Source: Deltaproteobacteria bacterium (GTDB lineage Bacteria; Desulfobacterota; DSM-4660; Desulfatiglandales; Desulfatiglandaceae). From it: a stretch of 50,880 nt of DNA. Position 1 is the first letter of the stretch. Each line of letters opens with the position of its first letter. Below the pieces are notes generated by a model. The model did not search any database, was not told where the DNA came from, and saw nothing but the letters and a program-made list of their open reading frames with translations. Below, in pieces: positions 1-50,880 of this stretch. Both the position numbers and the translations under genes were made by a program. Location of the stretch: positions 1 through 50,880 of the forward strand of contig JAFDIS010000040.1 of the NCBI GenBank assembly GCA_019307945.1, given 5' to 3'.

Positions 1-42
1 CTGGGGCCATACGGGCCGCCCTGGAAAGCAAAGGAGTATGGC
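1..42 (+). other. Probable 3' end of an upstream gene cut by the window edge
   Basis: Only 42 bases precede the first complete gene. One plus-strand frame is open from base 2 and stops at TGA 44-46, which would overlap the next ATG in an ATGA arrangement typical of coupled operon genes; another frame stays open to about base 96. In xanthine-dehydrogenase-family operons the FAD-binding subunit often lies here, but too little sequence is present to identify it. The ribosome binding site of the next gene (AAGGAG, 31-36) lies within this stretch. Confidence 0.3.
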
Positions 43-519
43 ATGAAAAAACTGATCGAACTGACGGTGAACGGCCGGCGCTGCGAGGCCGCAGTTGAAC
101 CAAACCGGACCCTCGTGGATTTCCTCCGCCATGATCTGGGGCTCACGGGAACGAAAAAGGGATGCGATGCGGGTGATTGCGGCACATGCACGGTGATCAT
201 GGACGGAAGACCGGTCAATTCCTGCCTTGTGCTTGCGGTCACGGCCCACGGCAAAGAGATCACCACCATAGAAGGACTGGAAACGGATGAAGGTCTTCAT
301 CCCTTGCAGGAGGCCTTTGTCCAACACGGTGCGGTCCAGTGCGGTTTCTGCACACCGGGCATGATTCTGTCGGCCAAGAGCCTGTTGGAGCGCAACCCGA
401 ATCCCGACGAATTGGAGATACGTACCGCCCTTTCCGGGAATCTCTGCCGCTGCACCGGCTACCAGAAGATCGTGGAGGCGGTCCTCTCTGTCGGTCAAGG
501 AGGCCGGCACGGAGGTTGA
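43..519 (+). CDS. (2Fe-2S)-binding small subunit of a xanthine dehydrogenase/4-hydroxybenzoyl-CoA reductase family enzyme
   Basis: This 158-residue protein is the electron-transfer subunit of a molybdenum hydroxylase. The N-terminal plant-type ferredoxin domain has Cys41, Cys46, Cys49 and Cys61 (CDAGDCGTC). The C-terminal four-helix domain carries the second [2Fe-2S] cluster through Cys100, Cys103 (CGFCTPGM), Cys135 and Cys137 (CRCTGY). Its length matches CoxS/HcrC/XdhC-type subunits (150-170 residues). In the family it passes electrons between the molybdopterin subunit, encoded next, and a FAD subunit, which is not visible and may lie upstream. The start follows AAGGAG at a good distance. 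Cofactor binding is clear from the motifs; the substrate of the complex is not known. Confidence 0.93.
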   Translation: MKKLIELTVNGRRCEAAVEPNRTLVDFLRHDLGLTGTKKGCDAGDCGTCTVIMDGRPVNSCLVLAVTAHGKEITTIEGLETDEGLHPLQEAFVQHGAVQCGFCTPGMILSAKSLLERNPNPDELEIRTALSGNLCRCTGYQKIVEAVLSVGQGGRHGG

Positions 520-528
520 GGAAGCGCC

Positions 529-573
529 GTGTTCAGCGGCGTGTTCCCGGGGTATTCCCCGTGTCTTGAACAC
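529..573 (+). other. Nested stem-loop between the two molybdenum-enzyme genes
   Basis: GTGTTCA (529-535) pairs with TGAACAC (567-573), enclosing a compact hairpin CGGGG-TATT-CCCCG (548-561). No T-tract follows, so it is more likely an mRNA stability or processing element than a terminator. It lies in the 77-base gap between the small and large subunit genes. Confidence 0.4.
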
Positions 574-596
574 ACCACGAAAACAGGGAGTATATC

Positions 597-2951
597 ATGA
601 CTTTGCACAGCGTCATCAACAAGAGAGCCCCCCGGCTGGACGCACCGGCCAAGGCCACAGGAAGGGCCAAATTCATCGATGACCTCTCCTTGCCCGGCCT
701 TTTGTACGGGGCGATCCTTCAGAGCCCCCTGCCCCACGCCAGGATCCTGAACATCGACACCTCCCGGGCCGAAAGGCTGCCCGGAGTCAGGCAGGTCGTC
801 ACGGCCGAGGACGCGGGGCAGGTGCCCTACGGGGTGAGCCCGGCCCGTTACGACGAAAACCTCTTTTGCCTGGACAAGGTGCGCTATGTGGGGGACGAAA
901 TCGCTGCGGTTGCGGCCACGGACCTGGAAACCGCGCTGGAAGCTGTGTCTCTGATCCGCGTGGACTACGAGGAGCTTCCAGCCGTGTTCACCCCGGAGGA
1001 GGCCATGGCGGAAGGAGCGCCCCAGCTTCACGACCGCTACCCCCGCAACCTCTGCGCCGAGGTGCACCAGGAATTCGGCGACGTGGAAGCGGCGCTCAAA
1101 ACCTGTGACCTGGTACGCACAGATACCTTCATCAACAAACGGCAGGACGCGGCCTTCCTGGAACCCAACGGGTGCATCGCAAACTTCGATCTACAGGGCT
1201 ACCTGACCTTGTACACCTCCACCCAGGTGCCCCACTATGTCCAAAGGACTGTGGCCATGGTGCTGGGGCTTCCCATCGGGAAGGTCCGGGTCATCAAACC
1301 TTACGTGGGCGGAGGCTTCGGCCCCAAGGCGGCCGCCACCCCCCTGGAACTGAGTGCCTGCCTGCTTTCCCTGAAGACGCGAAAGCCGGTTAAGATGAAC
1401 TATACGAGGGAACAGGTCTTTCTCTTTTCCAGGGCGCGACACCAGTTCAAACACACCCTGACCACCGGGGTGAAAAAGGACGGTACCATCGTGGCCCTGG
1501 CCAACGAGTGCTACCTGGAGGGAGGGGCTTATTGCAGTTTCGGGATCGCCACGGTCTATTACGCGGGCTCGCTCCTCGGTGCCCCGTACCGTCTGCCCAA
1601 CATGAAGTATGACGGCTACCGGGTCTACACCAACAAGCCGGCCTGCGGCGCCCAGCGGGGTCACGGAGGCGTGGCCGCCCGGGCTGCCTGGGAGCAGCAA
1701 CTGGACGCCATCGCCCATGAACTGGGAATGGACCCCGTGGAGTTCCGGCTCAAGAATTCAATGGAGGCAGGCGACGTCACATGCAATGAACTGTATACGA
1801 GCAGCTTCGGCATGAAGGAATGCATCGAAGCGGCCGCCCGGGGCTCCAACTGGAAGGAAAAGAAAGGCAAGATGCCCAAGGGCAAGGGGATCGGCGTAGC
1901 GTGCGGCTTCTTCGTATCGGGAGCAGGCTACCCCATCTACCGATCCGACACCTACCACTGCACCGTAACCATCAGGCTCAGTGAAGACGGGGGAACGGCC
2001 CACGTTTACACGGCCGCGGCCGAGATCGGGCAGGGTTCCGACACGGCCATGGCCATGATCGCGGCCGAGGCCCTCGGGGTCCCCCTGGAGGCCGTCAGGC
2101 TTTCTTCGGGGGATACGGAATACGGCATCGATCTTGGGGCCTATTCCAGCAGGACCACCCTGATGACCGGACATGCCACCAAGGAGGCCGCCGAGAACGT
2201 CAAGGCACAGGTGCTGGAGGTCCTCTCCGACGAACTCCGGGTGCCGCTGGGCGAGATGGACATACGCGACGGGTACGTGGAATTCAAACGGGGCCCGGTG
2301 GACTTTACGGCCCTCAGGACCCGCTACATCAAGGAGCACAGGGGGTGGACCGACAATCCGGAAGACGACCGCCTAACCTTCCGGGAGGCTGCACGCATGG
2401 CGTACCTGGCCCGGGGCACCATCGTTGGAACCGGGAAATACAAGCCCGGAGAACTGGGCGGAAAATTCAAAGGCGCCACCGTGGGCACATCCCCCGCCTA
2501 CGGCCCCTCGGCCCAGGTGGTGGAGGTGACCGTGGACGAGGAGACGGGCAAGATAACCGTGGACCGCATGACGGATGCCCATGACTGCGGCAAGGCCATC
2601 AACGTGACCTCGGTGGAGGGACAGATGCAGGGGAGCCTCTCCATGGGTCTTGGCGAGGCCCTTTTCGAGGAGGTCAAGTTCGACGACAAAGGCCGTATTC
2701 TCAACGCCAACCTATCCGAATACAAAATCCCCACCGCCCTGGACATGCCCAATGTGAAGACCCTCATCGTGGAAAGCAACGAACCCAACGGGCCCTTCGG
2801 GGCCAAGGAAGTGGGTGAGGGGGCCATCATGCCCACGATCCCGGCCATCCTAAACGCCGTCTACGATGCCACGGGCGTCTTGATCCAGGAATTGCCTCTC
2901 ACCCCTGAAAGGGTCTATATGGCGCTCAAGAAAAAACGGGAGGGCAAGTAG
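597..2951 (+). CDS. Xanthine dehydrogenase family molybdopterin-binding (large) subunit
   Basis: This 784-residue catalytic subunit carries the molybdopterin cofactor and hydroxylates or reduces its substrate. An a/b hammerhead domain lies at the N-terminus (about 15-130). Cofactor motifs follow: GGGFGPKA near 238-245, CGAQRGHG near 350-357, EIGQGSD near 480, and a C-terminal GAKEVGEGA whose last Glu matches the catalytic glutamate of the family. Length is normal (750-800). The QRGHG form of the second motif recalls, from memory, 4-hydroxybenzoyl-CoA reductase alpha subunits, so an aromatic acyl-CoA substrate is possible; aldehyde or N-heterocycle hydroxylases remain alternatives. It pairs with the [2Fe-2S] subunit upstream. 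GGGAG precedes the ATG. Confidence 0.92.
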   Translation: MTLHSVINKRAPRLDAPAKATGRAKFIDDLSLPGLLYGAILQSPLPHARILNIDTSRAERLPGVRQVVTAEDAGQVPYGVSPARYDENLFCLDKVRYVGDEIAAVAATDLETALEAVSLIRVDYEELPAVFTPEEAMAEGAPQLHDRYPRNLCAEVHQEFGDVEAALKTCDLVRTDTFINKRQDAAFLEPNGCIANFDLQGYLTLYTSTQVPHYVQRTVAMVLGLPIGKVRVIKPYVGGGFGPKAAATPLELSACLLSLKTRKPVKMNYTREQVFLFSRARHQFKHTLTTGVKKDGTIVALANECYLEGGAYCSFGIATVYYAGSLLGAPYRLPNMKYDGYRVYTNKPACGAQRGHGGVAARAAWEQQLDAIAHELGMDPVEFRLKNSMEAGDVTCNELYTSSFGMKECIEAAARGSNWKEKKGKMPKGKGIGVACGFFVSGAGYPIYRSDTYHCTVTIRLSEDGGTAHVYTAAAEIGQGSDTAMAMIAAEALGVPLEAVRLSSGDTEYGIDLGAYSSRTTLMTGHATKEAAENVKAQVLEVLSDELRVPLGEMDIRDGYVEFKRGPVDFTALRTRYIKEHRGWTDNPEDDRLTFREAARMAYLARGTIVGTGKYKPGELGGKFKGATVGTSPAYGPSAQVVEVTVDEETGKITVDRMTDAHDCGKAINVTSVEGQMQGSLSMGLGEALFEEVKFDDKGRILNANLSEYKIPTALDMPNVKTLIVESNEPNGPFGAKEVGEGAIMPTIPAILNAVYDATGVLIQELPLTPERVYMALKKKREGK

Positions 2952-2974
2952 GAAAAGACTCCCTCTCTGTCCTT

Positions 2975-3011
2975 CCGGAGCCGTTCCGCCACCCACGGTG
3001 GAACAGCTCGG
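2975..3011 (+). terminator. Weak stem-loop downstream of the molybdopterin subunit gene
   Basis: GTTCCGCC (2983-2990) pairs with GGTGGAAC (2997-3004) with one G-T pair, and flanking bases CGGAGC/AGCTCG can extend the stem with a bulge. It sits 31 bases after the stop codon and just before the next promoter, where a terminator would be expected. The T-run after it is poor (CCTTTCG), so intrinsic termination is uncertain. Confidence 0.35.
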
Positions 3012-3026
3012 GCCTTTCGAAAGAAA

Positions 3027-3046
3027 TTGATTGACAAGTCAATCAA
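3027..3046. promoter_or_regulatory. 20-bp palindromic operator, probably for a TetR-type repressor
   Basis: TTGATTGACAAGTCAATCAA has perfect 9-bp arms (3027-3035 and 3038-3046) around a central AA. It overlaps the TTGACA -35 hexamer at 3031-3036, so a bound protein would block RNA polymerase. Size and symmetry fit operators of TetR-family repressors that control acyl-CoA metabolism genes, but no tetR gene is present in this window. It stands about 165 bp upstream of the carrier protein gene. Confidence 0.65.
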
Positions 3047-3059
3047 TCATTGATACGGT
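3031..3059 (+). promoter_or_regulatory. Putative sigma-70 promoter of the biotin carboxyl carrier/biotin carboxylase genes
   Basis: A perfect -35 hexamer TTGACA (3031-3036) is followed after 17 bases by TACGGT (3054-3059), a 3/6 match to the -10 box. The palindromic operator overlaps the -35. A leader of about 145 bases would follow before the ATG at 3212. Confidence 0.4.
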
Positions 3060-3211
3060 CTCCCTGCCCGAAAGGTGCCTGATGAAAAAATGTTCCAGGC
3101 CGGGCGATTTAGGTGGAGCGATCGAGAATTCCATGAATCCATGAACCGAAACGGCCCCCCACATCGTTGAGACGGGCCTTCACAAGAAAAAGCTGAATGC
3201 GAGGGTAAGCG

Positions 3212-3478
3212 ATGAGCGAAGAACAGCAAGGCGGCAAACGCGTGGAAGTCAGGGCCCCCATGTCAGGGGTTTTTTACAGGAAACCCGCTCCGGATCAGCC
3301 CCCGTACGTGGAAGTGGGGGCACGGGTCAAGAAAAAACAGGTCCTCGGGCTCCTGGAAACCATGAAGGTCTTTCAGAAGATCAAATCTCCCGCCAAGGGA
3401 AAAATCGTGGAGATCGTCCCTGAAGACGAAACTCCCTTGAAAGACAACGACCTCATCTTCGTGATCGAAACGGAGTAG
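3212..3478 (+). CDS. Biotin/lipoyl attachment domain protein (biotin carboxyl carrier protein)
   Basis: This 88-residue protein consists of a single biotinyl domain. The attachment motif is LLETMKVF with Lys52 as the biotinylation site; the usual form is EAMKM, so residues on both sides differ although the Met-Lys core is kept. The short N-terminal tail is hydrophilic. Its stop codon lies two bases before the start of the biotin carboxylase gene, so the two are co-translated partners. In the family the carrier moves carboxybiotin from biotin carboxylase to a carboxyltransferase acting on an acyl-CoA. No carboxyltransferase gene is in the window. Lipoylation instead of biotinylation is unlikely given the neighbour. 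Confidence 0.88.
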   Translation: MSEEQQGGKRVEVRAPMSGVFYRKPAPDQPPYVEVGARVKKKQVLGLLETMKVFQKIKSPAKGKIVEIVPEDETPLKDNDLIFVIETE

Positions 3479-3480
3479 CC

Positions 3481-4872
3481 ATGTTCAAGAAAGTATTGGT
3501 GGCCAACCGGGGCGAGATCGCCCTGAGGGTCCTGCGTGCCTGCAAGGAGATGGACATCCCAACCGTGGCCGTGTACTCGGAGGCGGACGAAAAATCGCTC
3601 CATGTTCGGTTCGCTGACGAAAACGTGTGCATCGGCCCCCCTATGAGCGCCAAGAGCTACCTAAACGCCGAACGCATCATCAAGGCGGCCGTGAAAACGG
3701 GTGCGGATGCGGTCCACCCGGGCTACGGATACCTGGCCGAGTCCGAGGCCTTTGCCGCGGCCTGCGAGGATCGGGGCCTCGTCTTCATCGGCCCCACGCC
3801 CCGAAACCTGCAACTTGCCGGGGACAAAATCACGGCCAAAAAGATAGTGGAGGAGGCCGGGGTTCCGGTGGTCCCCAGCAGCCCGGGGGGCGTATCGGAA
3901 CAGGAAGAGGCCCTTCGCCTGGGCAACGAAATGGGTTATCCGGTGATGATCAAGGCCTCGGGCGGAGGAGGAGGAAGGGGAATCCGTGTCTGCCGCAACG
4001 AAGAGGAGCTGCTGGAGGAATTCGCGGTGGCGCGATCCGAGGCCCGGGCCGCCTTTGGAAACGACGAGGTCTACATAGAAAAGTTCGTCATCAGGCCCCG
4101 TCACATCGAATTCCAGGTACTGGCCGACCGGCACGGGAACGTAATCCACCTGGGTGAGAGGGAATGCACCATCCAGCGGCGTTACCAGAAGCTCATCGAG
4201 GAATCGCCATCCCCCAAGCTCACCCCGGAACTTCGAAAAAGGATGGGCGAGGCCGCAGTGACGGCGGCCCGGAGCGCAGGCTATTTCAACGCCGGGACCG
4301 TTGAATTCCTCCTGGACCGGGACGACAACTTCTACTTCATGGAAATCAACGCCCGCATCCAGGTGGAACACCCGGTGACAGAGCTTGTGACGGGCGTTGA
4401 TCTGGTCAAGGAGCAGATTCGCCTGGCAGGAGGAGAAGCCCTCATTTATTCTTTCGACGATCTTCAAACACGAGGTTGGGCCATTGAGTGCCGCATCAAC
4501 GCTGAAAACCCGGACATGGACTTCATGCCCTCGCCGGGGACCGTGGAGACCTACAGACCACCGGGGGGCTTCGGTGTCAGGCTGGACACACACCTTTACC
4601 AGGGCTACGAACTCCCCATTTATTACGACTCGCTCATCGCGAAGCTCATCACCCACGACCTGACCCGGGAAGGGGCCATCCGGATCATGAAACGGGCCCT
4701 GGGCGAATTCCGCGTGGAACCCCTCAAGACCACGATCCCGCTCTATCTGCGGGTCATGGAAGACCCTGACTTTTTGAAGGGTGATTTCGACACCTCCTAC
4801 ATCCATCGTTTCGTACCCGAAGAGGACGACGAGGAGGAAGACGAAGAGGACGACGAGGAGGAAGACGACTAG
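3481..4872 (+). CDS. accC: Biotin carboxylase (acyl-CoA carboxylase subunit) with acidic C-terminal tail
   Basis: This 463-residue ATP-grasp enzyme carboxylates biotin on the carrier protein using ATP and bicarbonate. The N-terminal domain begins KKVLVANRGEIALRVLRA; the glycine-rich loop SGGGGGRGIR lies near 160-168; the catalytic motif MEINARIQVEHPVTE is present near 285-299; the C-terminal domain includes SPGTVETYRPPGG. Family members usually have 445-450 residues. The extra length is a run of almost only Asp and Glu over the last 17-20 residues, which is unusual. It is coupled to the carrier gene. No carboxyltransferase follows; the next operon is a transporter. It could serve an acetyl-, propionyl- or other acyl-CoA carboxylase. 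Confidence 0.93.
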   Translation: MFKKVLVANRGEIALRVLRACKEMDIPTVAVYSEADEKSLHVRFADENVCIGPPMSAKSYLNAERIIKAAVKTGADAVHPGYGYLAESEAFAAACEDRGLVFIGPTPRNLQLAGDKITAKKIVEEAGVPVVPSSPGGVSEQEEALRLGNEMGYPVMIKASGGGGGRGIRVCRNEEELLEEFAVARSEARAAFGNDEVYIEKFVIRPRHIEFQVLADRHGNVIHLGERECTIQRRYQKLIEESPSPKLTPELRKRMGEAAVTAARSAGYFNAGTVEFLLDRDDNFYFMEINARIQVEHPVTELVTGVDLVKEQIRLAGGEALIYSFDDLQTRGWAIECRINAENPDMDFMPSPGTVETYRPPGGFGVRLDTHLYQGYELPIYYDSLIAKLITHDLTREGAIRIMKRALGEFRVEPLKTTIPLYLRVMEDPDFLKGDFDTSYIHRFVPEEDDEEEDEEDDEEEDD

Positions 4873-5348
4873 GAGGCCCCGGCCCGATCGCGCCCAAACT
4901 CCGGAAATGTCCGACAGGTCTCTGCCTTCACGGGTCACCCCGAAAATAATGGCTTGACAAAGACGCAGGCCTTTTTTTACCTTGTGCAATATGCTCTTTT
5001 TAAGGAGTCTGGAGAGGGCGACGGAGAGGAAAGGTTCGCCGCCTCACGAGGGATTCGATCCCCCTGCACGAAAGACTCCGAAGAGGCGTGGGCAATCCCC
5101 TGGATCAACTATACCGAAGCGGGAGCGCGCCGCGATGGCTCTCGCCTCAAGCCAACAGTAATGGTCGGGAACCCTGATTCATAAAACACAATCTTCTAAT
5201 CTTTCAAGGAGGTGGATAAGGAAACTTCTGATCGCCAACCCCAGCCTTTTTTCATGGTTTTAAAGTGCCGGGAGGCCGCGGCTTGCTTCGCTCCCGGCAA
5301 CGGCCACTCACCAACCGAAACCGAACGCGCCGAAAGAGGAGGAGTATC
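4873..5348 (+). other. 476-bp leader/intergenic region before the ABC transporter operon
   Basis: No convincing gene is seen. It holds a possible -35 box TTGACA (4954-4959) with no good -10 at normal spacing, a strong Shine-Dalgarno-like AAGGAGGTG (5206-5214) with no plausible start codon after it, and a stem-loop TGCCGGGAG/CTCCCGGCA (5266-5274 with 5291-5299) whose 16-base loop contains the self-complementary GCCGCGGC. The hairpin lies about 50 bases before the binding-protein start and probably sits in the 5' untranslated leader. Confidence 0.4.
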
Positions 5349-6644
5349 ATGAAACGCAAGGCATTCTTTGTTTCAACCCTTTTCCTTGTCCTTTCCCTGT
5401 TCTGCCTCCAACCATCCTTTGCCAAGGAGATAAAAGTCCTGTCCCAGTTTCCCATGAGCGGCCCGGTGGGTTCCCTCCACGAATTCGGCTGGGGATACAT
5501 TGACGCCATGAACTGGGTCAACAGCGAAGGCGGCGGAGTCAACGGAAAGAAGATCACCTGGTTTCTGGAAGACATGCGTTACAGCCCCACGGTTGAGGTG
5601 GCCAACTTCAACCGCTACTGCGCCGAGCACAGCCGGGACGAATTCCTCATGGCCACGGGCTATATCACGGGCGGTCTCAAGCCGCTTATCGAAAAAGTGA
5701 ACGTAGAGGAAAAAATTCCCTGGCTGGACGGTTCCTACTCCACGGAGATCTTCGGCGAAGAGGGTGGCCCTTCCAAGTACCCTTATTACTATTCCCTGGG
5801 CGGCACCTACGGCAACCAGATTCGCGTGCTCATGCGGTGGATCAAGCAAAACCACAAGGGCAAGGGAAAACCCCGGGTAGGCTTTGTCTACAGCCCCACG
5901 GCCTGGGGCCGCGACGGGACCCCCGAGGGCATCGCCTATGCCAAGAAACTGGGCTTCGACGTGGTGGCCCAGATCGAATACCCCTACACGGCCACGGACG
6001 CCACGAGCGAGTGCATGCAGCTCCGAAAGAAAAAGGCCCAGTACGTGGTCTACCACGGCTACTCGGGCGCGGGGTCGTACACCGCCATCTTTTTCAAGAC
6101 CGCCAAAAAGATACTCCGAAATGTCCAGCTAATGGGGACCCACTACACCACCGGAAGGTTTCCCCTCCTCGTCTCCCAGGCAGCCTACGATGGGTACGTG
6201 GGCGTGGCCACCCGCCCCTTCATGGACGCGGTACCACGGGCCAGGACCCCTATGGACAACCCCTTTGTAAAACTGGTCCACGACTTTGCCAAGAAGTACC
6301 GCCCCGACGAGTACAAGAAGGGCCTAAAGGGCGGCGGGATCAAGGACATGTTCCTTTACTCCGAGGGCCTCACTTATGCCTTCCTTATCCAGGAGGCACT
6401 GACACGTGCCGACAACGCGGGCAACCTCACCCGCGAGGGCGTGAAGAAGGCCCTGGACACCATGGTGTGGGATTTCAAGGGAATGTTCGACGGAAAGACA
6501 TTTTCTTACAAGTCGCATACGGTGCCCATGTTCCAAATCTTCCAAGCCAAGGTGAAGATGGTGAAGCTCGGGGGAAAGATGGTGCCTACCGGCGGCGTCT
6601 ATCCCATCACCGATTGGATCAACACGGACGAAATCAACTGGTAA
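5349..6644 (+). CDS. ABC transporter substrate-binding protein, branched-chain amino acid (type I periplasmic) family
   Basis: This is a 431-residue periplasmic binding protein. I start it at ATG 5349, where GAGGAG lies just upstream and a clear signal peptide begins (MKRKAFFVSTLFLVLSLFCL, then a cut after PSFA); the open frame extends to 5265, but that stretch is arginine-rich and not signal-like. The mature protein begins with IKVLSQFPMSGPVG, typical of LivK/HAAT-like proteins. It heads an operon with two permeases, two ATPases and an acyl-CoA ligase, so the ligand may be an organic or aromatic acid rather than an amino acid. That last point is inferred from context only. Confidence 0.9.
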   Translation: MKRKAFFVSTLFLVLSLFCLQPSFAKEIKVLSQFPMSGPVGSLHEFGWGYIDAMNWVNSEGGGVNGKKITWFLEDMRYSPTVEVANFNRYCAEHSRDEFLMATGYITGGLKPLIEKVNVEEKIPWLDGSYSTEIFGEEGGPSKYPYYYSLGGTYGNQIRVLMRWIKQNHKGKGKPRVGFVYSPTAWGRDGTPEGIAYAKKLGFDVVAQIEYPYTATDATSECMQLRKKKAQYVVYHGYSGAGSYTAIFFKTAKKILRNVQLMGTHYTTGRFPLLVSQAAYDGYVGVATRPFMDAVPRARTPMDNPFVKLVHDFAKKYRPDEYKKGLKGGGIKDMFLYSEGLTYAFLIQEALTRADNAGNLTREGVKKALDTMVWDFKGMFDGKTFSYKSHTVPMFQIFQAKVKMVKLGGKMVPTGGVYPITDWINTDEINW

Positions 6645-6681
6645 ACCATCGATATAGACAGGGGTGACAGGGTAGGGCCGC

Positions 6682-6718
6682 CCGGACCGGGGCGACCCTT
6701 TCCGACGCCCCGGTCCGG
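6682..6718 (+). promoter_or_regulatory. 13-bp perfect GC-rich hairpin between binding-protein and permease genes
   Basis: CCGGACCGGGGCG (6682-6694) pairs without mismatch with CGCCCCGGTCCGG (6706-6718) around an 11-base loop. It begins 37 bases after the binding-protein stop. The last two G residues of the 3' arm are also the first two of the GGAGG ribosome binding site (6717-6721) of the permease at 6727. It can protect the binding-protein message from 3' decay and partly hide the permease ribosome binding site, giving more binding protein than permease. It lacks a T-tract. Confidence 0.7.
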
Positions 6719-6726
6719 AGGTCCCC

Positions 6727-7611
6727 ATGCTGGATTTGTTACAGACCCTGGGCTCCGGGGTCCTGGTGGGGTTGGTTTACGCCTTGCTGGGTCTCTGCGT
6801 GGTCATAATCTTCAAGGCCTCGGAGGCGTTCAACTTCGCCATCGGCGAATTCCTGGTCATAGGCTCCTTTCTCTTCTACGTCCTGTTCTTCGATCTGCAC
6901 ATCCCGTTCATCCTGGCCCTGCCGCTGGGCCTGCTCCTGGCGGCCGCAGTCGGAGCCCTGGTGGAACGCGTGACCATCAAGCCGCTTTTGGGGCGGGCAC
7001 CCATCTCCATGACCATAGTCACTCTGGGCCTGGGCTTTTTCCTGAGGGCCTGTGTGCAGCTCATCTGGGGGTCGCACACCTACTCCTTTTTCCTGGACCT
7101 GCCCGATATAACGGTCGAGGTAGGAGACTTCCTGTTCCTTTCAGACCCCATCTGGGCGGGAATACTGGCGATCCTGACCTTCGTGCTCGTAATAGTGTTC
7201 CTGTTCCGCACCAGGTGGGGTTTGGCCATCCGTGCCACATCCGAGGACCAGGCCAAGGCCCTGGCCTTCGGTATCAACGCAAGGTTCATTCTTCTGATAG
7301 TCTGGGCCCTGAGCGCGTTGTGCATCGCGGTGGCGGGGATCATGATCTCCAATTTCGGGGCGCTCCAGGTGGGGATGGGTTTCGTGGGACTCCGCGCCAT
7401 CCCCGTGGTGCTCATCGGGGGCATGGACAGTATCGGCGGGGCCCTGGTGGGAGGCATTATCGTAGGGATGTGCGAGGCGGTGGCGGGGGCCTACATAGAG
7501 CCGCTGGGCCTGGTGGGTTTCAAGGATGTGGCCCCCTACATCCTGCTTCTCCTGGTGCTCTTCATACGCCCCTACGGTCTTTTTGGAACCGTCCGGATTG
7601 AAAGGGTCTGA
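6727..7611 (+). CDS. livH: Branched-chain amino acid-type ABC transporter permease (LivH family)
   Basis: This 294-residue integral membrane protein has about eight hydrophobic segments and the LivH-type features GSGVLVGLVYALLGL at the N-terminus and LRAIPVVLIGGMDSIGGALV near 225-245, the cytoplasmic loop that meets the ATPase. Length is typical (285-305). It forms the channel with the LivM-like permease at 11099. It ends two bases before the first ATPase gene. The preceding hairpin overlaps its ribosome binding site. The substrate cannot be read from the sequence. Confidence 0.92.
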   Translation: MLDLLQTLGSGVLVGLVYALLGLCVVIIFKASEAFNFAIGEFLVIGSFLFYVLFFDLHIPFILALPLGLLLAAAVGALVERVTIKPLLGRAPISMTIVTLGLGFFLRACVQLIWGSHTYSFFLDLPDITVEVGDFLFLSDPIWAGILAILTFVLVIVFLFRTRWGLAIRATSEDQAKALAFGINARFILLIVWALSALCIAVAGIMISNFGALQVGMGFVGLRAIPVVLIGGMDSIGGALVGGIIVGMCEAVAGAYIEPLGLVGFKDVAPYILLLLVLFIRPYGLFGTVRIERV

Positions 7612-7613
7612 GC

Positions 7614-8399
7614 ATGCTATCCATTGAAAACCTGCGGGTCGTCTACCACGACGTGATCTCCGTCCTCAACGGAATTTCCTTGAACGTCCAGGACGGGGAA
7701 ATCCTCGTCATCATCGGCGCCAACGGCGCGGGCAAGACCACGCTGCTTCGTTCCGTTGCCGGCATGATCGACTTTTATGATGGGGACATCATCGAGGGAG
7801 ACATCAAGATGAACGGTGATTCCATCAAAGGCCTCGACGCCACCGACATCATGAAGCGTTACGGGGTCACCTATGTGATGGAGGACCGCCCCATCTTCTG
7901 GTACCTCACCGTGGAGGAAAATCTCGGTGCCGCCGCATTTTCCCGCTGGGACAGCCGGGTAAAACCGGACATGGAGAAGGTCTACGGGTATTTTCCGGTG
8001 CTTCAGAAACTCAAAGGCCGAAAGGCGGGGTACGCCTCGGGCGGAGAGCAGCAGATGCTCGCCATCGGCATGGCCCTCATGACGAACCCCAAGACCCTCA
8101 TGCTCGATGAACCGTCCCTGGGCCTTGCGCCCATTATCACGGCGGAGCTTTTCGAAATCATCCGGCAGCTCAACGCCTCGGGGATCACCGTGGTCCTGGT
8201 GGAGCAGAACGCCCACGCGGCGCTGGACATCGGCAACCGGGGTTATGTGGTGGAAACGGGCCGGATCGTGCTGGACGGTACGGCCCAGGAACTCCTGGCC
8301 AACGAGGACGTCCGGGAATTTTATCTGGGTTCAGGGAAGAAGGAGCGGAAGAGCTACAAGGACGCCAAAAGGTACAAGAGAAGAAAGCGATGGCTATGA
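7614..8399 (+). CDS. livF: ABC transporter ATP-binding protein (LivF type)
   Basis: This 261-residue nucleotide-binding subunit has Walker A GANGAGKT (near 36-43), the signature ASGGEQQMLAIGMALM, Walker B TLMLDEPS and the H-loop region VVLVEQNAHAAL typical of LivF. The C-terminus has a basic tail (KKERKSYKDAKRYKRRKRW) beyond the usual end at about 235-240 residues. Its last 10 bases overlap the start of the next ATPase gene, indicating translational coupling. It energises transport through the LivH/LivM-like permeases. Confidence 0.92.
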   Translation: MLSIENLRVVYHDVISVLNGISLNVQDGEILVIIGANGAGKTTLLRSVAGMIDFYDGDIIEGDIKMNGDSIKGLDATDIMKRYGVTYVMEDRPIFWYLTVEENLGAAAFSRWDSRVKPDMEKVYGYFPVLQKLKGRKAGYASGGEQQMLAIGMALMTNPKTLMLDEPSLGLAPIITAELFEIIRQLNASGITVVLVEQNAHAALDIGNRGYVVETGRIVLDGTAQELLANEDVREFYLGSGKKERKSYKDAKRYKRRKRWL

Positions 8400-9202
8400 C
8401 GCAACAAGAAAAGGACATCCTGCTCGAAATCCGGGGTCTTCACCTTTCATTCGGGGGAGTGAAGGTCCTCACGGACATCGATCTCAAGGTGGAAAAGGGC
8501 AAGATCTTTTCCATCATCGGGCCAAACGGGGCAGGCAAGACCAGTCTCCTCAACTGCATCAACATGCACTACCGGCCCCAGCGGGGGACGGTTGTGTTCG
8601 ACGGGGAGGAACTCAATCACCTCAAACCCCATAAAGTGGCCACGCGCGGGATCGCCCGGACCTTTCAGAAAGTGGAACTCTTCCATGGGATGACCGTCCT
8701 GGACAACATCAAGCTGGGGCGGCACTTTCTCATGAAGTCCTCGCTTGTGGGTAGTTTCTTTCGTTTGCCCGCGCTTGCAAGGGATGAATTGGAACACCGG
8801 CGGCAGATCGAGGAGGACATCATCGATTTCATGGGCCTGAGCAGTTTCAGGTATCACCCCGTGGGAATCCTGCCTTTTGGTGTGAGGAAGCGTGTGGACA
8901 TGGCACGGGCCCTGGCCATGTCGCCCAAGCTTCTGCTCCTGGACGAGATCATGTCGGGCATGGCGGTGGAAGAAAAGGAGGACATCGCCAGTTACATCCT
9001 GGACGTGCAGAGGGATCTCGGGGTTACCATCGTCTGGATCGAGCATGACCTGGCGGCCGTCATGGACCTGTCCGATTACGTGTGCGTGCTCAATTTCGGC
9101 ACCAAGATCGCCGAGGGGACGCCCGAAGAGGTCCAGAAGGACCCGCAGGTAATCGAAGCCTACCTGGGAAGAGTACTAAGAGAAGGACAACACGATGCTT
9201 GA
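8390..9202 (+). CDS. livG: ABC transporter ATP-binding protein (LivG type)
   Basis: This 270-residue second nucleotide-binding subunit has Walker A GPNGAGKTS, the LivG-type signature LPFGVRKRVDMARAL in place of LSGGQ, and Walker B LLLLDEI, in which Ile replaces the usual Pro after the catalytic Glu. The H-loop is WIEHDLAAVMDLSD. LivG-like GIARTFQKVELF is present near 85-96. The gene overlaps its upstream neighbour by 10 bases and the acyl-CoA ligase by 8 bases, so all are translated as one block. Confidence 0.92.
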   Translation: MAMTQQEKDILLEIRGLHLSFGGVKVLTDIDLKVEKGKIFSIIGPNGAGKTSLLNCINMHYRPQRGTVVFDGEELNHLKPHKVATRGIARTFQKVELFHGMTVLDNIKLGRHFLMKSSLVGSFFRLPALARDELEHRRQIEEDIIDFMGLSSFRYHPVGILPFGVRKRVDMARALAMSPKLLLLDEIMSGMAVEEKEDIASYILDVQRDLGVTIVWIEHDLAAVMDLSDYVCVLNFGTKIAEGTPEEVQKDPQVIEAYLGRVLREGQHDA

Positions 9203-11099
9203 GAACACGCTACTAGGTCTCCTGGTGAAAAACGCCGATGAAATGCCCCGCGAAGTGGCCATGCGCGAGAAGCGCTTCGGCATCTGGCGCCCCACGACCT
9301 GGCGCGAGTTTCACAGGGATGTGCAGCGCTTTGCCCTGGGCCTGGAGGCCCTGGGATTTAAGCCGGACGACAAGGTGGCCATCATCGGGGACAACAAGCC
9401 GCAGTGGGTCATCGCCGAGTTCGGCGCCATGGCGGCGGGCGGGATTCCCACTGGGGCCTACCCGGACAGCCTTGCCGAGGAAATGGAATACCTGGTCACT
9501 TTCTCGGACGCGCGGTTTCTGGTGGTGCGCGACCAGGAGCAGGTGGACAAGGTCCTTCAGATGTGGGACCGGATCAGCGGGAAGGTGGAAAAGGTCATCG
9601 TCTGGGACTCAAGGGGCATGAGTCACTACTACGAGGAATATCCGTTTCTCATGCGGTTCGAGACGGTCCTGGAAATGGGCGCCGAAAGGGAAAAGGGCCG
9701 GGAGGATTACGTTCGCCAAAAGGCGGAGGCCATCGACCCCACCCAGCCGGCCGTCATGTTGACCACCTCAGGTACCACGGCCAAACCCAAACTGTCGATC
9801 CTGAGTCATGAGAACCTGATCTTCTCGTGCGAAAATTACGGCAAGGTGGTGCGGATGGAAAAGGGAGACGAGATCCTCTCAGCCGCGCCGCTTCCCTGGA
9901 TCGGGGAGCAGATGTACAACCTGACCCGGTTCGTCATGGTGGGGGCTCATTACAACTTTCCGGAAGAGACCGAAACGCTCCGCACCGATCTTCTGGAACT
10001 CCAGCCCTTTCACTTCGGCGGAACGCCCGTGGTCTGGGAGTTCCTCATCTCAACCATCCAGGCGGCCATGGACAACGCAGACTTCTTCAAGCGCTACTTC
10101 TACAACCTGGCCACCCGTACCGCGCTGCGGCGCACCGAGTGGGAACTTGCGGGTCAGCCGGTCTCCTGGTGGACGAGAATCATGAGCAACGTGCTGGGTT
10201 TTTTCGTACTCAGGCCGCTCAAGAACAAGGTGGGCCTGGGCCGTGTCAAGGTGGCCATCACCGGCGGCGGGGCCCTCTCCCCCGAGGTGTTCAAGTATTT
10301 CAAGGCCCTGGGCGTGGACCTGCGTCAGGTCTTCGGACAGTCCGAGTGCGGCGGTATCGCCACCACCCACAGGATCGAAGACGTCAGGCCCGAGACCGTC
10401 GGCGTGGCGATCCCCGGCGTGGAAGTGAAACTTTCCGAGGAGGGAGAAATCCTGGTGCGTGGAAAGAACACACACTTGGGCTACTACAAGAATGAGGAGG
10501 CCACTCGGGAATGTTACACCGAGGACGGTTTCCTCCGCACCGGGGATGCGGGGTATTTCGGCGAGGATGGGCATCTCTACGTCTTTGACCGGGCCAAGGA
10601 CATCATGCATCTTAGGGACGGCACGCGTTTCGCGCCACAGGATATCGAGACACGCCTCAAATTCAGCGCCTATATCAACGAGGCAGTGGTATGCGGGGCG
10701 GACCGGGATTTCGTTACCGCCATCGTAAGCATCGACATGGAAAACGTAGGCAACTGGGCCAAGAAGCGAAACATCTCTTTTACCACATTCCAGGACCTTT
10801 CTCAGCGGAGAGAAGTCTACGACTTGATCAAAGGAGAGATCAAGAAGATCTGCGAACGGTTCCCGGAAAACATCCGCATCAAGCGCTTCGCCATCTTGCT
10901 GAAACCTCTCCATGCCGACGACGGGGAACTGACGAGGACGCGCAAGGTACGGCGTAAATTCGTCAATGAACGCTACCAGACGCTCATCGAGGACTTGTAC
11001 GCCGACAAGAAAGAACACGCGCTGGACGTGGAAATCCGTTACGAGGACGGCAGGGTTTCACAGTTCAAGGGCACCGTAGCCATCGAGGAGGTCAATTAG
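9195..11099 (+). CDS. AMP-forming acyl-CoA synthetase (long-chain fatty-acid-CoA ligase-like)
   Basis: This 634-residue adenylate-forming enzyme activates a carboxylic acid to its CoA ester with ATP. It has the P-loop TTSGTTAKPKLSILSH (near 190-205), the A5-type region VFGQSECGG, the hinge TGDAGYFGEDGHLYVFDRAKD, and a C-terminal ELTRTRKVRRKFVNERY that holds the basic residues of the catalytic C-domain. The length and the long insert between P-loop and hinge resemble the FadD15/long-chain group. It lies inside the ABC transporter operon, overlapping livG by 8 bases and livM by one. It probably activates the acid as it enters the cell. The chain type is unknown. Confidence 0.9.
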   Translation: MLENTLLGLLVKNADEMPREVAMREKRFGIWRPTTWREFHRDVQRFALGLEALGFKPDDKVAIIGDNKPQWVIAEFGAMAAGGIPTGAYPDSLAEEMEYLVTFSDARFLVVRDQEQVDKVLQMWDRISGKVEKVIVWDSRGMSHYYEEYPFLMRFETVLEMGAEREKGREDYVRQKAEAIDPTQPAVMLTTSGTTAKPKLSILSHENLIFSCENYGKVVRMEKGDEILSAAPLPWIGEQMYNLTRFVMVGAHYNFPEETETLRTDLLELQPFHFGGTPVVWEFLISTIQAAMDNADFFKRYFYNLATRTALRRTEWELAGQPVSWWTRIMSNVLGFFVLRPLKNKVGLGRVKVAITGGGALSPEVFKYFKALGVDLRQVFGQSECGGIATTHRIEDVRPETVGVAIPGVEVKLSEEGEILVRGKNTHLGYYKNEEATRECYTEDGFLRTGDAGYFGEDGHLYVFDRAKDIMHLRDGTRFAPQDIETRLKFSAYINEAVVCGADRDFVTAIVSIDMENVGNWAKKRNISFTTFQDLSQRREVYDLIKGEIKKICERFPENIRIKRFAILLKPLHADDGELTRTRKVRRKFVNERYQTLIEDLYADKKEHALDVEIRYEDGRVSQFKGTVAIEEVN

Positions 11100-12202
11100 T
11101 GCGCTCTTTATCCGAATGGTACAATGATATCTTCGCCTCCACTGCTGTGGCCAGTTACCGGGAGGACGAAAGGATTTTCCGAACACGGTTCATGAGGACC
11201 TGGTTCGTCATCTTTCTTTGCGTGGTTGCGGCGATAAACCTGGCCTCGCTTTTTGGAGTGGGCGCCAACGAATACCATTATTTCATCGGCAACCTGATCC
11301 TTGTCAACCTCATCTCGGCCATCGGGCTCCAGTTGCTGGTGGGTTTCACCGGGCTTCTGTCCCTGGGGCACGCGGCCTTCATGGGGGTCGGCGCCTACAC
11401 ATCGGCGCTGCTCATCACGGAAGTGGGCTGCCCCTTCAGCCTGTCCATCCTGGCAGGCGGCGCCGCGGCCGCCCTTTGCGGGTTGATAGTGGGCATCCCT
11501 TCATTGCGCATCAAAGGCTTTTACCTCATGGTCGCCACCCTGGCCTTTCAGTTCGTGATAGAATATACCATCATTCACTGGGAGGGCCTCACCCGGGGAA
11601 TCCGCGGCATTGAACTGCCCACACCCCATCTGTTCGGTATTCCCCTGGAAAAGAACCAAGCCTACTTTATCTTCGTCTTTCTCCTCGCCGTCTTTTTCAT
11701 GTGGGGAGCCAAGAATTTGACCCGCTCCAAGATCGGCAGAGCCTTTATTGCGGTACGGGACAATGATATCTCGGCCGAGATCATCGGCATCCCCATCTTC
11801 CGGTACAAACTAATGGCTTTTGCCGTGAGTGCGTTTTACGCCGGGGTGGGGGGTGCGGTTTTCGCGGGACTCCTCAGAACCGCCATTCCCGAAGACTACG
11901 TGTTCCTGAACTCCATCATCTTCCTGGCCATGGTCCTGGTGGGGGGATTGGGAAGGCTCGTGGGAACGGTGTTCGGCGTCATCTTCGTCACCCTGGTGCC
12001 GGTACTCCTTGATCTTCTGGTGAGTTACATCGCGCACGCCTTTGATCCCAATTTCACGGTCTACATGGGCCCCATGAAGGAACTGGTCTTCGGCGGCCTG
12101 ATCATTCTCTTCATCATCTTTGAACCAGAAGGCCTGGTGGGGATCTGGATTCGGCTGCGGGACTATTTCAAAATCTGGCCCTTGCCTTATATATCCGAGT
12201 AG
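11099..12202 (+). CDS. livM: Branched-chain amino acid-type ABC transporter permease (LivM family)
   Basis: This 367-residue permease starts at GTG 11099, which shares one base with the TAG of the ligase gene. After a 30-residue cytoplasmic N-terminus it has many membrane segments and LivM landmarks: GFTGLLSLGHAAFMGVGAYTSALL (near 82-105, shown here only as a landmark) and RAFIAVRDNDISAEIIGIP in the ATPase-contacting loop. Length is slightly above usual (about 330) because of the N-terminal tail. It is the last gene of the transporter operon; the next genes converge from the other strand. Confidence 0.9.
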   Translation: MRSLSEWYNDIFASTAVASYREDERIFRTRFMRTWFVIFLCVVAAINLASLFGVGANEYHYFIGNLILVNLISAIGLQLLVGFTGLLSLGHAAFMGVGAYTSALLITEVGCPFSLSILAGGAAAALCGLIVGIPSLRIKGFYLMVATLAFQFVIEYTIIHWEGLTRGIRGIELPTPHLFGIPLEKNQAYFIFVFLLAVFFMWGAKNLTRSKIGRAFIAVRDNDISAEIIGIPIFRYKLMAFAVSAFYAGVGGAVFAGLLRTAIPEDYVFLNSIIFLAMVLVGGLGRLVGTVFGVIFVTLVPVLLDLLVSYIAHAFDPNFTVYMGPMKELVFGGLIILFIIFEPEGLVGIWIRLRDYFKIWPLPYISE

Positions 12203-12252
12203 GGGCCTCACAGATTGAAGTGGCGCCCTCGGAAATGCGGGCGGGCATCGCT

Positions 12253-12558
12253 CTATTTCCTGTGCCAGGGAAGCCGTGCCTCCGGATCGGTCCAGAAAAC
12301 CGCAAGCGATAGACTTGTAATAAATCCACCTGCGCAAAAGGCAATCCAAACGGAGAACCCCCACTCCGCTGGGGGGCATGCCTTCAACAGACAAAGGCCG
12401 ACCACGCCATTGACCCAGGCCCAGATGACATTCGTAGCGGGACCGGATCTGCGGGCGAACGGTGTCATATGTCTTTTCCCGCAAATCCCCCGGACCAAAT
12501 GAGGTATGGCATTAAACAGGAATACGCCCGAAAAGAATGGTGCTAGATATTGGGTCAC
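12253..12558 (-). CDS. Small hypothetical membrane protein, translationally coupled to meaB
   Basis: I place the start at GTG 12558, giving 101 residues: the GTG overlaps the meaB stop (GTGA, four bases), and GGAGG lies seven bases upstream inside the meaB end. The protein begins VTQYLAPFFSGVFLFNAIPH and contains about three hydrophobic segments separated by a basic loop (GKRHMTPFARR) and NVIWAWVNGVVGL. It resembles small uncharacterised membrane proteins I have seen with the pattern APFFSG-LF-NA-PHL, but I cannot name a family. It is the last gene of the minus-strand mutase cluster, so a link to uptake or to MeaB is possible but unproven. Confidence 0.7.
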   Translation of the reverse strand: MTQYLAPFFSGVFLFNAIPHLVRGICGKRHMTPFARRSGPATNVIWAWVNGVVGLCLLKACPPAEWGFSVWIAFCAGGFITSLSLAVFWTDPEARLPWHRK

Positions 12559-13505
12559 ACCATTACACCTCCCCTCCCTATGATATCTTGAACAACGGAA
12601 TAAGGATCCCGTTTCCCGTAAAGGACGTCCTGCACGGCTTTTTCCATTGCTCCACACTGTTCATATTGTTCGCGCAGGAACTTGGCCACCTCGTGTTCCA
12701 GGATCGCTGTTAACTCATTCCTTACCTGCCGTTCCCGGCGTTCTCTGTTGTTTGCATGACTGTCAAAACACTCGAAAAGGACCGCAACGAGTTCCGGCAC
12801 ACCCTCTCCGGTGTTGGCTACGGTTCTGAGCACGGCGGGCTTGGGAGATCCTTCCTTACAGCCCAATTCCAGCATTGCCCTCATATCCTCCGCCACTTGG
12901 TCTGCTCCCTCTCGATCAGCCTTGTTGACCACAAAAATATCACCGATTTCCATGATTCCGGCCTTCATGGCCTGTATTGAGTCACCCTGGCCAGGGACAC
13001 AGATAACCAGGACCACATCGGCTGTTTTCACCACCGCCACTTCGTCCTGTCCCACTCCGACGGTTTCTATGATGACAAAATCCTTGCCGAAGGCATCCAT
13101 GATCTTGACCACATCGCGGGCGGCTTGGTTCAGCCCTCCCAGGGCACCGCGCGTGGCCATCGATCGGACAAATACTCCATCGAGGAGGCTGACTGATCTC
13201 ATCCTGAGCCGGTCTCCCAGAAGGGCACCACCGGAAAATGGGCTTGAAGGATCCACCGCAATAATTCCCACCTGGAAGCCTCGTTCAATCAGTTCTAATG
13301 TGATCTTATCCGTTAGGGTACTTTTACCAGCCCCCGGCGACCCAGTGATTCCTAAAACGCGGGCTTTTCCAGTATGAGGGTAAATGGCACGCATGCCCTC
13401 CATCCACCCGGGCTCTCGATTTTCCACACGGGTAATCATCTTAGCCAGAGCCCGAATTTCTTCGTTTCTTATACCTTCCGCCAAATTTTTCCAATCTTTA
13501 ATCAC
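12555..13505 (-). CDS. meaB: Methylmalonyl-CoA mutase-associated GTPase MeaB (ArgK family)
   Basis: This 316-residue G3E-type GTPase guards B12-dependent acyl-CoA mutases: it gates cofactor delivery and protects or reactivates the mutase. The P-loop GSPGAGKST lies at 55-63, followed by VDPSSPFSGGALLGDRLRM (switch I), ETVGVGQDE (switch II) and NKAD (guanine specificity). Length is normal (310-330). It sits about 12.5 kb downstream of the mutase gene in the same minus-strand array, which supports the view that the array is one functional unit. Its last bases overlap the small membrane protein gene. Confidence 0.95.
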   Translation of the reverse strand: MIKDWKNLAEGIRNEEIRALAKMITRVENREPGWMEGMRAIYPHTGKARVLGITGSPGAGKSTLTDKITLELIERGFQVGIIAVDPSSPFSGGALLGDRLRMRSVSLLDGVFVRSMATRGALGGLNQAARDVVKIMDAFGKDFVIIETVGVGQDEVAVVKTADVVLVICVPGQGDSIQAMKAGIMEIGDIFVVNKADREGADQVAEDMRAMLELGCKEGSPKPAVLRTVANTGEGVPELVAVLFECFDSHANNRERRERQVRNELTAILEHEVAKFLREQYEQCGAMEKAVQDVLYGKRDPYSVVQDIIGRGGVMV

Positions 13506-13607
13506 TTCTCAGATTCCCCGTGTATATGAGCAAGTTAACCACGACCTTGTCGAATTCCTGAGTGGTATAATAATGTTGATTTTCCACTATTCGGCACGAT
13601 CCGTCGC

Positions 13608-14399
13608 CTAGAGTCCTTTAAAGACCGGTTCCCGTTTTTCCAAGAATGCCTTAAACCCTTCTATGAAATCTTGGCTTTGAAGTGTAACTCCCAGCACATA
13701 AGCCTCATAGTCAAGGGCCTGGGCAAGGTCCATCTTGTAAAAATTCTGGAGTCCTCTTTTTGCAAACGCGATCGGGATAGGCGCATTACGGGCCATCCGG
13801 CGGGCCAGATCATAGGTGACGCTCAACAGTTCATCGTGTGGGACCACCCGATTAACCATGCCTATTCTCAACGCCTCTTGGGCGTCAATTACCTCTCCCA
13901 AAAAGATCAGTTCCGCCGCCTTTGCATATCCCACAAGGCGAGGAAGAAAATAGATTCCGCCCCAGTCAGGATGAGCTCCCCGCCGTGTGAAGACCTGACC
14001 AAACCTCGCTTTTTCACTGGCGACTCTGATGTCGCACGAAAGAGCCAAGTTACAGCCACCTCCCGCGGCAACGCCGTTTACTGCTGCGATGACAGGCTTT
14101 TCCACTGTATTAATGGCAAGAACCACTTTGCACATGGTATGCCGTTCATTGGAAGCTGTGGGTGAAAGGGCCTGGGTCTTTCCAGAGACGAATTCATCCA
14201 CGTCCCCGCCCGTACAAAATGCCTTTCCCGCACCCGTAATGACAATCACTCTGACATCTGGATCCGAGCACACGTCTTCCAGGGCCTCTAGAATCTCTTG
14301 CCGCATCCTGCCGGCAAAGGCATTATATCGTTCCGGTCGATTAAGGGTTATGGTTCCTATTTTGTCCTTTTTGTCCAGTAGCACATGCTCCCATACCAT
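13608..14399 (-). CDS. Enoyl-CoA hydratase/isomerase family protein (PaaG-like active site)
   Basis: This 263-residue crotonase-fold enzyme has the oxyanion-hole segments KAFCTGGDVDEF and NGVAAGGGCNLALSCDIRVA. At the position of the first catalytic Glu of enoyl-CoA hydratase (QPE) it has GQVF instead, while an Asp is found in HPDWGGIYFLPR, the place where PaaG-type isomerases (PDSGG) carry their catalytic Asp. An isomerase or hydrolase-like role is therefore more likely than simple hydration. This is read by eye from known family motifs. It shares one base (TAATG) with the flavin oxidoreductase gene upstream. Confidence 0.88.
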   Translation of the reverse strand: MVWEHVLLDKKDKIGTITLNRPERYNAFAGRMRQEILEALEDVCSDPDVRVIVITGAGKAFCTGGDVDEFVSGKTQALSPTASNERHTMCKVVLAINTVEKPVIAAVNGVAAGGGCNLALSCDIRVASEKARFGQVFTRRGAHPDWGGIYFLPRLVGYAKAAELIFLGEVIDAQEALRIGMVNRVVPHDELLSVTYDLARRMARNAPIPIAFAKRGLQNFYKMDLAQALDYEAYVLGVTLQSQDFIEGFKAFLEKREPVFKGL

Positions 14400-15352
14400 T
14401 ATTTTTCTCCCTTAATACCTAAAAAAATGGTGGATAGTTGAGATGAAAGGGATTCGACCTCCTTCATCATCTCCGGTATGATCTCCCCTATATTTTTCAA
14501 CTCCGTTATGAGCCCTGCCACCTGACCACAGGGCATCAGAGAACTGTCCGCATCTCCACCTGATTGAACATAGGACTTGTCACCAGACGCAGTGAGCCTA
14601 TCATCCTCTTGAGCCTTATCCGTGCGGCTGATCATCATGGAGGCCTTGTTTTTCAAAACCCTGATTGGCATGGCGCCTTTTCCCAAAAGGAGCGTGGAAT
14701 CGCTCTTGGCGGTTATCACAAGTTCTTTAAAAAAATCGGGAACCGGACATTCACTGCTCCCAAGGAAACGAGTTCCCATTTCGACACCTTCAGCTCCTAG
14801 GGCAAATGCGGCGAGCAATCCTCGAGCATCGCCAATGCCGCCAGCGGCTACCACCGGGATCCGGAGCACGTCAACTAACTGGGGAACCAGGCATAAGGTG
14901 GTTACCTGTTCTCGTCCGATGTGTCCACCGGCCTCAAATCCCGTGGCAATGACCCCATCGACTCCGGCTGCCTCTGCCTTCACGGCCATGTCCACGGTAG
15001 AAACCTTATGCAAAACCTTTATGCCTGCCTCTCGAATGCGGTCTATAAACTTGCCAGGGTTCCCAGCAGATGTGGTTATAACTTTAATTCCCACCTCAAT
15101 AGCTATTTCCAGCGCTTCGCTGGCGTTGGGACGGTAAAGCGGGATATTCACGCCAATAGGTCGGTTTGTAAGATCTCGTGCTTTCATCAATTCCGACCTC
15201 AAACGATCAGGAGAAAGACCGGAAGCGGCGATCTGGCCAAAACCGCCACTCTCGGAAACAGCGGCGGCCATCTCCCCCAGCGTGATAAGACGCATCGGCC
15301 CCAGAATAATGGGGTAAGCAACTCCCAGAATTTCGCATATTCGATTTTTCAT
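14399..15352 (-). CDS. NAD(P)H-dependent flavin oxidoreductase (nitronate monooxygenase/FabK-like)
   Basis: This 317-residue FMN-binding TIM-barrel protein begins with GPMRLITLGEMAAAVSESGG, has EAGGHIGREQ (FMN/substrate loop with the conserved His) and PVVAAGGIGDARGLLAAFAL plus GAEGVEMGTRFL, the phosphate-binding end. Length fits the nitronate monooxygenase (2-nitropropane dioxygenase) and FabK group. In an anaerobe an enoyl-CoA reductase-like role is more likely than an oxygenase role; this is inference. The gene overlaps the acyl-CoA ligase by four bases (ATGA) and the crotonase by one, so the three are co-translated. Confidence 0.88.
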   Translation of the reverse strand: MKNRICEILGVAYPIILGPMRLITLGEMAAAVSESGGFGQIAASGLSPDRLRSELMKARDLTNRPIGVNIPLYRPNASEALEIAIEVGIKVITTSAGNPGKFIDRIREAGIKVLHKVSTVDMAVKAEAAGVDGVIATGFEAGGHIGREQVTTLCLVPQLVDVLRIPVVAAGGIGDARGLLAAFALGAEGVEMGTRFLGSSECPVPDFFKELVITAKSDSTLLLGKGAMPIRVLKNKASMMISRTDKAQEDDRLTASGDKSYVQSGGDADSSLMPCGQVAGLITELKNIGEIIPEMMKEVESLSSQLSTIFLGIKGEK

Positions 15353-16911
15353 GGCGCATTCCCCAAGGTAGTTCCATACTTTTCTTTCAACTCAACTTTT
15401 TTGATCTTTCCGCTGGCGGTTATGGGAAGGTGATCCACAAATTTTATGTGCCTCGGAAATTTGTACCTCGCAATTTTGCCTTCAAGAAAGTCATAAATCT
15501 CTTGTTCCGTCATATCGTTGCCTTTTTCCACCACCACAAAGGCCATGCCCGTTTCTCCCCACTTCTCATCGGGTACACCGATAATAGCGACGTTAACGAT
15601 CTTGGGATGTCCGGCGAGCACTTTTTCGATTTCAGCAGGATATACATTTTCGCCCCCGCTGCGGTACATGTCCTTGGCTCTGTCAACAATGTAGAAGTAA
15701 CCCTCATCGTCCTGGTATCCTAGATCACCCGTATGAAGGACGCCGTTTACAATGGTCTGAGCTGTCTCGTCAGGCATATTCCAATAGCCGCTCATCACGG
15801 TTGGACCCTTTGCCACAACCTCCCCGATTTTTCCCGGAGGCTGTCTCCGACCTTCTTGATCGACGATCCAAATCTCGGTGAAAAATCCGGGCATCCCGAC
15901 CGAGCCCTCTTTACGCTGAATATCCTCCTTGGGCAGCATCATCATGGCCGAGTTTTCAGTCTGACCGAACCCCTGTTGCATATGAATACCCCGTTTGGCA
16001 AGCTCCTCAAGCAAGAGCGGTGGCGTACGCTCCCCGCCACCGATCACCTGCCTCACACTGCTGATATCGACCTGGTCCAGCTTGCCGGATTCGAGGATGA
16101 ACTTCCACATCGTCGTCAGGGCGAAAATCACCGTCGCTCGGTACGTCTCGATGTCCAGAGCGAATCTCTCCGGGTCGAAGCCCTGCCGCATGACCGTAGT
16201 AGCACCGGCACACAGAGCCGGGTTAAGGCTGATAAACAGCCCTCCGGAATGAAAGAGAGGTAGTTGAGCCAGATAGACGTCATCAGTACCTAGTCCGTTG
16301 TAAAGCATGATCTGGAAGTTCTTGAAAAAGGTCTGATGGTGCGAGACCACGGCTCCCTTGGGTTGCCCGGTCACACCCGAAGTGTAAATGATGGCCAGAG
16401 GGTCGTTCAGTTCCACGGGCCGGTCCACCTCCGGCTCGTCCTTGGGCCAGCCGGCCACGGCCTGCTCATACGACACGGCCCAGTCAGGACACTTGGACGC
16501 ATGGGGGCCAAGACTCTTCACGAACAAATATTTATCCTCATCGATGGGCACATTGCCTCGAATGGAGTCGATTGTGACGGTGAAGGCGTCGTGGAAGGCA
16601 AGTAGGCGAGCCTGACAGTTATTGAGTTGGTATTCCAATTCCGGGCCAACCAGCCGGAAGTTGAGCGGTACAAATATCAGGCCGATCTTGGCAGCGGCAA
16701 AGTAAAGGTAAACGAACTCCGGGCAGTTGAGCAGGTCTACGGCGATACGGTCGCCTTTCTTCAAGCCCAAGCCCTGGAGGTAATGGGCGGCCTGGTTGGA
16801 CCGTTCGTTGATCTGCCTAAAGGTAATGGGCCGGTCCTCGAAAATTATGGCCGATTTGTCCGGTGTGAATACGGCCCGTTTTGCGGCAATGTATCCGATA
16901 TTCCATTCCAT
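15349..16911 (-). CDS. AMP-forming acyl-CoA synthetase
   Basis: This 520-residue class I adenylate-forming enzyme has the P-loop IIYTSGVTGQPKGAVVSHH (Val in place of the usual Thr), GFGQTENS, the hinge HTGDLGYQDDEGYFYIVDRAKD, and the C-terminal catalytic Lys in PITASGKIKKVELKEKYG. Length is typical for FadD/MenE-like ligases. The start has AAAGGAG upstream. It is the only ligase in the minus-strand mutase cluster and so the likely enzyme that activates the acid imported by the TRAP transporter encoded nearby. The substrate is unknown. Confidence 0.9.
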   Translation of the reverse strand: MEWNIGYIAAKRAVFTPDKSAIIFEDRPITFRQINERSNQAAHYLQGLGLKKGDRIAVDLLNCPEFVYLYFAAAKIGLIFVPLNFRLVGPELEYQLNNCQARLLAFHDAFTVTIDSIRGNVPIDEDKYLFVKSLGPHASKCPDWAVSYEQAVAGWPKDEPEVDRPVELNDPLAIIYTSGVTGQPKGAVVSHHQTFFKNFQIMLYNGLGTDDVYLAQLPLFHSGGLFISLNPALCAGATTVMRQGFDPERFALDIETYRATVIFALTTMWKFILESGKLDQVDISSVRQVIGGGERTPPLLLEELAKRGIHMQQGFGQTENSAMMMLPKEDIQRKEGSVGMPGFFTEIWIVDQEGRRQPPGKIGEVVAKGPTVMSGYWNMPDETAQTIVNGVLHTGDLGYQDDEGYFYIVDRAKDMYRSGGENVYPAEIEKVLAGHPKIVNVAIIGVPDEKWGETGMAFVVVEKGNDMTEQEIYDFLEGKIARYKFPRHIKFVDHLPITASGKIKKVELKEKYGTTLGNAP

Positions 16912-17100
16912 GAACGAATCTCCTTTCCGTCAGAATATTGAGCATCCTTGATCCCTTGGAGGCGATATGGAGTCGAGAATAAACGGCCTCCGAACGCTGG
17001 GCCGGCACAATGCGGTCAAGGCCCCGGCGGGAGGAACCAGGTCATCTCCGCGGCACTTGAAACATCCTCCGATGTCTTCGTTGGACGGAACTCGACTCTC

Positions 17101-18450
17101 TCAGACGAGATTCACCTGCCGTATCACACTTCGCACGTTCGGCACTTCATCCAGGGAGCGAAAAGTCGACATCAACGTAACGGCTTTCCGCTCGCCCAAC
17201 ACGGGTGCGCACAGGTCCATGAATTTACTCTCGACCTTGCTCCGTTTTTTAGAAATCTCCGGGATCTCATTCAGGACGTCCGACTGGCCCTCAAAAACCC
17301 GACCGTCTCGGGTCTTGACCTCAACCCGGGCCTCCAAGGCCGATATCTGCGGATCGGGAACAACGGCAATCTTTTTCATTATTGATTGGACCTCCGGATC
17401 CCGTACCATTTCATCGGTAAAAGCCTGAATCCCCGTATTTCCCCTCAATAGTGCGTTGGCCACACAGTAGGCGTAACTGAACTTACCCTCAAGGCCGGTC
17501 TTCGGATCGGGATTTCCGGCGATGTCGATAGCCATACGGGACGCATGGACGGTCAAGCTCTCAATCTCATTCAGGTCCAAGCCCTCCCTGGCAACGACGT
17601 CCAGGGCCGCCTCGATGGGCGAGTGGGTGGCGTGGCAAGACGCGTGATATTTTTGGACCAGCTTGTCAGCCTCCCAGGTCTTGCCCAAGGATGCCAGCGC
17701 CTCCTGGTTGACCGCACCTTTCAGTAGGTCGAAAAAACCGTGTTGTCCTTCAAGGATGTCCTCGGCGCTGGTGAAACCGTTTTCGGCCAGCAAGGCCGAT
17801 TCCAGCCCCACCTGTGCGGCCTTGCCAGCGTGATAAGGCTTGGTCATGGTGCCAAAAACACGCTTCAATCCAGAAGCCTGGGTACCTGCGATCCCCAGGG
17901 CCCAGAGAGCATGTGGCTCGTCCAGTACCAACAGACGCGCGCATCCAGCCGCGGCGGCCAGGCGGCCTATTGTTGACGTACCGTGCCATCCGGCTGCATA
18001 GTGTTCCAGGCCCGCGCAGGCGCCTATGGTGGCCCCAATCTTGAGGCCGATCAGGTATGCCGTCAACAGTTCACATCCGCTTTTTTCCTTCCACTCAGCC
18101 AAGGCCGTCAGGGCGGGGAACAAGATCACCGACGGATGGCCCAGAAAATCGGCCATGGAGTCATCGTAGTCCAGGGCGTGAGAGGCGGAACCGTTGATGA
18201 GCGCAGCCTGGCACGCGCTGACCTTCATGCCCCGGCCCAGGATGGTGGCCTGCGGGAATCCACCCATGAGTCGGGCAAAGTGGACCAACTTTTCCACCAA
18301 GGGCTCCTCTTTCCCGGCCATCAGCACGGCAAACCAGTCGAGCCAGGCAACCTTGGCGTGCTCATACATTTCGGCCGGTATATCCTCAGGCCAGGTTTCG
18401 GCGATGAAACGGGCCAAGTTCCTTGTCAGTCCGACTTCGCTGACTTTCAT
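17101..18450 (-). CDS. MmgE/PrpD family protein
   Basis: The protein has 449 residues when started at ATG 18450, which has AAGGAG seven bases upstream; the open frame extends 14 residues further, but that stretch is charged and has no ribosome site. It shows the family landmarks LDWFAVLMAG near the N-terminus, NGSASHALDYDDSMADFLGHPS (landmark only), and HACHATHSPIEAAL-like text (YHASCHATHSPIEAALD). Family members include 2-methylcitrate dehydratase, cis-aconitate decarboxylase and iminodisuccinate epimerase, so it may dehydrate, decarboxylate or epimerise a di- or tricarboxylic acid. Neighbouring TRAP and mutase genes suit a branched polycarboxylate. The exact reaction is not readable. Confidence 0.88.
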   Translation of the reverse strand: MKVSEVGLTRNLARFIAETWPEDIPAEMYEHAKVAWLDWFAVLMAGKEEPLVEKLVHFARLMGGFPQATILGRGMKVSACQAALINGSASHALDYDDSMADFLGHPSVILFPALTALAEWKEKSGCELLTAYLIGLKIGATIGACAGLEHYAAGWHGTSTIGRLAAAAGCARLLVLDEPHALWALGIAGTQASGLKRVFGTMTKPYHAGKAAQVGLESALLAENGFTSAEDILEGQHGFFDLLKGAVNQEALASLGKTWEADKLVQKYHASCHATHSPIEAALDVVAREGLDLNEIESLTVHASRMAIDIAGNPDPKTGLEGKFSYAYCVANALLRGNTGIQAFTDEMVRDPEVQSIMKKIAVVPDPQISALEARVEVKTRDGRVFEGQSDVLNEIPEISKKRSKVESKFMDLCAPVLGERKAVTLMSTFRSLDEVPNVRSVIRQVNLV

Positions 18451-18507
18451 TGTTCTCTCCTTGTCCTCATCCTCCCTGCCCGGGCGCGTCATGGGCAGTA
18501 GGCTGCC

Positions 18508-20565
18508 TCACCCAATCAACAAACCAGGCAGAAAAAGGCTGAGCCGGGGAAAAGTATATAAAATAATCATGCCCAGCAGCATAAGCAGGTAAAAGGGCAG
18601 CATGCCCTTGATAATCGGGGCGAGTCTCGACCCTGTGATACCTTGGATCACGTATAAATTGAGCCCCACGGGTGGAGTGATGAGCGCCATTTCCATATTG
18701 AGGGTCATTAGGACCGCGAACCAGATGCCGTCAAAACCCATTTTCATAACAATGGGATAGAGGATGGGCAGCGTAATCATCATGACGGACGCCACTTCAA
18801 GGAACAGCCCCAGAACGGCGAGCAAGATCATCATGGCAAGGATGACCATCCCCGGGGAAAGGCTAAGATCGGTGATAGCCGACATAGCCATCTGAGGCAG
18901 GCGAAGCAGGGTAATGAAGCGGCCCATAGTAAGGGCGCCTGCGATTATAATCAGGATAAAGCCGGCGTTGAGTCCGCACTCAGTCATAAGGCGCGGCATG
19001 TCCCTCAACCTGACTTTGCGCCGCAACAATACCATGGCGATGGTGTAGATGGCGGCCACTGCGCCGCATTCCAGAACGGTGAAGACACCGGTAAAGAGAC
19101 CAGCCACGATCAGCAATGGGACCAGGATGACCCAGACCGCATTACCCAGGGCCCGCCAACGCTCGTTCCATGACGGAGCGATTTCCTTTTCATAAGCCCG
19201 GGTCCGCCAAGCGTACAGAAACGTGTAGAGGACAAACATCATCACCAACAAGAGACCCGGGATGATGCCTGCTATCAAGAGTTTGCCCATTGACTCTTCA
19301 GTCACGGCGGCGTACAGGATCATGGTCCCGGATGGCGGAATCATGATGCCCAGAGTGGATCCGGAACCTACCAGTCCATAGGAAAAGGACTTCCGGTATT
19401 TCCTTTTGGTCAAGGCCGGTAAAGCGATCAGGCCGATGGTCGCCACGGTGGCCACGCTCGAGATGGAGATGGCTGCGAAAAACGCGCAGGACAAAATGGT
19501 CGCCAGACCCAGCCCCCCCGGCAAACCGCCGATCCATTTGCTGAAAAGTTCATAGAGTTCTTCCCCGCTTCCCGAGCCTTCAAGAATAAAGCCCGTCAGA
19601 ATAAAGAGGGGCAGGGCGGCCAACGTAAAATTGCCGATTCCAGCGTAAAAAATTTCAGGCACCTGAGTCACGGCCAAATGACCGCCGAAGTGGAGATAAA
19701 GTCCCATCATACCCAACAGGCCCAGGGCCGCGAAAATCGGCACACCTGCGAAAAGGATAACCAGCAGGAAAACCACCACACCCAGTGCGGGATGGGTGAC
19801 GAGCAGCCAGCTCGAAACGGCCATCAGCACCACAAACCAAAACAAGGCCTGTAAAAAGGCTTTGTCCCACAAGCCTACATCTTCCTTTCCGGTCTGCATC
19901 CCATCCGGCCGGGTAACGCTGAACACCCGTCGGGCGTTGCTCAGGAGATCTGAGATCATTTGGAAGCAAAGGAGAAAAGCGCCGATGGGCATGGCCAACT
20001 TCATGGGCCATATGACGGGGGCCCAGATCGATGCCGAGGTCTCTCCGCTTTGGAAGGACTCCCAGAAATCCAGCCAGGAAAAATAAAGCAGTATGATGGT
20101 GAAAACCAGAGTCAGCGTCAGGGTCACAAAATTCCACAGCAGGGCGGTCCGGGCCCCGAAACGGCTGATAAGCAGATCGACGCGTACATGGCGTCCCAGT
20201 CTCTGACACATGGCCAGCGTGAGCAGGCTAAACCAGACCATCAGAAAGGTAACCAGCTCGATGGACCATGTCGTAGGAGCATTAAAGAACCTCCGCATCA
20301 TGATCTCATACAGGACGACAAAAAGAATGGTCACAAGCGTTATTCCCGCCGCAAACGCTCCGACCCAAGACATGATGCCCGAGCCTCGTTCAATCCACCC
20401 GATCAATCGCTTCACCACCGTCCCCATTTCGTTTTGAACCGCGTCGATTATTCTGGATAGATCCGAGTCTCGTTGATGCCGTCTCGGCCTTTTCGAGAGG
20501 CCGTTGATCCAAGGCAGAGCAGCAACTTCCGCCCGGAATCGGTTCGGACCCGCATCCCCCCGCAT
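18508..20565 (-). CDS. TRAP transporter fused permease (DctQ-DctM)
   Basis: This 685-residue membrane protein combines the small (DctQ, about residues 60-210) and large (DctM, about 245-685) TRAP permease subunits. The DctM part shows GVPIFAALGLLGMMGLYL, GLGLATILSCAFFAAISISSVA and GLVGSGSTLGIMIPPSGTMILYA, the last being the core substrate/sodium region. The start is unclear: residues 1-46 are arginine-rich and unlike a membrane protein start, and ATG 20427 would give a more usual N-terminus (MGTVVKRL), but neither has a good ribosome site. It works with the DctP protein encoded just upstream, using a sodium gradient. Confidence 0.9.
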   Translation of the reverse strand: MRGDAGPNRFRAEVAALPWINGLSKRPRRHQRDSDLSRIIDAVQNEMGTVVKRLIGWIERGSGIMSWVGAFAAGITLVTILFVVLYEIMMRRFFNAPTTWSIELVTFLMVWFSLLTLAMCQRLGRHVRVDLLISRFGARTALLWNFVTLTLTLVFTIILLYFSWLDFWESFQSGETSASIWAPVIWPMKLAMPIGAFLLCFQMISDLLSNARRVFSVTRPDGMQTGKEDVGLWDKAFLQALFWFVVLMAVSSWLLVTHPALGVVVFLLVILFAGVPIFAALGLLGMMGLYLHFGGHLAVTQVPEIFYAGIGNFTLAALPLFILTGFILEGSGSGEELYELFSKWIGGLPGGLGLATILSCAFFAAISISSVATVATIGLIALPALTKRKYRKSFSYGLVGSGSTLGIMIPPSGTMILYAAVTEESMGKLLIAGIIPGLLLVMMFVLYTFLYAWRTRAYEKEIAPSWNERWRALGNAVWVILVPLLIVAGLFTGVFTVLECGAVAAIYTIAMVLLRRKVRLRDMPRLMTECGLNAGFILIIIAGALTMGRFITLLRLPQMAMSAITDLSLSPGMVILAMMILLAVLGLFLEVASVMMITLPILYPIVMKMGFDGIWFAVLMTLNMEMALITPPVGLNLYVIQGITGSRLAPIIKGMLPFYLLMLLGMIILYTFPRLSLFLPGLLIG

Positions 20566-20699
20566 AGAATCATGTTGTTCTCGATAGCTATATGCCCTTC
20601 CAGGGACTGACTCGGAGGAGATACAACTTACGTCTTCGTCTCAATGCAACAAGGACTCCCTCCAATCCACTCCTCCCGGCAAGACAACAAAGTGAAAAC

Positions 20700-20728
20700 G
20701 GAACGCTGGTCGACACCGCCAGCGTTCC
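20700..20728 (-). terminator. 10-bp hairpin between dctP and the TRAP permease gene
   Basis: GGAACGCTGG (20700-20709) and CCAGCGTTCC (20719-20728) form a perfect stem with a 9-base loop. It begins 11 bases past the dctP stop on the minus strand and is followed by GTTTTCAC, a short T-run. It can act as an attenuator or 3' stabiliser so that more binding protein than permease is made, a common arrangement in TRAP operons. Confidence 0.55.
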
Positions 20729-20739
20729 TGTGCTCGAAG

Positions 20740-21768
20740 CTATCTTGCCTTGGTTTCCTCCACCCATGCGTCATGCTGATCGACGAGTTTCCGGCCGAAC
20801 CGTTTCACGGCCGCCGCTCTCAAGGCGGGTTCGATTACCGGCGCAAAGACCTTTTCGTATTCATCCCTGGATACCTCGTAGATATCCACGCCCTTGGTTT
20901 TCAAGGCGGCTATGATCTTGTCCTCCATGGCCAGGACCATCTTGGTGCATGCCTCAGTAGCCTCTTTCCCGGCGTCCATTATGACCCGCTGCAGATCAGG
21001 GGGCAGGCTGTCGAACCACTGCTTGTTCGCCACAATCTGGAAGTCGGTGGTCAGGTAACGAGGCATGAACACGTATTTGGCAACTTCATACCACTTGCGA
21101 GCATAGAACGATCCCAACCCTGAGTGCGCGCCCTGGATGGTGCCGCGCTGGAGGGCCATGTACACGTCGGCCGAACTCATGACCGTTGGCACACCGCCCA
21201 AAGCCCTGGTTTCAGCCGCCAAAGCGCGGGAGGATATCCGGATCTTCATGCCTTTCATATCTCCCGGCCTACGAACCGGTTTGGTCAGGATGTATCCGGC
21301 CCGGGCGGCGTAAAGGATGGGAGCGATAACGACGCAATTGGCCTTTTCTGCCAGCAACTTTTTCTGATAGTCGTACAGGGGGCCACGATAGAGGCGAAAA
21401 TAATGGGCGAGGTCATCGTACGACTTTCCACCGTAAGGATAAATTTCCGGAATCAAACCGGCCCACCAAGGAAAGTAGGTCTGAGCCATCTTGACTGTGC
21501 CGTTGAAAATCGCCTTGGGGACCTCCTTGTCCCTTAAAAGCTGGCCAGATGGAAAAGATTGCAACTCAAGACGGCCGTTGGAATGCTCGGTTGTCGTCTT
21601 GCAAAAAAGGTCCATAGCCTTCGTGATGGGATGACCTACCGGCATCTGGCTGGGGACCTGAATCTTCCGAACATAGTCTCCTGCTTGTGCCGAACCGACG
21701 CCGGGCATCCACATAACCAGGGACAACAGTACACTGAACAGTACGGCCTTACCAACAATACTTCTCAT
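20740..21768 (-). CDS. dctP: TRAP transporter substrate-binding protein (DctP family)
   Basis: This 342-residue periplasmic protein starts with a signal peptide (basic MRSIVGK, hydrophobic core, cut near GSAQA-GDYV). The mature part has the DctP pattern of two alpha/beta lobes; PGDMKGMKIRI and DVYMALQRGTIQGAHSGLGS match the conserved family segments that bind the carboxylate ligand. In most DctP proteins an Arg in the first segment (here KIRIS) binds the substrate carboxylate. It is the first transporter gene downstream of the decarboxylase-like crotonase, 78 bases away, within the mutase cluster. AAGGAGGGAG precedes the start. Confidence 0.92.
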   Translation of the reverse strand: MRSIVGKAVLFSVLLSLVMWMPGVGSAQAGDYVRKIQVPSQMPVGHPITKAMDLFCKTTTEHSNGRLELQSFPSGQLLRDKEVPKAIFNGTVKMAQTYFPWWAGLIPEIYPYGGKSYDDLAHYFRLYRGPLYDYQKKLLAEKANCVVIAPILYAARAGYILTKPVRRPGDMKGMKIRISSRALAAETRALGGVPTVMSSADVYMALQRGTIQGAHSGLGSFYARKWYEVAKYVFMPRYLTTDFQIVANKQWFDSLPPDLQRVIMDAGKEATEACTKMVLAMEDKIIAALKTKGVDIYEVSRDEYEKVFAPVIEPALRAAAVKRFGRKLVDQHDAWVEETKAR

Positions 21769-21846
21769 TTCTCCCTCCTTGACATCTCAGGTTTCTTGGG
21801 TTCAAGACCGCAACCCCAGCACAAATCCCAGTACAGAGGGTCGGCC

Positions 21847-22644
21847 TCACTTACCTGTGAACAGGGGGCTGCGCTTTTCCAAAAAAGCGGCTTGACCTTC
21901 CTTCAGGTCTTCACTGTTGAAAGCCTCGGCCACGATTTTCTCCGCCTCCCGCCGGTCCTGTTCGCTGATCACAAAGCTTCCGGCCAGGATGGACAGAATA
22001 CGCTTGGTTCCTTTGACCGACAGAGGTGCGTTGGCTGCGATCTCTTCGGCAAAACCGTAGGTGACCGCCTCCAGTTCCTCTCTGGGCACCAAGTAGTTGA
22101 CCAGACCCATTTCCTTGACCCGCGGGGCGTCATAATAACGGCCCGTGTAGAACAATTCTCTCGTCAAAGGCAGACCCAGGATCTGAACGAAACGAACCAG
22201 ACCTTCAAGCGGATAAACCACGCCCAGCTTGGCCGGGGGCATACCCATACGTATATGATCCGCGGCCACGCGCATGTCGCAGCAGACTGCAAGCTCGCAC
22301 CCGGCACCGAAGGCGTACCCGTTGAGCATGGCGATGACTGGATAGGGATAATTAATAACGCTGCTCATGGCCAGTTCCAGGGGATTTTGCACCTTGAGTT
22401 TTTCTGCGATTTCCGGATCGACATTAGTGGGAATCGAGCCGATGTCATAGCCTGATGAAAACGCCTTGTTTCCCGTACCCCGAATGACCACACAGCGAAC
22501 CTCGTCCTTGCGGCGGAGTTCTTCCAAAGCCTGGTGAATCCTCACGAGCAGTTCGGGCGAAAGGGAATTGCGCTTTTCCGGGCGGTTGAGGACCAGAGTG
22601 GCCACAAGTCCCTTTTTTTTCACGACTAGGACGTCACTATCCAC
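21847..22644 (-). CDS. Enoyl-CoA hydratase family protein resembling methylmalonyl-CoA decarboxylase (ScpB/YgfG)
   Basis: This 265-residue crotonase-fold protein has oxyanion-hole segments KAFSSGYDIGS and NGYAFGAGCELAVCCDMRVA. Both catalytic Glu residues of enoyl-CoA hydratase are missing: the usual QPE region reads MPPAKLGVVYPLEG. That segment matches the GVPYNL region of E. coli YgfG, where Tyr140 is important for decarboxylation; Tyr144 is the equivalent here. I therefore favour decarboxylation of a malonyl-type CoA ester. The assignment is by eye. It lies three bases from the CoA-transferase gene and beside the B12-binding subunit, the same company ScpB keeps in the Sbm pathway. Confidence 0.85.
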   Translation of the reverse strand: MDSDVLVVKKKGLVATLVLNRPEKRNSLSPELLVRIHQALEELRRKDEVRCVVIRGTGNKAFSSGYDIGSIPTNVDPEIAEKLKVQNPLELAMSSVINYPYPVIAMLNGYAFGAGCELAVCCDMRVAADHIRMGMPPAKLGVVYPLEGLVRFVQILGLPLTRELFYTGRYYDAPRVKEMGLVNYLVPREELEAVTYGFAEEIAANAPLSVKGTKRILSILAGSFVISEQDRREAEKIVAEAFNSEDLKEGQAAFLEKRSPLFTGK

Positions 22645-22647
22645 AAT

Positions 22648-23850
22648 CTAAACCTCCCTATGAATGCCGATGACCTTCCTGGCCTCGAGCTCTAAAATTT
22701 TTTCCTCGGGATATTCCAGCAGCCCAGCTAGCACCTCGTGGGTGTGTTCCCCCAGTTCAGGAGGGCACTGGAAACGTTCCTCCATGCCGATGGCCTTGAT
22801 CGGATTGCCCGCCAACCTGACCTCGCCAGCCCTGGGGTGGGGGATGCTGATGGTCATCTTTCTCTCCTTGACTTGCGGATCTTCAAGGGCCTGAGCCAGA
22901 GTGTTGACGGGCGCGCAGGGCACGCCTTGGGCCTCGAGGCGCTGGAGCCATTCGTCGCCCGGCCGCCGGATGAGGGTATCCTTGATGATCTTTGTGAGTT
23001 GGTCGTGGTTCTTCAGGCGTTTTTCCGCGGTATCGAAACGCTCATCCCTGATGAGTTCCTCCATGTCCAGAGCTCGACAGAAGCATTCCCAGAACTTAGG
23101 TGTCACACAGGTTACCACGATCCATCTGTCCTTTGTCGGAAACGCCTCATAGGGCACAATCAATTCATGGCGCGATCCCTGGGGCCCAGGGTCGTCTCCG
23201 GTCATAAAGTAATAGGCCGACAGATAGGTGCTCATGGAGACGAGGCAGTCCAACAGACCGACATCGATTTTCATACCCTGCCCGGTAGTGCGGCGATGGT
23301 TGAGGGCGGCGAGAATGCCGATGACAGCGAACATGCCGCCAGCCACGTCTCCCACCGGCAGACCCATGCGGCAAGGAGCCCCGCCGGGCTCGCCGGTCAG
23401 CCCCATGGCCCCGCTGAGGGCCTGCACGATCAGGTCGAAGGCGGGTCGGTCCCGGTAGGGTCCGCTGTGACCGAATCCGCTGAGGGAACAGGAGATAATC
23501 CCGGGATTGTAATGTTTGATCTTCTCATAGTCGCAACCCAGCCGCCGGAGGGCATCGGGCCGCATGTTGTCGACAACCACGTCGCAAATCTTGACCAAGT
23601 CGTAAAAGACGGCCAGACCGGCGGGCTGTTTGAGGTCCAAAACAACGCTTTTCTTGTTGCGGTTGATGGACAGGAAGTAGGTGCCTATGCCGCCGGGGGT
23701 AACGTGTCCGCCGTACCGGGTAAAATCGCCCATCCGGTCTTCGATCTTGATGATTTCAGCACCCAGATCACCCAGAATCATGGTCCCGTAAGGTCCGGCC
23801 AGCATGCGAGTCAGATCCAGGATGCGCACGCCCGAAAGCAGCCCCGTCAT
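22648..23850 (-). CDS. CaiB/BaiF (class III) CoA-transferase
   Basis: This 400-residue protein begins with [30 protein letters not shown] and has [13 protein letters not shown] and the [19 protein letters not shown] segment with the conserved catalytic Asp. [16 protein letters not shown] follows the transferase form rather than the racemase form (no His-Asp pair at GHD). Class III enzymes move CoA between acyl groups through a covalent Asp-acyl intermediate. It overlaps the B12-binding subunit gene by four bases (ATGA). It may transfer CoA from the mutase or decarboxylase product to the incoming acid, which is inference. Confidence 0.92.
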
Positions 23851-24266
23851 CCTGCGCCTCCTTCCCCGCGCCGGATCTTCACGTGCCTCTTAATGGATTC
23901 AACCACCTGCCCGATCTCGGTGCCGGAGGTGAATATCTCGGCCACCCCCATTTCTTTGAGAGCTGGAAAATCTTCCTCCGGGATAACCCCCCCGACAAAG
24001 AGGACTACGTCGTCGCCCCCCCCCTCTTTAAGTTTATCCGCCACGCTGCGGACGAGCCCCAAGTGGGCGCCGGACAGAATGGAGAGGCCCACGACTTGTA
24101 CGTCTTCCTGTAAAGCGGCCTTAACGATAGCCTCCGGCGTCTGGCGCAGTCCGGTATAGATGACCTCGAAGCCAGCATCGCGTAGCATGTAGGCAATGAC
24201 CTTCGCCCCCCGGTCGTGTCCGTCCAGTCCGGGTTTGCCGATCAGAACCCTGATTCTCTGTTCCAT
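23847..24266 (-). CDS. Cobalamin B12-binding domain protein, small subunit of acyl-CoA mutase
   Basis: This 139-residue Rossmann-like domain binds adenosylcobalamin base-off/His-on. The motif D15-G-H17-D-R-G20 carries the axial His17; GLSILSGAH and [10 protein letters not shown] are the SxL and GG motifs that hold the nucleotide tail. The size equals a free-standing B12 subunit as in isobutyryl- and 2-hydroxyisobutyryl-CoA mutases. The catalytic subunit is encoded 1.8 kb upstream, with the radical SAM gene between them (12-base gap), an unusual split. Confidence 0.94.
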
Positions 24267-24278
24267 TCTCGTTCTCCT

Positions 24279-26108
24279 TCAGTCAAAGATTGGATCGCAA
24301 TGCACCAGCGCCACTGGTATGCCCACACGGCGCTCGAGTTCCTTGTATACCGTTCCCCTCAGGTCCCTGCCCCAGCCGCTGAGATGAAAAGGCGACGAGG
24401 GCAACAGAATCAAGTCCGGACGTCCCAGTCTCTCGTCCAGGAAATCATGCACGGCCCGGACAAAATCTTCTACTACCAGCAGGTCGCCCATGAAGATGTT
24501 TCCCCCGAAATAGTGATTGACTGGGACTCGCAGATACAGGACCACATTTGAAAAATGAGCCTGTTCGCGGATCATCTTTTCCAGGGCGGGCTGGATCAGG
24601 CGGGAAGTCAGCAGCAAAACGCATGAGGCCCGACGCAGTACGACGACTCGGCGCAGATTTTCGATCCAGGAAGGAGGCAAGCCCGAACTGGCGAAGACGA
24701 TCCCCAAATTGCCCACCGTGCGGGGGTCGTAAGGATAGTCGAATCGGCTGGGTTCGAGTTCCAGGTCCACCTTGCCGCCTTGCCTCTGAACAGTCATGGG
24801 AATACGGTTCCGATCGCTTTGATGCAATAGAGTCAATAAGGACCGGGCCTGAGGCCGATTTTTCACCGCGAGTCCGCACAGGGTCAAAATGCGGTCTCCA
24901 GCTCGGAGGCCAGCCATGTCCGCTGGCGAATTCTTGATCACGCCAATGGGTCGGGGATCGTTTACGGATTCCGGATCCTGGTATTCCTCGTACAGCCCGG
25001 GACGGAGGATCAGAGGGCTATTCGTCTTCCCCCGCAAGGCCCGCACCGTTTCCTTGATCTTCATCCATACCTTGTCGCTATCAAAAAGCTCCCGCTCCGC
25101 AAAAAAGCGGGAGTATCCGGGGAGACTGATCTGGAAAAAGGCGGGATCGCTTTTGTCGGCGAATGCCACTGTGTCTTTGAGGTCGTCGATCATATCCCGG
25201 GTAGATGGAAAGGGCCAAGGCACGATGACGACGGAGTAAGGCAGTCCAGCCGCCTGGAGACAAGCCATAGACTCGATGGCTGTGTCGGGCCTGGGATCGC
25301 GCATCAGCCAGCGCCGGCGGGTCGGCGAGGCGGAGTTAAGGGAAACGTCCAAGAAAAGAGGGCGGAACTCGGTCAGACGCTTGATGGTTTGCACCCCGAG
25401 CAGCGATCCGTTGGTGGGGATACGGATCGTCTCCTGCGTTTTTCGTCGCAGTGCGGCCAGGAGGTCCATGATGCGGGGATGGAGGAGGAACTCACAGGGA
25501 CCGCCCATGCGTGGAAAGAGCCCCACTCCGGAGGCAGGCACGTAATGTGATATCCTGGTCAGGATCTCCCGGTATTCCTCTTCCGGGGCGCGCGGTGCGG
25601 GCCGGAAGGCCGGAGGGCTGCCAAGGTTGTAACAGAAGCGGCAGTTGAGATTGCAGCGGCTCGCGGCATGAGCCAGTATATCAGCGGCTCCACCTACTGT
25701 GCTTAACCACTGGTCCGGGCGTCTGAGCCTGAAGCCGTCAACCGCAACCCGGCGGCCCTGGAACTCAAACTCGACGACATCGAGGAGTGACTCGGCGAGA
25801 TGCCTCACGTAGCCCAGGCGCGGCTCGTAGATGTCCAGAGGGTCACATGTTTCCCTTTTCGGACCGCTTTTCGGCTCGGGATAAAGCTCGAAAATTGCCT
25901 CCGGATCGCTGAGCAGGCTGAAGCCATCGATCTTGACCTCCTCTCCCCGCCAGGTCAGGTTCAAAAGGTCGAGCAACTTCCGCAGGTGCTGTGCGACCAT
26001 CTCCCTGAGATTAACCGCAACGCGACCCTCCTTCCGGTCCAGTGGGAAGCGGAACACGTATTCCGGCTCGCGCGCGGGCTCAAAATATGGATGGCGGTTC
26101 GTATTCAC
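24279..26108 (-). CDS. Radical SAM protein with PDZ and DUF512-like C-terminal domains
   Basis: This protein has 609 residues from GTG 26108, chosen because AGAGG lies seven bases upstream; a TTG one codon earlier is possible. Residues 1-140 are unrecognised and contain two similar segments (VKIDGFSLL, VAVDGFRLR). The radical SAM core follows with CNLNCRFC (about 152-159), which binds a [4Fe-4S] cluster. About 387-455 is a PDZ domain (IGVIKNSPADMAGLRAGDRI). The end (about 520-605, NHYFGGNIFMGDLL then LILLPSSPFHLSGWGRDLRG) resembles the C-terminus of DUF512. Known radical SAM/DUF512 proteins usually have PDZ first, so the order here differs. The start overlaps the end of the mutase gene by 29 bases. 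Function unknown; modification of the mutase, its cofactor or its substrate is conceivable. Confidence 0.85.
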   Translation of the reverse strand: MNTNRHPYFEPAREPEYVFRFPLDRKEGRVAVNLREMVAQHLRKLLDLLNLTWRGEEVKIDGFSLLSDPEAIFELYPEPKSGPKRETCDPLDIYEPRLGYVRHLAESLLDVVEFEFQGRRVAVDGFRLRRPDQWLSTVGGAADILAHAASRCNLNCRFCYNLGSPPAFRPAPRAPEEEYREILTRISHYVPASGVGLFPRMGGPCEFLLHPRIMDLLAALRRKTQETIRIPTNGSLLGVQTIKRLTEFRPLFLDVSLNSASPTRRRWLMRDPRPDTAIESMACLQAAGLPYSVVIVPWPFPSTRDMIDDLKDTVAFADKSDPAFFQISLPGYSRFFAERELFDSDKVWMKIKETVRALRGKTNSPLILRPGLYEEYQDPESVNDPRPIGVIKNSPADMAGLRAGDRILTLCGLAVKNRPQARSLLTLLHQSDRNRIPMTVQRQGGKVDLELEPSRFDYPYDPRTVGNLGIVFASSGLPPSWIENLRRVVVLRRASCVLLLTSRLIQPALEKMIREQAHFSNVVLYLRVPVNHYFGGNIFMGDLLVVEDFVRAVHDFLDERLGRPDLILLPSSPFHLSGWGRDLRGTVYKELERRVGIPVALVHCDPIFD

Positions 26109-27825
26109 CAAAAACGCCTCTCAGTACGTCGCAGACTTCCTGCAGAGTCACGTAGGCCTTGGCACACTCTATCATCAGTGGCAGTAGGTTTTCCCTTTCG
26201 TCCTTTGCCTTTTGCTCCAGTTTACCCAACAGGCGCCTGACTTCCTTCTGGTCGCGCATCCGTTTGACCTCTTTCAGATTAGCGATCTGTCGTTCCTCTG
26301 CTCGGGCCCGGCGCTCCGGATCGTAAGGGTGCGGGACGAGCCGGTTCGTTTGGACCTCGAGTTCATTTTCGCCGATGAAGCAGTTCACACCGACGATCTG
26401 GATGTCGCCGTTTGAAATGGCCCGTTGGTACTTGTACGCGCTTCGGGAAACCGCCCGCTGAACGTAGCCCTTTTCGATTGCAGCAACGATGCCGCCCATC
26501 CCGTCGATCTTGTCCATCTCGGCCTGGGCCGCAGCCTCAATCTCATCCGTCTGGGCCTCCATATAGTATGAACCGGCAAATGGGTCGACCACGTCGAGGA
26601 TCCTGGCTTCGCAGGCCAGGATGCGGCCTGTGTCCTGGGCCAGTTGCTGGGCTTCACGGCTCCAGCCCAGGCCTAGGGGCTCGTCGTAGGGCGGAAAAGC
26701 CGCCGGCGGGCCGCCTGACATGGCCCCCGCCATGGCCCCGATAGTCGCCCGGATAACATTGTTGAGAGGTCTCTGCTTGGTCGTGCTCGAGGGGCCGATG
26801 TGGGCGCAGATGGGCTGCCGGATAATCATGCTCCGCGGATCCTTGGCCCCGAAACGCTCCTTGAGGAGGCGAGCGTACATGCGCCGTGCGGCGCGCTGGA
26901 AGGCGATCTCCTTGAGGACTTCCATGCTGCCGCCGAAGGCGTTGAAGGTGAAACGCGGGGCAAAGGCGTCCACGTCCTGACCGGCGTCAACCCCGGCCTG
27001 GATATAGGCGGTGGCGATGCTAAGACTGAAGGCCAAGTCCTGCACGCGGGTGGCGCCGGCTTCGCGAATATGATACCCGCCCATGCTGGTAATGTTCATG
27101 CGCGGCATGTGCCGGGTGATGAAGACCAGGGTGTCACGAAAAAGCCGCATGGCCGGGCCAGGAGGGAAAATGTACGTTCCCCGGGCGATGTACTCCTTGA
27201 GGATGTCGTTCTGGGGCGTGGCCCTAAGTCGATCGATGGGTATGCCGCGCTTTTCGGCCAAGGCAACGTACATGGCGATCAGGTAGATGGCCGAGGCGTT
27301 GACCGTGAAGTTGGAAGCGATATTATCCAGGTTAAGATCGCCCTGGTAGGGTTCGTAAATCACTTCCAGATCGCGCAGCGTGTCGATGGCCACACCAACC
27401 TTCCCGACTTCCCCCTCTATAAGTTCGTTGTCCGAATCGTAACCGCACTGAGTGGGCAGGTCCATGGCCAGGTTGGGGCCCTGCCTGACCCCGCGCTCGA
27501 TGTTCTGTCGGTAGTAGTCCCGGGTGTCTTCAGGCGTGCCGTAGCCCGAATACATGGCCGCCCGGGTCAGGCCCGAACTCTGGGGAGCCTTGGCCGCCAG
27601 TCGGGACAACCCAGCCATAGGATCGAAGGGGTAGGTCCCGGCCGTGAAGGGATACTGGCCCGGGAAGCCGACTTTCTCCAAAAAATCGAAGTCGCTTCGA
27701 TCGAGCGGCGTGTAGTACCGAGCGGGCGGCTCCTGGAGAAACGAAAACCGCTCCATCGCCTTTTTCAGTGCCCCCTCTTCCCACGCCTTTTTCTCCGCCT
27801 TGATCTTGTCCTCTTGCTCGGTCAT
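26080..27825 (-). CDS. Coenzyme B12-dependent acyl-CoA mutase, large (catalytic) subunit, divergent
   Basis: This 581-residue TIM-barrel protein belongs to the methylmalonyl-CoA mutase family without the fused B12 domain. Family landmarks are YSGYGTPEDT (91-101 region), DLPTQCGYDSD, GEVGKVGVAIDTL, QNDILKEYIARGTYIFPP and GGYHIREAG. By eye, Tyr92, Arg215 and His252 match Tyr89, Arg207 and His244 of P. shermanii methylmalonyl-CoA mutase; Tyr plus Arg is the pattern of enzymes whose substrate has a free carboxylate. Other barrel segments are unlike the family: FNAFGGS (294-300), RQPICAHIGPSSTTKQ, and SGGPPAAFPPYDEP (370-383) where most have GGTQSLHTNS-DEA. A known reaction cannot be assigned. It follows the GntR gene by 33 bases. 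Confidence 0.9.
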   Translation of the reverse strand: MTEQEDKIKAEKKAWEEGALKKAMERFSFLQEPPARYYTPLDRSDFDFLEKVGFPGQYPFTAGTYPFDPMAGLSRLAAKAPQSSGLTRAAMYSGYGTPEDTRDYYRQNIERGVRQGPNLAMDLPTQCGYDSDNELIEGEVGKVGVAIDTLRDLEVIYEPYQGDLNLDNIASNFTVNASAIYLIAMYVALAEKRGIPIDRLRATPQNDILKEYIARGTYIFPPGPAMRLFRDTLVFITRHMPRMNITSMGGYHIREAGATRVQDLAFSLSIATAYIQAGVDAGQDVDAFAPRFTFNAFGGSMEVLKEIAFQRAARRMYARLLKERFGAKDPRSMIIRQPICAHIGPSSTTKQRPLNNVIRATIGAMAGAMSGGPPAAFPPYDEPLGLGWSREAQQLAQDTGRILACEARILDVVDPFAGSYYMEAQTDEIEAAAQAEMDKIDGMGGIVAAIEKGYVQRAVSRSAYKYQRAISNGDIQIVGVNCFIGENELEVQTNRLVPHPYDPERRARAEERQIANLKEVKRMRDQKEVRRLLGKLEQKAKDERENLLPLMIECAKAYVTLQEVCDVLRGVFGEYEPPSIF

Positions 27826-27858
27826 GGTTCCCCCCGAAAACGTCGCATGCGCCTACGC

Positions 27859-28590
27859 TCAGGATTTGGTCCTGACCAGTTCGGCCGTGCTTTGGTATGT
27901 GTCACCCGGGAAATGGGTGATCGCCATTTCCAAGGCCCTTTCGGTCTTTGTAAAATAGGTCCGCTTAACCACCAACAGTGGATGCCCTCTAGCAACCCCC
28001 AGCAATCCGGACAGTCTCTCGTCGGCTAATGCCGCAGAGGTTATCTGATGGGCTCGAACGGCGGAATCCAACGCTGCCCTCTCCACCCTCTGGATGAAAT
28101 ACGGGCTTTCCAGTTCCTCGATTTCGATGCTCCAGCCCATGTCCTCAGGGACATAGGCCTGAAAAAACGCCTTGTGTCCTTCGTAAAAACGCAGTCCCTC
28201 GAAAAGCCACAGCCTTTCGTCAGGTTCCAGCCTCATGTCCCGGACCATATCAGCCGTAGGTTCGATCAACGTTTTCTCTTTCAACACGAGAGTTGTACAG
28301 GCCCCCAGCAGAAGGAGATCCTCCAACGTCCCATAGAGTTGATAACGTAATGGGCCGTTTTCCTGTCGATTGACGAAGGTGCCCCTGCCCTGCTCCCGGC
28401 GTATGAAGTTGTTGCTCTCAAGGATCATCAGGGCCTGACGTACCGTGGTGCGGCTGACGCCGAATTCTTCACAGAGTTCTTTTTCCGTGGGAAAGGAACG
28501 ATCGAAGGCAAAAGTTCCGGACATGATCCGTTTTCTGAGGACCCGTTCGAGCTGGCAGTAAAGTGGGATGGGTTTTTTTCTCAGCTTCAA
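27859..28590 (-). CDS. GntR family transcriptional regulator (HutC/UTRA type)
   Basis: This 243-residue regulator has an N-terminal winged helix (about 10-78: FPTEKELCEEFGVSRTTVRQ, then REQGRGTFV) and a C-terminal UTRA ligand-binding domain (about 95-235). Length is typical for HutC-type GntR repressors. It is the first gene of the minus-strand mutase cluster and divergent from the thiolase-like gene at 28988. Two similar ACATGCTT-containing sites in the divergent region are its most likely operators. The inducer is probably an acid or CoA ester of the pathway. Confidence 0.93.
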   Translation of the reverse strand: MKLRKKPIPLYCQLERVLRKRIMSGTFAFDRSFPTEKELCEEFGVSRTTVRQALMILESNNFIRREQGRGTFVNRQENGPLRYQLYGTLEDLLLLGACTTLVLKEKTLIEPTADMVRDMRLEPDERLWLFEGLRFYEGHKAFFQAYVPEDMGWSIEIEELESPYFIQRVERAALDSAVRAHQITSAALADERLSGLLGVARGHPLLVVKRTYFTKTERALEMAITHFPGDTYQSTAELVRTKS

Positions 28591-28612
28591 GGGTATGAAA
28601 CCTCGATTTTCG

Positions 28613-28629
28613 ACTTAACATGCTTAAGT
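28613..28629. promoter_or_regulatory. Putative GntR operator, copy 1
   Basis: ACTTAA (28613-28618) and TTAAGT (28624-28629) form an inverted repeat with spacer CATGC, 23 bases upstream of the gntR start. A related sequence (TTTACATGCTTTAAC) lies at 28913 on the other side of the intergenic region. Autoregulation by the GntR protein is the simplest reading. Confidence 0.45.
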
Positions 28630-28847
28630 AACAAAGGTTTTCACCTTTTAAAGAAGCTACTCAGTGCCTGAAACATTATAACGTCATTACAAATATGTCA
28701 AGAAAAAATGGCCTCTACTGCCACAATGCCTCGCTCCCAGGGCTCGGCACCATGCCCTTTTCAGTGATCTACCCCTTCTTTCCCTCTCCAAGATCATTCA
28801 TTGTCTGACCACCCCTGCGGGTCGTGTCCCATGACAAGCTTTGGATA

Positions 28848-28876
28848 TTGACTTTGTCGGTCGGGTATTATAGGTT
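28848..28876 (+). promoter_or_regulatory. Possible sigma-70 promoter of the thiolase-like gene
   Basis: TTGACT (28848-28853, 5/6) is followed after 17 bases by TAGGTT (28871-28876, 3/6). The 7-base direct repeats and the inverted repeat TCAAC/GTTGA lie just downstream, where a repressor could act. The -10 match is weak. Confidence 0.3.
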
Positions 28877-28912
28877 CAAACCATAGTCAATAGTCAACTG
28901 AAGGTTGAATGA

Positions 28913-28926
28913 TTTACATGCTTTAA
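28913..28926. promoter_or_regulatory. Putative GntR operator, copy 2
   Basis: TTTACATGCTTTAA shares the core ACATGCTT and the flanking TTAA-type bases with copy 1 about 300 bases away. It lies about 62 bases upstream of the thiolase-like start, placing one copy near each divergent gene. Confidence 0.35.
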
Positions 28927-28987
28927 CTTTTTGATTTTACAAAGCTTTTGAGGCAAATAATCGCCTTTCTTTCAAAATGGAGCAGCG

Positions 28988-30499
28988 ATGAGACTAGGAT
29001 CACCCCCATCCGTGCCTGTCATCATTGGAGTTGGCCAGTACGTACACAGACCTTCAAGACCCGGCGAGGCCATGGACCCTCTGGAAATGATCCGGAAGGC
29101 TATCGGAGAGGCGGAACAGGATGCGGGCCTGGCCGGTCTAGCCCGGAAAATCGACACCTTGTGTCTGGTCAATATCTTGTCTTATCCCCCGGATGGCTTA
29201 CCCGGGGAATTGACCCGGAGGATCCAGGCATCACCCAAAATCCAGGAATACACATGGGTCGGGGCATGCGCGCCTCAGTGGTTCGTAAACCGAACGGCCG
29301 ACCGAATCTCCTCCGGACAGGCGCGACTCGCCTTGATCTGCGGCGGAGAGGCCTTTTACTCCCTTAAGCTCAAGGCGAAGGATCAAGGTTCCAAGGGCTG
29401 GAACCGAACCTTCCCCGCAAAAATGCCCTGGATGGTAGGAGACCTTCGCGACCCGCTGACCGCTCTCGAGGCGAAATACGGATTGCTCCTTCCCGTGCAG
29501 ATCTACCCTTTATTCGAAAATTCGTTTCGCTACTCTGAAGGGCTGTCCATTGAAGCGAACCGGAATGAACTGGGAGAATTTTGCTCGAAGCTTTCTGCGA
29601 TCGCTTCAGAGAATCCGAACGCATGGTTCAAGAATTTCAAAACCAAAGAAGAAATCATGAATCCCGGGCCCGGAAATCGCATGATTTCCTTTCCATATAC
29701 GAAATTTATGTGCTCCATCATGGACGTGGATCAAGCGGCGGCCCTGTTCTTGGCGGACGAAGCCGTTGCAGACGAGCTTGGCATTCCACCGGAGAAAAGG
29801 ATTTATCCCATCGGCGGCGCTGATGCTTCCGACACCTGGCATGTCTCCATGAGGCGTGACCTTCATGCATCCCCGTCCGTGAAAATCGCGGCCCAGACGG
29901 CCATGGCGCAGGCGAAGGTAGACATAGACCAGATCGATTTTCTTGACTTCTACAGTTGCTTTCCCTGCGCCCCCCGTATCACCGCAAGGATGCTGGGAAT
30001 CCCAAAAGACGACCCCAGGCCTCTGACGATCACAGGAGGCATGCCTTATTTCGGGGGGCCGGGGAACAACTATTCGCTGCACGCAATCTGCAACATGGCG
30101 GACTTGCTCAGGCGGGAGCCTGAGAAGATCGGGTTGGTCCAGGCGCTCAGCTGGTTTATCAGCAAGCACTCGGTGGGCATTTATTCCGGCGTTTCGAGGC
30201 AGGAAAAATGGGTTTCATCGTCCCCAGATAGCAACCAAGATCGATTGGTCGCTCCTGAAAGCCCCCACATCCGCGAGGAAGGCGAAGGGCCCGCAACGGT
30301 GGAGACGTTTACACTTTTTCATGACCGCGACGGTGAAGCAGTCGGAGGGGTCATTTTCGGCAAATTTGAGGATGGAAGCCGGTGTCTGGCAAAGCTGCCG
30401 GAAGACCGGTCCGTTTTTCAGGCTATCATGTCTGAGGAGTTTGTGGGCAAACGGGGGAAAGTCAAATTCGTCGATGGCTTCAATATTTTTCGGCCTTAA
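28988..30499 (+). CDS. Thiolase-like (acetyl-CoA acetyltransferase family) protein with C-terminal OB-like extension
   Basis: This 503-residue protein belongs to the non-classical thiolase group. The N-terminus PVIIGVGQYVHRP is typical. The segment WVGACAPQWFVNRTADRISS (Cys94) corresponds to the nucleophile region, and GGPGNNYSLHAI to the His region; the classical CxG end motif is not evident. The last 80-100 residues (VETFTLFHDRDGEAVGGVIF to the end) look like an OB-fold extension. Many members of this group lack full thiolase chemistry, so cleavage of a 3-ketoacyl-CoA is uncertain. It is transcribed divergently from gntR and may share its control. Confidence 0.8.
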   Translation: MRLGSPPSVPVIIGVGQYVHRPSRPGEAMDPLEMIRKAIGEAEQDAGLAGLARKIDTLCLVNILSYPPDGLPGELTRRIQASPKIQEYTWVGACAPQWFVNRTADRISSGQARLALICGGEAFYSLKLKAKDQGSKGWNRTFPAKMPWMVGDLRDPLTALEAKYGLLLPVQIYPLFENSFRYSEGLSIEANRNELGEFCSKLSAIASENPNAWFKNFKTKEEIMNPGPGNRMISFPYTKFMCSIMDVDQAAALFLADEAVADELGIPPEKRIYPIGGADASDTWHVSMRRDLHASPSVKIAAQTAMAQAKVDIDQIDFLDFYSCFPCAPRITARMLGIPKDDPRPLTITGGMPYFGGPGNNYSLHAICNMADLLRREPEKIGLVQALSWFISKHSVGIYSGVSRQEKWVSSSPDSNQDRLVAPESPHIREEGEGPATVETFTLFHDRDGEAVGGVIFGKFEDGSRCLAKLPEDRSVFQAIMSEEFVGKRGKVKFVDGFNIFRP

Positions 30500-30534
30500 T
30501 GTCTGGATGGCGAAGTCGTCCAGCGGCCGAAAAA
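30486..30534 (+). other. Two-tier stem-loop at the end of the thiolase-like gene
   Basis: TTTTTCGGCC (30486-30495) pairs perfectly with GGCCGAAAAA (30525-30534). Inside is a second stem CTGGATGGC/GTCGTCCAG (30503-30523) with a GAA loop and two G-T pairs. The outer stem includes the stop codon region of the gene. No T-tract follows, so it is more likely to stabilise or process the mRNA than to terminate it by the intrinsic route. Confidence 0.45.
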
Positions 30535-30686
30535 CAGATGAATCGGAAGCAAAGGGGTATTTCAACTGATAAATAATACCGGTTGGTCATGCCAATATAA
30601 AGAGGCTGGATTGATTTTAGAAATAGATCAAGATCATGGCAGGGAAACGAGTCCATGTTAGGATGCTGATTATGTAGGAGCCTTTC

Positions 30687-32147
30687 ATGACCGCATCTTC
30701 CAACGCAAAACCAGAAATGGTTCCACTTTTTGATCCCAAAGGAATCGCGCTCATCGGTGCGTCCGCCAATCCAAATAAATGGGGTTTTCGAATTCTGGCA
30801 AACCTTATCGTGGGCGGCTTTGAGGGCCCTTTATACCCTGTAAATCCAAATGGCGGCGAAATATTGGGGATCAGGGTTTATCCCTCAATCAAAAAAATTC
30901 CGCCGGACGCGGATCTCGGCATCGTTACCGTTCCAGCGATCAAAGTATGCGACATTCTCAAGGAGTGCGCAGGTATCGGGCTTCGCTCTCTGATCATCAT
31001 AAGCTCCGGCTTTTCGGAGACGGGGAGCCGGGGTGAAGCCTTGGAGAACGAGCTTGGCCGCTGTGCCCGCAGGGAAAACATGCGCCTAATCGGGCCTAAC
31101 ACCATGGGTGTATATAGCTCGAAATGCAATTTGCACGCTTTGATGCCGCCTTTGCAGCCCAAAATCGGAGGAGCTTCTTATGTCTCCCAGAGCGGGAATC
31201 TTGGTGTCCAGATGCTGTCTTGGGGGCGGGAGAGAGGGGTCGGATTCTGCAAGTTTGTTTCGAGCGGTAATGAACTTGATTTGCGTTGCGAGGATTTCCT
31301 CGAATACTTTGCCGAAGACCCTGAGTCGAAGGTGATCATTGCCTATATTGAAGGGTTGGACGATGGAATCGGGTTCTTACAGGCGGCCGGCACGGCCTCC
31401 GGGAAAAAGCCTGTGATCGTCTTCAAGGGCGGCAAAACGGAAGACGGAGGTCGAGCGGCCAAGTCTCATTCGGGGGCCCTGGCGGGGAGCTATTCGGTAT
31501 ACACCGCCGCCTTCAGGCAGTCGGGCGTTATTGAAGCGGAGTCTACCGATGCAATGCTGGATTTTACCACGGCTTTCCTTCATTTCCCGCTTCCCAGGGG
31601 AAACCGAATCGTCATTATGACCCGCGGGGGTGGATGGGGGGTTGTTTGCGCAGATGCCTGCCGCAAGAGCGGCCTGAGGCTCGTCTCTCTATCCGAAAGA
31701 ATAATATCCCGATTAAATCAGGTTCTTCCGTCATACTGGAGTCACGGCAACCCCATTGACTTTGCGGCAACGTTAAACCCGGAAGCCTTCCCGAACTGCC
31801 TGGAGGAATTGATTAAAATCAACGATGTGGACGGCATCATCGCCCTGGGTATGGAATATGGAGACCGAACGAAATATCTAGCGGACAAGCTCAAAAGCAT
31901 GAACCGATTGGGGGACATTGATCTCAGAGAAGAAAGGGGCGGAGCTAGTGATATTGAACTTGCATTAGACCTTATGGATGCCTATCAAAAACCGGTTATC
32001 ATGGTAAGCGGTGTCAGCAGTCATACAAAGGCCGTGTCGATTAATGGAAGAGAAACTGTTTTGTATTCCAGCCCTGAAAACGCGGCAAGGGCCATGGCTG
32101 CACTATGGAGATACAGCCATTTTTTATTGAAGACAAAAGCCATGTGA
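30687..32147 (+). CDS. ADP-forming acyl-CoA synthetase, alpha (CoA-binding) subunit
   Basis: This 486-residue protein has a CoA-binding Rossmann domain (FDPKGIALIGASANPNKWGF near 10-30; LYPVNPNGGEILG), the succinyl-CoA-ligase-like domain with AKSHSGALAGS, whose His is the phosphorylated residue of the family, and a second flavodoxin-like domain. It interconverts an acyl-CoA and the free acid with formation of ATP from ADP and phosphate, a way anaerobes conserve energy. The ATP-grasp beta subunit is encoded 25 bases downstream. AGGAG lies before the start. Confidence 0.9.
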   Translation: MTASSNAKPEMVPLFDPKGIALIGASANPNKWGFRILANLIVGGFEGPLYPVNPNGGEILGIRVYPSIKKIPPDADLGIVTVPAIKVCDILKECAGIGLRSLIIISSGFSETGSRGEALENELGRCARRENMRLIGPNTMGVYSSKCNLHALMPPLQPKIGGASYVSQSGNLGVQMLSWGRERGVGFCKFVSSGNELDLRCEDFLEYFAEDPESKVIIAYIEGLDDGIGFLQAAGTASGKKPVIVFKGGKTEDGGRAAKSHSGALAGSYSVYTAAFRQSGVIEAESTDAMLDFTTAFLHFPLPRGNRIVIMTRGGGWGVVCADACRKSGLRLVSLSERIISRLNQVLPSYWSHGNPIDFAATLNPEAFPNCLEELIKINDVDGIIALGMEYGDRTKYLADKLKSMNRLGDIDLREERGGASDIELALDLMDAYQKPVIMVSGVSSHTKAVSINGRETVLYSSPENAARAMAALWRYSHFLLKTKAM

Positions 32148-32172
32148 GCAATGTGCATGAGGGGAGAGTCAG

Positions 32173-32847
32173 ATGAACATCATAGAGCAAGCGGCAGCAA
32201 AAGGAAGGACCATGCTTTCCGAGTATGAATCTAAGCGAGTCTTGGAGGCCCATGGAATTCCTGTCACACGTGAGACACTGGTAAATAATCTTGATGAACT
32301 TGCCACGGCAGTAAAAGAAATCGGATACCCCATTGTTTTGAAGGGTTGTACTCAACATACCGCACATAAGACAGAGAAGGGCCTGATCAAAATCGATATC
32401 AGAAATGAGCTGGAGGCGAAGGAAGCTTTCAACACCATCATGACAAATCTGGACGATGACGATAAGTCCGTGCTTGTACAAGAGATGGTAAAAGGAAGCC
32501 GAGAACTGATGGCGGGACTGACCCGAGATGCTCAATTCGGCCCATGTGTTATGTTCGGTCTTGGCGGCATATTCGCGGAAATCCTGAAAGACGTTTCATT
32601 CCGTGTCGCGCCCATTGAAAAAGAGAACGCCCTTGAAATGATGAAGGAAATAAAGGCCCACAAGATCCTATCGAATATAAGAGGAATGGAGGCGGCCGAT
32701 CTTGACGCACTCGCCGAAATATTGATCAGCTTGGGCCGTATCGGTCTGGAAAATGAGGAAGTAGATGAGATTGACATCAATCCATTGATCCTTTCAGGCG
32801 GCAAACCTGTGGCCGCAGACGCGCTCTTTGTCTTGAAACCGGCTTAG
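32173..32847 (+). CDS. ADP-forming acyl-CoA synthetase, beta (ATP-grasp) subunit
   Basis: This 224-residue ATP-grasp domain protein is the nucleotide-binding partner of the alpha subunit just upstream. It shows LSEYESKRVLEAHGIPV at the start, YPIVLKG, LVQEMVKGSRELMAGL, FGLGGIFAEILKDVSFRVAP and EIDINPLIL, all standard for this family. Length (about 220-235) is normal for a separate beta subunit. The downstream region is the repeat element. Confidence 0.92.
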   Translation: MNIIEQAAAKGRTMLSEYESKRVLEAHGIPVTRETLVNNLDELATAVKEIGYPIVLKGCTQHTAHKTEKGLIKIDIRNELEAKEAFNTIMTNLDDDDKSVLVQEMVKGSRELMAGLTRDAQFGPCVMFGLGGIFAEILKDVSFRVAPIEKENALEMMKEIKAHKILSNIRGMEAADLDALAEILISLGRIGLENEEVDEIDINPLILSGGKPVAADALFVLKPA

Positions 32848-32853
32848 CTCGCC

Positions 32854-33419
32854 CCCATCCACGAACAAATTCCGGGCTCTATCGGATATCCAGTTCTTGG
32901 CTTTCTAGAGACGCCAGGCCCCAATGCACCGCAGAGGGTTCCCTGTTTCAGAAATGAGCCCGCCGGAGCGGGATTGCGCAAGATCAAGGAAACGGGGGAC
33001 CCATCCGCAGGATGGGGAGTCCGAAGCGCTAGGCGAGGACAAACCGGGGACCCGCCCGAAGGGTGGGGAGTCCGAGCAAAGCGAGGACAAACCGGGGACC
33101 CATCCGCAGGATGGGAAGTCCGAAGCGCTAGGCGAGGACAAACCGGGGACCCGCCCGAAGGGTGGGGAGTCCGAGCAAAGTGAGGACAAACCGGGGACCC
33201 GCCCGAAGGGTGGGGAGTCCGAGCAAAGTGAGGACAAACCGGGGACCCGCCCGAAGGGTGGCCGGGGATCCTCCCCGAAGGGTGGGGACTGAGCCGAGCG
33301 AAGCGTGCGAAGAAATCAAGGGATTACGCGGAGGCGTATCCCGATAAAGGCGGGACACAAGGAATGCCTTCGATTGACGCTTAAATTACGGGCAAAAGCC
33401 ATTTATGGATGGAAACTAG
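32854..33419. repeat. Dispersed intergenic repeat element, copy 1, with terminal inverted repeats
   Basis: The left end CCATCCACGAACAAA (from 32855) is related to the inverse of the right end GCCATTTATGGATGG (33398-33412). Bases 33398-33419 are identical (22/22) to the inverted sequence at 43411-43432, and 32854-32947 resembles 50738-50838. Inside are a reversed hairpin unit (32919-32950), a centre, and an array of forward hairpin units (32995-33292). Open frames across the array give repetitive peptides rich in Gly, Pro, Lys and Glu and are not real genes. No transposase is inside, so if mobile it is non-autonomous. Confidence 0.7.
32995..33292 (+). repeat. Tandem array of 48- and 51-bp hairpin units (A-B-A-B-B-b plus a remnant)
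   Basis: Units start at 32995 (51 bp, type A), 33046 (48, B), 33094 (51, A), 33145 (48, B), 33193 (48, B), 33241 (23, truncated B) and 33264 (degenerate). Type A has CCCATCC-GCA-GGATGGG and type B has CCCGCCC-GAA-GGGTGGG as its stem-loop, so the stem is kept while its sequence changes. All are joined by a GAGGACAAACC-like linker. The order suggests growth by unequal exchange. Confidence 0.85.
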
Positions 33420-33451
33420 CCGATTTCCGGTTAATAACCGAGTGAGGAGAA

Positions 33452-34849
33452 ATGGAATATAATCAAAGACTGGTTAGGCAACTCGATAACATTTTTGCCC
33501 CCAGGTCAGTAGCAATTGTCGGGCTTCCCCGTGGAATGAAAATCGGGAAACTGTTCCTCACGGCTTTTCAAGACCTAGGTTTCCGAGGCCCCATCTACCC
33601 CGTTCATCCCAAGGCACATGAAATTGACGGTTTAAGGACCTATCGAAGCGTATCCGCAGTACCCGGTCCGGTAGACCTGGCCATCATTTTGGTTCCGCAT
33701 CACAGCGCCCTTCCCGTTGTCCGAGACTGCGCGGCCAAGGGTGTCAAAGGCGCGGTCCTGTTTACCGCGGGATATAAGGAGACCGGGACGCAAGAAGGAA
33801 AAACCTTGGAGAACAAACTCGTGCAAGTTGCACGGTCTTCTGGAATGAGGCTTTTCGGTCCCAACTGCATGGGCATCTATGCTCCCAAAACGGGGGTATC
33901 CTTCTTTCCCGGCCTGTCCAGAGAGTCAGGAAACGTGGGACTCATTTCTCATAGCGGCTCCCTCGCTAACATCCTTGCACTGATTGGACCGCAAAAAGGG
34001 ATTCGTTTCAGCAAGGTCGTAAGCCTCGGGAACGAATGCGACTTGAGCAGCGTGGATCTGCTGAATTATCTGGGAAGTGATGAAGCGACGGGAGTTATTG
34101 GAGCCTATTTGGAGAATATCAAAAACGGACCAGCTTTTCTCAATGCCCTCAAAAACGCTTCCAAGAAGAAACCGGTTGTCCTTTGGAAGTTGGGGATAAC
34201 GCCGGAAGGAGGCAAGGCGGCCGCCTCTCATACGGGGGCCTTGTCCGGTTCTCCCACCATATGGAATGCCGTAGTTCGGCAAGGTGGGGCGGTCTCTGTT
34301 GTCGGTTTGGATGTACTGCTCGATACCCTGATGGGTTTTGCACTGCTTCCTTCAAATCTGGGAAACCGTATTGCAATTCTGTCCGGGCCCGGCGGTCTTG
34401 CGGTTGCCGCTGCTGAGGCTTGCGGCAGGGCCGGTTTAGAGTTGGCGGAAATATCTGAGAAAACCCGATCCGAGCTGTCGAAAGTTATTCCTGCAACCGG
34501 GACCAGCTTGCGCAACCCCGTAGATGTAGGATTAACGCCCTCCATACAAATAGACGTCTACGATTTTTCCGCAAAGATACTTGCTGAGGACCCGAGCGTG
34601 GATGCGCTTGTCGTTATCGGCAGGGGGATGACAGCCGAGTTGAATGAAGCGTTCGCACACGCCATCATCAAAACTCACGAAAAGCACAAGAAACCTTTCA
34701 TGATTGTGGACGTTCCGGGGTTTGACAAGGGACTTTCCGAAACCTTTTGCCGGTCCGGCATTCCTTTTTTCCAGACGGTCGAAAGGGCTGTGAGTGTGTA
34801 TGCTGAAGTCCGCCGATATCAGAATCGTAGCGGAAATATGAAAAGATGA
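33452..34849 (+). CDS. ADP-forming acyl-CoA synthetase alpha-type protein without a partner beta gene
   Basis: This 465-residue protein has the CoA-binding domain (FAPRSVAIVGLPRGMKIGK; IYPVHPKAHEIDG), the succinyl-CoA-ligase-like domain with AASHTGALSG carrying the catalytic His, and the C-terminal flavodoxin-like domain. In the first motif GLPRG replaces the usual GASxxP. No ATP-grasp gene is adjacent; the nearest is the beta subunit at 32173 across the repeat element. It may share that beta subunit or have another role. GAGGAG precedes the start, and a 13-base inverted repeat CGGTTAATAACCG (33428-33440) lies just upstream of it. Confidence 0.88.
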   Translation: MEYNQRLVRQLDNIFAPRSVAIVGLPRGMKIGKLFLTAFQDLGFRGPIYPVHPKAHEIDGLRTYRSVSAVPGPVDLAIILVPHHSALPVVRDCAAKGVKGAVLFTAGYKETGTQEGKTLENKLVQVARSSGMRLFGPNCMGIYAPKTGVSFFPGLSRESGNVGLISHSGSLANILALIGPQKGIRFSKVVSLGNECDLSSVDLLNYLGSDEATGVIGAYLENIKNGPAFLNALKNASKKKPVVLWKLGITPEGGKAAASHTGALSGSPTIWNAVVRQGGAVSVVGLDVLLDTLMGFALLPSNLGNRIAILSGPGGLAVAAAEACGRAGLELAEISEKTRSELSKVIPATGTSLRNPVDVGLTPSIQIDVYDFSAKILAEDPSVDALVVIGRGMTAELNEAFAHAIIKTHEKHKKPFMIVDVPGFDKGLSETFCRSGIPFFQTVERAVSVYAEVRRYQNRSGNMKR

Positions 34850-34895
34850 TTGACTTTGCAGAAAATCGTCCGAGGAATCACACGGAAGGGAACAT

Positions 34896-36350
34896 ATGAA
34901 GAGAAAAGAGAATAAACATTTTTTACACGGGTTTTTCACCCCCCGTTCGGTCGCGGTGGTCGGTGCCACCAGCAATCCCTTCAAAGTGAATTTCAGGCTG
35001 ATGCAGAACCTAATCGCCCTGAACTATCAGGGGCATATCTATCCGGTGAATCCCAAGGAGAAGGAAATCTTCGGAGTCAAGGCATTCGCACGGCTTGAAG
35101 ACATCCCCGGGAAAATCGACCTCGTGGTCAGCGCGGTTCCCGCCTCCAAGACCATGGACATCGTCAAGGCGTGTCATGCAATCGGGGTAAAGCAATTGGT
35201 CATTGTGGCCGGCGGATTTTCTGAGGGGGGTGAAACGGGGAAGAAACGCCACGAGGAGATTGCCTCGTTTGTCAAGGAAAAGGGCATTCGGGCCCTGGGC
35301 CCCAATACGCTGACGCCCATCAACACGGCCATAAACTTCGTAATCAGCTTCAACCCCGTCAACCGATTGAAAACCGGCGGCCTGTCCCTTGCCTTCCAAT
35401 CGGGGTTCTATGAACCCAAAGTGAACTGGATCTTTTCACGTCTGGGTGTCAACAAGGTACTGGACATGGGAAACAAGATGGACATCAACGAAGTGGACGC
35501 CCTGGCCTATTTCTCGCAGGACCCCTCCACGAAAGTCATCGCCATGCATGTGGAAAGCCTTCAGGGGGATGGTCGACGATTTTTCGAACTTCTCCGGGAT
35601 GTGTCACTCCAAAAACCCACCATTATCCTGAAGTCCGGCCGGACACCGGCCGGATCAAGGGCCGCAGCGTCCCACACCGGATCCATTGCCCGCGAAAACG
35701 ACCTCATTTTTGACCACATGATCAAACAGACGGCAGCCGTTCGCGCGGAAAACATGGAGGAATTCTTTGACCTGGCCAAGGCATTCTCCATGCTTCCCCT
35801 GCCCCGGGGAAACGGCATGGGCATAATAGCGCTGTCAGGCGGTGAAGGCGTGATGGCCACGGACGCCTGCGAAATGTACGGGATGAGGCTGGCCCCCATC
35901 GGCAAGGAGACGCGTGAAAAGATAAAGCCCATTCTGCCCCCTTGGAAGATCCCGCTCAACCCCTTTGATGCCGGCGTCAGCATGCAATTTCACTTTTCCG
36001 ACATGGGTGATTTTCTCGAAAACCTTCGGGCCTTGCTTACGGAAAAGAATATCCACTGTGCGATCATGCAAATGCCGCTGAACCCGACCGGGTTCGCAGC
36101 CACCCTACCGAATATCTCGGATGAGATCCTGCAGTCCCTTGAAGACAAATACATCCGGTCGCTGTTGGACATGAAAAAGGCGGGCAAACCATTTGCCCTG
36201 TGGCGTTCTGCGATGGATATCGAGGAGCAGCGACTGGTGGACATCCTCGAATCGCAGGATATGCCGATATTTGAATCATCGGTAAGGGCGATCCAGGCCC
36301 TAGCGGCAATGTACAGGTACGTAAGAAAGGTTGCCTCTCATTTTCGGTGA
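34896..36350 (+). CDS. ADP-forming acyl-CoA synthetase alpha-type protein, second lone copy
   Basis: This 484-residue paralogue shows FTPRSVAVVGATSNPFKVNF, IYPVNPKEKEIFG and ALGPNTLTPINTA, with AASHTGSIAREND holding the catalytic His. After the His the usual G (HTGALAG) is replaced by Arg-Glu, and the FQSGFYEP segment lacks the usual SQSG-LG form, so its active-site loops differ from the other three copies. No ATP-grasp gene follows; the next gene is on the other strand. It lies 46 bases after the previous paralogue and is probably co-transcribed with it. Confidence 0.87.
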   Translation: MKRKENKHFLHGFFTPRSVAVVGATSNPFKVNFRLMQNLIALNYQGHIYPVNPKEKEIFGVKAFARLEDIPGKIDLVVSAVPASKTMDIVKACHAIGVKQLVIVAGGFSEGGETGKKRHEEIASFVKEKGIRALGPNTLTPINTAINFVISFNPVNRLKTGGLSLAFQSGFYEPKVNWIFSRLGVNKVLDMGNKMDINEVDALAYFSQDPSTKVIAMHVESLQGDGRRFFELLRDVSLQKPTIILKSGRTPAGSRAAASHTGSIARENDLIFDHMIKQTAAVRAENMEEFFDLAKAFSMLPLPRGNGMGIIALSGGEGVMATDACEMYGMRLAPIGKETREKIKPILPPWKIPLNPFDAGVSMQFHFSDMGDFLENLRALLTEKNIHCAIMQMPLNPTGFAATLPNISDEILQSLEDKYIRSLLDMKKAGKPFALWRSAMDIEEQRLVDILESQDMPIFESSVRAIQALAAMYRYVRKVASHFR

Positions 36351-36535
36351 TTTCCGGTTGAGGGCCGCCATGTGGCAGCGGCAATCTCGGCAATCCAGAG
36401 TGTGGTCCGATGAAAAACCTCCGGAACATGCGATAACTGAAGTCAGGGAGAAATGGAGTAAGAACGCCCTACACTCCGATGCTCCGGCACCCCCGCAAAA
36501 ACGGTCCTTCATCTTCTCCGATCACGTTTCCGCGC

Positions 36536-38659
36536 TCATGACCGTGACTCGGTCTTCAGCCGGATCAGGGCATCCACGGCGTTGGCCCCTTTTCCTTTCG
36601 GATAAACCAAAACAGGGTTTAAATCCACCTCAAGGATGTGGCTACGGTGGTCCCAGACTAGATGGCCGAGCGCCACAATGATGTCACAGAGTGCATCTAC
36701 ATCCGCCAGCGGTTTCCCACGAGCCCCTCTCAGGAGTTCGAAACAGCGCAACCCTTTTACCATTTCCCGTGCAACGTCCAGGGTAACCGGGGCCCTCCGC
36801 ATGGCCCTATCCCTGAGAATCTCGGCGTAGATACCTCCGGCCCCGACAAGAATCATGGGGCCGAAAACAGGGTCGAATCTCGCCCCCACGATCATCTCCA
36901 CAGCACCTGGAGGCAACATCTCTTGAACCAATACACCAAGGAAGGGTTCATCATCGCCCCGTTTCCCCGTTCGTTCAATGGCCTCAAAAGCTGCCTCCAC
37001 CTGCCTTTCCCCCTCCAGTCTCAGATGGACCAGCCCGGCCTCCGTCCTGTGAACGACCTTCCTGGAAATTCCTTTGAGTACTACAGGGTAGCCGATTCCT
37101 TCCGCTGCAATGCGAGCCTGTTCTTTGGTCAAGGCGATGATCGATTCCGGGATCGGAATCCCATATGTTTGCAGGATGTGCCCGCTTTCATGCTCTGTCA
37201 GAGTATCGAAGGGTAATTCCCCCCAATCAAACGGCTTCGGGCTCCAATCCTTCGAAGGCCGATCTACAATGCCCAACCGGTCCTTGAAGTAATAGAGGGC
37301 CGCCACAACCTTCACGGCGCGACTGGGATCTTCGATCACGGGATAGCCCGCCTCTGAGAACAACCTTTTCGTCTTCGGGGTCACGAGTGTCACCATAACG
37401 CACGGGATGTGCGGGTATTTCCGGCGAAGCGCTTCCAGCTGACCCAACTGTTTCTCGGTGACGGCCTCGGACAGGCCGCCGTGGGCCAGGAAAATCATGA
37501 CGAGGTCATAGATATCGGATTCCAAAGTCGTATCGATGAAATCCCGGAGAAGGTTCTGCTGATTGACCAGCTGGGCCGTGGTGTCAATGGGGTTTTCCAC
37601 GGAGGCGTAAGGAAGGATCTTTAGTAAGGTCTCTTGTACACGCTTAGGGGTTTCCGGGAGACAGAGTCCGTGATCGGAAAGCTGGTCCGCCATCAGGATC
37701 CCCACACCGCCGGAGACAGTGAAAACTGCGATGCGATCTCCTCTCGGTATGGGGAGCTCCGAACAGCCGTAGGCGATGTCCAGGAATTCCTCGATGGTCT
37801 CTGCACGATAAACGCCTTCCTGATCAAAGATGGCGGCATAGACGGCATCCGATCCGGCCATGGAAGCCGTATGCGAAAGGGCGGCCCGTTTTCCCGCTTC
37901 CGAGCGGCCGACCTTCAGGACCACCACCGGCTTTCCATGATGCCTGGCCATACGCAGGGCCTCGATGAGCTTTTCTCCGTTTTTAGAGCCCTCCATGTAG
38001 GCGGCGATGACATCCGTGTCGGGATCGACAGCCAAATAGGCAATACAATCGGCCACGTCCACGTCGCTCTCGTTGCCCGTTGCCATCCAGTAACTGAGCC
38101 CGATTTGTCTCTCACGGGCAAGGCTGAAGACATGGGAGCCGACCGCTCCACTCTGCGTCACAAAGCCGATGCGGCCCAGTTCGGGTCGTCCGGTCTGGAT
38201 TCCGACGGAAAAGGTGGCATAGGCGCCTTTGACCACATTGAACATACCGAGACAGTTCGGACCCAGCACCCTGACCTTGTTTTCTTTCGCGAGCCGGACA
38301 ATTTCTCCCTCCAGCTTCGCCCCTTCGCCCCCCACTTCGGCGAACCCGGAGCTGAAAATAGTCATGGAGCGGACACCCGACTGTACACAATCCCTCACAG
38401 CCGCCACAACGAATTTCCTCGGCACGGCCAAGATGGCCAGGTCAATCCTTCCCGGGATGTCCTCAATTGCATGGTAGCACCGCAGGCCAGCAATCTCCTC
38501 GTATTTCGGGTTCACGGGATAAACCTTTCCCTTATATCCGGCCCGCAACAAGTAGTCGATGGGACGGCCACCGATGCGTGTAAAATCCTGGGTCGCACCA
38601 ATTACGGCAATACTGTCCGGGTCAAACATCGCTTTCAAGGATCCCGTATCAAGTTCCAT
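36536..38659 (-). CDS. ADP-forming acyl-CoA synthetase, fused alpha-beta protein
   Basis: This 707-residue protein joins the CoA-binding domain (FDPDSIAVIGATQDFTRIGG), the succinyl-CoA-ligase-like domain (ALSHTASMAGSDAVY with the catalytic His), a flavodoxin-like domain and a C-terminal ATP-grasp domain from about residue 475 (HILQTYGIPIPESI, YPVVLKGISRKVVHRTEAG, LVQEMLPPGAVEMIVGA, ILVGAGGIYAEILRD). The length is normal for fused acetyl-CoA synthetases (ADP-forming), about 690-710. It is the only minus-strand gene in this part and is divergent from the XRE-cupin regulator, which may control it. Confidence 0.92.
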   Translation of the reverse strand: MELDTGSLKAMFDPDSIAVIGATQDFTRIGGRPIDYLLRAGYKGKVYPVNPKYEEIAGLRCYHAIEDIPGRIDLAILAVPRKFVVAAVRDCVQSGVRSMTIFSSGFAEVGGEGAKLEGEIVRLAKENKVRVLGPNCLGMFNVVKGAYATFSVGIQTGRPELGRIGFVTQSGAVGSHVFSLARERQIGLSYWMATGNESDVDVADCIAYLAVDPDTDVIAAYMEGSKNGEKLIEALRMARHHGKPVVVLKVGRSEAGKRAALSHTASMAGSDAVYAAIFDQEGVYRAETIEEFLDIAYGCSELPIPRGDRIAVFTVSGGVGILMADQLSDHGLCLPETPKRVQETLLKILPYASVENPIDTTAQLVNQQNLLRDFIDTTLESDIYDLVMIFLAHGGLSEAVTEKQLGQLEALRRKYPHIPCVMVTLVTPKTKRLFSEAGYPVIEDPSRAVKVVAALYYFKDRLGIVDRPSKDWSPKPFDWGELPFDTLTEHESGHILQTYGIPIPESIIALTKEQARIAAEGIGYPVVLKGISRKVVHRTEAGLVHLRLEGERQVEAAFEAIERTGKRGDDEPFLGVLVQEMLPPGAVEMIVGARFDPVFGPMILVGAGGIYAEILRDRAMRRAPVTLDVAREMVKGLRCFELLRGARGKPLADVDALCDIIVALGHLVWDHRSHILEVDLNPVLVYPKGKGANAVDALIRLKTESRS

Positions 38660-38776
38660 TGCTCACCTCTCTTTGGAAGAAAAACCAAGGACTTGCATGC
38701 GAACTGTTTCAGACTCCCTCGTCTGGGTTTTCTTATGGAAAAAGTGCTACGAGGTCAAAATTTTTATTTATCATAC

Positions 38777-38806
38777 TTGACAAAAAAATCAACTATAGTT
38801 TACGAT
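38777..38806 (+). promoter_or_regulatory. Promoter and palindromes upstream of the XRE-cupin regulator
   Basis: TTGACA (38777-38782) is followed after 18 bases by TACGAT (38801-38806, 4/6). The spacer contains the perfect 10-bp palindrome AACTATAGTT (38791-38800), and ACGAT/ATCGT (38802-38806 and 38816-38820) form a second inverted repeat across the start region. These are likely sites for self-regulation by the XRE protein and could also affect the divergent fused synthetase gene. Confidence 0.5.
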
Positions 38807-38837
38807 ATTACAACAATCGTCGAAGGATAAGATACTA

Positions 38838-39482
38838 GTGGACCTCATAAAAGAACTCCTTATTGAACAGAGCGTAAACAATATCGGAAATAAAATAAAG
38901 TTGTTACGCACCCAGCAAAAGTTTTCGCTTCAGCAGTTGGCGGGGAGGACGGGAGTTTCCAGCACGGCCATTCACAAAATCGAGCGAGGGGAGATGACGC
39001 CGACTATCACCGTTCTGATGAAGATCGCGAGTGTCTTCGGAAAAACAGTCGGTTATTTCGTCGGAGAGGAACAAGAATTCAATCATTTCGAGTTTGTCGA
39101 AGGCGCCGAATTCTACCAGAGCGAAGAGAGGAAGAGGATTTCAAATTCCAAGAGGACCATTGAAATTGAACCGGTGGCAATAAGGCTTTGTGACGGGAAA
39201 ATATATGCGGCCGTCATGCGTTTCATGCCCGGAGAACACAGCAGCCGGGGCACGCACTCTCATCATGGAGAAGAACTCATTTATCAAATTGAAGGATCTA
39301 TAGAGTACACGGTTTCAGGGAAGGCATATGTCCTCAAGCCCCGCGACAGTCTTCATTTTCTTGCAACACAGCCTCATTCCTGGCGCGTTATAGGCAAGAA
39401 ACGCTGTGTACACCTGTGGATCATGACGCCTCCTCCTTCGGGGGCAACGGAACTTCAGTGGCGGGACATTCACGCTGAATGA
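38838..39482 (+). CDS. XRE family transcriptional regulator with C-terminal cupin domain
   Basis: This 214-residue regulator has an N-terminal helix-turn-helix (about 14-75: LRTQQKFSLQQLAGRTGVSS, HKIERGEMTPTI) and a C-terminal cupin sensor (about 125-205: GTHSHHGEELIYQIEG, PRDSLHFLATQPHSW). The cupin retains His and Glu residues that may bind a metal. This architecture is common for small-molecule-responsive regulators (PuuR-like). The start is GTG with AAGGA ten bases upstream. It precedes the beta-oxidation set and is divergent from the fused ADP-forming synthetase, either of which it may control. Confidence 0.9.
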   Translation: MDLIKELLIEQSVNNIGNKIKLLRTQQKFSLQQLAGRTGVSSTAIHKIERGEMTPTITVLMKIASVFGKTVGYFVGEEQEFNHFEFVEGAEFYQSEERKRISNSKRTIEIEPVAIRLCDGKIYAAVMRFMPGEHSSRGTHSHHGEELIYQIEGSIEYTVSGKAYVLKPRDSLHFLATQPHSWRVIGKKRCVHLWIMTPPPSGATELQWRDIHAE

Positions 39483-39713
39483 CCCGAACGACAAAAACGG
39501 AGTGTAAGAGTGGGAATGAAAGGCAGTGGGTGAAGAACCGGCGCAAAACCTGATGAAATTCCAGATGAAGCGGTATCTCAGACAGGTGTCAAAAGGACAA
39601 TCGCTGATCCCGGTGGAAGTGAAAAGGCAGGATCCGCTTCATTTAAGGTAAGGACGGTGCTTACATAAATGTCGTTGATCGGGAATCAGGCATGATCATC
39701 AGAGGGGGCCAGC

Positions 39714-40499
39714 ATGAAATACGAAACCATTCTGTTTGAAAAGGAGGGAGAGATTGCCGCAGTCACCTTGAATCGCCCGAATCGACTCAATGCTTTGAGC
39801 TTTCGACTCAAAGATGAGCTGGGGGCAATCTTCGATGAAATCGAAAGGGACGAGGACATCAAGGTCGTTATCTTGACCGGGGGGAAGAAGGCTTTCAGTG
39901 CAGGGGCGGACATCAAGGAACGCTCCACCATGGAAACGACGCAGCCCCAAGCCTATTTCAACCAGCTAAAAAGCCACGCATTCTACACCAAGATAGAAAA
40001 CTTCGAAAAACCGGTGATTGCCGCCATCAGCGGTGTGGCGGTGGGAGGCGGCTGCGAGCTGGCCATGGTCTGCGATCTGCGTATCGCTTCGGAAACAGCA
40101 CGCTTCGGGCTTCCGGAAGTGAACATTGGGGTTATTCCGGCGGCCGGCGGCACCCAGAGGCTTCCCCGCCTTATCGGTGTCACCAGGGCAAAGGAACTTC
40201 TTTACACCGGCGATTTCATCGATGCGCAAGAGGCCTTCCGCATCGGGTTGGTCAACAGAGTCGTTCCGGTGGAAAACCTTATGGACGAAACCAAGGCCCT
40301 CGCCCAAAAGCTCGCTGCAAAACCTCCCCTGTCCATCAAGTATTTGAAGCGGGCCATCAACATAGGCACGCAACTGGATTTAAGCTCAGCCCTCGACTAC
40401 GAGGCCCACATCGCAGCCATGCTCACCTGCTCCGAGGATCGAAAAGAAGGATTCGTGGCCTTCGTCGAAAAGAGAAAGCCGGTCTTTAAAGGACGTTAG
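39714..40499 (+). CDS. Enoyl-CoA hydratase
   Basis: This 261-residue crotonase has the full set of hydratase features: KAFSAGADIKE and SGVAVGGGCELAMVCDLRIA for the oxyanion hole, GLPEVNIGVIPAAGGTQRLPR with the first catalytic Glu, and RAKELLYTG with the second. Of the three crotonases in the window it is the only one with both Glu residues, so it is the best candidate for true hydration of an enoyl-CoA to a 3-hydroxyacyl-CoA. It opens the right-hand beta-oxidation gene set. GAGGGGG lies before the ATG. Confidence 0.93.
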   Translation: MKYETILFEKEGEIAAVTLNRPNRLNALSFRLKDELGAIFDEIERDEDIKVVILTGGKKAFSAGADIKERSTMETTQPQAYFNQLKSHAFYTKIENFEKPVIAAISGVAVGGGCELAMVCDLRIASETARFGLPEVNIGVIPAAGGTQRLPRLIGVTRAKELLYTGDFIDAQEAFRIGLVNRVVPVENLMDETKALAQKLAAKPPLSIKYLKRAINIGTQLDLSSALDYEAHIAAMLTCSEDRKEGFVAFVEKRKPVFKGR

Positions 40500-40678
40500 A
40501 AGAAGGACATACCCGACCGGGATATCGAATCCCGGTGAATCGAAGCGAGGGGCTCCCCTCAAAAGTGCACCCTTTGGGCGCCCCAGGCACTGTCGGCCGG
40601 ATGGCAAAGATCTTCCGGTAGATCACGGGAAAGGCAGGACGCGGGCCGGCATGACATACATCTTTAAGAGGTGACACC

Positions 40679-41818
40679 ATGACACTACCCCTCCAAGGCA
40701 TCCGTATCCTGGAGTCCGCGCTCCAATATCCGGGGCCCTACTGCTGCATGCTCCTGGCGGATCTCGGAGCTGAAGTAATCAAGGTCGAAATGCCCGGAGT
40801 CGGGGATTATGCGAGACACCTTCCTGATTTTTTCAGAAGTATCAACCGCAACAAAAAAAGCCTGACGCTCAATCTGAAGGCTCCCGCGGGAAGGGAAGTC
40901 CTTTATCGCCTGATCGAGAAAAGCGATGTATTTACCGAGGGGTTTCGGCCGGGTGTGGCCAAGAGGCTGGGCATTGATTACGACACGCTCAGCCGAAAAA
41001 ATCCACTGCTCATATATTGCTCCATTTCCGGCTACGGCCAGGAAGGGCCCTATCGCGACCTCCCGGGACATGACCTCAATTACCAAGCCATGTCGGGGAT
41101 GCTCCAGTGCTTCAAAGATTCGCAGGGCGATTTCATCCAGCCGACACTGGCCATCGGTGATCTTTCCTCCGGGATGTTCGCAGCCGTCGGGATCCTAGCG
41201 ACGCTCATCGCAAGAGATAGGACAGGCAAGGGAAGCTATATCGACGTATCGATGTTCAACGGACTCCTTTCCTGGATGAGCACGCACCTCGGTACTTTTT
41301 TTGGAACGGGAAAGTCCACCAAAGTCTACGAGCCGGGCTATGGAATCTTTACAGGCAGGGACGGGAAGGCCTTCACGCTGGGCATCGCTCATGAAGACTG
41401 GTTTTGGGATCGCCTCTGCACGGCCCTGGGACTCGAGGATCTGCGGGGGATCCCCGGTTCCGAGCGCAGGGAACGGAGAAGTGAACTCACGGAGAAGCTC
41501 CGGACAGCCTTCGGAAAAGAGACTCGGGAACACTGGCTGGAAACTCTTGAGAAAGCCGATGTCCCCATAGCCCCTGTAAAGACCCTCGAGGAACTAACCC
41601 ATGATAAGCACATCCTTCACGAGGAAATGATCCAAGACGTTCAGCTGAGTACCGGCGAACCGACCAAACAGGTCAGTTTTCCCATCAAGATCACCAACCT
41701 TCCACGAAGGATCCGTATGCCGCCTCCGGCACTAGGGGAGCATACGGTACCCCTGCTCAGCGAGCTCGGATATTCGGCATCGGATATAGAAGGGCTCAGG
41801 CGACAATCGGCCATTTAG
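40679..41818 (+). CDS. CaiB/BaiF family protein, alpha-methylacyl-CoA racemase-like
   Basis: This 379-residue protein has LLADLGAEVIKVEMPGVGD, INRNKKSLTLNLK and AIGDLSSGMFAAVGILATL with the conserved Asp. The segment LPGHDLNYQAMSGML matches the GHDINY motif whose His is one of the two catalytic residues of alpha-methylacyl-CoA racemases (the other being the Asp above). I therefore favour a racemase acting on 2-methyl-branched acyl-CoA over a CoA-transferase, although the motif can also occur in transferases. It lies between enoyl-CoA hydratase and acyl-CoA ligase, which suits oxidation of a branched acid. Confidence 0.88.
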   Translation: MTLPLQGIRILESALQYPGPYCCMLLADLGAEVIKVEMPGVGDYARHLPDFFRSINRNKKSLTLNLKAPAGREVLYRLIEKSDVFTEGFRPGVAKRLGIDYDTLSRKNPLLIYCSISGYGQEGPYRDLPGHDLNYQAMSGMLQCFKDSQGDFIQPTLAIGDLSSGMFAAVGILATLIARDRTGKGSYIDVSMFNGLLSWMSTHLGTFFGTGKSTKVYEPGYGIFTGRDGKAFTLGIAHEDWFWDRLCTALGLEDLRGIPGSERRERRSELTEKLRTAFGKETREHWLETLEKADVPIAPVKTLEELTHDKHILHEEMIQDVQLSTGEPTKQVSFPIKITNLPRRIRMPPPALGEHTVPLLSELGYSASDIEGLRRQSAI

Positions 41819-41848
41819 GACTCCACCCGTGATTTAAATGAGGATGCC

Positions 41849-43414
41849 ATGATCAATATTCGGGATTATCTCAACAGGGCGGCGATGTATTTCCCGAACC
41901 ACGAAGTAGTGATTCACAAGGAAACAAGACTCACCACAACGCAGCTTCTCGACCGCACATACCGGGTCTCCAACATGCTCCTCGACCTGGGGCTTAGAAA
42001 GGGAGACCGAGTGGCCGTCTTGCTTCAGAACTGCCATCAGTGTGTCGAATGTTTCCATGGGATCAATTCCGCCGGCCTGGTTCTGGTTCCGCTGAATGCG
42101 CGAAATGCGAATGCGGAACACCTCTATATGTTAAACAACGCCGAGGCCAGCGCAATCCTGTTTGGAGGAGAATTCAAAGAAGCCGTCCTATCGATCCTCC
42201 CGGAAGCGAAGACGGTCTCTCACGCCATCTGCGTAACCGGAAAGCCACCGAAAACCATGCCGGACTATGAGGAGTTGCTCCAAAATGCCTCCCCCGAAGA
42301 ACCGCAGGTCGACATATCGCAGGAAGATATGATGACCATTCGTTACACGTCCGGTACAACGGGTAAACCAAAGGGCGTTCTTCACACCCACCGGAACATC
42401 ATTACCACTCTCCAAAATGCCCTCATGGAGGACACCTTTCGCATCCAAGAAGGGGATGTGATTGCCCTGATGGGGCCCGTAACCCACGCGAGCGGATCTA
42501 TGATCCTTCCTCACATTGTGCGAGGCGCAAAGGTAATCATACTCAGTGGTTTCGACCCCAAGGGCATTCTGGAACTCATCGAAAAAGAAAGGGTGTCAAC
42601 GCTTTACCTGGTCCCGACCATGATTGTCATGATGCTGGCCCAACCGGACATCGAAAAATACGACCTTAGTAGCTTGAAAACCATTCGTTACGGGGCCTCA
42701 CCCATTTCTCCCGAGGTCCTGAAAAGGGCCATTCAAGTCTTCGGCGATGTCTTCATCCAGGGTTACGGCCTGACCGAGGGTTCCATGCCGCTTACTCTCC
42801 TGAGCAAGAAAGACCACGTCCTCGATGGGACTGAAAAGCAGCTCAACCGCCTGAATTCCGTCGGCAGGGAAGTCCTCGTGGCAAAGGTCCGGATCATGGA
42901 CGAGGAAGGGAATATCCTTCCCCCGGGAGAAATCGGGGAGATCGTGGTTCGTTCCGAGCAAAACATGAAGGGGTACTGGAAAAACCCCGAGGCGACCAAG
43001 GAGGCGTTACGAGGCGGTTGGCTTCACACCCGTGATATGGGTTACATGGATGAGGAGGGCTATCTCTTTCTCGTCGACCGCAAGGAGGACATGATTATCA
43101 GTGGGGGATTCAACGTGTATCCCAAGGAAGTGGAAGATGTGCTCTACAGGCATCCTGCAGTCTTGGAAGCAGCCGTCTTCGGGGTGCCGGATGAGAAATG
43201 GGGTGAAGCGGTCAGGGCGGCCGTGTCCTTGAAGGCGGGGAAGACCGCCACAGAAGAGGAGATCATCGCGCACTGCAAGAAACATCTGGCGAGCTACAAG
43301 AAACCGCAGAGGGTGGATTTCCTGGCGGATCTCCCAAAAAACGCCTATGGAAAAATCCTGAGAAGAGTGTTGAAAGAACCTTTCTGGAAGGGAAAGACCA
43401 GGAAGGTAAACTAG
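41849..43414 (+). CDS. AMP-forming acyl-CoA synthetase (fatty-acid-CoA ligase)
   Basis: This 521-residue adenylate-forming enzyme has the P-loop IRYTSGTTGKPKGVLHTHRN, GYGLTEGSMP, the hinge HTRDMGYMDEEGYLFLVDRKED, ISGGFNVYPKEVEDVL, and the catalytic Lys in KNAYGKILRRVLKE. Normal length. It activates the acid that enters the right-hand beta-oxidation set. Its TAG stop (43412-43414) lies inside the first four bases of the 22-base repeat end at 43411-43432, so the repeat abuts or supplies the stop codon. Confidence 0.92.
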   Translation: MINIRDYLNRAAMYFPNHEVVIHKETRLTTTQLLDRTYRVSNMLLDLGLRKGDRVAVLLQNCHQCVECFHGINSAGLVLVPLNARNANAEHLYMLNNAEASAILFGGEFKEAVLSILPEAKTVSHAICVTGKPPKTMPDYEELLQNASPEEPQVDISQEDMMTIRYTSGTTGKPKGVLHTHRNIITTLQNALMEDTFRIQEGDVIALMGPVTHASGSMILPHIVRGAKVIILSGFDPKGILELIEKERVSTLYLVPTMIVMMLAQPDIEKYDLSSLKTIRYGASPISPEVLKRAIQVFGDVFIQGYGLTEGSMPLTLLSKKDHVLDGTEKQLNRLNSVGREVLVAKVRIMDEEGNILPPGEIGEIVVRSEQNMKGYWKNPEATKEALRGGWLHTRDMGYMDEEGYLFLVDRKEDMIISGGFNVYPKEVEDVLYRHPAVLEAAVFGVPDEKWGEAVRAAVSLKAGKTATEEEIIAHCKKHLASYKKPQRVDFLADLPKNAYGKILRRVLKEPFWKGKTRKVN

Positions 43415-43632
43415 TTTCCATCCATAAATGGCTCTTTTTGTCCGCGCTGCGCTTGGACTCCCCACCCTTCGGGCGGGTCCCCGGTTTCACAATCTCGGCG
43501 TCAATCTGCGGGATCACTTGTGCGAGCCGGCGCACTGCTCAGCGGCGGGTTCCCCGTTTCAGAGACATGAATCCTTCCACGAGATCCAGGATACCGGGGA
43601 CCCGGCCAAGAAAAAAGAACCGTTTATGGGCG
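43411..43632. repeat. Dispersed intergenic repeat element, copy 2
   Basis: The left end, 43411-43432, is the exact inverse of 33398-33419. The right end CCGTTTATGGGCG (43620-43632) matches 10 of 13 bases of the copy 1 end CCATTTATGGATG. Inside are a type B hairpin in reverse orientation (43455-43480), a second reversed unit (43531-43560), a centre resembling that of copy 1 (GAGATCCAGGATACC vs AAGATCAAGGAAACG), and a short forward start GGGGACCCGGCC. It lies between the acyl-CoA ligase and SDR genes and splits an otherwise continuous operon. Confidence 0.65.
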
Positions 43633-43753
43633 AAGACCTACCGACAAGGCGAGCAAATGGGCCGGCATTAAACTCCCCTGGGGAAGCCGGCATCGATGAT
43701 CCGAATTCCACGGGGCACAAACATAGTAAGGAAATATGGTAAGGAGGGTACAG

Positions 43754-44566
43754 ATGGATCTGGAACTCAAAGAAAAGGTCGCATTGGTCACCGGTTCCGG
43801 CCAGGGGGTGGGAAGAGAAATTGCCAAGGTTCTCGCCGAGGAAGGGGCCAAAGTCGCGGTAAATGACTTCTTCGCGGAGCGGGCCGATGCCGTGGCCGAA
43901 GAAATCATAAAATCGGGCCGGACGGCCATGGGCGTTCAGGCCGACATCACGAATCTCGACCAGGTGATGGCCATGGTGGCAACCATCAAGGACGCGCTCG
44001 GGCCGGTGGACATCCTCGTCAACAACGCCGGTGTTCCCATCCCGATTAGAAGCGGACAGATGGCAAGGACGGTTTTTGCCGAATCGGATCCCATTGCATG
44101 GCAAAAGCAAATCGATCTCAACATGTATGGTTGTCTCAACTGCACCCATGCCGTTATCCACTCCATGATTGAGCGAAAAGAGGGAAAGATCCTCAGTGTC
44201 ATCTCTGAGGCGGGCCGTGTCGGCGAAGTCAATCTGGCTGTCTATTCGGGGGCCAAGGCAGGTATCTTGGGATTCAGCAAGGCCCTTGCCCGCGAGGTTG
44301 GCCGGTACCGGATCAACGTGAACTGCATCGCCATCGGAGCCACCGCCCACGAGGGGACAAAACCCTTGCTCGACCCGGATGCCACGCCGGAAACGGACGA
44401 GATCCTCAACAAAATGCTGAAAGCCTACCCCATCGGGAAAGGGATGGGAAGGATCGGGCGCCCCTCTGATGCAGCCTATGCTATCGCCTTTCTGGCCTCA
44501 TCGAAAGCCGCCTTTATCACCGGTCAGTGTTTGAGTGTCAACGGCGGGTTCTCCATGGTCAGTTGA
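43754..44566 (+). CDS. Short-chain dehydrogenase/reductase (probable 3-hydroxyacyl-CoA dehydrogenase)
   Basis: The protein has 270 residues from ATG 43754, where AAGGAGG lies six bases upstream; the in-frame ATG at 43736 precedes that ribosome site and is rejected. The Rossmann motif TGSGQGVGRE, the NNAG motif (VNNAGVPIPI) and the catalytic YSGAK (Tyr and Lys) are all present, and the end ITGQCLSVNGGFSM is typical of classical SDRs. In this gene set the likely job is NAD(P)-linked oxidation of the 3-hydroxyacyl-CoA made by the hydratase. Other alcohol substrates are possible. Confidence 0.9.
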   Translation: MDLELKEKVALVTGSGQGVGREIAKVLAEEGAKVAVNDFFAERADAVAEEIIKSGRTAMGVQADITNLDQVMAMVATIKDALGPVDILVNNAGVPIPIRSGQMARTVFAESDPIAWQKQIDLNMYGCLNCTHAVIHSMIERKEGKILSVISEAGRVGEVNLAVYSGAKAGILGFSKALAREVGRYRINVNCIAIGATAHEGTKPLLDPDATPETDEILNKMLKAYPIGKGMGRIGRPSDAAYAIAFLASSKAAFITGQCLSVNGGFSMVS

Positions 44567-44612
44567 TTTGAGTAATGACGATGCTCAGCATTTTAAGCGT
44601 GGGAGGAAAGGG

Positions 44613-45773
44613 ATGAATTTCGAATTGACCGATGAACAGCGGATGATTCAGGACACGGTGAAGCGGTATCTGAGAGAAAATATCGGACCCATTGCAGACG
44701 AATATGATCGCAAAGGGCCCATGAGCAAAAAGGACGCGCACAAATTCCTGCAAGACCTCAAGCCTTTTGGTTATGTGGGGACTCTTGTGAAAGAGGAATT
44801 GGGAGGTCCCGGGCTCAGCCATTTGGACTGGGCCATTCTCCACGAAGAGCTGCGTGGAAGCTATGCCAGTCTCGGGGGTGTGGTGGGCATCACCTCTTCA
44901 TCCACTCACGGCATATCAGAGTCGGACAATGAAGATCTCGTGAATCGTGTCCTTCCGGATCTCCTTAACGGCGACAAAATCGCCTGTACCGCCATTACCG
45001 AACCCAATATCGGTTCCAATGCAGCGGGGATCGAAACGCGAGCGGTTCTCGATGGGGATCACTACGTCATAAATGGTACAAAGATGTGGATCTCCAATGG
45101 AACCATTGCGGACTACGTGGTCTTGGCCGCCACCGTGGACAAGTCAAAAGGCCCGGCGGGTATCCTCCAGCTTCTGGTGGAAAAGGAAGTATCGCCGTTT
45201 GAGTCGCGCGAGATCAAGAAAATGGGAGTCAAATCCTTTCCCACGGCGGAGATCATTTTTGAGGACTGCCGGGTGCCCAAGGAGAACGTGCTCAGGCGCC
45301 CGGGCGAGGGATTCAAGAAGGCCTTGAGGGGGCTCACTTTTGCACGGTGCAACGCCGCCATCGCATCGGTCGGCATTGCCCAGGCCGCCATCGACGCGGC
45401 TGTTCGCTACGCCAAGGAGCGGACCCAGTTCGGCAAGCCGATCGGGCAATTTCAGCTGATCCAAGAAATGGTCGCCGACATGGTCGCGGAAACAGATGCT
45501 GCAAGGCTCTTGGCTTATCGGGCTTTTTTCATCCTCGACCAAGGGGGAACCGCACGCAAGGAGGGATCCATCGCCAAGGCCTTCGCCACCGAGGCCGGCG
45601 TCCGCGTCACGTCCAAGGCAATTCAGATCCATGGGGCCTACGGACTCTCCGAGGAGTATCCGGTGGAGAGGTATTTCAGGGATGCCCGCTGTTATACCAT
45701 TCCCGACGGGACCACCGAGATTCAAAAGCTCATTATCGGCAGGGAGATCCTGGGGATGTCCGCCATTGTGTAG
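44613..45773 (+). CDS. Acyl-CoA dehydrogenase with Asp at the catalytic base position
   Basis: The protein has 386 residues from ATG 44613, preceded by GGGAGG; the frame is open to 44535 but overlaps the SDR gene. FAD-dependent dehydrogenase features include ACTAITEPNIGSNAAG, MWISNGTIAD, RTQFGKPIGQFQLIQ and QIHGAYGLSEEYPVERYFRD (landmark only). The C-terminal motif is TIPDGTTEIQKLIIGR, where medium-chain enzymes have IYEGTSQIQRL, so the usual catalytic Glu appears as Asp. Some cyclic or unusual acyl-CoA dehydrogenases are known to use Asp. It is expected to form the enoyl-CoA; electrons would go to ETF, which is not encoded here. Confidence 0.92.
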   Translation: MNFELTDEQRMIQDTVKRYLRENIGPIADEYDRKGPMSKKDAHKFLQDLKPFGYVGTLVKEELGGPGLSHLDWAILHEELRGSYASLGGVVGITSSSTHGISESDNEDLVNRVLPDLLNGDKIACTAITEPNIGSNAAGIETRAVLDGDHYVINGTKMWISNGTIADYVVLAATVDKSKGPAGILQLLVEKEVSPFESREIKKMGVKSFPTAEIIFEDCRVPKENVLRRPGEGFKKALRGLTFARCNAAIASVGIAQAAIDAAVRYAKERTQFGKPIGQFQLIQEMVADMVAETDAARLLAYRAFFILDQGGTARKEGSIAKAFATEAGVRVTSKAIQIHGAYGLSEEYPVERYFRDARCYTIPDGTTEIQKLIIGREILGMSAIV

Positions 45774-45778
45774 CAAAT

Positions 45779-45795
45779 CGGCCGAAAAACGGCCG
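45779..45795 (+). terminator. Stem-loop after the acyl-CoA dehydrogenase gene
   Basis: CGGCCG (45779-45784) and CGGCCG (45790-45795) pair around AAAAA, five bases after the stop codon. No T-tract follows, so it may be an mRNA end stabiliser rather than a terminator. The next gene starts 163 bases further. Confidence 0.35.
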
Positions 45796-45957
45796 TCGGT
45801 GAGAATTGACGAAAAAGCGGGCCGGCAGAGCATTGGCCTTCTTACATCACGCCACAAATGCGGCACCCATGTATGAAATCAGAAATCATGCTTCCTGACA
45901 GGGACCAGATTTGCTGAATAAACATCACAATAGACTCCCACACGAAGGAGACACGTT

Positions 45958-46392
45958 ATGAATGACACCAAAAGATGGATCCCCGTGAGAGAAGGTCTTT
46001 GGTCAGATCCTTCGGCTGACGGGGGGGAGGCTCAACTGATCGGCAGCCACTGCCTTACCTGTGGAGAACTGTTTTTCCCCAGACAGGACAGCGGCCTTTG
46101 CAGCTACTGCCAGTCCAAGGACCTGGAAGACATCCGGCTGAGTTCAAAGGGGAAGATTTACAGCTATACCGTCGTAATGCAGAGACCGCCCGTCTACTAC
46201 AAGGCGGAGGTCCCATACGCGATCGGGTTTGTCGAACTCCCGGAAGGAATCCGCGTGGAGACATTGTTTACGGGCTGTGACCTGGAAAAACTGCATGTGG
46301 GGATGGATGTCGAAATGGTCATTGAAAAGTTGCATGAAGATGATGAAGGCAACGAGATAGTGGCTTACAAATTCCGGCCCGTAACATCATGA
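45958..46392 (+). CDS. Zn-ribbon/OB-fold protein (DUF35 family)
   Basis: This 144-residue protein has a rubredoxin-like zinc ribbon with Cys32, Cys35, Cys48 and Cys51 (HCLTCGELFF, LCSYC) followed by an OB-fold (GKIYSYTVVMQRPPVYY, PYAIGFVELPEGIRVETLF). DUF35 proteins bind acyl-CoA and form complexes with thiolases or HMG-CoA synthase, passing the substrate. The thiolase gene begins 18 bases downstream, the usual partner. AAGGAG precedes the start. Confidence 0.93.
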   Translation: MNDTKRWIPVREGLWSDPSADGGEAQLIGSHCLTCGELFFPRQDSGLCSYCQSKDLEDIRLSSKGKIYSYTVVMQRPPVYYKAEVPYAIGFVELPEGIRVETLFTGCDLEKLHVGMDVEMVIEKLHEDDEGNEIVAYKFRPVTS

Positions 46393-46410
46393 ACCTGGAG
46401 GCATACCACC

Positions 46411-47565
46411 ATGAAGAACGGAAGAGCAGTTGTAGTGGCGGGCGTCGGCCTGACCCGGTTCGACAGTTACGACGGGCAGAAGGGCCGGCCGAAGAAAGAG
46501 TATTATGATCTCGGAAGTGAAGCTATTCTCAAGGCGCTGGATGAGGCTGGGATGACGTGGAAGGAAATCCAGGCGGCATTTTGTGGCAGCGTTTACTGCG
46601 GAACCGCTTCAGGACATCAAACCATTTCCAACATCGGCATGACAGGCATACCTATCGTGAACGTGGAGAACGCCTGCTCGAGCGGGTCGTCGGCCTTTCG
46701 TCTCGCCTACCAAATGGTGGCGGCTGAAATCTACGATGTCGTCCTGGCCGCCGGCTTCGAGAGCATGCCCAGAGGATTCATCAGGAGCACCGCCTGGCCG
46801 GAATGGCAGAGGTTCATGGGCTTCAATGTCCAGCCGGCGGCCTATGCCATGGCCGCGGTGAGATACATGGAGGAGACGGGTGCCACGGTCGAGGATTTTG
46901 CCCGGGTCTCCGTGAAGAATCGGAGACACGGGGCCCTGAACCCCAATGCCCGCTTTCAAAAACCGGTCACCCTGGATGAGGTGTTTTCCTCTCGCATGAT
47001 CGCTCAACCGCTACGCCTACTCCATGCCTGCCCGCTCGCCGACGGCGGCGCCGCGGTCATTTTGTGCAGCAAAGACAAACTAAAATCCAAAAGCAAAATG
47101 GTGACGGTCGCAGCATCGGTACTGACCAGCGGTACCTATGGCCATGTCTATGGCGGAGGAAGCGTCAAGATAAAAACACCGGATACCATAACGATATCCG
47201 CCGAGCAGGCCTGGGAGATGTCAGGGTACGGACCCGAGGATATGGATGTCGTCCAAGCCTATGACACAATGGCACCCGGTGAATTATGGGATCTGGAAAA
47301 AATGGGTCTGTGCAAGAAGGGAGAGGCACCCCGTCTGTTAAGGGAAGGGTTCTTCGACCTGGGGGGTAAACTCCCCGTGAATACGGATGGGGGTCTTCTC
47401 TCCCGAGGGCATCCACTGGGGGCCACCTCGCTGGCACAGATCATCGAGATCTACCGGCAGATTCGGGGAGAAGCCGGCCCAAGACAGGTTCCCGGAGCAA
47501 AAATCGGTCTTGCCCACGCTATGGGAGCCGGCCCGAACAGCGCCGTCGTGATACTCAAGCGATAG
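46411..47565 (+). CDS. Thiolase (SCP2-type acetyl-CoA acetyltransferase)
   Basis: This 384-residue thiolase-fold enzyme has the nucleophile Cys89 in NVENACSSGSSAF and the His motif SRGHPLGATSLAQI. At the third site it has AHAMGAGPN in place of the CxG motif of classical thiolases, as in SCP-x-type enzymes. It should cleave the 3-ketoacyl-CoA to acetyl- or propionyl-CoA and a shortened acyl-CoA, the last step of the gene set. It works with the DUF35 protein encoded just upstream. GGAGG lies before the ATG. Confidence 0.92.
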   Translation: MKNGRAVVVAGVGLTRFDSYDGQKGRPKKEYYDLGSEAILKALDEAGMTWKEIQAAFCGSVYCGTASGHQTISNIGMTGIPIVNVENACSSGSSAFRLAYQMVAAEIYDVVLAAGFESMPRGFIRSTAWPEWQRFMGFNVQPAAYAMAAVRYMEETGATVEDFARVSVKNRRHGALNPNARFQKPVTLDEVFSSRMIAQPLRLLHACPLADGGAAVILCSKDKLKSKSKMVTVAASVLTSGTYGHVYGGGSVKIKTPDTITISAEQAWEMSGYGPEDMDVVQAYDTMAPGELWDLEKMGLCKKGEAPRLLREGFFDLGGKLPVNTDGGLLSRGHPLGATSLAQIIEIYRQIRGEAGPRQVPGAKIGLAHAMGAGPNSAVVILKR

Positions 47566-47656
47566 GACTAACCTATAATTTCGGTCAGGTTCCCCAGCGA
47601 ACCGCCTGGATAGGGGTTTTCACAAAACTGGACAAAAATAACAAAGGAGGCCGCAA

Positions 47657-48691
47657 ATGAAAAGATTAATGTGTGTCGTAACCGCGTTTTTGTTTATTGC
47701 TATATTTTTTTCGGCCGGTTTTCAACCAGCCCACTCAGAGACTGTGACGCTCCGATGGGCGGAGCCTTCGCCAAAGAGAGGCACGGAAGTTGTATGGATG
47801 AACTGGTTTACGAAGGAGTTGGAGAAAAGAACGTTTGGACGCGTCAAGGCTCAAGTCTACTGGGGTGGGTCGTTGGCCGGATTGAAGGATGGAGCTCAGG
47901 CATGTAAAACCGGAATGGCCGATGTAGGCTGGGTGTCATCGGCATACCAGCCCGGTTATGGGGAGCTTTCAAAAGTTCCTTATGCTGCGGGTTTCTTTTC
48001 CAGCCATCCCTCCCCGGTTTTTCTTACTGACAAATGGCTGAAAACCACGGATCGAATCCCCGCCCTTTACGAGGAGCTTGCAGCGACCAACATGGTGCCT
48101 TTCATCATGCGCTGGTACGATATATACTGGACTTTTTCAACAAAACCCATTCGATCCCTCGCGGATTATCAAGGAGTGAAAGTGAGAGCGGTCACGGAGC
48201 TCCAGCAGATCGGTTTCAAGGCGATCGGCGCGGTTCCCGTGTTCCTGGGATTCGGAGAGGTCTACAGTGCCCTTCAAAAAGGGATCCTGGATGCCGTGGC
48301 CGCATCCCCTGACACGGCCTTCAGGTACAAGATCTACGAGGTGACTAAGTATGTCATTCGCCACGACATCATGGGTGCCTGGGCAAACTGGTGCATCAAT
48401 CTCAACACGTTCAAGAAACTCAACTGGCTAGATCAGAAGACGCTCTTTCAACTGGGTAGAGAAGCCTCCATGATGATTGCGAGGATCAACGAAGACGAGC
48501 GCCACCGGTTGATCGATGTTTTCCGGAAAAAGGGTCTAGAGATCATTCGGTTTCCGGAAAAAGATATCGAGACCTGGGGGCGCAATCCCGTTTTCCTGGA
48601 ATGGCAAGAAAAATACATCAAAGAGCAGGAGGCAAGGGGTTATCCTGCGCGTGAGCTCGTCGACCTGTATCTGAGCCTCGTGAAAAAATGA
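47657..48691 (+). CDS. dctP: TRAP transporter substrate-binding protein (DctP family)
   Basis: This 344-residue periplasmic protein has a signal peptide (MKRLMCVVTAFLFIAIFFSA, cut near PAHS-ETVT). The mature part has SLADYQGVKVRAVTELQQIG and GFGEVYSALQKGILDAVAAS, the conserved ligand-binding segments, with Arg in VKVRA positioned for the substrate carboxylate. A strong AAAGGAGG precedes the start. It opens the second TRAP operon, directly after the thiolase gene, so its ligand is probably the acid degraded by the adjacent beta-oxidation enzymes. This last point is inference. Confidence 0.93.
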   Translation: MKRLMCVVTAFLFIAIFFSAGFQPAHSETVTLRWAEPSPKRGTEVVWMNWFTKELEKRTFGRVKAQVYWGGSLAGLKDGAQACKTGMADVGWVSSAYQPGYGELSKVPYAAGFFSSHPSPVFLTDKWLKTTDRIPALYEELAATNMVPFIMRWYDIYWTFSTKPIRSLADYQGVKVRAVTELQQIGFKAIGAVPVFLGFGEVYSALQKGILDAVAASPDTAFRYKIYEVTKYVIRHDIMGAWANWCINLNTFKKLNWLDQKTLFQLGREASMMIARINEDERHRLIDVFRKKGLEIIRFPEKDIETWGRNPVFLEWQEKYIKEQEARGYPARELVDLYLSLVKK

Positions 48692-48734
48692 GTGGGCGTG
48701 GGGAGTAATTCGGCATCCGGATACCCCAGCTCCA

Positions 48735-48754
48735 GGTCGTTGAGGTCTGCGACC
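48735..48754 (+). other. Small stem-loop between dctP and dctQ
   Basis: GGTCG (48735-48739) pairs with CGACC (48750-48754) around a 10-base loop and is followed by CTTTTGG. The stem is short. Its place after a binding-protein gene resembles the stronger hairpins at 6682 and 20700, so it may also limit permease expression. Confidence 0.3.
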
Positions 48755-48770
48755 CTTTTGGAGGTATGCC

Positions 48771-49262
48771 ATGCTCCATTTCTGGCGGAAGTTCAACCGC
48801 ATAGTGACCTTCGTGGCGGGGGCTTTACTCGGATTTGTCATGCTGACTATCGTGGTGGATGTCTGCGGGAGGATTTTTTTCAACCATCCTATCACCGGGA
48901 TGGTCGATACGGTCACCGTGACGATTCCGATCTTCCTCTTCCTGCCGCTTGCATACGTGGATCTCCTGGATGAGCATATCCGCGTGGAAGTCCTCACTGG
49001 CTGCCTGGATGAGAAAAAACAAATGGCTCTCGATTTATTGGCTGCCGTATGCGGTATAGTTCTCTTCATCATCTTTGCATGGGAGGGATGGGAGCTCGCC
49101 CTGGAATCTTGGCGCATGGGGGAGTATTATCCCGGTGTTTACAGGATCCGGGTTTATCCAACCAAGTTCGCCATTGCTTTGGGATGTTCGTTGTTTTGCA
49201 TTCAGCTGGCCATTCGGGGGATCATGGACGTCAAGGCCTTGATCTCAAATCCAGAAAGGTAG
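48771..49262 (+). CDS. dctQ: TRAP transporter small permease (DctQ family)
   Basis: This 163-residue protein has four predicted membrane segments. The pattern GFVMLTIVVDVCGRIFFNHPI (landmark only) in the first helix end, PLAYVDLLDEHIRVEVLTG in the middle and YPTKFAIALGCSLFCIQL in the last segment are typical of DctQ. It forms the permease with the DctM protein encoded 16 bases downstream. GGAGG precedes the ATG. Confidence 0.92.
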   Translation: MLHFWRKFNRIVTFVAGALLGFVMLTIVVDVCGRIFFNHPITGMVDTVTVTIPIFLFLPLAYVDLLDEHIRVEVLTGCLDEKKQMALDLLAAVCGIVLFIIFAWEGWELALESWRMGEYYPGVYRIRVYPTKFAIALGCSLFCIQLAIRGIMDVKALISNPER

Positions 49263-49278
49263 CCTGGAGGATGAACAC

Positions 49279-50583
49279 GTGGATCCGATTCTAGTGGGCG
49301 TTCTCGGTTTCGCCACCATGCTCGGGCTCATTCTCCTGAGAGTTCACATCGCCATCGCCATGGGACTGGTGGGGCTGGGAGGAGCAACTGTGGTCATGGG
49401 ATCGGCGTCCCTAGGACTCGCCAAGGTCACACCTTATGGCACGACCGCAAGTTTCGAGCAGGCGGTGCTACCCCTGTTCGTCCTCATGGGTATGTTCGCC
49501 GCTTCAAGCGGTATCGCTCTCAGCCTGTTCAATGCAGCTCAGAGATGGCTAGGCCGGATTCGGGGCGGGCTTCTCATGGCGACGACCCTCAGTATCGGTC
49601 TCTTCGGGGCCTGCTGCGGTTCGAGCGTTGCGGCCGCTACGACTTTCACCAAGATCGCGCTCCCCCCGTTGATCAGGCACAAATTCGATCCCGGCCTTTC
49701 AGGAGGAGCAATTGCAGCAGGCGGGACCCAGGCCGCGCTCATCCCTCCCAGCGCATTGCTTGTCTTCTACGGCATCCTGACGGAACAATCGGTGGGGAAA
49801 CTCCTGCTCGCTGGCGTCTTACCGGGGATCGTTTCCATTTGTATATATATGATTGTCGTCTGGATCACCTTGAGGATCTTTCCGGAAAAAGGCCCCGAGA
49901 AGATGCATTTCACCTGGACGGATCGATTCCATTCCCTGGCTGGGGTCTGGCCAATTCCGGTAATCTTTCTTTGCATCCTTGGGGGCCTTTATTTCGGAGT
50001 GTTTACACCCTCCGAGGCGGGCGCCATTGGAGCATTTCTAACCCTGATCGTCGCCGTTGTCAGTATGGGCGGATGGAAGGGTACAAACGCCCACCAGGCC
50101 CTGATAAGCGCGGTCAATGCGAGTGCCATGATTTTCATCATACTCGTCATGGCCATGGTCTTTGTGCGCTTCGTCGCCCTTACGCAAATCCCATTCGCCA
50201 TCGGGGACTTCATCTCGAACCTAGCCCTTTCCCCCGTTACGATTCTCATGTTTATTCTTGTAATCTATCTGCTTCTGGGGTGTGTCCTGGACGCCGTGGG
50301 TATGATCGCACTAACCATTCCTGTTATCTATCCCGTCATCGAAATGTTAAACATCGATGGGATTTGGTTCGGAATCCTCCTGGTTAAGGTGGCCGAAATC
50401 GGTCTCATTACGCCTCCGATCGGAATCAATGTCTTCGTTGTACAGGGGGCGTCGGGAGGTCAAGTGGGGACGGGCGAATTGTTTAGAGGCATTGTGCCGT
50501 TCATAATCGCTGATATCGTGACGCTGATCGTACTCGTGGCCTTTCCCCAAATTACGCTGTGGATCCCCAACCGAATGGGCTAA
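49279..50583 (+). CDS. dctM: TRAP transporter large permease (DctM family)
   Basis: This 434-residue membrane protein starts at GTG 49279, eight bases after GGAGG; an ATG at 49271 lies in another frame and stops after six codons. Eleven to twelve hydrophobic segments are seen, with GLFGACCGSSVAAATTF, AAGGTQAALIPPSALLVFYG and EIGLITPPIGINVFVVQG as DctM core motifs. It carries the substrate and sodium path. It is the last gene seen of the second TRAP operon; the repeat element begins 155 bases after its stop. Confidence 0.93.
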   Translation: MDPILVGVLGFATMLGLILLRVHIAIAMGLVGLGGATVVMGSASLGLAKVTPYGTTASFEQAVLPLFVLMGMFAASSGIALSLFNAAQRWLGRIRGGLLMATTLSIGLFGACCGSSVAAATTFTKIALPPLIRHKFDPGLSGGAIAAGGTQAALIPPSALLVFYGILTEQSVGKLLLAGVLPGIVSICIYMIVVWITLRIFPEKGPEKMHFTWTDRFHSLAGVWPIPVIFLCILGGLYFGVFTPSEAGAIGAFLTLIVAVVSMGGWKGTNAHQALISAVNASAMIFIILVMAMVFVRFVALTQIPFAIGDFISNLALSPVTILMFILVIYLLLGCVLDAVGMIALTIPVIYPVIEMLNIDGIWFGILLVKVAEIGLITPPIGINVFVVQGASGGQVGTGELFRGIVPFIIADIVTLIVLVAFPQITLWIPNRMG

Positions 50584-50737
50584 TTGCGATGATTACAGAG
50601 GAGTCATCGTAAATGCTGGCAAATATGAGTCGATTGCTGAAATCGATGGTAATGCACTTCAAGGATGACGTCGCACTGTTCAATTCAATATGGTGCGGGA
50701 TTGGCGTTTCACGTCTGCCGAATTGGATAGTCTCGGG

Positions 50738-50880
50738 CCCATCCACAAATAAATTTAGAGCGCAGTCGAGTTTCCAATTCTTGGCTTCCTTCGGTCGCCA
50801 AGTCCCACTGCTTCGCAGCGGGTTCCCGGTTTCTTCGCACCCCTTGGGTGCTCAGTCCCACTGCTTCGCAGCGGGTTCCC
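50738..50880. repeat. Dispersed intergenic repeat element, copy 3, cut by the window end
   Basis: It starts with CCCATCCACAAATAAATTT, which matches the left end of copy 1 and, over 11 of 12 bases, the inverse of the copy 1 right end. Bases 50738-50838 align with 32854-32947. Two identical 27-base hairpin units (50801-50827 and 50854-50880, CCCACTGC-TTC-GCAGCGGG) lie 53 bases apart with a second hairpin GCACCC-CTT-GGGTGC (50837-50851) between them. The remainder lies beyond the window. Bases 50584-50737 before it hold nothing I can recognise. Confidence 0.65.

Follow-up and report, generated by a model that had tools for sequence, protein, structure and literature searches.

A radical SAM-PDZ-DUF512 protein was found to be tied to one clade of B12-dependent mutases across two bacterial phyla, and this was supported by gene order and by co-occurrence in genomes. 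Its gene, called the central gene here, was located in the window, the whole stretch of 50,880 nucleotides that was analysed. The results suggested that the protein is probably a class-2 cobalamin-dependent radical SAM enzyme. We tentatively propose that it is a dedicated partner of alkylsuccinyl-CoA-type mutases, most likely as a maturase.

The central gene and its cluster

The central gene started with GTG at position 26108, with GAGG eight bases upstream, and stopped at 24279 (Table 1). The ORF was real and conserved, with full-length homologues that were 38-55% identical. It overlapped the gene of the mutase large subunit by 29 bases, and the gene of the B12-binding subunit began 12 bases past its stop. 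The large subunit carried the MM_CoA_mutase catalytic domain, and its B12-binding subunit was encoded separately. These coordinates agreed with the original prediction that the gene separates the catalytic and B12-binding subunit genes of the mutase and overlaps the former. A search of the own genome gave no second copy of this type of gene. Homologues of the protein were also rare in two genome draws, in which they were found in 13 of 393 Dehalococcoidia and in 18 of 395 genomes of the window's phylum.

Along the minus strand, the gene order was GntR/UTRA regulator, large subunit, central gene, B12-binding subunit, CoA-transferase, ECH1, TRAP transporter, PrpD, ligase, NMO, ECH2, and MeaB. 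The CoA-transferase, enoyl-CoA hydratase, and PrpD-family genes also travelled with the central gene. Clusters bearing the radical SAM gene often encoded organic-acid transporters, which were of the TRAP, tricarboxylate, or MFS type in several of them, so the pathway substrate seems to be imported. Some Dehalococcoidia clusters encoded a Na+-pumping decarboxylase. At the loci L086-L090 of this class, the genes of a methylmalonyl-CoA-type decarboxylase of this kind were accompanied by those of the hydratase, the radical SAM protein, and, on contigs that reached far enough, the mutase. At L003 and L006, the radical SAM gene was part of an ETF/FixC operon distant from the mutase and was flanked by EtfA and hydantoinase-like genes.

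Table 1. Features of the central gene and its cluster in the window (positions are those of the window; residues are those of the central protein)
Feature	Position	Strand	Basis or remark
GntR/UTRA regulator heading the cluster	27859..28590	-	similar gene kept in G093
Mutase large subunit (methylmalonyl-CoA-mutase family), candidate target	26080..27825	-	PF01642 3.6e-138
Radical SAM-PDZ-DUF512 protein, 609 aa (central gene)	24279..26108	-	ORF, Pfam, homologues
N-terminal repeat 1 (residues 19-70)	25899..26054	-	profile comparison; separate 81-88 aa ORF in several Dehalococcoidia
N-terminal repeat 2 (residues 94-135)	25704..25829	-	radical SAM-fused in all homologues seen
Radical SAM domain (residues 136-376)	24981..25703	-	Pfam; fold
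CX3CX2C cluster motif C152/C156/C159, then aromatic Y160	25632..25655	-	alignment
PDZ domain (residues 387-475), probable carboxylate-binding loop L468-G469-I470 after last strand	24684..24950	-	Pfam, fold
DUF512/Mmp10-like cobalamin-binding domain (residues 476-607)	24288..24683	-	Pfam, alignment, fold
Mutase B12-binding subunit	23847..24266	-	B12-binding domain 6.1e-25
Family III CoA-transferase	22648..23850	-	kept near homologues
Enoyl-CoA hydratase/isomerase family protein ECH1 (methylmalonyl-CoA-decarboxylase-like)	21847..22644	-	recurrent neighbour
TRAP transporter solute-binding protein DctP	20740..21768	-	
TRAP transporter fused DctQM	18508..20565	-	
MmgE/PrpD family protein	17101..18492	-	found near homologues
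AMP-forming acyl-CoA ligase family	15349..16911	-	
Nitronate-monooxygenase-family flavoprotein (NMO)	14399..15352	-	
Second enoyl-CoA hydratase family protein (ECH2)	13608..14399	-	
MeaB, mutase chaperone GTPase	12555..13505	-	TIGR00750, 314 bits vs cut-off 241

Domain architecture and enzyme class

Pfam gave a Radical_SAM match at residues 151-309 (E 6.6e-14), a PDZ match at residues 389-451 (E 6e-6 to 2e-5), and a DUF512 match, to its second half, at residues 494-602 (E 3.3e-4, under the curated cut-off). By themselves, the sequence searches against Pfam and the PDB gave weak evidence for the cobalamin domain, and Mmp10 was not recovered by sequence searches with the central protein. The assignment was settled by fold comparison. 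An AlphaFold model built with 20 homologues had a pLDDT of 78.4 and a pTM of 0.78, with low confidence in the N-terminal region. The model matched pfDUF512 of Pyrococcus furiosus (PDB 9CG2; PMC11659888) with a Z of 20.9 over 313 of 358 residues, and both the SAM and cobalamin domains were covered. The match to Mmp10 (PDB 7QBS; PMC8828468) had a Z of 17.8 over 324 residues and covered both catalytic domains despite the PDZ in between. Radical SAM proteins without the DUF512/Mmp10 C-terminal domain reached a Z of up to 16.7, with only about 200 residues matched. Foldseek ranked 9cg2, 9cg1, and Mmp10 at the top from both predicted models. The original prediction named the lack of a PDZ or DUF512-like fold as a possible outcome, but both folds were present in the models. 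These fold matches suggested that the central protein is probably a class-2 (DUF512/Mmp10) cobalamin-dependent radical SAM enzyme, and this assignment to the family is well supported.

A 2024 study established that DUF512 binds cobalamin: all four of the DUF512 proteins tested did so and converted it to methylcobalamin with SAM (PMC11659888). Two DUF512 structures have an Mmp10-like C-terminal domain (PMC11659888), and DUF512 proteins and Mmp10 are grouped as class 2 in a review (PMC13331322). By homology, the central protein would also bind cobalamin. Since DUF512 binds cobalamin, the central gene encodes a probable second B12 enzyme beside the B12 mutase.

The alignments were used to compare single residues. 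Across 20 sequences, C152 and C156 of the cluster motif were invariant, and C159 was nearly so. Y160, directly after the third cysteine, was kept in the mutase-linked homologues and was the counterpart of F95/Y47/Y23 in the solved enzymes, in which this aromatic residue separates the cluster from the cobalamin (PMC11659888). A GG-x-x-E type motif (G202, G203, E206) was located at the expected site of the SAM-binding motif, and E206 was kept. In the profile alignment with csDUF512 of Clostridium sporogenes (PDB 9CG1; PMC11659888), the nearly invariant L543 was the partner of the lower-axial Leu366. T501/S502 were one or two residues off Thr323, which was compared for its role as the Thr/Ser that hydrogen-bonds the dimethylbenzimidazole tail, and S502 was invariant. 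The LGI after the PDZ was conserved with an invariant glycine G469, as in the carboxylate-binding loop of csDUF512. L468-G469-I470 is therefore a probable carboxylate-binding loop by alignment and PMC11659888. The DDD cluster-loop motif of the csDUF512 type was absent.

Pfam, the profile comparison, and the fold all gave the domain order that had been read at first, namely an N-terminal duplication, radical SAM, PDZ, and a DUF512-like domain. The remark that this order departs from PDZ-first DUF512 proteins also held, as csDUF512 has its PDZ at the N-terminus (PMC11659888). In the central protein, the PDZ (residues 387-475) followed the radical SAM domain and preceded the cobalamin domain. The two proteins have in common a radical SAM domain, a PDZ, a cobalamin-binding domain at the C-terminus, an LGI-type loop past the final PDZ strand, the aromatic residue after the third cluster cysteine, and the equivalent of the lower-axial leucine. 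However, the central protein differs from csDUF512 in its duplicated N-terminal region, in the GG-x-x-E type motif in place of DDD, and in its mutase link. pfDUF512 was the best structural match, with the radical SAM and cobalamin domains arranged alike, but unlike the central protein it has no PDZ and no repeats. Mmp10 shares the class-2 fold, and the methylation of a target enzyme is a proposed likeness only. Mmp10 is archaeal, acts on methyl-coenzyme M reductase, and has neither a PDZ nor N-terminal repeats.

The N-terminal region had no match in Pfam. A profile-profile comparison by hhalign of residues 15-75 with residues 90-140 gave a probability of 97.4%, an E of 9.8e-12, and a score of 52.9, compared to a top score of 11.3 among 40 control segments. 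The tandem duplication of the N-terminal region is genuine. In six Dehalococcoidia genomes (G171, G173, G223, G253, G267, G365), repeat 1 was detached from the main gene, either as an ORF of about 80-90 codons directly before it or split off by an in-frame stop. Because it was separately encoded, repeat 1 can probably act as a separate piece. Separate repeat-1 ORFs were located at L088 1891-2133, L089 1483-1725, L090 5263-5511, and L095 4814-5077. Distant relatives that lacked recognisable repeats at the N-terminus were also observed (L004 4440-6179, L040 333-1745). They had the radical SAM, PDZ, and DUF512 domains in the same order, in genomes without any such mutase. This suggested that the domain order is a wider architecture and that the repeats mark the mutase-linked subfamily.

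Co-occurrence with one mutase clade and the MasD link

Co-occurrence was monitored in 393 genomes of the Dehalococcoidia class and 395 genomes of the window's phylum, mostly bins and assemblies of varying completeness, with thresholds for the mutase clade set by E-value. In Dehalococcoidia, the mutase clade was found in 11 of the 13 homologue-bearing genomes at the strict threshold, compared to 10 of 380 others (Fisher 3e-14, a test that ignores kinship among genomes). A twelfth gene-bearing genome of this class, G476, had a mutase of the clade that was cut at a contig end. In the window's phylum, the counts were 15 of 18 and 20 of 377 (Fisher 4e-15, again ignoring kinship), and the former became 17 of 18 if the partial mutase genes in G141 and G585 were included. 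The two draws are different groups, and the gene was scattered in both. The mutase clade was distinct, with members 48-76% identical to the window's mutase. It also occurred without the central gene in many genomes (19 in the phylum draw), and genomes with only distant relatives of the central protein had no mutase of the clade. It had been asked at the outset whether homologues occur mostly without the mutase. They did not, since nearly all homologue-bearing genomes had the mutase clade.

A mutase gene was located within 7 kb of the central-gene homologue in 19 of 33 loci. Where at least 5 kb of sequence was available on both sides, this was the case in 11 of 14 loci. The homologues without a mutase within 7 kb were mostly on cut contigs, and a few were truly elsewhere. 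The mutase was not adjacent yet present in the genome in G149, G152, G103, G140, and G237. In G149 and G152, the gene was located in an ETF operon, and the mutase elsewhere was the only mutase match of each genome. The gene orders among the loci were mutase-rSAM-B12, rSAM-B12-mutase, and mutase-hydratase-rSAM. The original description of the gene as locked into a mutase module was thus right in that it is tied to the mutase type, but too strong in that about two-fifths of the homologues had no mutase within 7 kb and other genes co-travelled. In the distance matrices, the central protein correlated with the B12-binding subunit at r 0.94, with the large subunit at 0.86, and with ECH1 at 0.62, while the subunits gave 0.75 with each other; such correlations are weak evidence because linked genes share histories anyway. 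Expansions of methylmalonyl-CoA-mutase-like genes were observed in single genomes, with 13 matches in the window's own genome (G000) and 19 in G122.

The identity of the mutase was judged from its pocket and its neighbours. The SMR-type arginine, which we take to bind the substrate carboxylate in methylmalonyl-CoA mutase, was kept in the clade. The canonical methylmalonyl-CoA pocket loop of the PTMYRG type was absent throughout the clade in the alignment. The clade-wide loop was longer and different, which makes it likely that the substrate is another or a larger dicarboxylyl-CoA. A glycyl radical enzyme beside mutases without the central gene matched 1-methylalkylsuccinate synthase MasD (9o8u) with 1484 bits (examples of MasD-adjoining mutases are G119, G608, G743, G762, G833, G853). 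Alkane degradation via fumarate addition includes such a mutase step (PMC7701123). As the gene-less relatives of the mutase usually adjoin alkylsuccinate synthase, the mutase was placed in alkylsuccinyl-CoA-type metabolism, and the window's mutase is probably an alkylsuccinyl-CoA-type mutase. The MasD/AssA module (PDB 9O8U) has the same mutase clade and a PrpD-family protein beside MasD in gene-less genomes. However, MasD is a glycyl radical enzyme that adds fumarate to alkanes, and it is not homologous to the central protein. Mutases of the clade adjoined MasD-type synthases or activases at L099, L096, and L101 and in G555, G608, G743, G762, G814, G833, and G853. Where the flanks could be read, a PrpD-family gene was common to both the MasD-linked and the rSAM-linked mutase modules. 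In the own genome, contig 92 gave a glycyl-radical-like match, with no intact synthase on inspection.

Among the mutase-bearing genomes of the phylum, MasD was found in 4 of 19 with the central gene, compared to 15 of 19 without it (p 9e-4, which is optimistic because the genomes are related). A strict exclusion was rejected, since G171, G237, G561, G657, G685, and G706 had both, some via more distant relatives. On contig 46 of G561 (L157), a mutase and a MasD-type synthase were located at about 32 kb, and a second mutase and a radical SAM gene at about 50 kb. In the mutase tree, the MasD-linked mutases formed one clade nested among the rSAM-linked ones. The latter were scattered and also found at the base, which points to an old link with a probable loss in the MasD branch.

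Possible role in mutase maturation

If the central protein is a maturase, the [4Fe-4S] cluster on C152, C156, and C159 would cleave SAM to a 5'-deoxyadenosyl radical, and a second SAM would methylate the cobalamin in the C-terminal domain. The outcome would be C-methylation of a mutase residue at an unactivated carbon, much like the methylation of an arginine in methyl-coenzyme M reductase by Mmp10. The protein substrate would be bound by the peptide groove of the PDZ together with the duplicated N-terminal region. There are precedents, since methyl-coenzyme M reductase is reported to be methylated by two radical SAM enzymes, Mmp10 and MgmA (PMC8828468, PMC11796369). The domains, the fold prediction, the cluster motif, the gene cluster, and the co-occurrence were established computationally; from these we infer methylation, the mutase as target, and docking by the PDZ. 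That this DUF512 subfamily is a dedicated maturase, in which one cobalamin radical enzyme puts a C-methyl mark on a B12 carbon-skeleton mutase, is possible but rather doubtful. Points against it are the many genomes in which the mutase clade does without the gene, the other pathway genes that co-travel, the sub-threshold DUF512 score, and the low-confidence N-terminal part of the model.

The PDZ domain and the extra N-terminal region fit a protein substrate. PDZ ligands end in a hydrophobic residue. This was the case for all 18 complete rSAM-linked mutase large subunits and for none of 17 neighbouring hydratases. The mutase in the window ends in PPSIF. A PDZ ligand specific to the rSAM-linked mutases was rejected, as nearly all mutases of the clade, partner-less ones included, had hydrophobic C-termini. 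Since two SAM would be used per methyl group in an anaerobic catabolism of imported acids, a modification made once per protein is favoured over use for each substrate. Y65, Y95, and T101 set the rSAM-linked mutases apart from the MasD-linked ones, and the tyrosines Y65 and Y95 were kept in the former and lost in those linked to alkylsuccinate synthase. The alignment gave no mutase residue exclusive to genomes with the central gene, as all three residues were also found in gene-less genomes. Y65 and Y95 are candidates only for the modified residues, judged from the sequence. A search of the literature for radical SAM, PDZ, or cobalamin together with acyl-CoA mutases gave nothing relevant.

The main alternative, which the MasD pattern makes a serious one, is that the central enzyme acts on a small molecule of the pathway. 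By radical methylation or C-C rearrangement, it would convert a dicarboxylate or CoA ester before or after the mutase, and its reaction could stand in for a feeding enzyme such as alkylsuccinate synthase. The tendency of the gene and MasD to exclude each other is consistent with this, as are the two mutases of G561 with one of the two radical enzymes beside each, the nesting of the MasD-linked clade, and the co-travelling CoA-transferase, PrpD, and hydratase genes. However, the TRAP, tricarboxylate-type, and MFS transporters of the clusters suggest an imported substrate, SAM at each turnover would be very costly for an anaerobic catabolic pathway, and the PDZ domain suggests a protein partner. 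We consider this reading rather unlikely. It is still less probable that the central enzyme modifies another protein of the module, such as ECH1 or a partner encoded elsewhere, and that the mutase link reflects a shared pathway only. ECH1 adjoined the gene in many loci, also with the Na+-pumping decarboxylase clusters, and the ETF operons of G149 and G152 carried the gene away from the mutase. On the other hand, ECH1 was not near the gene in G122, G149, G152, and G103, where the mutase clade was present; its distances fitted the gene least well, and its C-termini were not PDZ-like.

A service to the cofactor, in which the central protein makes, repairs, or delivers cobalamin to the B12-binding subunit, appears the least probable. 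For example, a 5'-deoxyadenosyl radical and cob(II)alamin would give adenosylcobalamin. In its favour, the gene of this predicted cobalamin protein adjoins that of a cobalamin-binding subunit, the tree distances of the protein followed that subunit best, and adenosylcobalamin was found on DUF512 proteins, but the latter was derived from the E. coli host (PMC11659888). Of 21 genomes that carried the central gene, 20 had an ordinary adenosyltransferase (PF02572 or PF01923), which weakened the cofactor salvage that had been offered as one role, and a need to replace them was rejected. MeaB is also a dedicated accessory of methylmalonyl-CoA-type mutases, but it is an unrelated G protein. Its presence in the same cluster argues against a cofactor service, and its replacement by the central protein was likewise rejected. 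Of the three roles first offered, which were modification of the mutase, cofactor salvage, and action on the same substrate, modification of the mutase is the likeliest.

DUF512 enzymes comprise about 6000 sequences without a known substrate or reaction, and a 2025 review lists this as an open question (PMC13331322). Gene clustering and co-occurrence link the subfamily described here to one defined enzyme and make the mutase the first specific candidate for the target of a DUF512 enzyme. If mutase maturation is its role, this would be, to our knowledge, the first B12 mutase known with such a modification and the first assigned DUF512 reaction. Enzyme-modifying cobalamin radical SAM chemistry would then extend beyond methyl-coenzyme M reductase, and an unnoticed component would be added to anaerobic catabolism via alkylsuccinyl-CoA-type mutases.
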